The notes below the pieces were generated by a model. That model did not search any database. It had not been told where the DNA came from and saw only the letters and a program-made list of their open reading frames with translations. DNA of 64,000 nucleotides, from contig NZ_SEBS01000001.1 in the NCBI RefSeq assembly GCF_004211145.1, forward strand, positions 1-64,000. The letters are read 5' to 3'. This document shows, in pieces, positions 1 to 64,000 of the stretch. This stretch comes from Flavobacterium sp. Its GTDB lineage: Bacteria; Bacteroidota; Bacteroidia; Flavobacteriales; Flavobacteriaceae. Every line of letters begins with the position of its first letter. Position 1 is the stretch's first letter. A program made the position numbers and the translations under genes.

Positions 1-260
1 GGATAATTGACAATTAGATTCTTCTGATTTTTTTAATTGATAATGGATAATGGACAATTGACAATTGGATTCTTCTCTTGCGAGAAACTTTTCGTTCTAT
101 AATTAGCAATTGTCAATTATCAATTGTCCATTACTGATTGATGACTGAAACCCAAATTTTATAAATCGCCCTGAAATCGATTAATTCTCATTGCGCATCA
201 TACCTGAAAATCGACTCATTCGAACCGAGGTAACAATTGTCAATTATCCATTATCAATTG

Positions 261-1553
261 TCAATTGTCAATTAACCCAAGCTCATCAACATCTTTATAA
301 TCGGCGTACGATGAAACGATCACTTTCTCGCCTGCTTTCAATCCGTCGAGGACTTCGTAATATTCTGGATTCTCGCGTCCGATTTTGATTTTGCGGCGTT
401 CGGCTTTGTTCCCGTCAACCACAAAAATCCATTTGCCGCCCGTGTCCTGGAAAAACTGTCCTTTGTTAATCACGAGCTGTTTTTCTTTGGCCGATAAAAT
501 TAATCGCACACCGAAACTCAAACCTTGCTGCAACATCAATTCCTGTTTTTGAACGAATGCGAGCTCGACCTGGAAACGCCCGCCTTTTACTTCGGGGAGC
601 ACTTTGATTACGGTAACGTCGAGCGATTTTCCTTTATATTCGATGTTTCCTTTTTGCCCGACGGCGACTTTCTCGAGATAGAATTCATCGACGTCGGCGA
701 CCAATTTGTAGCCTTTGTGCAAATCGATTTTCCCGATGCTTTCTCCGGCCTGGTAGGTTTTCCCGATGATCGGTTCGAAAGAGGTCAACGTTCCCGATTC
801 GGTCGCGGTAATCAGGAAATTTTTCTTGTTGTCACGCAGGATATCCAAACTTTTTTCCATCGTCGCGATCGAACGGTCAATTTGGGCGATCTGGATGCGA
901 TTACTGTGCTTCTCGCGGTTGACACTTTCTTTGATCTGGTTGCGACGCTCGGTTTGGTAGCGGAAATTCTCCTCGAACGAATTCCAGTCGTTTTTCGAGA
1001 TCACGTCTTTCTCGAACAGCTTTTTATTGAGTTCGTACAAGCGTTTCGCGTCGTTGAAATCGTGTTCGATGCTCGCCAGATCCTTGATCAATCCCAATTC
1101 CTGGTTTCGGATATTCAATTTGCCCGAATTCAAATTGTTCATCTGTTCGATGATTGCGGTTTCCTGCGTCATATAATTCAGTTCCGAATTCGGGTTGTAC
1201 ATCTTAACGAGCGCCTGGCCTTTCTCAACGTGTGTTCCGTTTTCGGCAAAAATTTCCTGTACCGATCCGCCTTCGACGATATTGACGAACATCGTGTGCA
1301 ACGGTTCGACTCTGGCTTCGAACGTCAGGAAATCTTCGAAATATTCGTTCGATACGGTTTTGATCATGACTTCAGACGCGTTTACATCGAGCGAACGTTT
1401 GTTCGAAAACGATAGATACGCCATGAGCGAAAACGCCAAAAAAATTACGCCTGCAATGGTCGCTACCTTAAATTTTTTACTTTTACGAGTAATGACAGTA
1501 TCCATCTTTTTAATTGTTTTCGCATAGCCTTTTGGCATTATCGTGCCACGCAA
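261..1553 (-). CDS. HlyD-family efflux RND/ABC periplasmic adaptor; start may be internal at ~1505 (MDTVITRK...)
   Basis: 430 aa ORF; N-terminal TM, then coiled-coil/lipoyl-type HlyD arrangement (VEKGQALVKMYNPNSE..., ITATESGTLTSF...GKTYQAGESIGKID). Confidence 0.85.
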   Translation of the reverse strand: MRGTIMPKGYAKTIKKMDTVITRKSKKFKVATIAGVIFLAFSLMAYLSFSNKRSLDVNASEVMIKTVSNEYFEDFLTFEARVEPLHTMFVNIVEGGSVQEIFAENGTHVEKGQALVKMYNPNSELNYMTQETAIIEQMNNLNSGKLNIRNQELGLIKDLASIEHDFNDAKRLYELNKKLFEKDVISKNDWNSFEENFRYQTERRNQIKESVNREKHSNRIQIAQIDRSIATMEKSLDILRDNKKNFLITATESGTLTSFEPIIGKTYQAGESIGKIDLHKGYKLVADVDEFYLEKVAVGQKGNIEYKGKSLDVTVIKVLPEVKGGRFQVELAFVQKQELMLQQGLSFGVRLILSAKEKQLVINKGQFFQDTGGKWIFVVDGNKAERRKIKIGRENPEYYEVLDGLKAGEKVIVSSYADYKDVDELGLIDN

Positions 1554-1611
1554 TTATAAACGCTTAATAAGTTGATTGTCAGTTATTTATTTTTATTACT
1601 ATTATTTATTG

Positions 1612-1648
1612 TGTCCGAAATCGGACAGTGATCGTTCACTATCGGACA
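1612..1648. promoter_or_regulatory. Candidate operator/UAS: perfect palindrome TGTCCGA-AA-TCGGACA plus third half-site TCGGACA
   Basis: Read directly in the intergenic region between divergent hlyD and the NtrC-type regulator. Confidence 0.5.
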
Positions 1649-1659
1649 ACCGAACCAAC

Positions 1660-3018
1660 ATGAGGAAAAAACAGGCCACGATTATTGTCACCGACGACCA
1701 GGAAGAAATTCTTTTTGCTGCGAAAATGGTGCTCAAAAAACACTTTGAGACGATTTTTACGACGAGCAATCCGCGTACTTTATATCAGCTTCTGGCCGAA
1801 AACCAAGCCGACGCTGTTTTGCTCGACATGAATTACCGGATCGGGTTCGAAGATGGGCGCGAAGGCATCCATTGGCTGCGCGAGATCACGACTTTATATC
1901 CGAACACGTGCGTGATTTTGATGACGGCTTTCGGGAAGATTGAAACCGCCGTCGAAGGCATAAAAATCGGTGCGTTCGATTATATGATGAAACCTTGGGA
2001 AAACCAGAAGTTGCTCGACGTGGTTGAAAAAGCGGTGTCCGAAAGCCGACGCCGACAAAAGAAACCCATCGAATTCTCAGGCGAAAAATCGTATTTCATC
2101 GGAACGTCACCCAAAATAAAACAAGCGTATTCCATTGCCGATAAAGTCGCCAAAACCGACGCGAACGTTTTGCTTTTGGGCGAAAACGGAACCGGAAAAT
2201 ACGTGTTCGCCGAATACATCCACACGAATTCCAACCGAAAAGCGATGCCATTCGTTCACGTTGATTTAGGCTCTCTGAGCGACAATTTGTTCGAGAGCGA
2301 ACTTTTCGGTTATGCGAAAGGCGCGTTCACCGACGCGAAATCGGATACGGCCGGACGATTCGAAACCGCTCAAGGCGGAACGATTTTCCTCGATGAAATA
2401 GGGAATGTGCCGCTGCATCTGCAGTCGAAATTGTTGTCGGTGCTGCAAACGAAAACCGTGGTTAGATTGGGCGAGAGCAAACCCCGGGCGCTCGACGTTC
2501 GGATTATCGCGGCGACGAACATCGACATCGCGCAAGAAGTGAAAAAGAAAAACTTCCGCGAGGATTTGTTTTACCGAATTAATACGATGGAAATCACGTT
2601 GCCGCCGTTGCGCGAACGGAAAGCCGATATTTTGCCGCTCGCCGAATTCCTGTTATCGGACAAGGCCGAGAAATACAACATCCGAAATCTTGAATTCGCG
2701 ACTGAGAATCTGAATTGGCTTGAGAATTATCCGTGGCCCGGGAATATCCGCGAGATGGAGAATAAGATCGAACGCGCCGTGATCTTGAACGAGGACGGGA
2801 AAATTTCAGTCACCGATCTCGATATTTTCGATTACACGCCCGAGGTGAAACTCGAGGACGATTCGCCTTTGAGCGACATGGAAAAACACGCGATCGAGAA
2901 GGCGCTCGTCAAACATTCGGGTAATATTTCAAAGACGTCGGAAGAACTCGGACTGTCGCGCGCTGCGTTGTACCGACGCATGGAAAAGTACAGCATCGCG
3001 AACAAAAACGGTAACTGA
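1660..3018 (+). CDS. Sigma-54-dependent response regulator (NtrC family)
   Basis: Receiver (DDQEEI...VLLDMNY...MTAFGKIETAV), AAA+ (GENGTGK, ELFGYAKGAFTDA), C-terminal Fis-type HTH; start taken at MRKKQATIIVTDD. Confidence 0.93.
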   Translation: MRKKQATIIVTDDQEEILFAAKMVLKKHFETIFTTSNPRTLYQLLAENQADAVLLDMNYRIGFEDGREGIHWLREITTLYPNTCVILMTAFGKIETAVEGIKIGAFDYMMKPWENQKLLDVVEKAVSESRRRQKKPIEFSGEKSYFIGTSPKIKQAYSIADKVAKTDANVLLLGENGTGKYVFAEYIHTNSNRKAMPFVHVDLGSLSDNLFESELFGYAKGAFTDAKSDTAGRFETAQGGTIFLDEIGNVPLHLQSKLLSVLQTKTVVRLGESKPRALDVRIIAATNIDIAQEVKKKNFREDLFYRINTMEITLPPLRERKADILPLAEFLLSDKAEKYNIRNLEFATENLNWLENYPWPGNIREMENKIERAVILNEDGKISVTDLDIFDYTPEVKLEDDSPLSDMEKHAIEKALVKHSGNISKTSEELGLSRAALYRRMEKYSIANKNGN

Positions 3019-4337
3019 TGCGATTTCACACGGCACTTTTCATACGGATTTTCTTTATCATCGCTTTGCTCGGCCTGGGCGCGTTCCTGGTTTTCGGGAA
3101 AATGCCGTACAATGCTTTTTTCGCGATTTTCCTCAGTGGATTATTCCTGTGCGAGTTGTACTTTTTCACGAGAAACCGCACGTTGATTTACGACAAGACG
3201 ATCCTGTCGATCCTGCACGAGGATTTTTCGTCGGAATTGCCCGAGAATTACAAGTCCGGAAATTACGCAAACCTGTATCAACTCTACCAAACCACGCGCA
3301 CGCGACAGTTCGAGATGTCATCGCGCGAATTGGTTTTCACGTCTATTTTGGACAACGTCGATACCGCGATCCTGATCCTGAAAAAGGACGGGAAAGGTCG
3401 TAGTATTTTCATGATGAACGACTATTTTTCAAAGTTGTTTGGCGTTCCGAAGTTTCGGAATTGGCAGCACTTGCGCGAGAAAATTCCATCGTTCGCGAGC
3501 CTTTTGGAAGATGGCGATTTTGCTGAAATGAAGTCGTCGGCTGAAATCCGATTGGACGAAGGCGAACTTCAAACGTTTTCGATCCAAACGTCGATTACCC
3601 AATCGTTCGACGATAATTATTACGTGGTGTTGCTCGACAGCATCCAAAAAGTCATCGAGAAAAAGGAGAAACAGGCTTGGGTGAATCTGATGAACGTGAT
3701 CTCGCACGAACTCATGAATTCGTTGACTCCGATCCAATCGCTTTCGCAGAGTTTGAACGATATCGTGCAACAGGAAACGCCCGATGCCGATGACCTGAAC
3801 GACATTCGCGAAGGTTTGTCGACGATCTTGAACCGAAGCAACCACTTGCAGTTTTTCGTGGAAAACTACCGCAAACTCACCATGTTGCCGACGCCTCAAA
3901 AATCGCCGGTCAACCTCAACCAATTGCTTCGGGAATGCTTGCATTTCATGAGCCCGATGTTGAAACAGGACGGGATTTCAGTTCAGAACGATGTGAATAT
4001 CATGAATTCGGTTTTAGTCGATTTCCGTCAGATGGAACAGGTTTTCATCAATTTGTTGACCAATAGCATTTTGGCACTGAAAGACAAGGCTGAAAAGGAA
4101 ATTTTCCTGACGTCTTGGAGTGAAAGCAACCGACTTTTCATCTCGATTTCAGACACGGGCAAAGGAATCGAAAAAGAAATTCGCGACAAGATCTTCCTGC
4201 CGTTTTTTACGACTCGCAAAGACGGAGCGGGAATCGGGTTGACGCTTTCGAAAAACATCATCGAAGCGCACGGTGGCTATTTGAGTTATGCGCCTCGCGA
4301 TGGGAAAACGGAATTTGTGGTTTGTTTGCTTGTTTAA
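3018..4337 (+). CDS. Sensor histidine kinase partner of the NtrC-type regulator
   Basis: Two N-terminal TM segments, H box NVISHELMNSLTPIQSLS, N/G boxes NLLTNSILALKDK, DTGKGIEKEI, GAGIGLTLSKNII. Confidence 0.92.
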   Translation: MRFHTALFIRIFFIIALLGLGAFLVFGKMPYNAFFAIFLSGLFLCELYFFTRNRTLIYDKTILSILHEDFSSELPENYKSGNYANLYQLYQTTRTRQFEMSSRELVFTSILDNVDTAILILKKDGKGRSIFMMNDYFSKLFGVPKFRNWQHLREKIPSFASLLEDGDFAEMKSSAEIRLDEGELQTFSIQTSITQSFDDNYYVVLLDSIQKVIEKKEKQAWVNLMNVISHELMNSLTPIQSLSQSLNDIVQQETPDADDLNDIREGLSTILNRSNHLQFFVENYRKLTMLPTPQKSPVNLNQLLRECLHFMSPMLKQDGISVQNDVNIMNSVLVDFRQMEQVFINLLTNSILALKDKAEKEIFLTSWSESNRLFISISDTGKGIEKEIRDKIFLPFFTTRKDGAGIGLTLSKNIIEAHGGYLSYAPRDGKTEFVVCLLV

Positions 4338-4414
4338 TTTTGTCTGTTTCTCCGTTTTAAAGTTTAGCGTTCACGCTACTTCGCACCAACCCGAAATGCT
4401 AAGCTCGAAACAGA

Positions 4415-5311
4415 TCAATTCACGAACTGGTTTCGGTATTCATTCGGCGTGAAGCCGGTTTCTTTTTTGAACAACCTCGAAAAGTACGGCGGATTCTCAA
4501 AACCTAGTGAATACGCGGTTTCAGCGATCGTGATGGCTGAGGATTGCAAAATGTTTTTGGCTTCGGACACTAAAAAGATGTGAATGAGTTCGAGTGCGGT
4601 TTTTCCGGTTTCCTGCCGCAACAAATCGGTTAGGTAACGCGGGGAAACGTTGAGTTTGTCGGCCATCGTCTTTACGCTCGGCAGTCCGTCGAGTTTGAGT
4701 TGGCCTGATTCGAAATACGTCTGCAACATCGCATTGAATCTGGAGACCGTCGCGCCTGAAAGTTCGGATCTGTTCAAGAATTGCCGCTTGTAGAATCGCT
4801 GGGAATATTTAAGGATCGAATCGATGTGCGTCAAAATGATGTCGCGGCTGTATTCGTCCTGATTGTTCAGGTATTCGGTTTCGATTTTGTGGTAAAGTTC
4901 CCAGATGAGTTCTTCCTCCTTGGGCGACAAATGCAGTGCCTCATTGGCCTCGTAGTCGAAATAGCCGTATTTTTTGATCTCGTGATGCAACGCGTGCCCG
5001 TTCAAGTAATCCTGATGGATGAACATCAGGAAACCTCTTTCCTCGAGTTCGATGTCTTTGATTTCGATTATCTGGTTGGGTTTGAAGAACGATAGCGAAC
5101 CGTTCTCGTGATCATACTTTGTTCGGCCGTAACCGATAAATCCCGATTTCAGTTTCTTGAATCCGATGACATAAAAATCGCCCGTGAACGCGCCTTCCAC
5201 GACACTGCAAACGTCCTGATGTTCACAGAAAACGAGTCCGAGCAATGGATTTTCGGGCAACGTGAAACCCGAAGCGCGATGTACGTCCGAGATTGTCTTA
5301 TAATGTTTCAT
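4415..5311 (-). CDS. AraC-family transcriptional regulator
   Basis: C-terminal double HTH: LNVSPRYLTDLLRQETGKTALELIH...AYSLGFENPPYFSRLFKKETGFTPNEYR. Confidence 0.93.
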   Translation of the reverse strand: MKHYKTISDVHRASGFTLPENPLLGLVFCEHQDVCSVVEGAFTGDFYVIGFKKLKSGFIGYGRTKYDHENGSLSFFKPNQIIEIKDIELEERGFLMFIHQDYLNGHALHHEIKKYGYFDYEANEALHLSPKEEELIWELYHKIETEYLNNQDEYSRDIILTHIDSILKYSQRFYKRQFLNRSELSGATVSRFNAMLQTYFESGQLKLDGLPSVKTMADKLNVSPRYLTDLLRQETGKTALELIHIFLVSEAKNILQSSAITIAETAYSLGFENPPYFSRLFKKETGFTPNEYRNQFVN

Positions 5312-5326
5312 GATCTCAAATTAAAA

Positions 5327-5362
5327 ACGGCAGCGGGACGTAACGCCACGCTGCCGTAAAGT
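5327..5362 (-). terminator. Hairpin terminator of the SDR gene
   Basis: ACGGCAGCG...CGCTGCCGT inverted repeat followed on the minus strand by T-rich sequence. Confidence 0.55.
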
Positions 5363-5379
5363 TAGTGAATGATACGGAT

Positions 5380-6201
5380 TTACGCTCCGTGCGCGGCGAC
5401 GGCGACGTCATTCCAGGTTTGCCAAGTGTCGAGACGTTCCTCGTAAACTTGTTTCGCCCACGGCAACGTGTGTTTCCCGAGGAAGAGTCGCAACGGCGGA
5501 TTCTTTGAATCGATGAGTTTCAAGACCGCTGCCGACGTCGCTTCAGGATCGCCGAAAAGGCCTTCCTGCGCATTGGCTTCGTTGAATGAGTTTCGGACAT
5601 CGTCGTACACACTCATGTGTTGGGTGTGGTTTGAACTCGGGCCGGCCCAATCCGTGCTGAAACCGTTCGGTTCGATCATGGAAACGTTGATTCCGAATCC
5701 TTTTACTTCCTGTTGCAACGTTTCGCTGATGCCTTCGACGGCGAATTTCGAAGCGTTGTAAATGCCCAATAATGGCAATGTTACGACTCCCAGGATGCTT
5801 GAAACCTGGACGATGTGCCCGTGTCCTTGCTCGCGGAAAATCGGCAATGCGGCTTGCGTTACCCAAAGAAGACCGAATACGTTGGTTTCGAATTGCGCGC
5901 GCGCTTCAGCCTCAGATGTTTCTTCGATGGTTCCGAACAGCCCGAAACCTGCGTTGTTGATCACGACATCGAGCGAACCGAAATGGTCTTTCGCTTTTTG
6001 GACGGCCGCAAAACTTTCAGCTCTGTTGTTGACGTCGAGTTTGATCGGCAAGACTGAATCGCCATAGGTTTTGACGAGATCCTGCAAATCGTCGAGATTT
6101 CTTGCTGTGGCGGCAACTTTATCGCCGCGTTTCAGGAATGCCTCGGCCCATAATTTTCCGAAACCTCTTGATGCTCCTGTTATGAGAAGTGTTTTTGACA
6201 T
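5380..6201 (-). CDS. SDR-family oxidoreductase
   Basis: TGASRGFGK nucleotide-binding motif, NNAGFG, YNASKFA catalytic motif. Confidence 0.93.
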   Translation of the reverse strand: MSKTLLITGASRGFGKLWAEAFLKRGDKVAATARNLDDLQDLVKTYGDSVLPIKLDVNNRAESFAAVQKAKDHFGSLDVVINNAGFGLFGTIEETSEAEARAQFETNVFGLLWVTQAALPIFREQGHGHIVQVSSILGVVTLPLLGIYNASKFAVEGISETLQQEVKGFGINVSMIEPNGFSTDWAGPSSNHTQHMSVYDDVRNSFNEANAQEGLFGDPEATSAAVLKLIDSKNPPLRLFLGKHTLPWAKQVYEERLDTWQTWNDVAVAAHGA

Positions 6202-6362
6202 GACTTTGTGTTTTAAAATTATAGGACAAAGTTATGTTCGGAGCTTTCGTCGGGACGTATACAAAAACGCGGATTGGTGATACAAAACAACGAGGGTTTG
6301 GCTGCGCCGTTTAGAGTTTAGGGTTTCACGTTACCGAAAACGTAAACCGGAACTCGAAACAA

Positions 6363-6713
6363 CTATTGTATTTCGGGAGCCCAGAAGTGCTTCTCAAAAT
6401 CAACCACCTTATTGTCGCGAACTTCTACGCCTTCGCTTTCCAATAATTGCTGCATGAGATTCGTGCCTTCAAAATGGTGTTTTCCCGTGAGCAATCCGGC
6501 GCGGTTTACGACGCGATGTGCCGGAACATCGTCGCGTCCGCCGCAAGCATTCATTGCCCAGCCGACCATTCGTGCCGATCGTGCCGAACCGATCGTCTTT
6601 GCGATGGCGCCGTATGACGTGACTTTTCCGTACGGGATTTGGCGTGCGATGTCGTAGACGCGTTCGAAGAAATTCTCGTCCTTCACTGGTAATAATATTG
6701 GATGACGTTGCAC
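6363..6713 (-). CDS. MGMT-family DNA-binding protein; alkyltransferase-like (PAHR replaces PCHR)
   Basis: IPYGKVTSYGAIAKTIG...SARMVGWAMNAC...VPAHRVVNRAGLLTG. Confidence 0.85.
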   Translation of the reverse strand: MQRHPILLPVKDENFFERVYDIARQIPYGKVTSYGAIAKTIGSARSARMVGWAMNACGGRDDVPAHRVVNRAGLLTGKHHFEGTNLMQQLLESEGVEVRDNKVVDFEKHFWAPEIQ

Positions 6714-7318
6714 AGCGTGACGAATGCGATCAACGCGGTCACCGACCCGATTATGTAGTTCATGTTTTTGGTGATCGAGCCCGTCTTGTGTTCCATTTTT
6801 CTAAAGAAGGTCACGAAACAGTAGAATCCGAACATGGTCCCGAGTAGAATTCCGAATACGAAAGCGAGAATGAACGGTTTGTCGAACGAGAAAACTTTGT
6901 AGGAAGCGAGCGTCAGGCTGAGGAAAACGTAAAATGGAATTGTCAGGAAATTAAGCGCCGACAACAACATTCCCATGAAGAACCGACTGCGTTTGCTGTG
7001 CAGTTTCAGCGCGCTTTTTTTCGGGACCGACGCTTTTGCGAAGAAGAAAAAATAAATGGTCAAGCCCGTGAAGATCGCGAGTCCTGTCTCTCTCAACAGG
7101 ATAATAATTTCAGGATGGCGATCGAGGAATTCGGCGAAAACTATGGCCAGAAAACTTTGGAACGCCAATATGATCGCGGCTCCGAGCGCAAATACAAACG
7201 CCCGTGTCTTGCCTTCGTTGCGACTGATTTTTGCGGCCGTCATGTTCAGCAAACCCGGCGGAATTATCCCGACCGTTGAGGCGAAAAAGCCCATGAACAT
7301 CGACAGCGCATATTGCAT
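6683..7318 (-). CDS. LysE-family translocator
   Basis: Multi-TM protein with GIIPPGLLNMTAAKIS N-terminus. Confidence 0.8.
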   Translation of the reverse strand: MQYALSMFMGFFASTVGIIPPGLLNMTAAKISRNEGKTRAFVFALGAAIILAFQSFLAIVFAEFLDRHPEIIILLRETGLAIFTGLTIYFFFFAKASVPKKSALKLHSKRSRFFMGMLLSALNFLTIPFYVFLSLTLASYKVFSFDKPFILAFVFGILLGTMFGFYCFVTFFRKMEHKTGSITKNMNYIIGSVTALIAFVTLCNVIQYYYQ

Positions 7319-7319
7319 C

Positions 7320-8015
7320 CTACTTTATTTTGAATCGAATATACGTAATTGGCTTGTCCTGTTCCAAATAAAATTGTTCGTAAAACGTCTGGATTCCAGT
7401 TACTTCCTCAGGCGCGCCTTCGTTCGTGTAGATATTGTGGTTCGCATACAGGACTTCGTGGCCTTGCCCGTGAAGCAGGCCGAGCGTGTAGCCGTGCATG
7501 AATTCGGAGTCGGTTTTGAGATGCACGATTCCGTCAGCCGAAAGGATTTTCCTGTAACGCGCCAGGAATTCCATGTTGGTCATTCTATGTTTGGTGCGCT
7601 TGTATTTGATTTGCGGATCGGGAAACGTGATCCAGATTTCGCTGACTTCGCCCTCGGCAAACAGTTTGTCGATGAGTTCGATCTGGGTTCGAAGAAATGC
7701 CACGTTTTCAATTCCGTTTTCGACGGCTGTTTTCGCGCCTCTCCAAAATCGCGCGCCTTTGATGTCGATTCCGATGAAATTCTTTTCAGGAAATTTTTGG
7801 GAAAGCGCGACTGAGTATTCGCCTTTTCCGCAGCCGAGTTCGAGTACGATCGGGTGGTCGTTTTTGAAATATTCCTGATTCCATTTGCCTTTGAGTGCAA
7901 ATTCGTCATTCAATATCGTGTCTCTTTCGGGTTGGATCACGTTTCCGAAGGTTTCGTTTTCGCGGAATCGTCTCAGTTTGTTCTTGCTTCCCATGGTTTT
8001 GCGATTAAGGCGCAC
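7320..8015 (-). CDS. trmB: tRNA (guanosine(46)-N7)-methyltransferase
   Basis: VLELGCGKGEYSVALSQKFPEKNFIGIDIKGARFWRGAKTA...ITFPDPQIKYKRTKHRM. Confidence 0.95.
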   Translation of the reverse strand: MRLNRKTMGSKNKLRRFRENETFGNVIQPERDTILNDEFALKGKWNQEYFKNDHPIVLELGCGKGEYSVALSQKFPEKNFIGIDIKGARFWRGAKTAVENGIENVAFLRTQIELIDKLFAEGEVSEIWITFPDPQIKYKRTKHRMTNMEFLARYRKILSADGIVHLKTDSEFMHGYTLGLLHGQGHEVLYANHNIYTNEGAPEEVTGIQTFYEQFYLEQDKPITYIRFKIK

Positions 8016-8249
8016 AAAAGTAGGGTAATTTTAGTAAGCATAAAAGTCTGGGATAAATTGGTTTTGTTGGGAAGCCGATTGAAATCAGGACCCTGACAGG
8101 GTAAAATAAAAATTTATTGAAACGCACGTTACATTTTTTATGTCAAAAACGTTAAATTCTACCCACGTCACACTCTCTTAATATTTTAGCAAACCTTACA
8201 AAATATACCACATCCAAAATCTTTCTATCTTGCCGCGAAATCTACGGCA

Positions 8250-9320
8250 ATGCCTGAAAAGAATAAGTCGCGAAACATACTCGTGGCACCGCTCAATTGG
8301 GGACTTGGACACGCAACGCGTTGCATCCCCGTCATCAAAGCCCTCGAAGAAGAAAATTACATCCCGATTTTGGCGTCGGACGGCGTCGCACTTGATATGT
8401 TGCGAAAGGAATTTCCGCATTTGCGCACGATCGAACTTCCATCGTACAAAATCGAATATCCAAAAGATGGCGAGGATTTCAAATGGAAATTGCTCAAAGG
8501 AATGCCTCGCATGATCGAAGCGGTCGTGGCCGAAAAGAAACTCGTCAAGAAATTGGTCAAGGAACTCGACTTGTGCGGCGTAATTTCAGACAACCGGTTG
8601 GGCGTGATATCCAAAAAAGTGCCGTCGGTTTTCATCACGCATCAACTCAATGTGCTCACGGGGAATACGAGTTGGATCACGGGGAAATTGCACCGACAGA
8701 TCATCAAGAAATACTCGGAATGTTGGGTTCCCGATTTCCAGGAAAAACCGAATCTGACAGGAAAGCTCGGGCATCTGAAACAACCTGATTTCCACATAAA
8801 ATACATCGGGCCGCTGAGTCGTTTCGAGAAAAACGAGATCCCGAAGAAATACGAACTCATGGTTTTGCTTTCAGGTCCCGAACCTCAACGGACTTTACTC
8901 GAAAACCGACTCAAGAACGAAGTGAAATTATACGGCAAAAAAGTCGTCTTCGTGAAAGGAAAGATCGAGCCCGAACAAAAAACCGAAACCTGCTCGAACG
9001 TCACGTTCTACAACTACATGACCACGAAAGAGCTCGAGAAAACCATAAACGAAAGCGAAATGGTGTTGTGCCGATCGGGTTACACGACGGTCATGGATTT
9101 GGCGAAACTCCAAAAGAAATGTTTCTTTATCCCGACTCCGGGCCAATACGAACAGGAATATCTCGCGAAAAAACTAAAACGCGACGGCTTGGTTCCGTTT
9201 GCGAAACAGGATGAATTCCGATTCGAGAACCTGCTTGAAGTGGATTTGTTCAAAGGATTGCCGCCCGTGGAAGATAACATCCATTGGAAGAATTTATTTT
9301 GCCTTTTCGAGGGTGAATGA
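8250..9320 (+). CDS. Glycosyltransferase family protein (MurG/UDP-glycosyltransferase-like)
   Basis: VAPLNWGLGHATRCIPVIKAL...CRSGYTTVMDLAKLQKKCFFIPTPGQYEQEYLA. Confidence 0.85.
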   Translation: MPEKNKSRNILVAPLNWGLGHATRCIPVIKALEEENYIPILASDGVALDMLRKEFPHLRTIELPSYKIEYPKDGEDFKWKLLKGMPRMIEAVVAEKKLVKKLVKELDLCGVISDNRLGVISKKVPSVFITHQLNVLTGNTSWITGKLHRQIIKKYSECWVPDFQEKPNLTGKLGHLKQPDFHIKYIGPLSRFEKNEIPKKYELMVLLSGPEPQRTLLENRLKNEVKLYGKKVVFVKGKIEPEQKTETCSNVTFYNYMTTKELEKTINESEMVLCRSGYTTVMDLAKLQKKCFFIPTPGQYEQEYLAKKLKRDGLVPFAKQDEFRFENLLEVDLFKGLPPVEDNIHWKNLFCLFEGE

Positions 9321-10337
9321 AAATTCGGAGCCTTTCCCGAAATCACTCTTGACGTAAATCTTCTGGTTGTGCGCCTCGATCAGGTGTTTCACGATCGACA
9401 ATCCGAGGCCTGAACCGCCCGCGTCACGCGAACCGCTTTTATCGACTCGGAAGAAGCGTTCGAACAAGCGCGGGATGTACTGCTTTTCAATACCTTCGCC
9501 GTTGTCGTTGATGCGCACGATGATCTTGTCGTCGGTCAAATCTTCGATCGAAACTTCAGTTGAACCTTTGTCCTTGCCGTATTTGATCGAATTCATGACA
9601 AGATTTATGAGCACTTGTTCGATTTTTTCCTTGTCGGCGGTGACTTTGATCGGCATGCTGTAACGTTGGTCGAACAACAGCAAGATGTCTTTTTTGTTCG
9701 ACTCGATCTCGAGCAGATCGAAAACGTTCTGGATGAGTTTCACGATGTCGAATTCGTGTTCTTCCAAAACCAGGTCGCCCATTTCGAGTTTGGCGATCAT
9801 GTCGAGGTCGTTCACGATGTAGATCAATCGCTCGACTCCTTTCTCGGCGCGCTCGAGGTATTTTTTACGCACCGATTTGTCGTTCAACGCACCATCGAGC
9901 AACGTCGACAGATAACCTTGTACGGTAAACAAAGGCGTTTTCAACTCGTGTGAAACGTTGCCCAGGAACTCGCGTCGGTAGTCTTCGCGGATGCGCAACA
10001 TCTCGATTTCCATCTTCTTGTCGGTGGCGAATTTCTTGACCTCGCGCGTGAGCGTCGCCATATCGGTCGTCACGGGTTGGTCTTTGAACGTGCTCGCATC
10101 GAGGAAGGAAACGTCGTCGTAGATTCGTTTGACGCGCCTATAAATGAATTTTTCGACGCGATATTGCAAAACGAAAAAAGAAAATGCGCCCACCGAGAGC
10201 GCAAAATATAAACAAGGTACAAGCGAAAATTCAAAAAGCAACCAGGTGATGATGCCGAACAATCCTGTCGAAAACAAAGTGATGTATAACGATGACTTTA
10301 CGGCAAAACGGTATGTTTTCTTGAATTTTATCGCCAT
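9294..10337 (-). CDS. Sensor histidine kinase, PhoR-like
   Basis: FLGNVSHELKTPLFTVQGYLSTLLDGA; NLVMNSIKYG; DNGEGIEKQYIPRLFERFFRVDKSGSRDAGGSGLGLSIVKHLIEAH. Confidence 0.93.
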   Translation of the reverse strand: MAIKFKKTYRFAVKSSLYITLFSTGLFGIITWLLFEFSLVPCLYFALSVGAFSFFVLQYRVEKFIYRRVKRIYDDVSFLDASTFKDQPVTTDMATLTREVKKFATDKKMEIEMLRIREDYRREFLGNVSHELKTPLFTVQGYLSTLLDGALNDKSVRKKYLERAEKGVERLIYIVNDLDMIAKLEMGDLVLEEHEFDIVKLIQNVFDLLEIESNKKDILLLFDQRYSMPIKVTADKEKIEQVLINLVMNSIKYGKDKGSTEVSIEDLTDDKIIVRINDNGEGIEKQYIPRLFERFFRVDKSGSRDAGGSGLGLSIVKHLIEAHNQKIYVKSDFGKGSEFSFTLEKAK

Positions 10338-11021
10338 TTATACTTCAATCTTGTAGCCGACGCCTTTGATCGTCTTGAACAGCTCTTCACCGATTTTCTC
10401 GCGCAGTTTGCGAATGTGGACGTCGATCGTCCTGCCGCCAACGATGACTTCGTTACCCCAGACTTTGTCGAGGATTTCCTCGCGCTTGAATACTTTTCCG
10501 GGTTTTGATGCGAGCAGGTAGAACAATTCGAATTCTTTGCGAGGCAAGATGATTTCCTTGTCGTCCTTGACGATCTTGTATTCTTCGCGGTTGATTTCGA
10601 TGCCGCCAACGTTCAAGGTTTCAGGATTTTTGCCTTCGTCCTTCAGGCGACGCAACAATGCTTTGACTTTGCTGACAAGCAATTTCGGCTTGATCGGTTT
10701 GGTGATGTAATCGTCGGCGCCGGCGTCAAAACCTGCGACCTGGGAATAATCTTCAGAACGAGCGGTCAAAAAAGTTATGATAACGTTACTGAGTTCGGGA
10801 ATCTTGCGAATCGCTTCGGTCGCTTCCATGCCGTCCATTTCGGGCATCATGACATCCATAATGATGAGTTGAGGCAACTCTTTTTTCGCCTTCGCGATGG
10901 CTTCGCGGCCATTCTCGGCGGTTGATATCTGATAGCCTTCCTGAGCGAGGTTGTAGCCCACAATTTCCAGGATGTCCGGTTCGTCGTCGACCAATAAAAT
11001 CCTGATTTCTTTTTTCTTCAT
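10338..11021 (-). CDS. OmpR/PhoB-family response regulator
   Basis: VDDEPDILEIV...IIMDVMMPEMDGMEATEAIR...TKPIKPKLL; winged-helix RTIDVHIRKLREKIGEELFKTIKGVGYKIEV. Confidence 0.94.
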   Translation of the reverse strand: MKKKEIRILLVDDEPDILEIVGYNLAQEGYQISTAENGREAIAKAKKELPQLIIMDVMMPEMDGMEATEAIRKIPELSNVIITFLTARSEDYSQVAGFDAGADDYITKPIKPKLLVSKVKALLRRLKDEGKNPETLNVGGIEINREEYKIVKDDKEIILPRKEFELFYLLASKPGKVFKREEILDKVWGNEVIVGGRTIDVHIRKLREKIGEELFKTIKGVGYKIEV

Positions 11022-11135
11022 GTTAGTAGAAAGTTGGGTTTGCGGCTGTAAAAGTAAAGATAAAAAAATCCGTCAAATGGCGGTTAACCATTATTTAATA
11101 TGTTAACAATTAGGTAATCTTAAGCCAACTAAAAG

Positions 11136-11151
11136 GTAACGGGCGCGTAAC
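11136..11151. promoter_or_regulatory. Direct repeat GTAAC-N6-GTAAC (11-bp period) upstream of the TonB receptor
   Basis: ggtaacgggcgcgtaac read directly; same motif upstream of the next gene at 14030-14045. Confidence 0.5.
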
Positions 11152-11206
11152 ATCGCCTTTAAAAGCGCACCCGTACTTTGCGCCAAAATAAAAAACAGAC
11201 ATTCTG

Positions 11207-13957
11207 ATGAGAAATCAACTCACACTTTTATTGGTATTGCTTTTTTCGGCGATCGGATTTGCCCAAAAGGGAACCGTTACGGGAACGCTGACCGATAAAG
11301 ACCTTAACAACGAACCGCTTCCATTTGCGAACGTCATCGTTAAAGGTACAACTAATGGAACGACTACCGATAACGACGGAAAGTACACGCTCATGCTCGA
11401 GCCTGGAACGTACGTTATCGAATTCAGCTTTTTGGGTTATGAGACTTTAACGGAAAACGTCACCGTGGTTGCGGGACAAACCGTAACCGTGGACAAAGTC
11501 CTGGGCGCCGGAAGTTACACGCTTCAGGACGTTAAAGTACAATCGCAGGTGAATCGCGAGAAGGAATCGGCGTTGCTTTTGGAACAACAAAAATCGGTTA
11601 CGATCACACAACAGATCGGAGCCCAGGAATTGACGCGAAAAGGTGTCAGCGACGCGGCCGCGGCCGTTACCAAAGTGACCGGAATTTCACGTCAAGACGG
11701 AGCCAGCGGAATCTATGTCCGCGGATTGGGCGACCGTTATAACAGCACGACGTTGAACGGATTGCCGTTGCCATCAAACGAACCGACGAACAAAAACGTT
11801 TCGTTGGATTTGTTTTCGACCGACGTTATCCAATCGGTGGGCGTTTCCAAAACCTGGTATACCGATTTATATGGTGACGTTGGCGGCGCGAACATCGACA
11901 TCGTTTCCAAAGAACACAGCGGGAAAACGAAATTGAACATCGAAGTCGGAAGCGGCATCAACAGTTACGCGTTCGACAGCAACAATTTTAAAGTGGCCGA
12001 CGGCATACAGAAATCAGGTTTCTTCGACGTTAAAAAACCGAACGATCTCACGACGTACCAATTCGAAAACAAATGGACGCCGGGCCGCGATTCGAATCCG
12101 GTCGACATGAACCTTGGGATTTCAGGCGGAACGAGCTTTAAGGTCGGTGAAGAAGGAAAACTGAATGTTTTCGGGACGGCTTCATTCGAGAACGGTTACA
12201 ACCTTAAGAAAGGTAGCCAGCTCAACATCGGGAACACGAACGACAACATCATCGAGAATTTCTTCGACGTCAACAAATACGAGTACAGCACGAAAACGAC
12301 AGGAATGGCGAATTTGGCGTACCGAATCAACAAAGACCACAAGATCAAATTCAACACGGTTTTCATCAACGCTTCAAGAAGCAGCGTGAACGAATATGAT
12401 TTCACGAACGAGAACGGATCGCCGAGTTTCACGCGACAAACCATCAACGAGCAGAACAAATTGTTCGTAAACCAATTGCTTGGCGAGAACAAACTTTCAG
12501 ATCGTTTGGATTTGGATTGGGGCGCGTCTTTCGGGAAAATCACATCAGAAATGCCGGATCGTTCTACAATCGTCTTGGTTGAAGGCGCGAACGGATTCAT
12601 TTTCAACACGAACACCCAGTCGACGAACAACCGTTATTTCCAGAAACTCGACGAGACTGAAATCTCAGGAAAAGCGGTCGCTGCCTACAAACTGTTCAAG
12701 AAAGCCGATTCGGACGAATACAAGGGAAAATTGACGTTCGGTTACAACGGACGTTTCAAGAAACGTGATTTCGAAGCGACGCAATACAACTTCCGCATCA
12801 ACGGATCGGTTCCCGTGACTGAAGATACGGTTGACAGTTTCCTGAACGCGACGAACCAATCGCAGTCGAACAACGAGCAGAACACGTTCCGTATCCTAAC
12901 AGGACGTAACGCGGGAAGTTTGGTGCCGTTTACGTACAATCCTGAAGTGAACATCCACACAGGTTTGGTGAACTTCGAACACTCGCCATCAGACAAATTC
13001 ACGTACTCTATCGGTGTTCGCGCTGAAAAGGTATTGCAGGAAATGGAATGGGATACGAATATCGCGCTTCCCAACGTGAACTTCGACGATGCGAAAATCG
13101 ACGAGCTTTACATTCTTCCTGTCGCGACCGTAAAATATGCGGTGAACGACAAATCGAACCTTCGTGCGGTTGCGAGCAAGACGTATACGTTGCCACAGTT
13201 CGTGGAGAAAGCGCCGTTCCGTTTTGAAGTGGTCGGTGAAAGTACGGTCGGTAATGCGTTCTTGAAACCGTCGGACAACTACAACCTCGATTTGAAATGG
13301 GAAATGTTCCCTGAAAAAGACGAGTTGATCTCGTTGACAGGTTTCGGAAAATACATCATCGACCCGATCTCAAAAGCGCGCCTGAACTCGGCTTTGAACG
13401 ACAATACATTCGTGAACGCCGGCGACAATGCTTTCGTGGTCGGAGCGGAATTCGAAATCAGGAAGAACGTTTGGCAAGTAGAGGAAATCCAAAGCTTGAG
13501 CGTAGGTTTCAACGCGACATATATGTATTCGGAGCAAAAATTGAATTCGGAAAAAGTCGCTGCCGAAACCAACAATACGATTTCTGTAAGCTTCAACGGA
13601 GACAAAGACGGTTTGCAAGGTGCGTCGCCTTTGTTGTTGAACGCCGACGTTTCGTACCGCTTCGAAAAAGGTGATTTCCGCCCGACACTGACTTTGGTCG
13701 GAAACTATTTCCACGACAGGATCTACTCGTTGGGTAACATCCAATCAGGCGGAAACGTGATGGAAAAAGGGATCCCGACGTTGAACTTCATCTCGAGTTA
13801 TGAAATCGGCGACCACTGGAACATCAGCTTGAACCTAAAGAATATCCTGAACGCTAAAATCGAGCGTTACCAGGAAAACGCGCAAGGTGATTTCACTACG
13901 TATTCTTACAAGACCGGATCTGACTTCAGCCTCGGCATCAAATACAGTATTTTCTAA
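11207..13957 (+). CDS. TonB-dependent receptor with N-terminal carboxypeptidase-like regulatory domain
   Basis: Signal peptide; GTVTGTLTDKDLNNEPLPFANVIVKGTTNGTTTDNDGKYTL; plug GIYVRGLGDRYNSTTLNGLPLPS; C-terminal barrel. Confidence 0.95.
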   Translation: MRNQLTLLLVLLFSAIGFAQKGTVTGTLTDKDLNNEPLPFANVIVKGTTNGTTTDNDGKYTLMLEPGTYVIEFSFLGYETLTENVTVVAGQTVTVDKVLGAGSYTLQDVKVQSQVNREKESALLLEQQKSVTITQQIGAQELTRKGVSDAAAAVTKVTGISRQDGASGIYVRGLGDRYNSTTLNGLPLPSNEPTNKNVSLDLFSTDVIQSVGVSKTWYTDLYGDVGGANIDIVSKEHSGKTKLNIEVGSGINSYAFDSNNFKVADGIQKSGFFDVKKPNDLTTYQFENKWTPGRDSNPVDMNLGISGGTSFKVGEEGKLNVFGTASFENGYNLKKGSQLNIGNTNDNIIENFFDVNKYEYSTKTTGMANLAYRINKDHKIKFNTVFINASRSSVNEYDFTNENGSPSFTRQTINEQNKLFVNQLLGENKLSDRLDLDWGASFGKITSEMPDRSTIVLVEGANGFIFNTNTQSTNNRYFQKLDETEISGKAVAAYKLFKKADSDEYKGKLTFGYNGRFKKRDFEATQYNFRINGSVPVTEDTVDSFLNATNQSQSNNEQNTFRILTGRNAGSLVPFTYNPEVNIHTGLVNFEHSPSDKFTYSIGVRAEKVLQEMEWDTNIALPNVNFDDAKIDELYILPVATVKYAVNDKSNLRAVASKTYTLPQFVEKAPFRFEVVGESTVGNAFLKPSDNYNLDLKWEMFPEKDELISLTGFGKYIIDPISKARLNSALNDNTFVNAGDNAFVVGAEFEIRKNVWQVEEIQSLSVGFNATYMYSEQKLNSEKVAAETNNTISVSFNGDKDGLQGASPLLLNADVSYRFEKGDFRPTLTLVGNYFHDRIYSLGNIQSGGNVMEKGIPTLNFISSYEIGDHWNISLNLKNILNAKIERYQENAQGDFTTYSYKTGSDFSLGIKYSIF

Positions 13958-13982
13958 TTCGATCTCAGAATCTACAGGAACG

Positions 13983-14006
13983 AGCGGCTCAAAAGGCCGC
14001 TTTTTT
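13983..14006 (+). terminator. Rho-independent-type terminator of the TonB receptor
   Basis: AGCGGC-tcaaaag-GCCGCT followed by a T run. Confidence 0.75.
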
Positions 14007-14029
14007 CGTTTAACGCCGGCGCAACATTC

Positions 14030-14045
14030 GTAACGTTACGGTAAC
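14030..14045. promoter_or_regulatory. Direct repeat GTAAC-N6-GTAAC (11-bp period)
   Basis: cgtaacgttacggtaac read directly, plus GGTTAACC at 14083-14090. Confidence 0.5.
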
Positions 14046-14155
14046 GATTTTTGCGCTTTAGAATAACCTTTAAATAAAATGAGGTTAACCGTGAAAAAGA
14101 ATGTGTGACGCATCTTTGCGGTAATAAATCTAACAACGAAAATTACTCAAGAAAA

Positions 14156-15292
14156 ATGAAAAAATTAGTATTAAGCCTAGCTATTTTGGCAACGATTTTC
14201 ACAGGATGCGGAAGCGACGACAGTAACCCGGGACCTGTAGTTCCAACGACTGGAGAGCTTTCAGGAAACATCACTGAAGACATGACTTTGAACGCTGGAA
14301 CTTTGTATACACTTAGAGGTGCAACTTACGTTAAAGAAGGCGTTACACTAACTATCCCTGCAGGAACACGCATCGAAGCTGATGCCGCTTTCCAGGAAGT
14401 TGCTTTCCTTGCCGTTGAAAAAGGTGGAAAGATCCTTGCTCAGGGAACTGCTGAAAACCCGATCGTTTTCACATCGAACGCTGCTTCACCTGCGCCACAG
14501 GATTGGGGAGGTTTGGTAATCTGCGGTAACGCTGTGACTAACTTGGGAACTAACGTTCAGGCAGAAGTTACAGGTTTGACTTACGGTGGAACAAACGCTG
14601 CTGACAACTCTGGTATTTTCTCGCATATCATCGTCGAGTACTCTGGAAACTTGATCAACGACGAAGCTGAATTCAACGGAGTTACTTTCTATGCTGTCGG
14701 TTCAGGAACAACTGTAAACAACATTTTGGTTTATCAAGGTTCTGATGACGGATTCGAGTGGTTCGGTGGTTCGGTAAATGCTACTAATTTGGCTGCTATC
14801 GGATGTCAGGATGATTCTTTCGACTGGACTGAAGGATGGAACGGAACTGCTTCCAACTTGTATTCAGACCAATCGACTGCTATCGCTGCTTCAGCTGACA
14901 GCCGTGGTGTAGAGGCTGACAACAATACTACGAACCCGCTTTTGGCTCCGATTTCTTCACCGACTTTGTCTAACATCACTTTGATCGGACGCGGACTTGC
15001 TGACGTAGCTAAAGAAGGTGGAATGTGGTTGCGTCGTGGAACTCACGCTACTGTAACGAATGCTTACATCGCCAACTTCAACAGTACGGCTTCAGGTGCA
15101 GGTTTCGGAATCAACTTTGACGGTACGGATTCACAGACTTTCTTTACTGCCAACCCATTGCAAAACGTAACGATCACTGACGTTACAACAGCCGACAACC
15201 TTTCAGGTGCAGGTTACCAAGCTACGACTACTGCGACAGGTGCAGGTTCAGGAGCGGCTCAACCAACTTGGATGGACTGGATGGGCTTGTAA
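14156..15292 (+). CDS. Exported lipoprotein, likely parallel beta-helix; downstream of the TonB receptor
   Basis: Lipobox LATIFTGCGSDD; repetitive beta-rich ETLTIPAGTRIEA...GGKILAQGTAENPIVFTS; start taken at MKKLVLSLA. Confidence 0.8.
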   Translation: MKKLVLSLAILATIFTGCGSDDSNPGPVVPTTGELSGNITEDMTLNAGTLYTLRGATYVKEGVTLTIPAGTRIEADAAFQEVAFLAVEKGGKILAQGTAENPIVFTSNAASPAPQDWGGLVICGNAVTNLGTNVQAEVTGLTYGGTNAADNSGIFSHIIVEYSGNLINDEAEFNGVTFYAVGSGTTVNNILVYQGSDDGFEWFGGSVNATNLAAIGCQDDSFDWTEGWNGTASNLYSDQSTAIAASADSRGVEADNNTTNPLLAPISSPTLSNITLIGRGLADVAKEGGMWLRRGTHATVTNAYIANFNSTASGAGFGINFDGTDSQTFFTANPLQNVTITDVTTADNLSGAGYQATTTATGAGSGAAQPTWMDWMGL

Positions 15293-15311
15293 TAACTAGC
15301 TGATCATCAAT

Positions 15312-15346
15312 AAAAAACGCCCCTTTATCGAGGGGCGTTTATTTTT
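15312..15346 (+). terminator. Rho-independent-type terminator
   Basis: aaaaaACGCCCCtttatcgaGGGGCGTttatttt. Confidence 0.8.
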
Positions 15347-15397
15347 GGCTTTATTTTTGGATTTACTTTTGTACTTTTACAAAACCAAATCACACCA

Positions 15398-15694
15398 ATG
15401 GCAAAAAATTACTTTTATATTGTACTTTTCTTCCTTTTCTTTTCAGTAGCCGCATCGGCTCAGGAAGGTAAAGAGTTAGGTTTCTACCCTAACCCTGTGA
15501 GCAACGGTAAAATTTATATTACCTCTAAAACCGCTCTGGACAAGGAAGTTACCATCTTCAACGTACTCGGCAAACAGGTTTTGCAGCAAATGGTAAGCAA
15601 GGAGCTCAGCATCTCATCGCTTTCACCCGGAGTGTATATCGTAAAAATTAGAGAAGGCGAAACGATCGCCACGAGAAAACTGATAGTCAAGTAA
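15398..15694 (+). CDS. 98-aa exported protein consisting almost entirely of a T9SS type A sorting domain
   Basis: Signal peptide FFSVAASAQ directly followed by LGFYPNPVSNGKIYI...VTIFNVLGKQV...LSPGVYIVKIREGETIATRKLIVK. Confidence 0.85.
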   Translation: MAKNYFYIVLFFLFFSVAASAQEGKELGFYPNPVSNGKIYITSKTALDKEVTIFNVLGKQVLQQMVSKELSISSLSPGVYIVKIREGETIATRKLIVK

Positions 15695-15703
15695 TTCTGA
15701 CAG

Positions 15704-15731
15704 CAATCCCGAACGAAATTCGGGATTTTTT
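15704..15731 (+). terminator. Rho-independent-type terminator
   Basis: AATCCCGAAcgaaaTTCGGGATTttttaa. Confidence 0.75.
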
Positions 15732-15777
15732 AATATATATTTTACATCGAAAAATTTCCTCGACAAAGATTAGTGGT

Positions 15778-15785
15778 TATCTTTG
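15778..15785 (+). promoter_or_regulatory. Bacteroidetes-type -7 element TATCTTTG
   Basis: Match to TAnnTTTG close upstream of the 15810/15813 start. Confidence 0.4.
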
Positions 15786-15809
15786 CAAAAAAAACGTACT
15801 AAATCTAAT

Positions 15810-16799
15810 ATGATGAAAAAAATCTACTCATTTACATTACTACTTGCATCTTTGGCCAGCTTCGCTCAGGCTACCGATGATTTTACAGGTGCAGAATCTT
15901 CTACTTTGGTTGACAATGGATGGGCGCACCACAGTGGAGCTACGACAGGTCAATTGATCACTATTGGTGGAAACCTGGCTTATGCAGGAATCTCTAACGG
16001 CGGAAACTCAACGATGATCGTTGCAGGAAACGGAGAAGACGTAAACCGTCCCGTTGGAAATCTTTCCGGAACCGTATATTACTCTTTGATCCTGCAACTT
16101 AACAATGCCGATGGATTAAACCTCAACTCAACAACAGGAGATTATTTCCTTTCTCTTGGAACTGCTGCCGGAGCAAACGTAACAGGTTTACCTGCGCGTT
16201 TGTACGTAAAAGCAGGATCTGTTGCAGGTACTTACAATCTGGGTGTCTTGAACAACAGCGGCGGAATTGCAACTCCAACATACGCGACACAAGATTTGAC
16301 TACGGCAAATGTTTTCGTTGTAGTGAAATACGATCTTGGAACAAACACGGCTTCATTGTTCATCAACCCTGCTATCGGCGGTGCTGAAGGAACAGCTGCG
16401 GCTACAAACACTACCGGAACTACTGCTGCTCCTACTCAAATTTTGAGCGTAGCCATCCGTCAAGGCGGAAACGCTACAGCGGGAACAGGAAACTTCATCC
16501 TCGATACTATCCGCGTTGGATCGACTTGGTCTTTCGTAACTGGCGGAACGCTTGGTGTTGCCGACAAAAACATCGCAGGTTTGAAACTTTATCCTAACCC
16601 GGTAACAGGAGGAACGTTGAACGTCCAAACTGACCTGAACGATACTAAAGAAGTCGCTATCTTCGACATCCTTGGAAAACAAGTCGTTAAAGCGACGACT
16701 GAATCAGCGGTAAACGTGTCTTCATTGAAAACTGGCGTTTACGTCGTGAAAATCACCGAAGCCGGAAAAACTGCAACCCGCAAATTAGTGATCAAGTAA
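15810..16799 (+). CDS. Secreted protein with T9SS type A sorting domain
   Basis: Signal peptide; C-terminus LKLYPNPVTGGTLNVQTDLNDTKEVAIFDILGKQVVKA...LKTGVYVVKITEAGKTATRKLVIK. Confidence 0.88.
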   Translation: MMKKIYSFTLLLASLASFAQATDDFTGAESSTLVDNGWAHHSGATTGQLITIGGNLAYAGISNGGNSTMIVAGNGEDVNRPVGNLSGTVYYSLILQLNNADGLNLNSTTGDYFLSLGTAAGANVTGLPARLYVKAGSVAGTYNLGVLNNSGGIATPTYATQDLTTANVFVVVKYDLGTNTASLFINPAIGGAEGTAAATNTTGTTAAPTQILSVAIRQGGNATAGTGNFILDTIRVGSTWSFVTGGTLGVADKNIAGLKLYPNPVTGGTLNVQTDLNDTKEVAIFDILGKQVVKATTESAVNVSSLKTGVYVVKITEAGKTATRKLVIK

Positions 16800-16818
16800 T
16801 CACTTTTCCATATCAACT

Positions 16819-16848
16819 AAAAGCCTCGAATTTCGGGGCTTTTTTTAT
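16819..16848 (+). terminator. Rho-independent-type terminator
   Basis: AAGCCtCGAatTTCGgGGCTTtttttatttt. Confidence 0.7.
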
Positions 16849-16869
16849 TTTACTTACTTTTGTCAGACC

Positions 16870-17850
16870 TTGATACCAACTACCGACATCTTCGCCATCG
16901 CCTCCCAAAAACAGTTTGAGAAAACAGCGCTCAAGGTGTTTCGATACCAATATGAGAACAACTTTGTATATCGCGAATTCTGTGATTTTTTGAAGGTCGA
17001 CAAGGGCGAAGTAAAAACGCTTGCACAAATTCCATTCTTACCGATCCAATTCTTCAAAAGCCACGACGTGCTCACGGGCGACGCGTCGGTACAGGAAACA
17101 TTTACAAGTTCAGGAACTACCGGAATCCAGACGAGCCGACATTTGGTAACCGACGTTTCGCTGTACGAACAAAGTTTCCGACAGGCGTTCTCGCAATTCT
17201 ACGGCAACATTGAAGATTACGTCGTTTTGGCTTTATTGCCGAGCTATCTCGAACGCGAAGGTTCATCGCTGATCTACATGGTCGAAGATCTGATCTCGGC
17301 GAGCAACAATCCCGATAGCGGATTCTATCTGCACAATTACGACGAACTCATACAAAAACTGACATCGCTTGATGCGTCGGGGCAAAACGTCTTGCTCATC
17401 GGCGTCACGTATGCGTTGCTCGATTTGATCGAAAAACAACAATTTGCACTCAAGAATACCGTTATCATGGAAACCGGCGGCATGAAAGGCAAACGCAAGG
17501 AAATGATCCGAGAGGAATTGCACGAGATTTTGTGCGATGGTTTCGGCGTTTTTTCAATCCATTCCGAATACGGCATGACCGAATTATTATCGCAAGCCTA
17601 TTCGCTCGGCGACGGCGTTTTCGAATGTCCGAACTGGATGCACATTTTGATCCGGGATACTGAAGACGCGCTTTCATACGTCGATTCGGGAAAAACCGGC
17701 GGCGTGAACGTAATCGATTTGGCGAACATCAACTCGTGTTCATTCATCGCGACACAAGATCTCGGTAAAAAATATGCCGATGGAAGTTTTGAAGTTTTAG
17801 GCCGTTTCGACAATTCCGACATTCGTGGCTGTAATTTGATGGTTTTATGA
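16870..17850 (+). CDS. LuxE/PaaK-like acyl-protein synthetase / acyltransferase
   Basis: ETFTSSGTTGIQTSRH motif, EYGMTELLSQAYS, GCNLMVL C-terminus. Confidence 0.85.
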   Translation: MIPTTDIFAIASQKQFEKTALKVFRYQYENNFVYREFCDFLKVDKGEVKTLAQIPFLPIQFFKSHDVLTGDASVQETFTSSGTTGIQTSRHLVTDVSLYEQSFRQAFSQFYGNIEDYVVLALLPSYLEREGSSLIYMVEDLISASNNPDSGFYLHNYDELIQKLTSLDASGQNVLLIGVTYALLDLIEKQQFALKNTVIMETGGMKGKRKEMIREELHEILCDGFGVFSIHSEYGMTELLSQAYSLGDGVFECPNWMHILIRDTEDALSYVDSGKTGGVNVIDLANINSCSFIATQDLGKKYADGSFEVLGRFDNSDIRGCNLMVL

Positions 17851-18506
17851 TGAAATGGCTTTTGATTTTGCTGGTTTCCACAGGATGTTTTGCGCAACGT
17901 CCGCTGGAACTCATACTCGATTCGATCAAAACCGACAATTCGAATCCCGAATCCCGAACGTTCCACCTTTCGTATCACATCACAAACAACACCAATAAAC
18001 CCGCGACATTTTTCCTCAGAACCGACCATATCGTTCCGGTTGTGGCAAGTTCGATGTCGCATTGCCCGCATTATAAATTGTACCAAAACGGGAATTCGGT
18101 TGACGTTTCGGGAATATTTTCGGTGCCGAATTCGCGCAATCTTACACACGAACAACATCTCAAACTCCAGGATTCGTTGCGCGAGATCTCATCGAATCCC
18201 GAGACTTGGAAAAAACGCATGAGCGAAAGCATCACAAAAAGCAAAACTACGCTCGCTGCCGGTGAGACGCGCTCTTTTAAGATCGATCTGCGCTGGGACA
18301 GAAAACGCTTTCAAAAAAACGACGAGAACGATTATTATTTGGAACCCGACGGCAAATTCGAGCTCGAACTTTCCATGCATTTGATGCGAGACGAGCTCGT
18401 GAACCGAATGACTGCCAACGACTACGAATTGGCCCTTAAGGACCCTGATTTCATCAAAGGCTGGTTTACCTCGAACCGATTGCCGGTTGATTTGTCGGGA
18501 CAATAA
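17847..18506 (+). CDS. Exported hypothetical protein (tandem paralogue 1)
   Basis: Signal peptide; overlaps the preceding stop; shares SSMSHCPHYKLYQ / ETRSFKIDLRWDRK pattern with the next ORF. Confidence 0.75.
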   Translation: MMKWLLILLVSTGCFAQRPLELILDSIKTDNSNPESRTFHLSYHITNNTNKPATFFLRTDHIVPVVASSMSHCPHYKLYQNGNSVDVSGIFSVPNSRNLTHEQHLKLQDSLREISSNPETWKKRMSESITKSKTTLAAGETRSFKIDLRWDRKRFQKNDENDYYLEPDGKFELELSMHLMRDELVNRMTANDYELALKDPDFIKGWFTSNRLPVDLSGQ

Positions 18507-18507
18507 C

Positions 18508-19257
18508 ATGCGATCAATTATAAAACATATCAAAAAATACGCGCTGCTTTTATTGCTGTTTCCGATGATCGCGTCGGCCCAAAACGCAGTTTTTGAAATC
18601 AAGATTGACAGCATTTCGGCGACCAACATCCAAAACGGCGAACGCAAATACCAACTGTTTTTCACGCTGAGCAACTCGGGCAAGAAAACGATTTCGTTTT
18701 TACTTCGGCCTACGCAATTCTCGTCCATTCAGTACGGATCGATGTCGAATTCGGTGCACTATAAAATTTATGAAGAACAGCGCCCGCTTGATCTTGGCGA
18801 TGCCTTCGAAAGGATTGACGAGGCAAATCCCAAACGCGTATCCATCGACGTTTCTGATCTCGACAAGATCGAACTCGCAAAAAAGCAACTGCGTGAAACG
18901 TTGCATATCAGCGAAAATGCGATCGAGGAATATATCCGAACGGGGACGGTTAAAGACAGTACGATCCGATATCGGGAACGCGAAATCCTTTCGGAAATCA
19001 TCACTTTAAAACCCGGCGAAACCAAGTCATACAAGCAGATTTTTTTTTGGGACAGAAAACCGTATTTCAAATACGACGAGAATGAATTTTATCTGGATCA
19101 GAAGAAAGGGCATTATTTGGAATTGGTCGTGATGTCGATGCGCGAACCTTTTAAAACCCAAATGCCTGACGAAGATTTTAGGAAATTGATGGCGATTCCG
19201 GATTTTCTGACGGGCGTTTTTATGTCGAACCGCGTGTTAATTGACTTTTCGCCTTAG
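18508..19257 (+). CDS. Exported hypothetical protein (tandem paralogue 2); start at ~18508 (MRSIIKH) or upstream at 18487
   Basis: Signal peptide; YGSMSNSVHYKIYEEQ / ETKSYKQIFFWDRKPYFKYDENEFYLD similar to the preceding ORF. Confidence 0.75.
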   Translation: MRSIIKHIKKYALLLLLFPMIASAQNAVFEIKIDSISATNIQNGERKYQLFFTLSNSGKKTISFLLRPTQFSSIQYGSMSNSVHYKIYEEQRPLDLGDAFERIDEANPKRVSIDVSDLDKIELAKKQLRETLHISENAIEEYIRTGTVKDSTIRYREREILSEIITLKPGETKSYKQIFFWDRKPYFKYDENEFYLDQKKGHYLELVVMSMREPFKTQMPDEDFRKLMAIPDFLTGVFMSNRVLIDFSP

Positions 19258-19274
19258 CATTTTCAGGCATAAAA

Positions 19275-19300
19275 AATCCCGGCGAACCGGGACTAGACTT
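19275..19300 (+). terminator. Hairpin terminator
   Basis: aaTCCCGGcgaaCCGGGActagactttttac. Confidence 0.6.
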
Positions 19301-19322
19301 TTTACAGTTGATATTTTTAAAC

Positions 19323-19366
19323 CATTAAGAGCGTTAAGTTCATCAAGAGGTTAAGTTCATTAAGTT
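19323..19366. repeat. Nonamer microrepeat tract (CATTAAGNN-like) abutting the tyrS stop
   Basis: cattaagag/cgttaagtt/catcaagag/gttaagtt/cattaagtt. Confidence 0.75.
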
Positions 19367-20703
19367 TAGACGATCGGAAGTTGCATTGTTTCGACTACCG
19401 AACTCACGAAACGCAAAACAAAATAATTCTTCTTTCCGCGTTGCAACAGCACGAACGTTCCGTTTATCAAATCGTTTTCGGTCAATGTAAAACCTTCGAT
19501 AACCTTTTCGCGGTTCACCGATATCGAGTTTTCCTGCAACGCGCGTCTCGCCTCTCCGTTCGATTTCATGAAGCCCGATTTCTCGTTCAGGACCGTCACG
19601 ATATCCAAACCGTTTTGGAGTTCCGACTTTGAAATTTCAGCTTGGGGAACGCCGTCGAAAATCTCTAAAAACGTTTGTTCGTCAAGTTGTTTCAAGTCGT
19701 CGGCAGTTGAATTTCCGAATAAGATATTCGAGGCTTTCTGCGCCTTTTCCAGTTCTTCGGCTGAATGTACGAACGTCGTGATTTCCTCGGCCAATTTACG
19801 TTGCAATTCGCGTAAATGCGGTGCTTGGCGGTGTTCCTCGATCAATGCTTCAATCGTTTCCTTGTCCAAAAACGTGAAAATCTTTATGTATTTCTCGGCA
19901 TCGACATCGGTTGAATTGAGCCAGAATTGATAGAATTTGTACACCGATGTCTTGTCGGCATCCAACCAAACATTCCCGCTCTCCGACTTCCCGAATTTCG
20001 AACCGTCGGCCTTCGTAACCAAAGGAGTCGTCAATGCGAACGCTTTGGCTTCCTGGTTCACGTTCATGCGGCGCACGAGTTCGGTTCCAGTCGTGATATT
20101 TCCCCATTGATCCGATCCGCCCATTTGCAACACACAATTGAATTCCTTGTGCAAGTGGTAGAAATCGTAACCTTGGATCAGTTGGTACGTGAATTCAGTG
20201 AACGACATGCCGTCTCCGACTTCGCCGCTCAAACGTTTCTTGACCGAATCTTTGGCCATCATATAATTGACAGTGATTCTTTTCCCGACGTCGCGCGCGA
20301 AAGCCAGGAACGAGAATTCCTTCATCCAATCGTAGTTGTTTACCAAAAACGGAGCTTGTGCGTCCGAAGCATCGAAATCCAAGAACCGCGAAAGCACGCG
20401 TTTGATTCCCGCAACGTTCTTATTCAACGCTTCCTCGTCGAGCAAATTTCTTTCGTCACTTTTTCCCGATGGATCGCCGATCATTCCCGTCGCGCCGCCG
20501 ACCAACGCCAACGGTTTGTGTCCGAAACGTCGCAAATGGCAAAGCAAAATGATTTGGACCATCGAACCGATGTGCAGCGAATCAGCCGTCGGATCAAACC
20601 CGATATACGCAGTTGTCGGTTCCTTCAAAAGTTGTTCTTCGGTTCCGGGCATTGCGTCGTGGTAGAGACCGCGCCATTTTAGTTCTTCGACGAGATTTTT
20701 CAT
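19366..20703 (-). CDS. tyrS: Tyrosyl-tRNA synthetase
   Basis: [35 protein letters not shown] (KMSKS equivalent); C-terminal S4-like domain. Confidence 0.96.
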
Positions 20704-20732
20704 TTGGTTTTATTTTGCGGCAAAGATAATTA

Positions 20733-20980
20733 ATTAGCGAATTAGGAAATTAGCGAATTAGCGAATGTTTTGGATATGGAAGAAGATTCCGATAAGTTCC
20801 AAATATGAATGCCATTTGAAATTTCGAGTCGGCTTATTGAATATGCGAACTAATGAAATTCTTGGTTACGGAAAAGAAATCCACGTACTTTAAAATTACG
20901 AGTGCACAACTGAAATTTCCGCGTCGTCCTTAAAATAAACGCCATTCGCTAATCCGCTAATTTTCTAATTCGCTAATTTT
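20733..20980. repeat. Intergenic segment bounded by inverted octamer tracts (ATTAGCGA)
   Basis: Left ATTAGCGAATTAGGAAATTAGCGAATTAGCGAATG; reverse complement of right ATTAGCGAATTAGAAAATTAGCGGATTAGCGAATG (33/35). Confidence 0.8.
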
Positions 20981-20985
20981 ACAAA

Positions 20986-21984
20986 ATGAACCTAATCACC
21001 GGCACAACCGGCCTCGTCGGCTCCCATCTCGCGCTGCATCTTCTCGAAAACGGCGAAAAAGTGCGCGGGATTTTCCGTTCGCAAGCCAGCAAAGACAAAA
21101 CGCTGCGCCTTTTCAAACTGTACGGAAAGGAATCGCTGTTCGGACGAATCGATTGGGTCGAAGCTGAAATCTGCAACATCCCGAATCTCGAAAAAGCATT
21201 TGCCGGAGTCGAATACGTCTATCATTGCGCGGCACTCATTTCGTTTGATGACAAGGACGAGGAAGCGATGCGAAAAATCAACATCGAAGGCACGGCGAAT
21301 GTCGTGAACCTGTCGCTCGATTTCGGCGTTAAAAAACTCGTTCACGTGAGTTCCGTTGCGGCTTTGGGCGATCTCAAAGAAGGCGAAACGGTGCTCGACG
21401 AGGAAAGCGATTGGAATCCTGAGAAACACCACAGCGATTATGGCATTTCAAAATACGGAGCCGAAATGGAAATCTGGCGCGGCCAACAAGAAGGCTTGGA
21501 TGTCGCGGCCGTAGTTCCCGGAATCATCCTCGGACCGGGCTTTTGGGACGACGGAAGCGGTGCGCTTTTCCAGGCGATCGAAAACGGATTTCCGTTCTAC
21601 ACAATGGGTTCGACGGGTTTCGTCGCTGTCAAGGACCTGGTTTCGGCCATGGTGAAATTAATGAAAAGCGACATTTCGAACGAGCGCTATATCCTAATCG
21701 GAAATCATTTTATCCTGCGTGACATGGCATTCATGATCGCCGACGCGCTCGCCGTGAAACGTCCCGGAACGAACGCGAAACCGTGGCTTATCAAACTCGC
21801 GGTTGCAGCCGATTGGTTTGCGTCTTTGTTTAGGAAGAAACGCAAATTATTCTCGGAAACCGCCAGCGCCTTGCACCGACATCGCGAGTTCTCTACTCAG
21901 AAAATAAAAAAAGATTTGGGTTTTGAATTTACCGACATTCCGACTTACATCAAGGAAATCGTGCGCATTCAAAAAGGGAAATAA
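20986..21984 (+). CDS. NAD-dependent epimerase/dehydratase family protein
   Basis: NLITGTTGLVGSHLALHLL; YGISKYGAEMEIWRG. Confidence 0.9.
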   Translation: MNLITGTTGLVGSHLALHLLENGEKVRGIFRSQASKDKTLRLFKLYGKESLFGRIDWVEAEICNIPNLEKAFAGVEYVYHCAALISFDDKDEEAMRKINIEGTANVVNLSLDFGVKKLVHVSSVAALGDLKEGETVLDEESDWNPEKHHSDYGISKYGAEMEIWRGQQEGLDVAAVVPGIILGPGFWDDGSGALFQAIENGFPFYTMGSTGFVAVKDLVSAMVKLMKSDISNERYILIGNHFILRDMAFMIADALAVKRPGTNAKPWLIKLAVAADWFASLFRKKRKLFSETASALHRHREFSTQKIKKDLGFEFTDIPTYIKEIVRIQKGK

Positions 21985-22374
21985 TTACTTCACCATTCCG
22001 CCTTCCGGCAATTTTTGGTTTTGTACAGGCTTGCCTTTATTCACAAGGGAATCAAGCGAATTTTTATTGCGTTCCAAACGTCGGCCCACGCGCTGATACA
22101 TCTTTTTGTATTTCGCGATGTCCGACGCATAGTAGCGATTGCTTTGTGCGAACTGCACGCTGTCGACCTTGTACTTTTTGTAGATGTACAGATTCGGGTC
22201 TTTAGCCGACTGCAGTTTCCCGGGATTGTGCGATCGGATCGCGTCAAGCAATGACAGGTCGTAGAAAATATCGACCATCTTGTCTTCGTCTATGAGGTTT
22301 TTTGGTTTTTCGATCGCCGAATCGCCGCAAGCCCAAAACGCGAATAACGCAAATATGACAACGAGTTTTTTCAT
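21985..22374 (-). CDS. DUF4296 domain lipoprotein
   Basis: MKKLVVIFALFAFWACGDS lipobox; MVDIFYDLSLLDAIRSHNPG. Confidence 0.8.
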   Translation of the reverse strand: MKKLVVIFALFAFWACGDSAIEKPKNLIDEDKMVDIFYDLSLLDAIRSHNPGKLQSAKDPNLYIYKKYKVDSVQFAQSNRYYASDIAKYKKMYQRVGRRLERNKNSLDSLVNKGKPVQNQKLPEGGMVK

Positions 22375-23711
22375 CGGTTGAACAACAGGCGCTGGCCCGC
22401 TTTGATTTCTTTTACTTTTCCTGCCGTATAAACGAGTTGGCCGTTCACAAAAGTATGCATGATGCGCGATTTGAACGTGAAACCTTCGAACGGCGACCAT
22501 CCGCATTTGGCTAAGATATTTCCTTTGTTGACTGACCATGGCGAACCCGGGTTTACGATCGCAAGGTCGGCGAAATAACCTTCCCTGATAAAACCGCGGT
22601 TTTCAACCTTGAACAATTTAGCTGGGTTGTGCGCCATTTTCTCGACGATCTTCTCGACCGAAATGCGGCCTTGGTGATGCGCTTCAAACATCGCGACGAC
22701 CGAATGTTGCACGAGCGGTCCGCCCGACGGTGCTTTCAAATACGGCTGTTTCTTCTCTTCAAGCGTGTGAGGCGCGTGATCGGTCGCGATGACGTCGATA
22801 CGCCCGTCGAGCAAGGCTTCCCATAGCGCGTTCTTGTCGGCTTCGGTCTTCACGGCCGGATTCCATTTTATGAGGTTGCCTTTGGTTTCGTAATCCTTGT
22901 CGGTAAACCACAAATGATGCACGCAGACTTCGGCGGTGATCTTCTTTTCTTCGAGCGGAATCGCGTTCGTGAACAATTCCATTTCCCTGGCCGTCGACAA
23001 ATGAAACACGTGAAGGCGCGCTCCGGTTTTCTTTGCCAAAGCAACGGCTTTCGATGACGAAATGTAACAGGCTTCGGCACTTCGGATCAGATGATGCGCA
23101 GTCACGGGAACATCTTCGCCGTATTCTGCCTTGAATTTCTCGAGGTTTTCCTTGATCGTCTGCTCGTCTTCGCAATGTACGGCAATCAGCATCGGAGTCG
23201 ATGAGAATATTTTTTCAAGAACGGCTTCGTTGTCGACGAGCATGTTTCCCGTCGATGAACCTAGAAATATCTTGATTCCCGCAACATTTCTTGGATTGGT
23301 TTTTAAAACCTCATCAAGGTTGTCGTTCGACGCGCCCATCATGAACGAGTAATTCGCGTAGGATTTCTCAGACGCGATCTGATATTTTTCTTCGAGGATT
23401 TCTTGGGTGATCGCGTTCGGAACCGTGTTGGGTTGTTCGATGAACGAAGTCACGCCACCGGCAACCGCCGCTTTTGATTCGGTTCCAATGTCGCCTTTGT
23501 GCGTCAAACCAGGTTCGCGAAAATGTACCTGGTCGTCGATCGCTCCGGGAATCAGGTAGTTTCCTTCGGCGTCGATGATTTTGGTGTCGGCGTGTTTTGC
23601 GCTGATGCTTTCGGCGATTTCCTTGATGATTTCGCCTTCGATCAATACGTCGCCCTCGGTAATTTTACCTTCGTTGACGATTTTCGCATTCTTTATTAAA
23701 ATCCTTTTCAT
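22371..23711 (-). CDS. pyrC: Dihydroorotase
   Basis: GAIDDQVHFREPGLTHKGDI; ATDHAPHTLEEKKQPYLKAPSGGPLVQH; start taken at MKRILIKNAKIV. Confidence 0.93.
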   Translation of the reverse strand: MKRILIKNAKIVNEGKITEGDVLIEGEIIKEIAESISAKHADTKIIDAEGNYLIPGAIDDQVHFREPGLTHKGDIGTESKAAVAGGVTSFIEQPNTVPNAITQEILEEKYQIASEKSYANYSFMMGASNDNLDEVLKTNPRNVAGIKIFLGSSTGNMLVDNEAVLEKIFSSTPMLIAVHCEDEQTIKENLEKFKAEYGEDVPVTAHHLIRSAEACYISSSKAVALAKKTGARLHVFHLSTAREMELFTNAIPLEEKKITAEVCVHHLWFTDKDYETKGNLIKWNPAVKTEADKNALWEALLDGRIDVIATDHAPHTLEEKKQPYLKAPSGGPLVQHSVVAMFEAHHQGRISVEKIVEKMAHNPAKLFKVENRGFIREGYFADLAIVNPGSPWSVNKGNILAKCGWSPFEGFTFKSRIMHTFVNGQLVYTAGKVKEIKAGQRLLFNR

Positions 23712-24436
23712 TATAGTCTGTTCAACATTTTTTTCCATCTGAGCCCGATGACGCCCAACATCGCTTCCTTGAAAATGGCAGAGCTCATTTTGGAAACGCC
23801 TTTGGTTCGGTCGGTAAAGATGATCGGCACTTCGACGATTTTATATTTTTTCGCGAATGCCCTGTATTTCATTTCAATCTGGAACGCATAACCCACGAAT
23901 TTGATCTTATCGAGGCCGATGCCTTCCAGCACTTCTTTTTTATAACACATGAATCCCGCGGTCGCATCGGTGATTCCCATTCCCATTATCATTTCGACAT
24001 ATCGCGACGCTCCGTACGACATCAAAACACGGCTCAACGGCCAGTTCACGACGTTTACTCCTGTTACGTAACGCGATCCGACTGCGACGTCGGCGGTTCC
24101 GAAATGACAGGCTTCGTAGAGCTTTTCCAAGTCGGCGGGATTGTGTGAAAAATCGGCGTCCATTTCAAAAATGTAGGCGTAACCTTTCGCGAGCGCCCAT
24201 TTGAATCCGTGCACGTAAGCCGTTCCCAAGCCTGATTTTTTTTGGCGTTGCTCGATGAAAAGCCGATTCGGGAATTCCTGTCGGAGTTCGATGACGCGCA
24301 AAGCCGTTCCGTCAGGGGAATTGTCATCTACGATAAGTATATCGAATTGGTTGTGTAACGAAAGAACGGCGCGGATAATACTTTCCACATTCTCGATTTC
24401 GTTATACGTCGGGATAATAACCAATCCGTCGCTCAT
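23711..24436 (-). CDS. Polyprenol monophosphomannose synthase (GT2)
   Basis: VIIPTYNEIENVESIIRAVL...LIVDDNSPDGTA...EMDADFSHNPADL. Confidence 0.93.
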   Translation of the reverse strand: MSDGLVIIPTYNEIENVESIIRAVLSLHNQFDILIVDDNSPDGTALRVIELRQEFPNRLFIEQRQKKSGLGTAYVHGFKWALAKGYAYIFEMDADFSHNPADLEKLYEACHFGTADVAVGSRYVTGVNVVNWPLSRVLMSYGASRYVEMIMGMGITDATAGFMCYKKEVLEGIGLDKIKFVGYAFQIEMKYRAFAKKYKIVEVPIIFTDRTKGVSKMSSAIFKEAMLGVIGLRWKKMLNRL

Positions 24437-24538
24437 AAAGTGCGTATTTCGCGGCAAAAATACCGTTTTTTCGGCAGATGCGTCCCAACAAAATTATAAT
24501 AAATGTGAGCCGCTAATTTTTAGTATTTTTGCAGTGCT

Positions 24539-25204
24539 ATGATGGAAAGTTTCCTAAATCCGAGATTGGTCGAAAACAAAGACTGGGCAACGTTTATTTT
24601 CGTGGCCTGCTTTGCGTTGATTGCCGTTACGCGCTCGGTTTTCGAGACGCGTTTCGCCGAGTTTTCAAAACTCATCGTCTCAGACAAATACATAAAAGTA
24701 TATCGTGACAACAGCAACCTGATGAGCTGGTTCAACATTTCGCTTTTCGTTTTGCATTTGGTTTCGTTGGCGTTTTTCATACAATTGGTTCTGAGTTACT
24801 TTGGACATGCTGAGAAAAGCGACTGGGTTTTGTATATCAGGATCGTAACGTTACTCGGCGTTTTCATCCTGTCCAAGTTCCTCATCGAAAAGATCATCGC
24901 GGCTTCGTTCAACATCGATGAGTTCATCGAACAGTTCAATTTGCAGAAAGTTAGTTACAGAACCTACATCGGATTGCTCCTGCTCCCTATCGACATCATC
25001 CTATATTACAGCAACTCTACGCCTAAAAGCATGGTTTTCGCGCTAATCGCTATGATTTTGGTAATTAATGCGTTAACCTATGCTGTTTCATTAAGGAATT
25101 ATCAAAATGCATTGCTCGGTAAGTTGTTCTATTTTATTTTATATCTTTGCGCACTTGAAATAGCGCCCTATTATTTCATGTATTACTGGTTTACTAAAAG
25201 TTAG
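24539..25204 (+). CDS. DUF4271 domain membrane protein
   Basis: Multi-TM protein; position before hemD as in other Flavobacteriia. Confidence 0.8.
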   Translation: MMESFLNPRLVENKDWATFIFVACFALIAVTRSVFETRFAEFSKLIVSDKYIKVYRDNSNLMSWFNISLFVLHLVSLAFFIQLVLSYFGHAEKSDWVLYIRIVTLLGVFILSKFLIEKIIAASFNIDEFIEQFNLQKVSYRTYIGLLLLPIDIILYYSNSTPKSMVFALIAMILVINALTYAVSLRNYQNALLGKLFYFILYLCALEIAPYYFMYYWFTKS

Positions 25205-25207
25205 AAA

Positions 25208-25963
25208 ATGCCAAACAAAGTGAAGACTATTCTGGTGTCACAACCGGAACCTAAGGTGGAAAATTCCCCTTACTTTGAGCTGTCGCAGAAGCATAAGGTA
25301 AAGATAGATTTCAGGCCATTTATCCATGTAGAAGGCGTTAGTGCGAAAGAGATCAGGCAGCAAAAAGTTGACATTAGCCAGTATACGGCGATCATCCTGA
25401 CAAGCAAGAACGCCGTTGACCATTTTTTCCGCGTTGCTGAGGAAATGCGCTATAAAGTGCCCGAAGGTTTGAAATATTTTTGCCAGAGTGAAGCGATCGC
25501 TTTTTATTTGCAGAAGTACGTCGTGTATCGCAAGCGCAAGATTTATGTCGGGCAGAAGGATTTCGCCGACCTGTCTCCGCTGATCAAGAAATACAAAGAC
25601 GAGAAATTTCTCTTGCCTGCATCGGATCAATTGAATCCCGATGCGCCTCAAACGCTCAACAATTTGAAAGTTGACTGGACCGTGGGAACGTTTTATAAAA
25701 CCGTTATGAGCGATCTTTCAGACCTCGCCGACGTCTATTATGACGTGCTTGCGTTCTTTAGCCCGACGGGAATCAAATCGTTGTTCAAGAACTTCCCTGA
25801 TTTCGCACAGAATGAAACGCGCATAGCGGTGTTCGGGACTTCGGTCCAAAAAGAAGCGGAAGCCGCCGGCTTGAGAGTCGACATCATGGCACCGACTCCG
25901 GAAGCACCGAGTATGACGATGGCTTTGGAGAAGTATATTGCTAAAGTTAATAAGGAAAAGTAA
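25208..25963 (+). CDS. hemD: Uroporphyrinogen-III synthase
   Basis: ILVSQPEPKVENSPYFEL; IILTSKNAVDHFFR; FFSPTGIKSL. Confidence 0.88.
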   Translation: MPNKVKTILVSQPEPKVENSPYFELSQKHKVKIDFRPFIHVEGVSAKEIRQQKVDISQYTAIILTSKNAVDHFFRVAEEMRYKVPEGLKYFCQSEAIAFYLQKYVVYRKRKIYVGQKDFADLSPLIKKYKDEKFLLPASDQLNPDAPQTLNNLKVDWTVGTFYKTVMSDLSDLADVYYDVLAFFSPTGIKSLFKNFPDFAQNETRIAVFGTSVQKEAEAAGLRVDIMAPTPEAPSMTMALEKYIAKVNKEK

Positions 25964-26009
25964 ATTTTACTTTTGATATATGAAGGCTGTCTGAAAAGGC
26001 GGCCTTTTT

Positions 26010-26810
26010 TGTTTTGCAAATTTTTCGCTTCGCGAAACAGGTTTAGGTCGAGGGGCGTGTCTGCTTCGCAGACTTTCCATTCTTTCGTCGCCTGCAGCGG
26101 GCCTTCTTTTGTCTCGCAACAAAAGAAGCAAAAATGCGTGGGCGACGGTAAAATCGGCCGAAAAATCTACGCTTGAATCCGAAGCGACAAAGCCATTGTC
26201 GTAGGTTTGATGTTTTTTGCTGCTTTTCGCGATTCGTTATTATAGGTCAGTGTTGTCGCTCTTGACGGATTCTTCACGTGATTTTTCAAGTCCGATTTCA
26301 CAATGTCGCCAGACTAATCGGAAGTTTTTATTTGTGATTTTACGTCGCTGCGCTTTGCAAAATCGCCTCCGTAGGAAGTTCTGGATTGAGATTTCGTTTT
26401 CTCAGGGGAAAGTTTGCGTTCGCACGATCCGTCGAAGACCGGATGATTCGTTCATTTGGAAGCACATTTTGAAAAGCGCAGCGGCGCAAAATGCCAACAA
26501 ACACTTCAATATAGTCAGCGCCGATTAGTCTCGCAGGCAGGCACCCGGCGGCGCGTAAATCCGTAAGCGCGGCTGTAAATCGCGCTTGCGGGACCAGCCG
26601 CGTAGGATTTTCGTGACTGCCGGGTCGCCTGAGTGACTTGGCGCCCGGCCTTTTTGCTTCTTTTGCGGCCAGGCAAAAAGAAGGCCCGCTGCAGGCGACG
26701 CAAAACAAAAGTTTGCGAAGCAGACACGCCGCTCGACAAAAATCTATTTGCGAAGCAAAAGAAAACTTGTTTTTGCAAAGCGAAAAACAATGACGTCCTG
26801 CAAGGAAAAA
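26010..26810. repeat. Large diverged intergenic palindrome (two ~350-bp arms in inverted orientation)
   Basis: Ordered matching blocks centred at ~26415: GTCGAGSGGCGTGTCTGCTTCGCARACTTT, CGTCGCCTGCAGCGGGCCTTCTTTT, AAAAGAAGCAAAAA, CGAAAAATCTACGC, AGACTAATCGG, CGCTGCGCTTT. Confidence 0.75.
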
Positions 26811-26880
26811 CCTTCCAAAAAAAGAAAAGGCACCATCAACGTGTGACAGCACCTTTTCTAACCTCTAAAAATCAAAAAAA

Positions 26881-28509
26881 CTAAGACAATTGCGGCCCGG
26901 CTTTCACCAGGTTTGCGGCTTCGGACGTATCCGTATATTGTGCGAAATTGGCGACGAAGAGTTGGCCAAGATCGGTTGCTTTTTGTGTCCATTCCGAGAC
27001 GTTTGCGTACGTTCTGCGTGGGTCGAGAATTCCGTTGTCGACGCCTTCGAGCGCATTCGGAACACTAAGGTTGAAGATTGGAAGGTTGTGCATTTCAGCT
27101 TCCTCAATCGATCCGTCGAGAATCCTGTCAATGATCGCGCGCGTATCTTTGATCGAGATGCGTTTGCCACTGCCGTTCCATCCGGTGTTTACCATGTAGG
27201 CGGTCGCGTTGTGCGCTTCCATTTTCTTGACGAGTTCCGCTCCGTATTTTGACGGATGCAACGTCAAAAAAGCTTTGCCGAAACAGGCCGAAAACGTCGG
27301 TTGGGGTTCAGTCACGCCGCGCTCCGTTCCGGCAAGCTTAGCCGTAAATCCCGACAGGAAATAATATTGTGTCTGCTCAGGCGTGAGTTTTGCGACGGGC
27401 GGCATCACTCCGAACGCATCGGCCGTCAGGAAAATCACTTTTGAGGCGTGGCCGGCTTTCGATACCGGTTTCACGATGTTTTCAATATGGTTGATCGGAT
27501 AGGAAACGCGCGTATTCTGCGTCACCGAACCGTCGTTGAAATCAATTTCGCCATCGGCATCGACCGTCACGTTTTCCAAAAGCGCATCACGCCTGATCGC
27601 GTTGAAGATGTCCGGTTCGGCATCCTTGTTCAAATTGATCGTCTTGGCATAACAGCCGCCTTCGAAATTAAAGACGCCTTCGTCATCCCAACCGTGTTCG
27701 TCATCACCGATGAGTTCGCGTTTCGGATCAGTTGAAAGTGTCGTTTTTCCGGTTCCCGACAATCCGAAGAAAACCGCGACATCGCCGTCTTTCCCTTTAT
27801 TGGCCGAACAATGCATCGATGCGATTCCCTGCAGCGGAAGGTAATAATTCATCATCGCGAACATTCCTTTCTTCATCTCGCCACCATACCAGGTTCCGCC
27901 GATGAGCTGCATTTTCTCGCTTAGGTTGAATGCGATGTACACTTCCGAATTCAATCCGTGTTCCTTATAATTGTCGAATTGGGTTTTTGAAGCGTTCATC
28001 ACGATAAAATCGGGTTCGCCGAAATTGTCGAGTTCTTCCTCGGTCGGACGAATGAACATGTTCTTCACGAAATGCGCCTGCCAAGCCACTTCCATAATGA
28101 AGCGAACTTTTAGACGCGTATTGTCGTTGGCGCCGCAAAACGCATCGACAACATATAATTTCTTTCCTGATAATTGATTGAGAGTGGTTTCTTTTAACGC
28201 ATTCCATGTGCCTTGCGAGATCGGTTTGTTGTCGTTCGCGGCCTTATCGGAATTCCACCAAATCGTGTCTTTCGTCACCGAATCCTTGACGATGTATTTG
28301 TCTTTTGGAGAACGACCCGTGAAATCGCCTGTCATCACATTTACGGCTCCAAGTTCAGACATTTGCCCTCTTTCGAAACCTTCGAGCGACGGTTCAAGCT
28401 CATCTTCAAAGAGTTGCTCATAGCTTGGGTTGTAGATGATTTCAGCAGCATTTTCAATTCCGTATTGCGATAGCGAAATCGATTTCGTAATTTGGGCGTA
28501 GTTGTCCAT
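26881..28509 (-). CDS. pckA: Phosphoenolpyruvate carboxykinase (ATP)
   Basis: [42 protein letters not shown]. Confidence 0.97.
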
Positions 28510-28583
28510 AAATTTCATCAAAGTAGTCATTTGCGAGACAAAAATATAAAATATTTCTAATCAACTACAACGATTTCGTAATT

Positions 28584-28967
28584 TTAAGATTTTTGACGCA
28601 AAAAATCGATGAGAAGCGCAAACCAACCGATAATTAACAGCAATCCGCCCACGGGAGTTACAGGTCCGATAATTTTGTTAAAACCTTCCACGGCATTTGT
28701 CGCGAGCAGATAGATGGAACCTGAAAAGAGAATCACGCCCAGCGAAACAAGCCAGAAAATCACCTTCTTCTTCTTCTCGGAAATCCCTGAAAACATGCCG
28801 ACGAACAACAAAAACAACGCATGATACATTTGGTATTTAACTCCCGTTTCGAACGTTTGAAGTTGCTCGGTCGACAATGTTGCTTTTAGCGCATGCGCCC
28901 CGAAAGCACCCAAAATGATCGCCGTCATCCCGAAGAACGCGCCGGCCGCAATGATTTTCCTGTTCAT
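28584..28967 (-). CDS. DUF423 membrane protein
   Basis: AIILGAFGAHALKATLSTEQLQTFETGVKYQMYHALFLL. Confidence 0.9.
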   Translation of the reverse strand: MNRKIIAAGAFFGMTAIILGAFGAHALKATLSTEQLQTFETGVKYQMYHALFLLFVGMFSGISEKKKKVIFWLVSLGVILFSGSIYLLATNAVEGFNKIIGPVTPVGGLLLIIGWFALLIDFLRQKS

Positions 28968-29058
28968 GTTTGAAGATTTGCAACAAATTTAACCGAAAAT
29001 CGTGAGAATTTTGTTTTTTAGGTTGCCGCGTTTACCTTTGAGCGCATAATTCTTGAAA

Positions 29059-30426
29059 ATGAGAAACATCCTTATAATAGGTGCCGGACGTTCCGCTTCG
29101 TCGCTGATCCAATATCTGCTCAACAAATCCGACATCGAAAACCTGCATCTCACGATCGGGGATTTGTCGCTTGACCTCGCGCAACGAAAGACCGCGAACC
29201 ACAAAAATGCGACGGCGATCGCGCTCGACATCCGCGACAAAGCGCAACGCATGAACGAAATCGAGAAAGCCGACGTCGTAATTTCAATGCTTCCGGCTCA
29301 CATGCACATTGAGGTCGCGAAAGATTGCGTAGCACTTCGGAAACACATGGTCACGGCTTCCTATATTTCAGAAGCGATGGCCGCGCTCGACGAGGAAGCC
29401 AAGAAATACGGCCTCATTTTCATGAACGAAATCGGGCTCGATCCCGGAATCGACCACATGAGCGCGATGAAAGTCATTGACGAGATCCGCGAAAAAGGCG
29501 GTAAGATGATCTTGTTCGAATCGTTCTGCGGCGGTTTGGTCGCTCCTGAAAGTGACGACAATCTCTGGAACTACAAATTCACATGGGCGCCCAGAAATGT
29601 CGTATTGGCGGGACAAGGCGGCGCAGCGAAGTTCATCCAGGAAGGCAAATACAAATACATTCCGTACCATAAATTGTTCCGACGCACCGAGTTTTTGGAA
29701 GTCGAAGGCTACGGAAAATTTGAAGGTTATGCGAACCGCGATTCACTCAAATACCGCAGCGTTTACGGGCTCGACGACGTGCTTACCTTATATAGGGGAA
29801 CGATTCGCCGTGTCGGGTTCTCAAAAGCATGGAACATGTTCGTGCAGTTGGGAATGACCGACGACGGGTATGTGATCGACAATTCCGAAACGATTTCTTA
29901 CCGCGAATTCGTGAACCTTTTCCTTCCCTATCATCCGACGGATTCGGTCGAAATCAAGCTGCGTTTGCAACTCGGTATCGAACAGGACGACATCGTTTGG
30001 GATAAATTGTTGGAACTCGATTTGTTTGATCCGAAGAAAATCGTCGGGCTTCCAAACGCGACTCCGGCGCAAATCCTTGAGAAAATCCTGTCGGACAAAT
30101 GGACGTTGAATCCCCAGGATAAGGACATGATCGTCATGTACCACAAATTCGGGTACGAGCTCGACGGAAAAGACCATCAGATCGATTCCAAAATGGTTTG
30201 CATCGGCGATGACCAGACGTATACGGCGATGGCTAAAACCGTTGGATTGCCGGTTGCGATGGCCACTTTGGCGATCCTGAATGAAAAAATCACGACGCCG
30301 GGCGTGCAGCTTCCCATCAACAAAGAAGTGTACGATCCGATCTTGGCCGAACTTGAAGAATTCGGTGTGATTTTTAAGGAAACCGAGATGCCGTACATAG
30401 GTTACGATCCTGATAAATTGAGTTGA
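29059..30426 (+). CDS. Saccharopine dehydrogenase family protein
   Basis: ILIIGAGRSASSLIQYLL; MNEIGLDPGIDHMSAMKVID. Confidence 0.92.
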   Translation: MRNILIIGAGRSASSLIQYLLNKSDIENLHLTIGDLSLDLAQRKTANHKNATAIALDIRDKAQRMNEIEKADVVISMLPAHMHIEVAKDCVALRKHMVTASYISEAMAALDEEAKKYGLIFMNEIGLDPGIDHMSAMKVIDEIREKGGKMILFESFCGGLVAPESDDNLWNYKFTWAPRNVVLAGQGGAAKFIQEGKYKYIPYHKLFRRTEFLEVEGYGKFEGYANRDSLKYRSVYGLDDVLTLYRGTIRRVGFSKAWNMFVQLGMTDDGYVIDNSETISYREFVNLFLPYHPTDSVEIKLRLQLGIEQDDIVWDKLLELDLFDPKKIVGLPNATPAQILEKILSDKWTLNPQDKDMIVMYHKFGYELDGKDHQIDSKMVCIGDDQTYTAMAKTVGLPVAMATLAILNEKITTPGVQLPINKEVYDPILAELEEFGVIFKETEMPYIGYDPDKLS

Positions 30427-31640
30427 TGAATTTCCTGAAAATATTGATCGCACTGATCGGAACTGTGTGTTTTGCACAGAAGTCAGATGCCGATGCGAGA
30501 AAGGCGCTCGATTTCGAAATCGCCGAACTTCAAAAGAAAGGGTATTTCAACGGATTGTCGGTAGCTATCGTGAACGCCGACGGGAAATTGTACGCGAACG
30601 GTTTCGGTTCATCGGACGTCGCGGCGGCAAAACCGTATACGTCGAAAACCATCCAGAACATCGCGTCGATTTCCAAGACTTTGGTTGGGATTGCTATCAT
30701 GAAAGCTGTCGATTTGGGCAAGTTGAAGCTCGACGACGACATCAACATTTATCTTCCGTTCAAGGTTTCGAATCCTGATTTTCCGAATATTCCGATCACA
30801 GTCCGAATGTTGGCGACGCACACTTCATCGATCGTCGACACCGACGTTTACCTTAATCACAACTATTTCCTCAAGCCTGACCAGGATTTGACGGGTTTGC
30901 CGATGGAATACGACGGACAGAAATTCATCGACCGCAAGGACGGTTTGACGCTTGAAAATTATCTCAAAGCGGCTTTGACACCCGACGGAAAATACTTTGA
31001 CCAGAAAATCTACACTGGAAAACCCGGCGAATTTTACGAATATTCGAACACGGGAACGGCGTTGGCGGCTTTTGTCGTGGCGCAGGCTGCGGGAATTCCG
31101 TTTGGGACTTTTACTGAAAAATACATTTTGAAACCGCTAAAAATGAACGCTTCGGGCTGGGGATTTTCGATGGTCGATTTCAAAAAGTATTCGAGATTGT
31201 ACGCCGATCCGAAATCTCCTTTGCCTTTTTATGAGCTTACGACGTATCCCGACGGGAATTTCGTGACGTCGGCCGATGACATGTCGAAGTTTTTGTCGGA
31301 ACTCATAAACGGTTATATTGGAAAGGGGAAATTGCTTTCGAAGGAAAGTTATGTTGAGTATTTCAAGTCGCAATTGAAACCCGAGAATTATAAGGAACGC
31401 AAACAGAACAATCCGTACAGCGAGTATGAGGTTGGGATTTTGATGAGCTTCGGGCCTACGGGAATGGTCGGTCATACGGGCGGAGATCCGGGCGTGACGA
31501 GTTTGATGTTTTTTAATCCGAAGACGAAAATTGGTAGGTATTTGGTTGTGAATACAAATTTCATTGATAAAGAGGGAATGAGGAATTTCTTTGCGGTTTG
31601 GGATCTTTTGGAGAAGTATGGTGTGGGTTTGGAGAAATAG
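30426..31640 (+). CDS. Serine hydrolase (beta-lactamase/class C-like)
   Basis: Signal peptide; IASISKTLVG (SxxK), YSNTGTAL (YxN), HTGGDPG. Confidence 0.9.
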   Translation: MNFLKILIALIGTVCFAQKSDADARKALDFEIAELQKKGYFNGLSVAIVNADGKLYANGFGSSDVAAAKPYTSKTIQNIASISKTLVGIAIMKAVDLGKLKLDDDINIYLPFKVSNPDFPNIPITVRMLATHTSSIVDTDVYLNHNYFLKPDQDLTGLPMEYDGQKFIDRKDGLTLENYLKAALTPDGKYFDQKIYTGKPGEFYEYSNTGTALAAFVVAQAAGIPFGTFTEKYILKPLKMNASGWGFSMVDFKKYSRLYADPKSPLPFYELTTYPDGNFVTSADDMSKFLSELINGYIGKGKLLSKESYVEYFKSQLKPENYKERKQNNPYSEYEVGILMSFGPTGMVGHTGGDPGVTSLMFFNPKTKIGRYLVVNTNFIDKEGMRNFFAVWDLLEKYGVGLEK

Positions 31641-31810
31641 TTGGCGCGGGGTTGTGGGTTTAACAATTGGTGTGTGTTTTCTGTAGTGTGTTGGTTTCGA
31701 ATCCGTGTAAATTTAGGGCGGGTGGTGGTGGCAATTTTTATGACCGAATTGAAACGACGAACTTCCAAAATAAAACCAAAAACCCTATATTCGCTTTCAA
31801 ACGGAAAGCC

Positions 31811-32281
31811 ATGAAGATAAATTCCCTCCAACTTGAAATCGACGGCATCGACAAGGAAATCCTTCGCGATTTGATGGAAGACGCGCGAAAACCTATTCTG
31901 CAGATCGCGAACAAGATTGGGATTTCGGGCGCGGCGATCCATCAACGGTTACGGAAACTCGAAGCCGCGGGCGTGATTTCAGGTTCGAAATTCGTCGTGA
32001 ACACGAGAGTCTTGGGTTATTCCACGATGGCATTCGTGGGAATTTACCTCGACAAAGCATCAAGCAACTCTGAAGCCGTGCGCGAACTCAAAAAAATTCC
32101 CGAAGTACTGGAATGTCATTTCACCACGGGAAACTGGTCGATACTCATCAAAATACTTTGTCGCGACAACGAACACCTGATGCAGTTGCTCAACAAGAAA
32201 ATCCAACCGATTACGGGCGTTTCGCGAACCGAAACCTTTATCTCGCTTGAACAGCAGATCGAACGCCAGATACAGTTGTGA
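31811..32281 (+). CDS. Lrp/AsnC-family transcriptional regulator
   Basis: LQLEIDGIDKEILRDLMEDARKPILQIANKIGISGAAIHQRLRKLEAAGVI. Confidence 0.92.
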   Translation: MKINSLQLEIDGIDKEILRDLMEDARKPILQIANKIGISGAAIHQRLRKLEAAGVISGSKFVVNTRVLGYSTMAFVGIYLDKASSNSEAVRELKKIPEVLECHFTTGNWSILIKILCRDNEHLMQLLNKKIQPITGVSRTETFISLEQQIERQIQL

Positions 32282-32568
32282 TGCAAAAACTGCCTTTCGG
32301 GAGAAAAGAAACTTTCGTGTTGTCGTATTATTTTGTCGGCATCGGCTTGGCTATTTTACTACACAATATCCTGCCGAATCCCGCTCACGCTCCCGGAATC
32401 GGGATGGCGCTTTTTTTACTTCTGATTCCCGTCAGCATTGTATACGGATTGATTCATTTCGCAAAATGGGTGTACGGAAAACACGATTACAGGACGTGTT
32501 TGCTGATTCACGCATCAATTTGGCTTGTCGTTTTTGCGTACATTAAAATAATGACTTGGAATGGTTGA
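32281..32568 (+). CDS. Small hypothetical membrane protein
   Basis: 96-aa ORF with 3 predicted TM stretches, start overlapping the lrp stop. Confidence 0.65.
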   Translation: MQKLPFGRKETFVLSYYFVGIGLAILLHNILPNPAHAPGIGMALFLLLIPVSIVYGLIHFAKWVYGKHDYRTCLLIHASIWLVVFAYIKIMTWNG

Positions 32569-32569
32569 C

Positions 32570-32720
32570 GCAAACCGCAGCCCCGATAGAAACGGCAGCC
32601 CTGAAGCGCCGCGGCCAAAGCTTTGCCGCAGTTTCGCAGCGACCGACGGAAGCTCGCGAAACGCATGCAAATCTTGGCCGGGGCGCGAAGGCTACAGTGA
32701 ATAGCGGGAAGTTGCTGCCA
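32570..32720 (+). ncRNA. Putative structured intergenic element, copy 1 (GCAGCCCCGATAGAAACGGCAGCCC...AGCGGGAAGTTGCTGCC)
   Basis: Arms shared with the copy at 39329-39412; GGCAGC/GCTGCC outer and GGCCAA/TTGGCC inner pairing. Confidence 0.45.
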
Positions 32721-32724
32721 AAAA

Positions 32725-32752
32725 AAATCCGCCTTTCTCAAAGCGGATCTTT
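32725..32752. terminator. Hairpin between convergent genes
   Basis: AATCCGCctttctcaaaGCGGATct. Confidence 0.5.
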
Positions 32753-32769
32753 CAATCAATTACGGAAAA

Positions 32770-33441
32770 TTATCTTCGATTGTTGTAGATCGAAATGTAG
32801 TACAGCAACGTGGCCAACGACCCGATTGCGGCCACGACGTATGTTCTTGCGGCCCATTTCAACGCGTCTTTCGCGCCTGCATGTTCGTCTCGCGTAAGCA
32901 TTCGTTTGTTTTCCAACCAAGCCAATGCGCGATGGCTCGCATCATATTCGACGGGCAGTGTGATGAACGAGAATAATGTCGTCAATCCGAACACGACGAT
33001 TCCGATGAGCAACAATTGCGGGAATGAGTTAATCAACAAAATCCCAGCGATCAAAATCCATTGGACCAGGCTCGAGGCGACATTTACCACTGGAACCAAT
33101 GTCGAACGCATCTGCAGCCAACTGTAAGCGGTCGCGTGTTGCACGGCGTGCCCAACTTCGTGAGCAGCAACGGCAGCGGCTGCGGCGTTTCTTTGGTTGT
33201 AAACGGCTTCAGAAAGATTTACGGTTTTATCGCTTGGGTTGTAATGGTCGGTCAAACGGCCCGGAGTAGAGATGACTTTCACGTCTCGGATACCGTGGTC
33301 GGCGAGCATTTTCTCGGCGATTTCCGCACCGCTCATGCCGTTTTGGAGGTGAACTTTCGAATACTTGTCAAACTTGCTTTTGAGTTGCTGACCGACGAGC
33401 CAACTTGCAAGCATGATTCCGATGATTAAAATCCAATACAT
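32770..33441 (-). CDS. Zinc metallopeptidase (YugP-like, Zn_peptidase_2)
   Basis: VAAHEVGHAVQHATAYSWLQMRSTLVPVVN. Confidence 0.92.
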   Translation of the reverse strand: MYWILIIGIMLASWLVGQQLKSKFDKYSKVHLQNGMSGAEIAEKMLADHGIRDVKVISTPGRLTDHYNPSDKTVNLSEAVYNQRNAAAAAVAAHEVGHAVQHATAYSWLQMRSTLVPVVNVASSLVQWILIAGILLINSFPQLLLIGIVVFGLTTLFSFITLPVEYDASHRALAWLENKRMLTRDEHAGAKDALKWAARTYVVAAIGSLATLLYYISIYNNRR

Positions 33442-33520
33442 AGTTTAGTGTTTTTTTCATCGGGCTGAGCAAATATCGAACCAGTTGCCAGAATGTCAGG
33501 TTGATTGCACCTGCGACGGA

Positions 33521-35812
33521 TCATAATCGGATCGTCACCTTTTTCAAGACCGGCGATTTGGCCCTGACTTTTCCGTCGACTTTTACGCGCATGCCTTTCG
33601 TTTTGGAAAACTCGACCTCGACGTCGTGATTTCGGTAGCGCACATTTTTTATGGAGAATGAGTCCCAGCCCAAATCAATCGGGTCGATTGTCAAGACATC
33701 CGAGTCTGAAGGCGTAATTCCGGCGACGTGCTGCATCAGCAGGTCGATCCACGACGAATGGTTGTAATCGAGGTTTTCCAAAAATGGACTGCCCGTATGC
33801 GGATCGTAACGCTCGGCGATGTTCGGGATCTGGAGATTGTCATTCGGAAAATGCATCCGGGTGTAACGATCGAAAAGCGTTCCCGCTTGAACCGAAAGCG
33901 ACGCATCGAGATTTTTCGCGGCCCAAAGCACGCCGTCGACGACATGGCAAGTCGTGCGCGGCCAGGTAGCGTAATTCCAATAATTCCAACCCGCTTGCTG
34001 GATTTGGTCGTACTTTTTATAATCCAGCGGAAGCGAAGGCAACGGGTATTTCGTCCAAAATGTCGCGGGGTTAAAAACGTGTTGCAACATCGGCAAATGC
34101 TTCATTTCTGCCATTCTGGCCCAAAACACGTAAAAACCCGTCGTCGCTTTTACCTTCGCCTGCCTGTTGATTGTTGGCTTGACGTCGTAAAAGAAATGAT
34201 CGGTTTCGTTCCACATTTGGGAAACGATACGTGTTTTTGTCTGCTCGGCCAATTTGGCGTAAAGCGTTTCGTTGGCCGAATCGCCCAGACGTTTCGCGAG
34301 ACTGGAAGCGGCAAGGAAATTCTTATAGGCGTACGTCGACTGATCTACCGTGGCAAGCCTGTGATCCTGCGTTGTGCGATAGATGCGATATAATTCATCG
34401 GCGTCTTTGGGCCAATTTAAATCGGGATCGGTGACGACGGTATTTCGGATTTTCTCGGCGAGTGCCATGTCTTCTTTAACACGCGAACCATCGGGCGAAT
34501 ATGTCCTGCCGCGCTCGTTTCGGAACATTTCAGGTATCGGATCGAAATACGAATAACGCGCAGTCCATTCCTGTCCCGCCGAATTGCTCCACGGGTAGGT
34601 TTCATACAGCCCGTCCGAATCGATATCGAACAAACTCGTGTACGATGCAAGGTTGCTGCGGAATTGAGGCCACAGTTTTTTGAGCGTCGAATTTTGAGCC
34701 TCTGGATGTACCAACGACGCGCCGTAAAAGGCATCGACCGCGTAGTTTTGATACGGCACGGAACGACCCGAGGTGTCGATGTTGCTTTCATCGGCGTCGA
34801 TTCCCCAATCCCAGATATGGTTCGACAGGTAACCGTCGTTTAAATTTCCAGGCGCGAAAAATTCCTGGGTCGTCGAAAAAGCCCAATCGGGACTTCGCAT
34901 CCAACGCAGTTCATCTACCGACACGCACGCACCCGAATACGACACCACGCCTTCGTACATCACGGTTCCTTCGCGAGGCGACGGATAGTAGAAATGACCG
35001 ACTTTCGCGAAAATCATTTTGGTGTACAACGACCACCATCGGTAATAATAGAGTTTTTCAAAGTACGGATTACTACATTCGAAATGCGGGATTGCTTTGT
35101 CGAACCATGAATTCCAATCGTCACGGACGGCATTGCCATCAGAATTGTCCCATCGTTTGAGCGCAGTGGCAACCGCGGTTTTTTCTATTCCGATGCCCAA
35201 TAAAAGCGTGAGCGAATGCTGTTGTTTCGGTTGTAAAGTAAATTGATACTTCAAACTGTAATCGGAATTTTCCCGACCGACAAGTTCAGGCGCGTCTGAA
35301 GATGAAAACGAGTAATGAACGGGCGTGTCGACACGATCGCTGTATTGCGCGGTCGAACTCAGGAAAGAAGTATTACCCTGTTCATGAGCATGCAATTTGC
35401 CAGGCATCGTTCCTGAAAAAGACGCCGTGACGGTAATCGATTCGCGCGTGTCGTTTTTCCAGATTAGCTGCATGCCGACCACGTCATCGCGGGAAATCCA
35501 AATGGTTCGCGAAGTTGGCTCATATGAGATTTTGGCACCGACAGGCGGAATTGTCTCGTTCATCTCGATCCTGTCGGGCGACCAGGATTTGATCGTTCCC
35601 GACGCCCAGTCGACCAAGCCTTTTTCCTTCCATTGCTGAACGAAAAGCACTTTGGCCTTTGTGGAATCGATGACCAAGGCGACGTTTCCGCTGCCCAGAA
35701 AATTCTTATCGGAACGGTTTCCCAGAAAGGCGCAGATGTCTTTTACGCGATTCTTCTGGGCCGAAGCGACCAAAATGGAAAACAGTAAAAGCAGTAGATA
35801 AAAGCGTTTCAT
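33521..35812 (-). CDS. Secreted trehalase/MGH1-like glycoside hydrolase
   Basis: Signal peptide; (alpha/alpha)6-like C-terminal region PYQNYAVDAFYGASLVHPEAQN, GWNYWNYATWPRTTCHVVDGVLWAAKNL. Confidence 0.75.
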   Translation of the reverse strand: MKRFYLLLLLFSILVASAQKNRVKDICAFLGNRSDKNFLGSGNVALVIDSTKAKVLFVQQWKEKGLVDWASGTIKSWSPDRIEMNETIPPVGAKISYEPTSRTIWISRDDVVGMQLIWKNDTRESITVTASFSGTMPGKLHAHEQGNTSFLSSTAQYSDRVDTPVHYSFSSSDAPELVGRENSDYSLKYQFTLQPKQQHSLTLLLGIGIEKTAVATALKRWDNSDGNAVRDDWNSWFDKAIPHFECSNPYFEKLYYYRWWSLYTKMIFAKVGHFYYPSPREGTVMYEGVVSYSGACVSVDELRWMRSPDWAFSTTQEFFAPGNLNDGYLSNHIWDWGIDADESNIDTSGRSVPYQNYAVDAFYGASLVHPEAQNSTLKKLWPQFRSNLASYTSLFDIDSDGLYETYPWSNSAGQEWTARYSYFDPIPEMFRNERGRTYSPDGSRVKEDMALAEKIRNTVVTDPDLNWPKDADELYRIYRTTQDHRLATVDQSTYAYKNFLAASSLAKRLGDSANETLYAKLAEQTKTRIVSQMWNETDHFFYDVKPTINRQAKVKATTGFYVFWARMAEMKHLPMLQHVFNPATFWTKYPLPSLPLDYKKYDQIQQAGWNYWNYATWPRTTCHVVDGVLWAAKNLDASLSVQAGTLFDRYTRMHFPNDNLQIPNIAERYDPHTGSPFLENLDYNHSSWIDLLMQHVAGITPSDSDVLTIDPIDLGWDSFSIKNVRYRNHDVEVEFSKTKGMRVKVDGKVRAKSPVLKKVTIRL

Positions 35813-35841
35813 ATTTCCGTTGTTTTCGTGGTCGGAATGCG

Positions 35842-36345
35842 TTAGCCGAGTGTAATATTCGACGGCAAGTTTTTCAGGAAATCCTCAACATCATCGGGAG
35901 AAATCAGGATTTTCGAAGTCGCGGTCTCAATTAATATAATGTTGCGTCGGCGTTTGAGATACCATTCCATGCTTCCGAATTCGCTGTTGTGGAAATCGCC
36001 GTAATACCCGAAAAGCCCGCCGTTTCCCAGCGTTCGGATCAAACCTTTGTTGCTGACTTTTTCGATTTTTTTGGCCGACAGTATTTTCCCGAACGGAATC
36101 TCGACGTCGGCCCAAAATCGATGCACGGTAATTCCCTTTTCGTCGATTGAAAAGGCGCGAGGCGAAAACAGATACGCTCCAGCGAGAACGCCCAGCATTA
36201 TGACTGTCGGATAGACTTTTGCCCCCGTATTTTCGTGGCCTTCAGGAACAAGCCAAATTACCGCGACGACCGACATCAGCACGACAAAAAGCCCGATCGT
36301 AGTGATCAAGGCCGTTTTGTCAAGCGATGCGGAAAATTTCTTCAT
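35842..36345 (-). CDS. Hypothetical membrane protein (PH-domain-like)
   Basis: Two TM segments then ITVHRFWADVEIPFGKILSAKKI. Confidence 0.65.
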   Translation of the reverse strand: MKKFSASLDKTALITTIGLFVVLMSVVAVIWLVPEGHENTGAKVYPTVIMLGVLAGAYLFSPRAFSIDEKGITVHRFWADVEIPFGKILSAKKIEKVSNKGLIRTLGNGGLFGYYGDFHNSEFGSMEWYLKRRRNIILIETATSKILISPDDVEDFLKNLPSNITLG

Positions 36346-39188
36346 TACAAAACGATGTTTATGATTTTTCCGGGAACGACAATTACTTTTTTAGGCGCGT
36401 TTCCGCCGAGTTGGGCGATCGCGCGTTCGTCTTTCAAAATGATCGCCTCGATTTCATTCGGTTTCAAATCCAACGGCAATTCGATGAAGAATTTCGTTTT
36501 TCCGTTGAACGAAACGGGATATTCCTTGCTGCTTTCGACGAGATGTTCGGGATTGAAAATCGGGAACGGCGCCGTCGAAATGCTGTCCTTGTGTCCGAGT
36601 TGGTGCCATAACTCCTCGGCGATGTGAGGCGCATAAGGCGAAACCAGAATCGCGAACGGCTCCAAAATGGAACGCTCGTGGCAGTTCATCGCGGTCAGTT
36701 CGTTCACGGCGATCATGAATTGGGAAACCGATGTGTTGAACGAAAACCCTTCGATGTCGTCCTGCACTTTCTTGATGGTTTTGTGCAACGTTTTTAGCGC
36801 GTCTTTCGAAGCCGGATTTGCCGTCACGATCAAGCCGTTGTCGTCGAAATACAACTTCCAAAGTTTCTTCAGGAACCCGAAAACGCCCGTAATTCCAGCC
36901 GTGTTCCACGGTTTTGCCTGTTCGAGCGGACCGAGGAACATTTCGTAAAGTCGTAACGTGTCGGCTCCGTATTCGTTGCAGATATCGTCTGGGTTGACGA
37001 CGTTGTATTTGGATTTGGACATTTTTTCGACTTCGCGGCCTACATTGAATTTTCCGTTTTCTTCGGTAATGAATTCGGCGTTCGCAAAATCGGGACGCCA
37101 ATTTTTAAAGCCTTCGATATCTAATTCGTCGGAAGCGTTTACTAAATAAACATCGGCGTGGATTGCTTGAACTTTCTGATCGCCGACCAGATTTTTAGAA
37201 ATGAACGTATTGGTTCCATCGAGTCTGTAGACAAAAGCACTTGTCCCCAAAATCATTCCCTGATTAATCAACTTCTTAAACGGTTCATCCTGTGAAACAA
37301 ATCCGCGGTCTTTCAAGAATTTATTCCAGAATCGCGAATACAGCAAATGTCCTGTCGCGTGCTCGCTTCCGCCGATGTACAAGTCGACATTTTGCCAATA
37401 TTGCTCGGCTTTTTCCGACACGAATTTCTCGCCGTCATGTGGATCCATGTAACGCAACCAATACCACGAACTTCCCGCCCAGCCCGGCATCGTGTTCAAT
37501 TCGAGCGGAAAAACCGTAACGTTGTCGATGATGTCGTTCGGAGCGATGCGATTGTTTACCGTATCCCAAGCCCATTCCTTTGAGTTTCCGAGTGGCGGCG
37601 CACCGTCTTCGGTCGGAAGGTATTTTTCGACTTCGGGCAACACGATCGGCAAGTGTTCGGTCGCGATCATTTGCGGCAATCCGTTCACGTAATAGACCGG
37701 AAACGGCTCGCCCCAATAGCGTTGGCGCGAAAAAACGGCATCGCGCAAACGGTAATTCGTCTTGCCTTTGCCCATTTCGATGGCTTCGAGTTCCGACACG
37801 ACTTTCTTGGTCGCATCCTTATAATTCATTCCATTCAGGAAATCGGAATTCTTGATTTTGAGGTTGTCTTTGCTCGCGTGAGCCGACTCGGAAATATCAA
37901 CGCCTTCGAAGATGTTTTCGATCGGAATGTTGAAGTGTTTCGCGAATGCATAATCGCGCTCGTCACCTGCGGGAACTGCCATGACAGCGCCTGTTCCGTA
38001 ACCCGCAAGCACGTAGTCGCCTATCCAAATCGGGATCGGCAAACCTGAAAACGGATGCATCGCGTAACTGCCCGTAAACACGCCCGAAATGGTTTTCACA
38101 TCAGCCATGCGTTCACGTTCCGAACGTTTTGAAGTCGCGTCGATGTATGCGTTCACGGCATCTTTTTGTTCGTCGGTCACGATTTTCGAAACCAGTTCGT
38201 GCTCGGGCGCCAACGTCAAGAACGTCACTCCGAAAATCGTGTCGGGACGCGTCGTGAAGACTTCGATGATCGGATCGTCGGCATCGGCGACCGTCTCGCC
38301 TTCATAACCCGTAACCTGGAATTTCACCGAAGCTCCGACCGATTTCCCGATCCAGTTCGTCTGCGCATCTTTGAGCGATTGCGTCCAGTCGATGTCGTTC
38401 AGGCCTTGCAAAAGTCGCTCGGCGTAGGCTGAAATCCGCATGCTCCATTGCGTCATTTTCTTTCGGATCACGGGAAAACCGCCGCGTTCCGAAACGCCGT
38501 TCACGATTTCGTCGTTCGCCAAAACGGTTCCCAATCCGGGACACCAGTTGACTTCGGTTTCGGCGAGATACGTCAGGCGATATTTGAGCAGGATCAATTC
38601 CTGGGCTTCTTTTGAGTAGCCTTTCCATTGGTCTGCGGTGAAGATTTCTATGTTTTCATCGGACGCCGCTTTTACGTTTGCGTTTCCGTTTTCCTCAAAA
38701 TGCGCGATCAACGTGCAGATGGATTCGGCGCGGTCCGAGACTTTGTTGTACCACGAATTGAACAACTGGATGAAAATCCATTGCGTCCATTTGTAATAAT
38801 CGGTATTTGAGGTGCGAACTTCTCGGTCCCAATCGAACGAAAATCCAATCTTGTCGAGCTGTTCGCGATAACGCGCGATGTTTTCACGCGTCGTCTTCTC
38901 GGGATGCTGGCCGGTTTGGATCGCGTATTGTTCGGCGGGCAACCCGAAGCTGTCGTAACCTTGCGGGTGCAACACGTTGAAACCTTGATGGCGTTTATAG
39001 CGCGCGTAAATATCACTGGCGATGTAGCCCAGCGGATGCCCGACGTGAAGGCCTGCTCCCGACGGATACGGAAACATGTCAAGCACGTAATACTTCGGTT
39101 TATCGGAGTTGTTTGAGGCGGCGAATGTTTTGTTTTCGGCCCAGAATTTTTGCCAGCGGGCGTCGATTTCGTTTGGGTTGTATTTCAT
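36345..39188 (-). CDS. leuS: Leucyl-tRNA synthetase
   Basis: FPYPSGAGLHVGHPLGYIASD (HIGH); KMSKSKYNVVNPDD (KMSKS). Confidence 0.97.
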   Translation of the reverse strand: MKYNPNEIDARWQKFWAENKTFAASNNSDKPKYYVLDMFPYPSGAGLHVGHPLGYIASDIYARYKRHQGFNVLHPQGYDSFGLPAEQYAIQTGQHPEKTTRENIARYREQLDKIGFSFDWDREVRTSNTDYYKWTQWIFIQLFNSWYNKVSDRAESICTLIAHFEENGNANVKAASDENIEIFTADQWKGYSKEAQELILLKYRLTYLAETEVNWCPGLGTVLANDEIVNGVSERGGFPVIRKKMTQWSMRISAYAERLLQGLNDIDWTQSLKDAQTNWIGKSVGASVKFQVTGYEGETVADADDPIIEVFTTRPDTIFGVTFLTLAPEHELVSKIVTDEQKDAVNAYIDATSKRSERERMADVKTISGVFTGSYAMHPFSGLPIPIWIGDYVLAGYGTGAVMAVPAGDERDYAFAKHFNIPIENIFEGVDISESAHASKDNLKIKNSDFLNGMNYKDATKKVVSELEAIEMGKGKTNYRLRDAVFSRQRYWGEPFPVYYVNGLPQMIATEHLPIVLPEVEKYLPTEDGAPPLGNSKEWAWDTVNNRIAPNDIIDNVTVFPLELNTMPGWAGSSWYWLRYMDPHDGEKFVSEKAEQYWQNVDLYIGGSEHATGHLLYSRFWNKFLKDRGFVSQDEPFKKLINQGMILGTSAFVYRLDGTNTFISKNLVGDQKVQAIHADVYLVNASDELDIEGFKNWRPDFANAEFITEENGKFNVGREVEKMSKSKYNVVNPDDICNEYGADTLRLYEMFLGPLEQAKPWNTAGITGVFGFLKKLWKLYFDDNGLIVTANPASKDALKTLHKTIKKVQDDIEGFSFNTSVSQFMIAVNELTAMNCHERSILEPFAILVSPYAPHIAEELWHQLGHKDSISTAPFPIFNPEHLVESSKEYPVSFNGKTKFFIELPLDLKPNEIEAIILKDERAIAQLGGNAPKKVIVVPGKIINIVL

Positions 39189-39219
39189 AGTCGAAAGTCG
39201 AAAGTCGAAAGTCGAACGA
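39189..39219. repeat. Heptamer tract (AGTCGAA)x4 touching the leuS start codon
   Basis: cat|agtcgaaagtcgaaagtcgaaagtcgaacg read directly. Confidence 0.9.
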
Positions 39220-39328
39220 GGTTTTCGTCAGCATTTCACTTTTCGTTTTTTTGGAATATATAATTTTTTACGCGATGTTTCGGATTACCGGATTTCCGCG
39301 GGTTTTATTGGTGACGTGGACGTCGTAA

Positions 39329-39412
39329 AATAGCCCCGATTGACGCGGCATCCTTTTGCAGCGGTCTTAAGCGCAAAAGATATAGCGGAAAACGGGACAA
39401 AACGCCTTGGGA
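39329..39412 (+). ncRNA. Putative structured intergenic element, copy 2 (ATAGCCCCGATTGACGCGGCATCCTTTTGC...GCAAAAGATATAGCGGAAAACGGGAC)
   Basis: CTTTTGC/GCAAAAG hairpin; flanking arms align with copy at 32570-32720. Confidence 0.5.
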
Positions 39413-39568
39413 ATCGAAAAAGTCGTGCTCCTGAAAAATAAAAAGCCACAAGCTTTCCCTCAAAGCCGCACAAAGTTACGTTTCTCGTACGAATCCCAAA
39501 ACTTTGAACGTTAGATTGTGGGTTAAACCCGATTTTCTTTTTTATTTTTACCGCACATTTAAAAGCAT

Positions 39569-40444
39569 ATGACTTCTAAGTTTGACAAGTTCCAGAAACG
39601 CAGACTGATTTCCTCTTATTTTTCGGTTGTCCTGAGTATTTTCCTGATGCTGTTTTTGCTGGGAATCCTCGGTCTTTTCGTGATCAATTCGAAGAGTTTG
39701 TCCGACGATTTCAAGGAAGACATCACGATGACGGTTTTTTTCAAAGACGAAGCGCAAGACACGACGATCACGGCTTTCCGCGAAGAGTTGAAGGCTTCGG
39801 CCTGGGCCAAGGATTTCAAATACGTTTCGAAGGAAGAAGCCGCGAAGGAACATCAAAAAGTAATCGGCGAGGATTTCATGGAATTCCTTGGCATGAACCC
39901 GCTTTTGAATTCGTTCGACATTCATTTGCGTGCGAATTACGTCAAGAACGACAGCATCGACAAGATCCAAAGCCATCTGCGTGAAAACGACATGATCGCC
40001 GACGCGGCTTATGACAAGCAACTCGTGACGCTCGTGAACGACAACATCGAAAAAGTCAGTTTGTGGATTCTCATCGTGAGCGGCGTTTTGGCGTTGATCG
40101 CCGTTTTGCTCATCAATTCTTCGATGCGACTTTCGATACATTCGAACCGATTCATCATCAAAACGATGCAAATGGTAGGCGCGACGAAATCGTTTATTCG
40201 CCGACCGTTCATTTGGAAAAGTATCCGTTTGGGAATCATAGGCGCCGTTTTGGCCGTGATCGCGCTCATTGGACTTTTATATTATCTCGACACGAATTTC
40301 CCGAACCTTGGCGTGCTTCGCGACCAGATGCTTACGGGCGCGGTGTTGCTCGGCGTTTTGGTTGCGGGGATTTTGATAACATGGATCAGTACGTTTGTGG
40401 CGACGCAGCGGTTTTTGAATTTGAGGACTGATGATCTTTATTAG
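39569..40444 (+). CDS. ftsX: Cell division protein FtsX (ABC permease)
   Basis: N-terminal TM, periplasmic domain, 3 C-terminal TMs; RFIIKTMQMVGATKSFIRRPFIWKSI. Confidence 0.92.
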   Translation: MTSKFDKFQKRRLISSYFSVVLSIFLMLFLLGILGLFVINSKSLSDDFKEDITMTVFFKDEAQDTTITAFREELKASAWAKDFKYVSKEEAAKEHQKVIGEDFMEFLGMNPLLNSFDIHLRANYVKNDSIDKIQSHLRENDMIADAAYDKQLVTLVNDNIEKVSLWILIVSGVLALIAVLLINSSMRLSIHSNRFIIKTMQMVGATKSFIRRPFIWKSIRLGIIGAVLAVIALIGLLYYLDTNFPNLGVLRDQMLTGAVLLGVLVAGILITWISTFVATQRFLNLRTDDLY

Positions 40445-40468
40445 TGCCTGAGAACCTGAGTGCCTGAG
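40445..40468. repeat. Octamer tract TGCCTGAG/AACCTGAG/TGCCTGAG starting at the ftsX stop
   Basis: Direct reading, 8-bp period. Confidence 0.7.
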
Positions 40469-40514
40469 TGTGACACTCGTTAGAATTTGACGTCCTTTCA
40501 CTAAATCATACGAA

Positions 40515-40754
40515 ATGGAAAATAAACAAGACAACAACGATTTTCTTTTTGAGAAAGTCAATTATAAAATACTTCTTATCGGGATTGCGGTGATTGCGGT
40601 CGGGTTCATTCTGATGGCCGGCGGCGGAAGCGATGATCCGAAAGTCTTTAATGATTCAGTGTTCGACTTCAGACGCATTCGCTTGGCGCCGACTACGGTG
40701 ATTGTTGGGTTTGCGATTACGATTTATGCTATCTTGAAAAATCCAAAAAAATAG
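40515..40754 (+). CDS. DUF3098 protein
   Basis: 79 aa, two TM; conserved position between ftsX and uppP in Flavobacteriia. Confidence 0.8.
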   Translation: MENKQDNNDFLFEKVNYKILLIGIAVIAVGFILMAGGGSDDPKVFNDSVFDFRRIRLAPTTVIVGFAITIYAILKNPKK

Positions 40755-40865
40755 ATCCACAGATTGCAGATCGACAGATTTTTAGATTTGTCTGAGAAAA
40801 CAAAACGCATCATTATTTTTTACGATCTGAAAATCTGCCTTCTGAAAATCTGAAATCTAAAAATT
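40754..40865. repeat. Inverted CAGATTT/AAATCTG microrepeat tracts between DUF3098 and uppP
   Basis: ccacagattgcagatcgacagatttttagattt ... gatctgaaaatctgccttctgaaaatctgaaatctaaaaatt. Confidence 0.65.
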
Positions 40866-40877
40866 CATTTCCAATCA

Positions 40878-41684
40878 ATGACCTTTTTACAAGCCCTAAT
40901 AATCGCCATCGTCGAAGGTCTAACCGAATACCTACCGGTTTCTTCAACGGCTCACATGATTTTCACGAGTTCGTTTTACGGCATACAGGACGACGATTTC
41001 ACGAAACTTTTCCAGGTCGCGATACAATTCGGGGCGATTTTGGCCGTCGTGGTTTTGTATTGGAGAAAGTTCTTCGACTTCAGTAAACTCAGTTTCTACA
41101 TCAAATTGGCTTGTGCCGTTGTTCCGGCTCTCGCTTTGGGATTGGTGCTTGACGACTATATCGACGCGATTCTTGGAAAGCCGATCCCGATTGCGTGCAT
41201 GTTGATCGTAGGCGGGATTTTCCTGTTGTTTCTCGACCAATATTTCAAGAATCCGACGATCCATAAAGAGGAAGACATCACAATTAAAAAAGCAGTGACG
41301 ATCGGGTTTTGGCAATGTCTGGCGATGATGCCCGGGACGAGCCGATCGGCCGCTTCGATCATCGGTGGCATGCAGCAAAAACTTGATCGCGAAACCGCTG
41401 CGGAGTTTTCGTTTTTCCTCGCGGTTCCGACGATGCTCGCCGTCACGACCTATTCGGTGTTCGTAAAAACCTATCACACAACAGGATTGAAAGGCTACGA
41501 ATTACTTTTCCAGCGTCCTGAAAATTTGAAATTGTTCTTGATCGGAAACCTCGTCGCGTTCGTGGTCGCCGTGATCGCGATCAAATTCTTCATCGGCGTG
41601 ATCAAAAAATACGGCTTCAAACCTTGGGGCTGGTATCGAATCGTGGCCGGAATCATCCTGCTGATCTACTTTACTTACAACTGA
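40878..41684 (+). CDS. uppP: Undecaprenyl-diphosphate phosphatase
   Basis: AIVEGLTEYLPVSSTAHMIF; MMPGTSRSAASIIGGM. Confidence 0.96.
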   Translation: MTFLQALIIAIVEGLTEYLPVSSTAHMIFTSSFYGIQDDDFTKLFQVAIQFGAILAVVVLYWRKFFDFSKLSFYIKLACAVVPALALGLVLDDYIDAILGKPIPIACMLIVGGIFLLFLDQYFKNPTIHKEEDITIKKAVTIGFWQCLAMMPGTSRSAASIIGGMQQKLDRETAAEFSFFLAVPTMLAVTTYSVFVKTYHTTGLKGYELLFQRPENLKLFLIGNLVAFVVAVIAIKFFIGVIKKYGFKPWGWYRIVAGIILLIYFTYN

Positions 41685-42376
41685 TGACGCCCGAAGATTT
41701 CCTCGAAGGACAAGTTTTACTACTCGACAAACCGCTGCATTGGAGTTCGTTTCAGGCCGTGAACAAACTCAAATACCTGCTCAAGAATAATTTCGGTTTA
41801 AAAAAAATCAAGATCGGTCACGCGGGAACGCTCGATCCGTTGGCGACAGGACTTTTAATTGTCTGCACTGGAAAATTCACGAAGAGAATTTCGGAAATCC
41901 AAGGCCAGAAAAAAGAATACACGGGAACGATTTTCGTCGGGGCGACAACGCCTTCGTACGATCTGGAAACCGAGGTCAACGAAACTTTTCCGATCGACCA
42001 CATCACCGACGGATTGATCCACGAAACGCTACCACAATTCACGGGCGAAATCGACCAGAAACCACCGATCTTTTCGGCCATCAAAAAAGACGGAAAACGC
42101 TTGTACGAACACGCGCGCGCCGGAGAAGAAATCGAGATCGCGTCGCGTAAAACGACGATACACGAATTCGAGATCACGTGCATCGCGTTGCCTGAAATCA
42201 ACTTCCGCGTGGTTTGCTCCAAGGGAACTTATATCCGGTCGCTGGCTTTCGACTTTGGGAAAGCGCTGCAATCGGGCGCGCATTTAACCGCGTTGCGTCG
42301 CACCAAAATCGGGGATTATTCTGTAACTTTAGCTAAAACGCCCGAAGAATTCCAAGATGCGCTCACTCAAAGTTGA
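41684..42376 (+). CDS. truB: tRNA pseudouridine(55) synthase
   Basis: LLLDKPLHWSSFQAVNKLK; KIGHAGTLDPLATGLLIVCTGKFTK. Confidence 0.96.
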   Translation: MTPEDFLEGQVLLLDKPLHWSSFQAVNKLKYLLKNNFGLKKIKIGHAGTLDPLATGLLIVCTGKFTKRISEIQGQKKEYTGTIFVGATTPSYDLETEVNETFPIDHITDGLIHETLPQFTGEIDQKPPIFSAIKKDGKRLYEHARAGEEIEIASRKTTIHEFEITCIALPEINFRVVCSKGTYIRSLAFDFGKALQSGAHLTALRRTKIGDYSVTLAKTPEEFQDALTQS

Positions 42377-42911
42377 TTACTATTATTTGATATTATTATT
42401 GTTTATTGGGGTTTCAGCCAACGCGCAATTTTTTCCGGAACTTCAGCCCAAGCGCGAAAAAACGATCACTTACTTATTTTTCGGGGTTTCGATTCCGCTG
42501 CGACATCATCTCGACGGCAACGCAAAAGTCGACAATATGCGTTTCCTGCCCGACGGCATCAACACGAAATTCGGAGCGGGAATCCATATCAACCGATGGT
42601 TCGCATCAGGTTTGCACACGGGAACCGAATATCGGTTATCAGAAAAACTCGTCGCGATTCCCGTTTACATGAATTTGCGTTTCGCGCCCGAAGTCAATGA
42701 AGATACGCGTGTGGTCGTGCAACCCGGATTCGGTTATGCGATTGGAATCGGGCATGGGAATTTATCGGGATATTATGGAAAAGTAAGCGTCGGAATAGAA
42801 GAACTTGACGGCGTCTCCTATTACGTCGAATATTCGCAATATGGATTTTCGCGCGACGACACGGGTCAAACCAGAGCCGTGAGTTTCGGTTTGGGCCTGA
42901 CTATCTTTTAG
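42357..42911 (+). CDS. Exported hypothetical protein, likely outer-membrane beta-barrel
   Basis: Signal peptide FIGVSANAQ; beta-rich sequence ending in F. Confidence 0.65.
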   Translation: MRSLKVDYYYLILLLFIGVSANAQFFPELQPKREKTITYLFFGVSIPLRHHLDGNAKVDNMRFLPDGINTKFGAGIHINRWFASGLHTGTEYRLSEKLVAIPVYMNLRFAPEVNEDTRVVVQPGFGYAIGIGHGNLSGYYGKVSVGIEELDGVSYYVEYSQYGFSRDDTGQTRAVSFGLGLTIF

Positions 42912-43524
42912 CGTATAGCGCGACTTCAAGATCTTCCATGATCGCGAGCAATTCATTTTGGGTCGACAAACCTTTGTCGTGCGTGTACCACAAATGCAGT
43001 TCGGTCTTCGCGGTTTCGTCTATAATTCCATATTGGCTTTTGTAGGACGTGATGAAATCAGATGCGCCTTTTGGCCTTGGTCCCCAACTTGCGCGGACTT
43101 CGTTCGTTTCCTGATCCAAAACAATCAATTTGGGAATCGAACGTGCGCCGTTTGTAAGGAACGAATTCATGAGCGCGTCGTTCTCATCACGCAAAACGAT
43201 CTTAAGTTCGATGTTGGGCGAAAGCATCGCGAGTTTGTTGAAAACCGGTGTGAGCTGGGCCGCGTCTCCGCACCAACCTTCAGATATCACGAGCCACGTG
43301 TATTTGCTTTTTATCGCAAGCAGACGCGTGATGATTTCCTCGGGCACGACGAGCTTTTTGTCAAGCCGATTCATGCGCGATTCGTTGAGCTTCGTGTAGT
43401 GTAAAAGCGATTCCGATTGGGTGTTTCCGGTCGATTTCCCTTCGAGCAGCAACTTGGTGACGATGCTGCGATACTTGGTATAGGAATGACTTTTGGACAA
43501 ACTTTCTGCGACGGCCATCTTCAT
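42901..43524 (-). CDS. Thioredoxin-family protein
   Basis: WLVISEGWCGDAAQLTPVFNKLA. Confidence 0.85.
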   Translation of the reverse strand: MKMAVAESLSKSHSYTKYRSIVTKLLLEGKSTGNTQSESLLHYTKLNESRMNRLDKKLVVPEEIITRLLAIKSKYTWLVISEGWCGDAAQLTPVFNKLAMLSPNIELKIVLRDENDALMNSFLTNGARSIPKLIVLDQETNEVRASWGPRPKGASDFITSYKSQYGIIDETAKTELHLWYTHDKGLSTQNELLAIMEDLEVALYAKR

Positions 43525-43635
43525 AATCCGGGAGTTTTGTGAATCAAAATTACCACTTTAAAATGGGTTCCGGTCGCTCTTTGCATTGGTGTTAACATTT
43601 TTTGAAATCGCATTTTCGTTCCAACCGAATATCTC

Positions 43636-43643
43636 TATATTTG
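43636..43643 (+). promoter_or_regulatory. Bacteroidetes-type -7 element TATATTTG upstream of pyrH
   Basis: TAnnTTTG match ~19 bp before the ATG. Confidence 0.45.
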
Positions 43644-43661
43644 CACAACTTAACCCGAAAT

Positions 43662-44369
43662 ATGAAATACAAAAGAATTCTCCTGAAACTCAGCGGTGAA
43701 GCGTTGATGGGCGACCGACAATACGGAATCGACCCAGCGCGTTTGGCCGAATATGCCGAAGATATCAAAACCATCCACGATCAAGGCGTGCAAATCGCGA
43801 TCGTGATCGGTGGCGGAAACATCTTTCGCGGAGTAGCCGGCGCCAGCAACGGAATGGACCGCGTTCAGGGCGATTACATGGGAATGCTCGCTACCGTGAT
43901 CAACGGAATGGCGTTGCAGGGCGCGCTTGAAGACAAAGGCATGCTGACACGTTTGCAGACTGCGTTGAAAATCGAGGCGATTGCCGAGCCGTACATCAAA
44001 AGACGCGCGGTTCGCCACCTTGAAAAAGGCCGCATCGTGATCTTTGGAGCCGGAACCGGAAACCCGTATTTCACGACCGATACGGCCGCCGTGTTAAGAG
44101 GAGTTGAAATCCATGCCGACGTAATCCTCAAAGGAACGCGCGTCGACGGGATTTACACGGCCGACCCTGAAAAAGATGCGAGCGCCACGAAATATGACGC
44201 GCTTACGTTCACTGAAGTCATCTCGAAAAACCTTAACGTAATGGATTCGACCGCGTTCACATTGAGCCAGGAAAACGAATTGCCGATCGTGGTCTTCGAC
44301 ATGAACAAGAGAGGAAATTTGTTGAAGATTTGCCAGGGCGACAACATCGGAACCGTCGTAAAAGGTTAA
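43662..44369 (+). CDS. pyrH: UMP kinase
   Basis: [36 protein letters not shown]; start taken at MKYKRILL. Confidence 0.96.
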
Positions 44370-44393
44370 CTAAAATCACCAAAGCATACATCG

Positions 44394-44421
44394 CCTACAG
44401 CCTATCGCTTAAAGCCTAAAG
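44394..44421. repeat. Heptamer tract (CCTANNG-like) just upstream of frr
   Basis: cctacag/cctatcg/cttaaag/cctaaag. Confidence 0.6.
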
Positions 44422-44430
44422 CATTAAAAA

Positions 44431-44994
44431 ATGACTGAAGAAATCGATTTTATCTTAGAAAGCACTGAAGAATCCATGTCGGGTTCGATCGCTCACCTTG
44501 AAAAGGAATTTTTGAACATCCGCGCGGGGAAAGCTTCGCCGGCCATGTTGGGCAGCGTATTCGTAGATTATTACGGATCGCAAACTCCATTGTCCCAGGT
44601 CGCCAACATCAATGTGCCCGATGCGCGTACCATTACGGTTACGCCTTGGGAGAAAAACATGTTGCATCCGATCGAGAAAGCGATCATGGTCGCCAACATC
44701 GGATTCAACCCGATGAACAACGGCGACAACATCATCATCTCAGTTCCGCCTTTGACTGAGGAACGCCGACGCGACCTTGTGAAACAAGCCAAATCAGAGG
44801 CGGAAGATGCGAAAATCGGAATCCGGAATGCGCGTCAGGAAGCAAATAAGGAAATCAAGAAACTTGAGAAAGAAGGAACGTCTGAAGACGCGTGCAAAAG
44901 CGCTGAGGAAGAAGTCCAGACGTTGACCAATTCATACATTCGAAAAATTGAGGAAGTCTTGGCTGTGAAAGAAGCTGAGATTATGAAAGTTTGA
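44431..44994 (+). CDS. frr: Ribosome recycling factor
   Basis: IRAGKASPAMLGSVFVDYYGSQTPLSQVANINVPDARTITVTPWEK. Confidence 0.97.
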   Translation: MTEEIDFILESTEESMSGSIAHLEKEFLNIRAGKASPAMLGSVFVDYYGSQTPLSQVANINVPDARTITVTPWEKNMLHPIEKAIMVANIGFNPMNNGDNIIISVPPLTEERRRDLVKQAKSEAEDAKIGIRNARQEANKEIKKLEKEGTSEDACKSAEEEVQTLTNSYIRKIEEVLAVKEAEIMKV

Positions 44995-45025
44995 TTTTTC
45001 GTTTTTATTCGCGTATGTAATTTTA

Positions 45026-45883
45026 ACACGAAGACACGAAGACACTAAGAATCCGCTTTGCAGCGGATTTTTTTTGAACCATCAAGAACACTAACGTCAT
45101 CAAGCGTTCCGCCGAAATAACCTTTGCGCCTTCGTGCCTTCGTGTCAGCCGCGCAGCGAAATTTTAAACCATTAAGGACATTAAGTTCATTAAGTATTTC
45201 GATAAATTGACCTCGCGCGTTTGCGCCTTCGTGCCTTCGTGTCAGCCGCGCAGCGAAATTTTGAACCATTAAGGACATTAAGTTCATTAAGTGTTTCGGT
45301 GAAATTGACCTCGCGCCTTCGTGTCTTCGTGCCTTCGTATCAACCGCGCAGCGAAATTTTAAACCATTAAGGACATTAAGTTTATTAAGTGTTTCGGTAA
45401 AATTGACCTCGTGTCAGCCGCGCAGCGAAATTTTAGACCATTAAAGACATTAAGTTCATTAAGTGTTTCGGTAAAAATGCATTCGCGCCTTCGTGCCTTC
45501 GTGTCAGCCGCGCAGCGAAATTTTAAACCATTAAGGATATTAAATTCATTAAATATTTAGGTAAAATCAACCTCGCGCCCTCGTGTCTTCGTGCCTTTGT
45601 GTCAGCCGCGCAGCGAAATTTTAAACTATTAAGGACATTAAGTTCATTAAGTGTTTCGATAAATTGACCTCGTGCCTTTGCGCCTTCGTGCCTTCGTGTC
45701 AGCCGCGCAGCGAAATTTTAAACCATTAAGGACATAAGTTCATTAAGTGTTTTGGTAAAATTGACCTTCGCGCCTTCGTGTCTTCGTGCCTTCGTGTCAG
45801 CCGCGCAGCGAAATTAAAAACCATTAAGTTCATTAAGCGCTTCGTCAAAATCAACTTCGTGTCCTCGTGTCAGTGGCGCAGCG
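45026..45883. repeat. Higher-order tandem array, 9 anchors of a 74/90/97-98 bp unit built from octamers (CTTCGTGC) and nonamers (CATTAAGTT)
   Basis: GCGCAG(CG) anchors at 45151, 45248, 45346, 45420, 45510, 45608, 45705, 45803, 45876; entry octamers ACACGAAG/ACACGAAG/ACACTAAG at 45026-45049. Confidence 0.95.
45050..45075 (+). terminator. frr terminator
   Basis: AATCCGCtttgcaGCGGATTtttttt. Confidence 0.7.
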
Positions 45884-45897
45884 CTGTCGTTCGTCAA

Positions 45898-46488
45898 TCA
45901 ATAAAACAACCGAAATCCCAAAGCCCCACAAGCGGCTCCATGTTTTTCCAAAAGCAATTTCACAAGCTCACGAACATCATCGGTTTCCTCATAATAATAT
46001 CCGAACAGTTTCGCATCGAGGAACGAACTATCGATCGGCGCCTGACGCGTATACCCTGAAAGCGCCTTCGCACCCGTAACATCCAAAAAATATTGAGCGG
46101 TTTCCAAATCGATATCAAGCGTTTTCGAATTTGCGAAATGGATGATTTTCTTCTTGAGTTTGCCTTCGAAAAGTTCGGCGATCTCGGCAAGTGAATATCG
46201 GTAATCATCAATTACGATATCGTCGGCGTTGCCCGGAAACACGAGATAAATCGCTTCGTAACTTTTGAAATTCTTGTCTTCGTACAATAAGTTTTCAAGG
46301 CTTTCCTCCATTCCCGCGATGCTGTCACAGGATTGATACACGTTCGTGATGCCGTACTCGAGCGCCAAATTTTCGAGCATCGGGAACAATTTGCTCTCGC
46401 GATCACTGGAAACGTCATGAACCGCCTCGAGGCAAAATAGTTTTGAGTCGTCGTCGTCCATCGATTTTTGCACACCGTTCATAGACAC
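45898..46488 (-). CDS. Hypothetical protein
   Basis: 196-aa ORF with coherent composition (LFCLEAVHDVSSDRESKLFPMLENLALEYGITNVYQSCDS). Confidence 0.7.
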   Translation of the reverse strand: MSMNGVQKSMDDDDSKLFCLEAVHDVSSDRESKLFPMLENLALEYGITNVYQSCDSIAGMEESLENLLYEDKNFKSYEAIYLVFPGNADDIVIDDYRYSLAEIAELFEGKLKKKIIHFANSKTLDIDLETAQYFLDVTGAKALSGYTRQAPIDSSFLDAKLFGYYYEETDDVRELVKLLLEKHGAACGALGFRLFY

Positions 46489-46576
46489 AAAAAAACGAAA
46501 TCATTTTGTAACTAAATCACAATTAACGCCTGTTGAACCGAGCAATTAATTTGATAAAATCCCGTTCTTTGCAACA

Positions 46577-48808
46577 ATGAAGCGTTTTGCATTACTTATT
46601 TTGTTTCTCTCGAATGTCGCGTTTGCGCAATTAAATGCGACCGACATCATCAAAAACGCGATCCACAACAAATCCCAAAACGACCCGAAGCTAAAGCTCA
46701 AGACGTTCAAAATGAACGCGTATAATAAATTGCTGATCACTGCGAATCCTGATTCCATCGCGGGTCGCATCGATTCGGTGTTCATCGCGAAACACACGCC
46801 GCGACCGATATTCGTCAAGATTGATTCGTCCGACTACAATTTCAAGCAGTACATTTCAAAGTTCCATCTTTTTGAAAGCGAGAAAGTTTCGAAGTACGAA
46901 TTTGCCCAAGATATCTTTAAGGAAAACATAAGCGGTGCCAAAATGGGCGGATTTTCGCAACCTGTATACGAAATCATGGGCATCGAACTGCATTCGTTCT
47001 GGATTTACGATAAAACCTACGAACTGCTCACGACGAAATACAACAGCCCGATCGCCGGTGACGCGCTCGAAGATTACGATTACGAATTCGTCGGAGATGA
47101 AACCATCGGTGGTCGGAACACCGCAAAAATCGCATTCCGAAGCAACAAAAAAAGAAAGTCCAAAGATTTATACGGCGTGCTTTTCATCGACTTGCAAAAC
47201 TTCGCGATCGCCAAGGCCGAGATCCGATTTCTGGGCGTGCTGAATCTCGAAGCCGTGCATGAATTTTCGTATTTCGCCGAGCAAAATCTGTGGATGCCAA
47301 GACTCACTACATTCCGGATCGCAAAAGGAAAAAACAATTCAAACATCAGGATTTTGGGTGCGACGCTTGAATTCGATCCCGAAAATCAGGAAAGCCGACG
47401 CCAGAAATTCGCCTCCGACCGCGCGTATGTGTTGTCGCAAACATGGTTTTCAAACATCGAATTCAACCTCCCGATCCGATTGCGTCACGTCGCGGTCGCT
47501 TCAGAAATCACCGATATCGCCGTAAAACGCGATGAAAGTTTCTGGCAACAAAACCGATTCCAGCCGTTGGACGAGCGTGACGCGGCGACTTATCCGGCTC
47601 TCGACAGCATTTCGCGATCGGAGAAAATCGAAAGCCGTTTGCGTCTGGCGCGTAAGTTTTTGAACGGTTACATTCCCGTCGGACCGGTCGATCTGGGCTT
47701 GCGATATTTGGCGACGGTGAACAATTACGAAGGTTTCAGGCTCGGCGCGGGAGGAATTACGAACGACAAATTCTCGAACAAATACCGGCTCGAAGGTTAC
47801 GCGGCCTACGGAACCAAAGACGGCCGATGGAAATACAGTCTTGGCGGCGCGATTCGTTTGGGGAATTTCACGGGAAGCTGGATCGGCGCTTCGTTCACCG
47901 ACGACTTGCAGGAGATCGCGAGCACGCGTTTCGCCGTTGATAAAAAGCCGTTCAAGATTTACGACGCGCGCCCGATCAACATCAGCACGTTCTACAACCA
48001 CAAGACGTGGCGCGGTTATATCGAGACGCGCATCATCCCGAAAACCGAAAGCGTCTGGCAATTGACCTACAGCCATATCGAGCCTAAATTCGACTACCAA
48101 TTCAATTATCGAGGCAAGTTGTACGACAATTTCAACTTGACGTTGGCGTCGGTCGCGATCCAATGGAATCCGTTCAGCAATTACATGCAGACGCCGCTGG
48201 CACGCATCGAGACCGATAAGCGCTTCCCGAAATTCACGTTCCAGTTTACGCAGGCCATGCCGAAATTTACCGACAACGACTTCAGTTTCGGCAAGGTCGA
48301 TCTGCGCGTCGATTATGAAAAACCGTTCCTCGACGGACAAAAATTCTCGGCATTGTTCCAAGGCGGTTTGGCTTACGGCAATGTTCCGCTCACGCATTTG
48401 TACAACATGTCGCCGAACAACCCCGTGAAAGACCACATCCAGCAACGCATCACGTTCGCGGGTAAAAACAGTTTCGAGACGATGTTCTACAATGAGTTTT
48501 TCTCGAGCCGATATCTGATGTTGCAGGTGAAACATTCATCGCCGAGGTTTACCATCGTCAAAAAGGTCCGACCGTTCTTTACGCTCGTGACGCGCACGGC
48601 TTTTGGAAGCATGGAGAATCCAGAGCAGCACATCGGGTTTGATTATAAGACGTTGAATGATGGTTTCTTCGAATCGGGGCTTGAGGTGAATCAGATTTAC
48701 AGCGGTTTCGGGCTTTCGGGGTTTTATCGATACGGCCCCAACCAGCTTTCAAGTTGGGAAGATAATATCGCTGTGAAGTTGACGTTTACGTTGAACCTCG
48801 GGATTTAA
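46577..48808 (+). CDS. DUF5686-family outer-membrane protein
   Basis: Signal peptide; ATDIIKNAIHNKSQNDPKLKLKTFKMNAYNKLLIT; C-terminal barrel. Confidence 0.82.
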   Translation: MKRFALLILFLSNVAFAQLNATDIIKNAIHNKSQNDPKLKLKTFKMNAYNKLLITANPDSIAGRIDSVFIAKHTPRPIFVKIDSSDYNFKQYISKFHLFESEKVSKYEFAQDIFKENISGAKMGGFSQPVYEIMGIELHSFWIYDKTYELLTTKYNSPIAGDALEDYDYEFVGDETIGGRNTAKIAFRSNKKRKSKDLYGVLFIDLQNFAIAKAEIRFLGVLNLEAVHEFSYFAEQNLWMPRLTTFRIAKGKNNSNIRILGATLEFDPENQESRRQKFASDRAYVLSQTWFSNIEFNLPIRLRHVAVASEITDIAVKRDESFWQQNRFQPLDERDAATYPALDSISRSEKIESRLRLARKFLNGYIPVGPVDLGLRYLATVNNYEGFRLGAGGITNDKFSNKYRLEGYAAYGTKDGRWKYSLGGAIRLGNFTGSWIGASFTDDLQEIASTRFAVDKKPFKIYDARPINISTFYNHKTWRGYIETRIIPKTESVWQLTYSHIEPKFDYQFNYRGKLYDNFNLTLASVAIQWNPFSNYMQTPLARIETDKRFPKFTFQFTQAMPKFTDNDFSFGKVDLRVDYEKPFLDGQKFSALFQGGLAYGNVPLTHLYNMSPNNPVKDHIQQRITFAGKNSFETMFYNEFFSSRYLMLQVKHSSPRFTIVKKVRPFFTLVTRTAFGSMENPEQHIGFDYKTLNDGFFESGLEVNQIYSGFGLSGFYRYGPNQLSSWEDNIAVKLTFTLNLGI

Positions 48809-48922
48809 CGGCGCAAATGTTGTGACCCTTTTTCTATAAAAAATTTTGCGGAAAATTTAGGATGCACTTTTTGGAAATCGAATGAAATGCAACAAAAGAA
48901 GCGGATGGTTTCGTCTTTTCCA

Positions 48923-49252
48923 TCAGTGCGAAGACACCAACTTAAGCCCGATTATAGACGCGATCAACGTCGAAAGAAAGAAAATCCGCCAAAAGGTCGC
49001 GGGTTCCTTAAACACGAAAATTCCGACGAGAACGATTCCGACGGCGCCGATTCCCGTCCAAACCGCATACGCAGTCCCGATCGGCAACACTTGCGTCGCT
49101 TTGTACAACAGAATCATGCTGATCGAAAGGCACGCGAAAAATCCCAACATCCAATACATCGAAATATTCCCGGTCGTTTCCTTCGCCTTGCCCAAACATG
49201 AAGCGAATCCAACCTCGAAAAGTCCTGCGATGACAAGCAAAATCCAACTCAT
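48923..49252 (-). CDS. SMR-family efflux protein (SugE/Gdx-like)
   Basis: MSWILLVIAGLFEVGFASCLGKAKE; GTAYAVWTGIGAVGIVLVGIFVFKEP. Confidence 0.9.
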   Translation of the reverse strand: MSWILLVIAGLFEVGFASCLGKAKETTGNISMYWMLGFFACLSISMILLYKATQVLPIGTAYAVWTGIGAVGIVLVGIFVFKEPATFWRIFFLSTLIASIIGLKLVSSH

Positions 49253-49254
49253 GT

Positions 49255-51522
49255 CTAATGTTTTATGATCAAAACCGACGGCATGTTCGCGAGCCAAACG
49301 CTTTGGGAATCGACGAGTTTCTTCCAGCTTTCGAGCGTGACGAGCATCATGTCCTGTTGCTCTAGGAAGTCTTTTTTCATCGTGCGGTCGGCGTGGGTTT
49401 TTACTTGATCCGGGAATTTTCGCTTTAGGTTTTCGAGTCCGGGCGATGGTAAAATCTGGCCCGAATCGTCGACGTTTTCAAGAAACGTAACGGTCGAATC
49501 GTTGTTGAAGATCAGTTTTTCGGCGAATTGCGAGAGAAAATCGTCTTCGGCGCTGAACATCGGAACGAAGATATTTTCGAGCACATCGAGATTCTTGTCG
49601 ACGAGGATTCCGACGGGCATTTTCGTACGACCGATGATTTGGCGTGTGCGTTCGTCGAAAGGTGAATTCTCAAAAAGTCCTTCCTTTCCGATGAATTTGT
49701 CGATCAATCGATCCGGATTGATGATGCGCGTCGTGAAACCAAGCATTTTTCCGAGCAACGTACCCTCGAAAATAGATCGTCCGAGCCCGACGAGAAGCAA
49801 ATCGTATTCGCCTTTGTTCGCAATTTCAACGATGTCGGTATCGATGTCGTTCGACGCCTTGAACAATGTGGTGATCTTCTGCCCGATCTGTTCGGATTCG
49901 GTCAAAAGCGGCGCGAACGTGCGTCTTTCCTGCTCTTCGAGATCAAACGTGTGCAATTCGTTGCTCAATGTCATATGCAGAGCCGTGACCGCGCAATGGT
50001 CCTTTTCCTTGCGAAGGAAACTGTTGGCCAGGCGCAGAAGCACCTTTCCGCGTTCGGCGTTCCCGAAAGAAATCAGGATCTTATAGCGATTGTCGGCCTT
50101 GATCTCGTCGGGGATTATCTCATTTTTCGTCTTGAAAATGTAGTTGATCAGATCGAGAAGCGGCCCGGTCATGAACGTGGTGACGAGCGCCATCAGGACC
50201 ATTATCGTAAATATTTCGGTCGACAAAACGCCCAGATCATATCCGATATTGAGTACGACGAGTTCCATCAAACCGCGCGTGTTCATCAACGCGCCTATCG
50301 TCAAGCTGTCGCGCCAATTCTGCCCGACGAATTTCGCGGCGATCGAGCTTCCGAGGAATTTTCCCGCAACCGCGACCAAAATGACCAAGCCTGTGAGTTG
50401 CCACAATTCAGGATCGTTTATGAGTCCGATTTGCGTGCGAAGTCCCGTAAATACGAAGAATAACGGCAACAATAAAATGACCGAAACGTCCTCGACTTTT
50501 TCGATGATGATGCTTCGGAAACGCGTATTGTCGGGCATGATCGCGCCTGCCATGAACGCCCCGAAAAGCGCGTGGATACCGATGATTTCTGAAACGTAAG
50601 CTGAAATGATCAACGTCAAAAGGAAAATCGCCACGACCGGTTTGCTCAACGATGAACGTGAATTCTTGAGTTCGGCGACGCGTTTCAGGAACGGTCGGAC
50701 GACATTGAGCATCAAGATCACATACACGATCGCAAGCCCGATTACGTACAAGGAACTGATGATCGAACCCGCTTTCACGATCGCGATCACGGTCGCCAAA
50801 ATGCACCAGGCCGTGATGTCGTCGGCGGCCGCGCACGTAATCACAATTGCACCGAGACGCGTTTTATGGATGCCGCGTTCCTGCACGATGCGCGCCAAAA
50901 CAGGAAATGCCGTGATGCTCATCGCGATGCCCAGGAAAAGCGAAAACGAAAGGAATTCGACGTTTTCGGGCGCATACTTCTGATAAATGAAATACGCCAA
51001 GCCGACGCCAAGCGTGAACGGGAAAATGATACTTGCGTGCGAGATCACGACCGCATCGTTCGCCTTGTTGCGAAGTGCCGTCAGATCGAGTTCCATCCCG
51101 ACGACGAACATAAAAAATATGAGTCCGATCTGGCTTAGGAACTGTAGGTTTCCTAGTGATTCAATCGGGAAAAGCAAATGCGAAAATTCAGGATAATACA
51201 GCCCGACGAGCGAAGGTCCGAGCAGGATTCCCGCAAGCATTTCGCCGATTACCGTAGGTTGGCCGATCTTTCGGAAAAACCACCCGAATATGCGCGCGAC
51301 CAAGATTATCGTAATGATCTGGAGCAATAAAAGCGCGAGCGGATGCTGAATATTGTGCGTCATCGACTCGAGAAATTGCACCCATTGGTCTTTGACGCTT
51401 GCCGTTACGACCACGTCACGCCCGTCTTCGAGATGCTTGCCTTTGGTGATGATCCAATACATGAGAACCGAAAATCCTCCGGTAAACAAAACGTAGAAAA
51501 TGGAGTTCTTGAAATTCCTCAT
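49255..51522 (-). CDS. Cation:proton antiporter (CPA2/Kef-like) with C-terminal USP-like region
   Basis: IGQPTVIGEMLAGILLGPSLVG; MNTRGLMELVVLNIGYDLGVLS; start taken at MRNFKNSIFY. Confidence 0.9.
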   Translation of the reverse strand: MRNFKNSIFYVLFTGGFSVLMYWIITKGKHLEDGRDVVVTASVKDQWVQFLESMTHNIQHPLALLLLQIITIILVARIFGWFFRKIGQPTVIGEMLAGILLGPSLVGLYYPEFSHLLFPIESLGNLQFLSQIGLIFFMFVVGMELDLTALRNKANDAVVISHASIIFPFTLGVGLAYFIYQKYAPENVEFLSFSLFLGIAMSITAFPVLARIVQERGIHKTRLGAIVITCAAADDITAWCILATVIAIVKAGSIISSLYVIGLAIVYVILMLNVVRPFLKRVAELKNSRSSLSKPVVAIFLLTLIISAYVSEIIGIHALFGAFMAGAIMPDNTRFRSIIIEKVEDVSVILLLPLFFVFTGLRTQIGLINDPELWQLTGLVILVAVAGKFLGSSIAAKFVGQNWRDSLTIGALMNTRGLMELVVLNIGYDLGVLSTEIFTIMVLMALVTTFMTGPLLDLINYIFKTKNEIIPDEIKADNRYKILISFGNAERGKVLLRLANSFLRKEKDHCAVTALHMTLSNELHTFDLEEQERRTFAPLLTESEQIGQKITTLFKASNDIDTDIVEIANKGEYDLLLVGLGRSIFEGTLLGKMLGFTTRIINPDRLIDKFIGKEGLFENSPFDERTRQIIGRTKMPVGILVDKNLDVLENIFVPMFSAEDDFLSQFAEKLIFNNDSTVTFLENVDDSGQILPSPGLENLKRKFPDQVKTHADRTMKKDFLEQQDMMLVTLESWKKLVDSQSVWLANMPSVLIIKH

Positions 51523-51679
51523 GCTTGTCGTGGCTCGATTGTCTGCTGAAATGCGACCCAAATATATAAATTAATAACGTGCGAATCGGGGCGCCGTCTA
51601 ATTAATGCCGCAATGTTAAAATTGCGTGAAATCGGCAATAAAATAAGGGTTTTACGATTTAAAAACCGCATTCGATTAC

Positions 51680-51687
51680 CTACCTTT
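51680..51687 (+). promoter_or_regulatory. Bacteroidetes-type -7 element TACCTTTG
   Basis: TAnnTTTG match 20 bp upstream of the RND start. Confidence 0.4.
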
Positions 51688-51706
51688 GCAGCCTCAAATT
51701 TGCTAC

Positions 51707-54154
51707 ATGACCAAATGGTTTAGTCTGGGTTTCTGGGAACTGGTCGCAAGAATCGTCTTGCGCAACAAGGTTTTAATGCTTCTATTGGTAGCATTGACGA
51801 CCGTTTTCCTGGTCATGCAGTGGAAGAACATCCGTTTTAGTTTCACCGAAGCGAACCTTTTGCCCGACGACGATCCCACGAATGTCGAATACCGGACATT
51901 CCTTAAAAAATTCGGCGAAGAAGGCAACCTGATTGTAATCGGAGTCAAAGACAGCGCGCTCTTCACCCCGAAAGTCTATGCGTCATGGACCAAATTGATG
52001 CACACGATCGAGATCGATAAAAACGTCGATCTGGTTGTCGATGTGCACAATTTGAAGCAACTCACCAAGAACGATTCGCTCCAAAGTTTCGAACTCACCG
52101 ACTTCACCGACAAATCGAAAACGCAAGACACGACTTATCTCAAAAACATTCGAAGCCGATTGTTCGATGACCTGCCTTTTTACGAAGGTTTGCTGTTCAA
52201 CAAAGGTTCGGGAACGGTTCGCGCCGCGGTTTATCTCGATAAGAAGATCGTGAATTCGCCCGCAAGGAAAGACTTCGTGCTCAAAAAACTGATTCCCGCT
52301 TTAAAGGATTTTGAAACCGAAAGCGGTGTAAAACCCCATGTTTCGGGCATGCCGTACATCAGGACGATGAGTACCGAAACGATAAAAGGCGAGATCGGAA
52401 TTTTCATCGGGGCGTCGCTTTTCGTGACGTGCTTATTGTTTTTCTTCTTCTTCAGGAGTTTCCGCGCGACGATGGTGACGTTGCTTATCGTGACGATCGG
52501 CGTGATCTGGTCGTTCGGATTCTTGGGGCTTTTCAATTACGAGATCACGATCTTGACGGCGCTCGTTCCGGCGTTGGTCATCGTAATCGGTGTTCCGAAT
52601 TGCATTTTCCTGACGAACAAATACCATCAGGAATATTACAAACACCGAAATAAAACAAAAGCGTTGCAACGCGTGACGACCAAGATCGGAAGCGCGACGC
52701 TGCTCACGAACATCACGACGGCGATCGGGTTTGCGACGTTCATCACATCGAACAACAAACTTTTGATCGAGTTCGGAAATTTGACCGCGGTGAACATCAT
52801 GGCGCTGTTTGTTTTGGCGATCATCATCATCCCGATCTTCCACAGTTACATTCCCGCTCCGGCCGATAGACATCTGAAACACCTCGAAGACGATTCGGTA
52901 AAAGGTTTCATGGACTGGATTTTGAGAATGGTGAAATACAATAGATTCTCGATTTACACCGTGACCGTGATTTTGTTATTGGTGAGCGTTTTTGGCCTGA
53001 CCCGCATGAAAATCTCCGGTAGTCTAATTGAAGACATGCCCAAGAAAACCGAATTTTTCAAGGACATCACGTTCTTCGAAAAGGAGTTCAACGGTGTGAT
53101 GCCGCTCGAGATCATGATAGACACGAAGCGTCCGAAAGGCGTCATGAAATTGTCCACGCTCAACAAAATGGAAGAATTCGAGAAGGAAATCGATGAAATC
53201 CCTGAGCTTTCAAAACCGATTTCGGTCGTGAACGTCGTGAAATATTCGAAGCAGGCATTTTACAATGGAAATCCGCAATATTTCGAACTTCCGACACCCC
53301 AGGAGCAGTCGTTTATCTTGTCGTTCGCGAAAAACACGTTGAAAGGCGGCAAGCAAAATCTCATGAAAAGTTACGTTGACAGCACCGGACGTTACGCGAG
53401 AATCACAGCGTTCATGCGCGATGACAACGGGCAACGCATTCCCGAGATCGAGGCGCGCATCCGCAAGGAAGCCGAAAAGATTTTCCCGAAAGATCGTTTC
53501 GAAGTTTCGATCACAGGAAAGTCGCTCGTCTTCCAGAAAGGAACGGGTTATCTGATCGATAATTTGCTTTCATCGCTGTTGTTCGCGTTCGCATTGACCG
53601 GATTCCTGATGGCCTTTTTGTTCCGATCGTTCAAGATGATACTGGTTTCGTTGCTTCCGAATATCTTACCGTTGTTGCTTACCGCAGGAATCATGGGCTT
53701 TTTGAATGTGCCGTTGAAACCGAGTACGATCTTGGTTTTCGGGATCGCGTTCGGGATGTCGGTCGATGATACGATCCGGTTCCTCGCCCAATACCGCGAA
53801 GAACTCAAGCGCAACAACTGGCGTATCAAACCAGCAGTTTACGCGACATTCAATGACGCGGGATTGAGTATGTTTTATACGTCGATCGTGTTGTTCTTCG
53901 GGTTTTCGGTGTTTATGTTGTCGGACTTTGGCGGAACGGTCGCTCTCGGCGGATTGGTCTCGCTCACGCTGTTCTGCGGCATGTTGTCGAATCTGATGTT
54001 GCTGCCCGCTTTGGTTCTTACGCTCAACAAGAAACTGGCGAACGAACAGGACATGCTCGAACCGTTGATCGACGTGAAGGAATATAGCGATGAGGAAATC
54101 GATAACAGGCCGGGGCATCGGGATTTGTCTAAAAGAAAAGCGAATGACGAATGA
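51707..54154 (+). CDS. RND/MMPL-family transporter
   Basis: 12 TM; duplicated SSD-like segments VIGVPNCIFLTNKYHQEYYKH and FGMSVDDTIRFLAQYREEL. Confidence 0.9.
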   Translation: MTKWFSLGFWELVARIVLRNKVLMLLLVALTTVFLVMQWKNIRFSFTEANLLPDDDPTNVEYRTFLKKFGEEGNLIVIGVKDSALFTPKVYASWTKLMHTIEIDKNVDLVVDVHNLKQLTKNDSLQSFELTDFTDKSKTQDTTYLKNIRSRLFDDLPFYEGLLFNKGSGTVRAAVYLDKKIVNSPARKDFVLKKLIPALKDFETESGVKPHVSGMPYIRTMSTETIKGEIGIFIGASLFVTCLLFFFFFRSFRATMVTLLIVTIGVIWSFGFLGLFNYEITILTALVPALVIVIGVPNCIFLTNKYHQEYYKHRNKTKALQRVTTKIGSATLLTNITTAIGFATFITSNNKLLIEFGNLTAVNIMALFVLAIIIIPIFHSYIPAPADRHLKHLEDDSVKGFMDWILRMVKYNRFSIYTVTVILLLVSVFGLTRMKISGSLIEDMPKKTEFFKDITFFEKEFNGVMPLEIMIDTKRPKGVMKLSTLNKMEEFEKEIDEIPELSKPISVVNVVKYSKQAFYNGNPQYFELPTPQEQSFILSFAKNTLKGGKQNLMKSYVDSTGRYARITAFMRDDNGQRIPEIEARIRKEAEKIFPKDRFEVSITGKSLVFQKGTGYLIDNLLSSLLFAFALTGFLMAFLFRSFKMILVSLLPNILPLLLTAGIMGFLNVPLKPSTILVFGIAFGMSVDDTIRFLAQYREELKRNNWRIKPAVYATFNDAGLSMFYTSIVLFFGFSVFMLSDFGGTVALGGLVSLTLFCGMLSNLMLLPALVLTLNKKLANEQDMLEPLIDVKEYSDEEIDNRPGHRDLSKRKANDE

Positions 54155-54310
54155 CGAAAGACGAACGACGAAGGACTTTCGCTTGTCAGTCGGATTCTGA
54201 ACCGTCAATCTTGCTATTCCATACTCCTTTTTGTCCTTCGTCTTTCGTCATTTGTCTTTAGTCTACTGCATTTTTTGTCCTTCGTCTTTCGTCATTCGTC
54301 TTTCGTCTAC
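54142..54310. repeat. Inverted heptamer tracts (GAANGAC / GTCNTTC): one left, two right
   Basis: Left 54142-54176 (5 units); right 54233-54265 and 54277-54310. Confidence 0.9.
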
Positions 54311-54318
54311 TATATTTG
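54311..54318 (+). promoter_or_regulatory. Bacteroidetes-type -7 element TATATTTG upstream of asnS
   Basis: TAnnTTTG match directly abutting the heptamer tract. Confidence 0.45.
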
Positions 54319-54339
54319 CACGCTTAAACGTATTATGAA

Positions 54340-55785
54340 ATGAAACGTACAAAAATCAACGACCTTCTTTGCTGCACCAAACCGCTTACCGATGTAACGG
54401 CGAAAGGCTGGGTGCGCACATTCCGCAACAATCAATTTATTGCGCTCAACGACGGGTCGACGATAAATAACATTCAATGCGTGGTCGATTTTGAGAATAC
54501 GCCTGAGGAAACTTTGAAGCGCATCACGACCGGAGCCGCGGTTTCGGTTTTCGGTGATTTGGTCGAAAGCCAGGGAAAAGGCCAGAAATACGAAATCCAG
54601 GTCAAAAAGATCGAGATTTTGGGCGATTCCGATGCTGAGAAATTCCCGATGCAACCCAAGAAACACTCGCTTGAATTCTTGCGTGCGAATGCGCATTTAC
54701 GTGTTCGGACGAATGCGTTCGGAGCGATCATGCGCGTGCGTTCGGTTTTGGCCGCAGCGGTACACAAATATTTTCAGGAGCAAGGTTTCGTTTACGTGAA
54801 CACGCCGATCATTACGGGTGCCGATGCTGAAGGCGCGGGCGAAATGTTCCAGGTGACGTCGCTCCCGCTTGACAACTTGCCGAAAAACGAAAATGGAGGA
54901 ATCGACTATAAACAGGATTTCTTCGGGAAACATACGAATCTTACGGTTTCAGGCCAACTTGAAGGTGAAACGTTCGCGATGGCTTTGGGGCAGATTTATA
55001 CGTTCGGGCCGACATTCCGTGCCGAAAATTCAAACACTTCGCGTCACTTGGCGGAATTCTGGATGATCGAGCCTGAAGTCGCGTTCAACGACTTGGACGA
55101 CAACATGGATCTGGCCGAGGATTTCATACAATACGTGATCAAATACGCGCTAGACAATTGCGAAGACGATTTGAAATTTCTTGAGGGACGACTTCTTGAA
55201 GAGGAAAAACAAAAGCCTCAGAACGAACGCAGCGAAATGGCGCTTTTGGAGAAATTGAAATTCGTTTTGGAGAACAACTTCAAACGCGTTTCATATACCG
55301 AAGCTATCGATATTCTTAAGGATTCAACTCCGAACAAGAAGAAAAAATTCCAATATCTCATCGAAGAATGGGGCGCCGACCTGCAAAGCGAGCACGAGCG
55401 TTTCCTTGTCGAGAAACACTTTAAATGCCCTGTGATTTTGTACGATTATCCGGCGAACATCAAGGCGTTTTACATGCGTTTGAACGACGGAACCGAACCG
55501 GGACGCGAAACCGTGCGCGCGATGGACATCCTTTTCCCCGGAATCGGCGAAATCGTGGGCGGATCACAGCGTGAGGAACGTTATGACGTGCTCGTTGAAA
55601 AGATGAAAAAACTCGGCATCGACGAGGAAGAATTGTGGTGGTATCTCGATACGCGCCGATTTGGAACCGCGACGCACTCCGGATTCGGACTTGGTTTTGA
55701 AAGGCTTGTGCTTTTCGTGACGGGGATGACGAATATTAGGGATGTGATTCCTTTTCCTCGTACGCCGATGAACGCGGAGTTTTAA
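54340..55785 (+). CDS. asnS: Asparaginyl-tRNA synthetase
   Basis: OB-fold [74 protein letters not shown]. Confidence 0.97.
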
Positions 55786-55804
55786 GATGGAAGAGTAAAA
55801 GTTT

Positions 55805-55837
55805 GACACGAAGGCACAAAGGCACGAAGGCACGAAG
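55805..55837. repeat. Left octamer tract of the GxxExxY unit
   Basis: GACACGAAGGCACAAAGGCACGAAGGCACGAAG. Confidence 0.9.
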
Positions 55838-55917
55838 TTTTTTTTGTTTGTCCTTGGTCCTGAGTACGGAAAGTCTGGAAATGGATTCGTGATTTTTTTC
55901 TAATGAAGTGATAAAGA

Positions 55918-55952
55918 CGCTAAGATACGAAGTTTGGTTTCGTATCTTAGCG
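55918..55952. repeat. Perfect 14-bp inverted repeat upstream of the GxxExxY ORF
   Basis: CGCTAAGATACGAA-gtttggt-TTCGTATCTTAGCG. Confidence 0.85.
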
Positions 55953-55975
55953 TTTGAATTTTATACGCCATACAG

Positions 55976-56356
55976 ATGAGTAATTTTAAAAACGAAATGA
56001 TCGCGAAAGCGGTTGTGAATGCCGCATATGTTGTCCATACCAGACTCGGTCCGGGACTGCTCGAAAAAATTTACGAGGTTTGCATCGCTCATGAATTGAG
56101 AAAGGCAGGACTTAAAGTGCAGCGACAAATCAAAGTCCCGATAATTTATGATGATATTACGTTCGATGAAGGTTTAAGACTTGATCTTCTCGTTGAAGAA
56201 ACAATTGTCGTGGAAATCAAATCGGTTGAAACGATAAATCCTGTTTGGCAAGCTCAGGTTTTGAGCCAACTAAAACTAACAGGGAAGAATATCGGATTTT
56301 TAATTAATTTTAATGTGCCTTTGATCAAACAAGGCATAAAACGAATAGCTAACTAA
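55976..56356 (+). CDS. GxxExxY family protein (PD-(D/E)XK nuclease-like)
   Basis: GLLEKIY matches GxxExxY; LDLLVEETIVVEIKSVE matches D-x(n)-ExK. Confidence 0.9.
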   Translation: MSNFKNEMIAKAVVNAAYVVHTRLGPGLLEKIYEVCIAHELRKAGLKVQRQIKVPIIYDDITFDEGLRLDLLVEETIVVEIKSVETINPVWQAQVLSQLKLTGKNIGFLINFNVPLIKQGIKRIAN

Positions 56357-56366
56357 AGCGAAGCTT

Positions 56367-56399
56367 CTTTGTGCCTTTGTGCCTTTGTGTCTTCGTGTC
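56367..56399. repeat. Right octamer tract of the GxxExxY unit (inverted relative to the left)
   Basis: CTTTGTGCCTTTGTGCCTTTGTGTCTTCGTGTC; 30/33 with the left tract after reverse complement. Confidence 0.9.
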
Positions 56400-56437
56400 A
56401 AACAAAAAAGGATGCCGCAGGCAGCCGCCCAAAAACA

Positions 56438-57901
56438 ATGCTCAAACAGTCATTAAACTTCAAACTCCAACAAAAGCTCTCGCCGCAGCAAATCCAGCTC
56501 ATGAAGCTGATCCAGCTGCCAACACAAGCCTTTGAGCAGCGTTTAAAGGAAGAGATGAACGAAAATCCCGCTCTCGAAACGGGACAGGAAGAAGACGAAT
56601 ACGAAAAAGACGAGTTCGATAACGAAGAATTCGAAGATTACGATGACGGCGACAACGAATCGATCGAAGCTGAAGACATCAACATAGACGAATACCTTTC
56701 GAATGACGAAACGCCCGACTATAAATTATCGGCGAATAATTACAGCGACGAGGAACAACGCGAGTCGCCACTTGCCGCTTCGGTGAGTTTTCACCAGGAT
56801 CTGATCAACCAGCTCAACACGTTTATCCTGACCGACGAACAGCGCGAAATCGCCGAATTCCTCGTGGGAAGCATTGACGACCAAGGTTACATCAGGCGTT
56901 CGATTCCCGACATCGTCGACGATATGGCGTTCACCCAAGGCATTTACACCGACGAAAAAATCGTCGAGCAAATTTTGCACATCATCCACGAGCTCGAACC
57001 GTCGGGCGTCGGAGCGAGAGATCTGCAGGAATGTCTGCTGTTGCAATTGAAACACAAGACGCCGACAGAATCGGTTGAAATGGCGACCGACATCATCGAA
57101 AACCAATTCGACGCGTTCACCAAGAAACACTACGACAAATTGCGCGCGAAGTACGGCGCATCCCAGGAACAACTCAAGAAAGCGATTGACGAGATCGAGA
57201 AACTCAACCCGAAACCCGGCGGTTCTTTTGCGGGAAGTACGCGACTCATCGAACACGTCGTGCCTGATTTTACGATCCGGATCAACGAAGGCGAGCTCGA
57301 ACTCACGCTCAACGGCAGGAACGCGCCCACGCTTCACGTTTCACGCGATTATCAGGATATGTTGCAGACCTACAAAGATTCACGCGACAAATCACAACAG
57401 CAGAAAGACGCGGTAACCTTCATAAAATCGAAGCTCGATTCGGCCAAATGGTTTATCGATGCGATCCGCCAACGCCAGGAAACACTGATGGTCACGATGA
57501 GCGCGATCATGGAATACCAACGCGAATTCTTCCTCGATGGAGACGAAACGAAATTGCGCCCGATGATTTTGAAAGATATCGCCGATATGGTCGGACTCGA
57601 CATCTCAACGATTTCACGTGTCGCCAATTCCAAATACGTCGATACGCCTTATGGCACGAAACTCATAAAGGAATTCTTCTCGGAAGCGATGATGAACGAC
57701 CAAGGCGAAGAAGTTTCGACGCTCGAAATCAAGAAAATCCTGCAGGACGTTATCGGTGAAGAAGACAAGCACAAACCGCTTCCCGACGATCAATTGGCCG
57801 ACATCCTGAAAGAACGCGGCTACCCGATCGCGCGTCGAACCATTGCAAAATACCGCGAGCAGCTTGACATTCCGGTAGCGAGAATGAGAAAGAAAATTTA
57901 G
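56438..57901 (+). CDS. rpoN: RNA polymerase factor sigma-54
   Basis: QSLNFKLQQKLSPQQIQLMKLIQLP; RPMILKDIADMVGLDISTISRVANSKYVDTPYGTKLIKEFFSE; RPx box IARRTIAKYREQLDIP. Confidence 0.96.
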   Translation: MLKQSLNFKLQQKLSPQQIQLMKLIQLPTQAFEQRLKEEMNENPALETGQEEDEYEKDEFDNEEFEDYDDGDNESIEAEDINIDEYLSNDETPDYKLSANNYSDEEQRESPLAASVSFHQDLINQLNTFILTDEQREIAEFLVGSIDDQGYIRRSIPDIVDDMAFTQGIYTDEKIVEQILHIIHELEPSGVGARDLQECLLLQLKHKTPTESVEMATDIIENQFDAFTKKHYDKLRAKYGASQEQLKKAIDEIEKLNPKPGGSFAGSTRLIEHVVPDFTIRINEGELELTLNGRNAPTLHVSRDYQDMLQTYKDSRDKSQQQKDAVTFIKSKLDSAKWFIDAIRQRQETLMVTMSAIMEYQREFFLDGDETKLRPMILKDIADMVGLDISTISRVANSKYVDTPYGTKLIKEFFSEAMMNDQGEEVSTLEIKKILQDVIGEEDKHKPLPDDQLADILKERGYPIARRTIAKYREQLDIPVARMRKKI

Positions 57902-58611
57902 TATTCGAACGTCAATTCGATGTTGTTCGGACCCACGGGAACTGTCACGGGAAAATCCTCAATCGTCACGATGCCATTTTTGCGTCGGTAAACCCTTACG
58001 AAGTTTTCAGCGCCTTCCGATACGACAACGTCGGTGTAAAATTGGTTGACATCGGCATTCGGTTCCCGAAAAGTCACTCCTATTCCCGGCGCTCCAGGAA
58101 CTTGTGGCCCGGCCGGATAAACAGTGTTTATGTAAAAAGCATCGCCATCAACTTGCGGCACGAAATTATTTAGATGCACTTTTATGAATGCTTTTTTGGG
58201 AATATAGATCGGAACATTCAACACGGTATCGCGCGTGAAAATCTGGTTGATGATCATTTCCGACTGGTCAGCTACTCCAACGTTTATATATGTATTTGGA
58301 TCAAGATTCGAATCGTCTATCTCGAATCGGAAAAGGCCGCTTTGATTTCCGACTTCATCATCCTGCAAATGAAAATCGCGTCCGAACAAACCATCGTCCG
58401 ACGTTTTCAAATTCGCTATAGTGCGCACATGATAACCGCTCCCGCTTTGTTTGTAATCGAATTTTATCTTGATATTCGGCAGCGGCTGGTTACCTAAGGT
58501 TACGACCTGACCTTGAAGTCGTGTACAATCTGCAGTGCAAGTATCTTGTGAATCATCTTCAGCGCATGCCATGAACGAAAGCGGAACGAATAATCGAAAT
58601 ATTTTTTTCAT
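57898..58611 (-). CDS. Hypothetical lipoprotein
   Basis: Lipobox LSFMACAEDDS; start taken at MKKIFRLFVPL. Confidence 0.75.
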   Translation of the reverse strand: MKKIFRLFVPLSFMACAEDDSQDTCTADCTRLQGQVVTLGNQPLPNIKIKFDYKQSGSGYHVRTIANLKTSDDGLFGRDFHLQDDEVGNQSGLFRFEIDDSNLDPNTYINVGVADQSEMIINQIFTRDTVLNVPIYIPKKAFIKVHLNNFVPQVDGDAFYINTVYPAGPQVPGAPGIGVTFREPNADVNQFYTDVVVSEGAENFVRVYRRKNGIVTIEDFPVTVPVGPNNIELTFEY

Positions 58612-58679
58612 CGGCAGCATTTTTATATTAATACCAAAAAAATGATTTGGTTGCGCCAATGGTTCGCCACAATCTGTCT

Positions 58680-58687
58680 TATCTTTG
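58680..58687 (+). promoter_or_regulatory. Bacteroidetes-type -7 element TATCTTTG
   Basis: TAnnTTTG match ~15 bp upstream of the CDS. Confidence 0.35.
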
Positions 58688-58701
58688 CTTAAAAGCGTGA
58701 C

Positions 58702-59307
58702 TTGAAAAGAATCCTGCCCCTTTTTTCTTATATCTTGCATCCGGTGTTCATGCCGGTCTTCGCGACGCTGTTCTATTTTTTGATCGACTTGAACGCTTAC
58801 AATACGGGCCAAAAATATTTGATCCTGTTACAGATCGCGATCATCACATTGTTCATTCCGGTTTGCTTTTTCTTTTTGTTGCGGTCGCTCGGAAAAATCG
58901 ATTCGATCATGCTCGCCGACTTGGCGCAACGCAAAATCCCTTTGTTCATCCAATGTTTACTTCTTTTTATCCTTATCAGCAAAAGCATCACGATCGACGC
59001 GATTCCCGAACTGTTCTTCTTCTTCGGCGGCGGATTGGTGAGTACTTTCCTGGCGCTCGCATTCGCATTCGGACGCATAAAAGTGAGTTTGCACATGATG
59101 GGAATTTCGGCACTTACGGCTTTCGTCGTCGGATTGAGCTTCCACAACGAGACGAATGCGTTGCTCGCGATTACGGGATTGGTTTTCGCGAACGGCCTGG
59201 TCGCTTCATCGCGTTTGGAAATGAAGGCACATTCGGGCAGCGAACTCGCGATCGGATTCTTGTGCGGCTTGATCCCGCAAGTGGTTTTGTGGTACGCGTG
59301 GCTATAA
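58702..59307 (+). CDS. Hypothetical integral membrane protein (TTG start)
   Basis: 201 aa, ~6 TM, coherent codon usage. Confidence 0.75.
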   Translation: MKRILPLFSYILHPVFMPVFATLFYFLIDLNAYNTGQKYLILLQIAIITLFIPVCFFFLLRSLGKIDSIMLADLAQRKIPLFIQCLLLFILISKSITIDAIPELFFFFGGGLVSTFLALAFAFGRIKVSLHMMGISALTAFVVGLSFHNETNALLAITGLVFANGLVASSRLEMKAHSGSELAIGFLCGLIPQVVLWYAWL

Positions 59308-60021
59308 AATGTAGAACATCAACCCGACATTCACCGAGCTCATGTCGATCCTGTTTTCGCCTAAAATTCCTTCCTTGAATATCGGATTCAAACCGTAATA
59401 CACGTAAAGGTTCCACGTGTTGTAACCCGCCGCGACATAAACGCCGTATCGGAATTTATTGAGGTCATCGTTGTTTATGACAAGCGTTTTGCCGCCGTCG
59501 CCCACGAATTTCGATCGGCTGTTGAACAGATAACTGAACTTGAATCCCGTGTAGATGCGCCAGAATTTATGGCTTTGCATCGTCGAATTTCTCCATCGGA
59601 ACTCAATCGGGATATCGAGGTAATTCAACGACAACTTATTTTTTTCATAATAAGTCGAATCATTGATGAGTTCATATTGCGGAATCACGCCTTCGCCATT
59701 CACGATCAGATTGTAGTTGAAGTTCTGCAACGCGTAACCCAGACCGGCCGCGATGGAAACCGTCCGGTCGTCGTTTATGGGCATGTCGCGCAAGAATCCG
59801 ATTGAAAATCCCGCCGAGAATTTGTTTTGCGAAATGTCAAGCGCGCGCGTATGCGTGAGAATGTTGTACGTGAAACTGAAGTAAAATTGATCTTCGCGGT
59901 ACAGCGAATCGAGAGCCGCAAAATCAGGACCTTTAGATTTTGGCGCCACGGCCGTCGAATCTATCTGGGCGAAACCCGAAAAGGCGACTAACAATAAAAC
60001 GGCGGGCAACAAAAATCTCAT
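59302..60021 (-). CDS. Outer-membrane beta-barrel (porin/PorT-like) protein
   Basis: Signal peptide; AGFSIGFLRDMPINDDRTVSIAAGLGYALQNFNYN. Confidence 0.75.
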   Translation of the reverse strand: MRFLLPAVLLLVAFSGFAQIDSTAVAPKSKGPDFAALDSLYREDQFYFSFTYNILTHTRALDISQNKFSAGFSIGFLRDMPINDDRTVSIAAGLGYALQNFNYNLIVNGEGVIPQYELINDSTYYEKNKLSLNYLDIPIEFRWRNSTMQSHKFWRIYTGFKFSYLFNSRSKFVGDGGKTLVINNDDLNKFRYGVYVAAGYNTWNLYVYYGLNPIFKEGILGENRIDMSSVNVGLMFYIL

Positions 60022-60075
60022 ACTGCTGAATTGATGGCTAAAAATACGAATTAATCAGATGCCGTTGTCGCTGTT

Positions 60076-61892
60076 TTAGTTTTTCAGGACGCGCAATGTC
60101 TGCGTCGCGGTTTTCAGCAGATATACGCCCGATGCCAGGCCTTCGATTTTCACGATCGTCTCGATATCGGTGATCTTTCCTGAAAGCACGCGTCGGCCCG
60201 ACGTTTCGTATAAACCGTATTCAAGCCCGATTAGAGCGGAATCGGTTGCCAAAATAAAATGCGTATTGGCTGGATTCGGAAAGATCGCCAACTTACTTTT
60301 AGGATTTTCATTCACCGACAACGATTCGCACAACGGGACAAAGGAAACGCCGTCGAGTTCCCATGACGGCTGGATCGGCACGCACATCCAATTGAGGACG
60401 GTCGCGGCATTGTCAGGTTCGGTGGGCAAACCTTGGTACGAATACATCGTAAAAGCGTTGTTTACATTGTTGTTCCAGACGACGGAATTCGAAATTGCGG
60501 CGTTATTCGCGTTGGAACTTGAGTCGATCAATGTGGAACCCGACCCGTCGTTGCAGTTCCAATCGGCTAAAAGTTGCGTGTAATTCGGATGCGATGCGGT
60601 AATGGGAACCGACGCCCAATTTTGTATCGTTTGTGCTGAAAGTACCGAATTCCAGATTCGGATGTTCCGATAACTTCCCGCAAAATCATAACCGTACGTG
60701 AGCGTTCCGTCCTGATTGATCACGAGCGGCAATCCGGTGTCGATATTACCGATGTCCTGCATTTTCTCAAATCCGACCAAAAGCCCGTCTTCGTAAGCCG
60801 TCATAAGCCCGTCGCGATCGAACGTGACGGCGAGATGATGCCATCGTTGGGATTCAGATAACCGCCTTGAATATCGAGTCTTTGGTCGCCCTCGCTCACA
60901 TTGACTTTCCAATATTGGTTCTGTTGCGCGCTGATTACGAAGCCCGGGTTCAGGCCGCTGTCCCAATCTTTGTTGCTTACGAACGTAGGGTCGCCTGTGA
61001 ACGCAGCGTTCGGCTTGACCCAAAATTCCACGGTGAAATCCTGGTTGGCTCCGAACTGAAAATTCGTCTGGTTGCTTGGCTGCGCATAACTTCCCGCCGA
61101 AAATTTCGCCTCGTTGAACACCGAGTTTACGGTCAACGCGTCGCGCGTAAGCTGTTCGGGAACGAGCGACGGATTCGAATAGATAGCGAAAATAGTACGT
61201 TCTGACAGCGCGCCTCCGCCGTGACCTGCAGGAGTTCCGCCGTGGTCGGTAGTGACGACGACCAGCCAATCCTCGTTCTCGTAATTCGGGCGAGCGTACA
61301 ACGCCGACAAGATATCTGAAACGTGTTCGTCGGTATCCTCGATTGCCGAAATATACTGTGGTACATTCGGGGCGAAACCGAAAGAATGTCCCGCGTGATC
61401 GACATCGTCGAAACCTACGAAAAGCACGTCGGGATCGTCGTTTGTCAGCGCGTTTACGGCTCCGTTCTTGACCGCGACGTCGGTGGTGAACGTTTGTTTA
61501 AGGTCGGCGTTTTGGATAATCGTGGTGTTGATCGGCGCCCAAAGTACTGACGTGACCGTTCTCAAATCCGGATCGAACGCTTCGATGCGCGTCAGGAAAT
61601 CAGGATATTCGCCGTAATTCGAACCGACGAAAGTGTTGTCGGTTACGCCGTGTTTCGTGTGCCAGGTTCCCGTGAGCATGCTGCTCCATCCGTTTCCACT
61701 CCAGGTCTTGTAGGCGCATAAACCTTCGAACGTGTAAATGGATTCCGGCAGCAAACCGTCGATCGCGGGCGTATTTGCGGCGACCAAAGCGTCCGCGCGG
61801 CAGCCATCGATGCAGATGTAAAGCACTTTTCGATTGTTTTGTGCGTAAAATTGAAGAGTCGCCAACAGCAAAAGAAGTAATGGTTTGGTCAT
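60076..61892 (-). pseudogene. Alkaline phosphatase/phosphodiesterase-family protein + LamG + T9SS sorting domain, split by an apparent 1-nt deletion at ~60843
   Basis: N part 60801-61892 (KVLYICIDGCRADALV...TTDHGGTPAGHGG) and C part in another frame (WHHLAVTFDRDG...LAIFPNPANTHFIL...GVYLLKTATQTLRVLKN) join if GATGG is read as GATTGG. Confidence 0.8.
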
Positions 61893-61994
61893 AGTCGTGT
61901 TTTCGTAAATATCGTGATTTCCAAATAAATATCGTTCATGCCTGACGAGTCTTCATGATCGTTTTTTGGGCTCGGAAGTAATTTTGGATGACGT

Positions 61995-62140
61995 TTCGCG
62001 TGAGGTTTGGCGGCATTGTCGAAGCTCGCGGCCTTTTTGCGCTAACTGGCGCGAAAAGGCCGCAGCGACTGCCGCCTGACCGACGGCGGCTTGTAGGATT
62101 TGGAAACTTACCGATTGTCGAAAGCCGCCGGCACGCCCAA
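61995..62140 (-). ncRNA. Putative structured intergenic element GGGCGTGCC...CCTCACGCG
   Basis: Terminal GCGTG/CACGC, hairpin GGCGGC/GCCGCC, hairpin GCGGCCTTTTCGCGC/GCGCAAAAAGGCCGC. Confidence 0.5.
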
Positions 62141-62144
62141 AAAA

Positions 62145-62705
62145 TCATAAGTTCTGCCGTTTGAATTTCTTGTGGTGATCCACGTTTTTGCCTGAGATCA
62201 TGAACACGCCTTCGCCTCGATAGTGTACCGTTTTAGGATATTTCGGGAACGTCGCGACGTGCGCTTTGACGACTTCGAGCACGAAGAAATTGTAATCGTT
62301 GAGCATTTTTGTGTCGTGGATCTTACATTCAAAATTGGCGAAACATTCCTTGATCAGCGGCGCTTTGATATTCTGGGCTTCCTCAGCCGTGAGATTGAAT
62401 TCCTTGAATTTGTCGATTTCTTTTCCCGACGAATTCCCGATTTGGATGACTTCTTCCAGGTAGTCGACCGTTGGGATGTTGATCACGCATTCGCCGCTTT
62501 TTTGGATCATCTCGAAACTGTGGTTCGCGGCCGTGATCATGCAGCCGATCAACGACGGCGTGAATTCCATGACCGTGTGCCAACCCATCGTCATGATGTT
62601 GTTTTTGCCCGCGTGGTGCGAACTTACGAGTACGATAGGACCGGGTTCGAGGAATTTCCTGATGCCTGAAACGGGAAAATCGTGCTTTTTATACGTGCGT
62701 TTCAT
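62145..62705 (-). CDS. Flavin reductase family protein
   Basis: PGPIVLVSSHHAGKNNIMTMGWHTVMEFTPSLIGCMITAANHSFEMI. Confidence 0.9.
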   Translation of the reverse strand: MKRTYKKHDFPVSGIRKFLEPGPIVLVSSHHAGKNNIMTMGWHTVMEFTPSLIGCMITAANHSFEMIQKSGECVINIPTVDYLEEVIQIGNSSGKEIDKFKEFNLTAEEAQNIKAPLIKECFANFECKIHDTKMLNDYNFFVLEVVKAHVATFPKYPKTVHYRGEGVFMISGKNVDHHKKFKRQNL

Positions 62706-62857
62706 GGGTTTCATTTTCCCAAATTTACGTTCGTTTGCCGTGTGGCATTTTATCGATTTGCGCCGATTTTTTACAGCAAACGCATCGAAATCGTTATAGG
62801 TTAAGTTGTTTGCCTCCAAAAAAAGCATTGGGTAAATTTGTGGAAAGACGATTTTTT

Positions 62858-63394
62858 ATGAAGAAAAAGACGATTGCCATCGACATGGATGGCGTGATTG
62901 CCGACGTGGAAGCGCATTCTCTGTCGCTGTACGAAAGGCACAGCGGGATTTCGCTTTCGAAACAAAGTATAATCGGAAAGAACGGCGATGATGTATTTCC
63001 AGACGGACTGTGGCGTCATTTTGCGTTCCAGGCCGGATTTTTCAGGGATTTGCCGGTGATCGAAGGCGCGGTCGAGGCGTTGAGGAAATTATCGGAAGAC
63101 TTTGAAATCTACATCGTTTCGGCGGCGACGGAATTCCCATTGTCGTTGCCCGAAAAACAGGCTTGGCTCGGCGAGCATTTCCCGTTCATCACGTGGTACA
63201 ACATCGTTTTTTGCGGTGACAAAAGTATCATCAACACCGATTATATGATTGACGATATGTGCAAGAACCTCGATTTTTGCCCGGGAAAACCGTTGCTTTT
63301 CACGGCGTTCCACAACCACAATGTCGATCATCACGAGCGTTTTGATAATTGGGATTCGATCTTGGAGTTTTTTGAGCGGGAGTTGGTGAAGTGA
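62858..63394 (+). CDS. 5'(3')-deoxyribonucleotidase / NT5C-type 5'-nucleotidase
   Basis: IAIDMDGVIADVEAH; YIVSAATEFP; start taken at MKKKTIAID. Confidence 0.88.
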   Translation: MKKKTIAIDMDGVIADVEAHSLSLYERHSGISLSKQSIIGKNGDDVFPDGLWRHFAFQAGFFRDLPVIEGAVEALRKLSEDFEIYIVSAATEFPLSLPEKQAWLGEHFPFITWYNIVFCGDKSIINTDYMIDDMCKNLDFCPGKPLLFTAFHNHNVDHHERFDNWDSILEFFERELVK

Positions 63395-63406
63395 AAAATC
63401 GGAATT

Positions 63407-63461
63407 CGTAAGACCTAACAGGTTTAAGTGGCCGACGTTGGGAAACCTGTTAGGTCTAACG
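63407..63461. repeat. Palindromic repeat AGACCTAACAGGTTT...AAACCTGTTAGGTCT
   Basis: 15-bp perfect arms (63411-63425 / 63443-63457). Confidence 0.9.
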
Positions 63462-63517
63462 AAGTTCGGGGAAATTCCTGACTTTTTGCTGTAGTTTTTA
63501 TGTAAAAAAACATAAAA

Positions 63518-63546
63518 AAAACAGGCCCAATGAGCCTGTTTTCTTG
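63518..63546. terminator. Bidirectional terminator between convergent genes
   Basis: aaaACAGGCccaatgaGCCTGTttt. Confidence 0.7.
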
Positions 63547-63561
63547 ATCGTGATGTCAAAT

Positions 63562-63978
63562 TTATGCGAGCGTCGCCGTGAGCGATATCTCAGCATTCAA
63601 CACTTTCGATACCGGGCAAATCGCTTTTGCTTTGGCTGCGATTTCCTGAAATTGTGCATCTTCTATTCCGGGAACCGTTGCGTTAAGGTCGAGGTGAAGT
63701 TTCGTGATCGTCCCGTCTTCAAACGTCAGTGTCGCTTCGGTGTCGAGGTTATCGGCGGTGAAACCTGCTTCGTTCAACAGGAAACTCAATTGCATGGTGT
63801 AGCAACCTGAGTGTGCGGCGGCGATCAATTCTTCAGGGTTCGTTCCGACGCCGTCAGCGAATCTTGTCTTGAACGAAAGTTGGGCGTTGTCAAGCGTTTT
63901 ACTTGCGGTTGAGATTTTTCCGGTTCCTTCCATTCCCGTTCCTTGCCAGTTGGCGTTTGCTTTTCTTGTGAATTTCAT
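63562..63978 (-). CDS. OsmC/Ohr-family peroxiredoxin-like protein
   Basis: GTNPEELIAAAHSGCYTMQLSFLLNEAGF. Confidence 0.92.
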   Translation of the reverse strand: MKFTRKANANWQGTGMEGTGKISTASKTLDNAQLSFKTRFADGVGTNPEELIAAAHSGCYTMQLSFLLNEAGFTADNLDTEATLTFEDGTITKLHLDLNATVPGIEDAQFQEIAAKAKAICPVSKVLNAEISLTATLA

Positions 63979-64000
63979 GATTTCTGGTTTTTAATTGTTA

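Follow-up and report, generated by a model that had tools for sequence, protein, structure and literature searches.

GxxExxY nuclease-like genes of Flavobacterium usually lie between inverted microrepeats and tend to be accompanied by scattered repeats of matching type

A small gene between asnS and rpoN in a Flavobacterium sp. genome (assembly GCF_004211145.1) is enclosed by inverted tracts of an 8-nt microrepeat and raises the question of what the gene and the repeats have to do with each other. Its product belongs to the GxxExxY proteins, a widespread and conserved family with, to our knowledge, no known function, and we likewise know of no source for the short intergenic microrepeats of these bacteria. 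GxxExxY is named only in passing in the open-access papers searched, in which no description of its function or of a repeat association was found. The window referred to below is the whole 64,000-nt stretch analyzed (contig NZ_SEBS01000001.1, positions 1 to 64,000), for which a preliminary description had proposed that gene and tracts form a compact, self-bounded unit, with the repeat at its ends as the possible substrate of the nuclease. The unit occupies 603 bp (55801-56403) between asnS and rpoN, and the features of the locus are as follows.

54340..55785, plus strand: asnS, co-directional upstream neighbor (ORF list)
55801..55837, plus strand: left inverted arm, a period-8 microrepeat (GTTTGACACGAAGGCACAAAGGCACGAAGGCACGAAG) 92% complementary to the right arm (repeat search)
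55917..55953, no strand assigned: inner hairpin between the left arm and the gene, with AAG-ending units like those of the arms
55976..56356, plus strand: GxxExxY / PDDEXK_3 nuclease gene, 126 aa, with PF13366 and TIGR04256 profile matches
56367..56403, minus strand: right inverted arm, the octamer of the left arm in inverted orientation (repeat search)
about 56438..57901, plus strand: rpoN, co-directional downstream neighbor (ORF list)

The flanking genes, which we take to be asnS and rpoN from the preliminary description and from reading of the translations, lie on the plus strand together with the gene, as had been described; rpoN is kept downstream in 40/40 relatives, and the asnS-rpoN order is the same in the other genomes of the genus in which adjacency could be checked. 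The arms are 37 nt each and 529 nt apart, slightly longer than the 33-bp ends first described, and contain period-8 tracts at 55807-55837 and 56367-56397 (TRF); they are tandem units, and only the two arms taken together are palindromic. The inner hairpin, first given as a 14-bp inverted repeat, is indeed perfect but has 15-nt arms (55917-55931/55939-55953, 100% complementary, 7-nt loop), and its end is 22 nt from the start codon. Folded as single-stranded DNA, the unit retains this hairpin and closes its arms into an outer stem (z = -7.6 versus 20 shuffles). The supposition that the octamer marks the unit's own ends holds insofar as the arms are real, but the repeat is not private to them: with up to two mismatches, GGCACGAAGGCACGAAG occurs 264 times in the genome and 0 times in a reversed control. 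Window positions 45026-45840 contain an array of about 98-bp units, in several copies, with CCTTCGTG octamers and CATTAAGTA nonamers, and in at least two places (window 26047-26737 and L237:2532-3215) inverted repeats of another kind, with G+C-rich, nested, non-microrepeat arms, bound a segment of about 690 bp.

The gene is intact, and its 126-aa product matches both PF13366 PDDEXK_3 (E = 1.8e-38, 131.9 bits against a cut-off of 22) and TIGR04256 GxxExxY (E = 2e-40, 137.8 bits against a cut-off of 35) from end to end, in agreement with the GxxExxY and PD-(D/E)XK motifs recognized earlier. These are its only profile matches, and no transposase domain, Y1/HUH included, is among them. Residues E30, D70, E80-x-K82, and Q94 are invariant in 29 proteins from five phyla, so the gene is under selection. 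The AlphaFold2 model (pLDDT 95, pTM 0.88) has as its best Foldseek matches lambda exonuclease, LHK exonuclease, the Cas4 protein SSO0001, and Hjc, all of them weak and none below E = 0.001; a search of solved structures by sequence gave nothing useful. The protein is a member of the PD-(D/E)XK superfamily, with the fold, the D plus ExK active site, and the N-terminal Glu all present, and from the model it looks like a minimal nuclease, presumably active, of the Cas4/lambda-exonuclease branch. It shares the fold and the E..D..ExK..Q active-site layout with Cas4, lambda exonuclease, and Hjc, but is about half their size, and the window locus has no cas or phage context. Membership in CRISPR Cas4 was considered and rejected, because the PADLOC Cas4 match is weak (E = 0.0084) and the neighbors are asnS and rpoN. 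Genes of the family are present in 121/150 genomes of the genus, with up to 12 copies.

As a score for bracketing, the 400-bp flanks of each gene were compared for their best inverted match without gaps (+1/-2). Among 90 GxxExxY loci of the genus, 69% score at least 13 and 61% at least 16, compared with 16% and 10% for the same flanks in direct orientation, 18% and 11% for flanks paired between loci, 2.7% and 0.9% for other ORFs, and 2.2% and 0 for random positions in a sliding control. Outside the genus, 34 loci mainly from other Bacteroidota, but also from Verrucomicrobia, Planctomycetes, Acidobacteria, and Proteobacteria, reach these thresholds in 41% and 29% of cases, against 6% and 2% for mismatched flanks. 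The units also have a polarity: CRCNRAG is found 2.04 times per 250 bp in forward orientation on the left and 2.29 times in reverse on the right, pointing inwards from both flanks, with 0.35 to 0.41 in the opposite sense and a background of 0.18 to 0.19, a bias about 5- to 6-fold one-sided. Clear, if degenerate, tracts are visible even at several loci with low scores, among them the asnS-rpoN copies of L005 and L006. The genome that contains the window has four GxxExxY genes, each between inverted microrepeats of its own different type. Bracketing of GxxExxY genes by matching inverted arms is thus general, and the enrichment of flanking inverted tracts proposed in the preliminary description is present far above background. 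Common intergenic repeats could in principle come to flank small genes on either side, and the tracts are abundant genome-wide, but such an origin by chance or composition has practically no probability, since all four controls are far below the observed rate and the polarity is one-sided; the controls already refute it.

Gene type and repeat type are also tied to each other. The tracts for the window, site-0, and site-1 proteins are (GGCACGAA)n, CGCAAAGNNCGCAAAG, and CACARAGNTTCACARAG, respectively. Across 23 sites, merged so that contig-edge copies of one site do not inflate the result, protein identity correlates with arm similarity (Mantel rho 0.36, p = 0.0002; genus only, rho 0.42, p = 0.0004). 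Of the 121 gene-positive genomes, 61 are enriched in one or the other of two repeat types, as are 2 of the 29 gene-negative ones (odds ratio 13.7, p = 7e-6, kinship ignored); 27 of the 29 gene-less genomes lack enrichment of the tested repeats, the two exceptions being G095 (95% complete) and G135 (85%), and about half of the gene-positive genomes have no strong excess of these first two types tested. Among gene-positive genomes, again with kinship ignored, those with the site-0 gene type (arms CGCAAAG) have 11.6 versus 2.8 CGCAAAG per Mb (p = 1.8e-4) and no difference in CACARAG (p = 0.86); those with the site-1 type (arms CACARAG) have 7.1 versus 1.5 CACARAG per Mb (p = 4.6e-10) and no difference in CGCAAAG (p = 0.74). 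The period-8 repeat type of the window is predicted by neither. When genome size and copy number are included in a rank regression, the cognate terms remain (t = 3.2 and 6.6), whereas the crossed ones drop out. Across genomes of the genus, each gene type therefore tends to predict only its own repeat type, a double dissociation that speaks for GxxExxY being directly involved, without deciding the question. The site-0 type is not the sole source of CGCAAAG, because many large CGCAAAG-rich genomes have no site-0 gene.

Inverted pairs are not confined to GxxExxY genes. In the 458 kb of stretches on which the statistics within the window's genome rest, 54 such pairs are present, compared with 8 in a block-shuffled control, and most are gene-less with 13 to 185 bp between the arms. 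The arm sequence CACGGATACACGGATTTTCACGGAT, from the GxxExxY gene C84, recurs in 28 places, several of them as inverted pairs (control 0); the arms of the L001 type (C35 gene) have no dispersed copies and are present only at the gene itself. Gene-less pairs of other unit types (CGAATGA, AATTAGCG, and CAATTG heptamers or octamers) are located in the window at 54141-54305, 20732-20978, and 35-266, and inverted microrepeats of other types lie without any GxxExxY gene between asnS and rpoN in genomes such as G010 and G002. The history of the asnS-rpoN site, for which a check of empty sites had been suggested, is varied: the gene lies between arms in G005, G006, and G013, a broken copy is present in G019, inverted tracts without a gene are found in G004, G015, and others, and the site is almost empty (14 bp) in G016. 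G015, without the gene here, is sister to G006, which has it. Neither of the two outcomes that, by the preliminary description, would have spoken against its reading was observed.

Where copies at different sites can be aligned (Bacteroidales MAGs and two places in the bat operon), the shared DNA extends only to about the outer arm edge, in support of a compact, self-bounded unit, and inspection of these copies by eye showed no target-site duplication. The two bat operon places, which we take from the translations to be batA-batB and batD-batE, contain GxxExxY units (L111, L113, L117, and L119) with proteins 81 to 88% identical, an apparent local relocation. Most GxxExxY copies, including that of the window, are orthologues at conserved sites across species, and the gene is found in 7/72,556 plasmid records and in 0/50,697 phage records. 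The unit is thus not highly mobile, and the conserved sites weaken a reading as a simple active transposon; of the two options in the preliminary description, that the unit is mobile or that it maintains or spreads microrepeats, the looser one of a nuclease maintaining or spreading repeats fits better.

PF05635 genes are known to have inverted repeats around them and were therefore scored in the same way. In the genus, 64% score at least 13, compared with 14 to 18% in controls (L194 to L223), and their arms are inverted microrepeats of a style that differs from that of GxxExxY. They are present in 60/61 genomes of the genus with 1 to 16 copies, and three are in the window's genome (L229:6825-7312, L240:14277-14714, and L241:13460-13975). 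Like GxxExxY genes, they are small, are enclosed by inverted repeats in these same genomes, and have their own microrepeat style, but PF05635, the 23S rRNA intervening-sequence (IVS) protein, is an unrelated four-helix bundle and no nuclease, and classical IVS sit in 23S rRNA. The window unit itself is not a 23S rRNA IVS element, as it is intergenic and encodes PF13366. Because PF05635 genes are bracketed too, bracketing alone is no proof that the nuclease is the agent; either two unrelated proteins each run a system of this kind, or something else spreads the repeats and both genes travel with them. The same genome has a Y1 transposase gene (PF01797, RAYT-like) within a perfect 33-nt inverted repeat (L234:6359-6991) and an anthrone-oxygenase-like gene, a possible case of cargo, inside long inverted repeats in which GTTGATTC octamers are present (L233:12338-13091).

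We think it rather likely that GxxExxY genes and the tracts bracketing them are cognate enzyme-repeat systems. A nuclease encoded inside a pair of inverted tracts able to close into a DNA hairpin or cruciform would recognize the tract type that encloses its own gene, with the folded form as the most likely target, and cutting or trimming of such tracts would lead to their copying or gene conversion. Gene-less inverted pairs would then accumulate between genes, and the whole unit (arm, promoter, gene, and arm) would relocate occasionally, in a system that is chromosomal and mostly vertical, like REPINs with their RAYT transposases. The DNA-level recognition, cleavage, and copying steps are what we infer from the observed bracketing, polarity, arm matching, association, dispersed pairs, boundaries, and intact active site; that a gene version tends to be accompanied by matching scattered repeats suggests that the enzyme probably makes or maintains them. 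The inverted pairs could instead be primary, with host machinery or a different enzyme (a RAYT, for example) spreading them and GxxExxY and PF05635 genes as captured cargo. The bracketing of PF05635 genes, the many gene-less pairs of varied unit types, and the Y1 transposase and anthrone-oxygenase-like genes within inverted repeats are all in keeping with such capture, and we regard it as unlikely rather than far-fetched. However, only 7 of 136 ORFs of 90 to 230 aa are bracketed (score at least 13) in the 458-kb stretches, themselves partly chosen around such genes, and 6 of the 7 are GxxExxY, PF05635-type, or Y1 transposase genes, not random cargo; moreover, the repeat type tracks the GxxExxY type, beyond mere presence, and the active site is invariant.

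The position of the units invites two further explanations. With one representative per site, the upstream neighbor is co-directional with the GxxExxY gene at 34/37 sites, which makes transcription through the unit probable. Unselected insertion of DNA at random would not be expected to yield such co-orientation; selection may be behind it, either in favor of expression or against antisense transcripts. The arms and inner hairpin adjoin the start codon, and together with the co-orientation this would suit arms through which the nuclease or a hairpin-binding regulator controls nuclease expression, with dispersed tracts as a regulon or protected sites. We consider such cis-regulation quite improbable, because it leaves unexplained the two-sided bracketing by mutually matching arms, the end of shared DNA at the arms in copies at different sites, and the gene-less pairs of identical sequence. 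Units within co-directional gene pairs, including those inside the bat operon, and the S23-type ORF of 23S rRNA intervening sequences (PMC4990558) would accord with arms that act in RNA, as intrinsic terminators or as an IVS-like stem for excision from an operon transcript. But the right outer side has AAAA in 45/74 cases and TTTT in 8/74, the reverse of what a U tract would give, so that an intrinsic terminator with its T tract after the hairpin is rejected; arm mismatches show no sense-strand bias (G.T 42 versus A.C 50, p = 0.47), leaving a sense-RNA hairpin unsupported. A role at the RNA level is less likely on both counts, and we rate this explanation as very improbable.

The cognate systems proposed here resemble REPIN-RAYT systems, in which a small chromosomal gene for a DNA enzyme has its own repeats on both sides, hairpin-forming inverted doublets without the gene are dispersed, several flavors per genome are each tied to one gene copy (the GxxExxY association ignores kinship), inheritance is vertical, plasmid copies are rare or absent, and repeats are more abundant in gene-bearing genomes (PMC3116915, PMC8049555). 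However, RAYTs are Y1/HUH tyrosine transposases and GxxExxY proteins are PD-(D/E)XK nucleases, REPs are short palindromes and the GxxExxY repeats are tandem 7- to 12-nt units, and GxxExxY has several paralogues per genome; with enzyme and repeats both different, the GxxExxY system is not a member of this group. In Beggiatoaceae, TAACTGA heptamers are abundant intergenic short direct repeats, described as thought to be spread horizontally by a mechanism not known and as similar in distribution to XisH/XisI (PMC4679880, in the passages covered, which contain no mention of GxxExxY). That repeat is one direct heptamer, whereas the GxxExxY repeats form inverted brackets.

More tentatively, and with rather less confidence than in the pairing itself, GxxExxY nucleases could be the missing agents that create and spread tandem 7- to 12-nt intergenic microrepeats in Bacteroidota and several other phyla. 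They would be a non-transposase class acting on the DNA hairpins of inverted tracts, with a specificity that is encoded in the protein and evolves with it, and PF05635 would be a parallel system. Type by type, the link between gene and repeat provides a concrete candidate substrate for each nuclease and would explain a large class of intergenic DNA; if it is true, a way of life like that of REPIN-RAYT systems has evolved around an enzyme of another fold.
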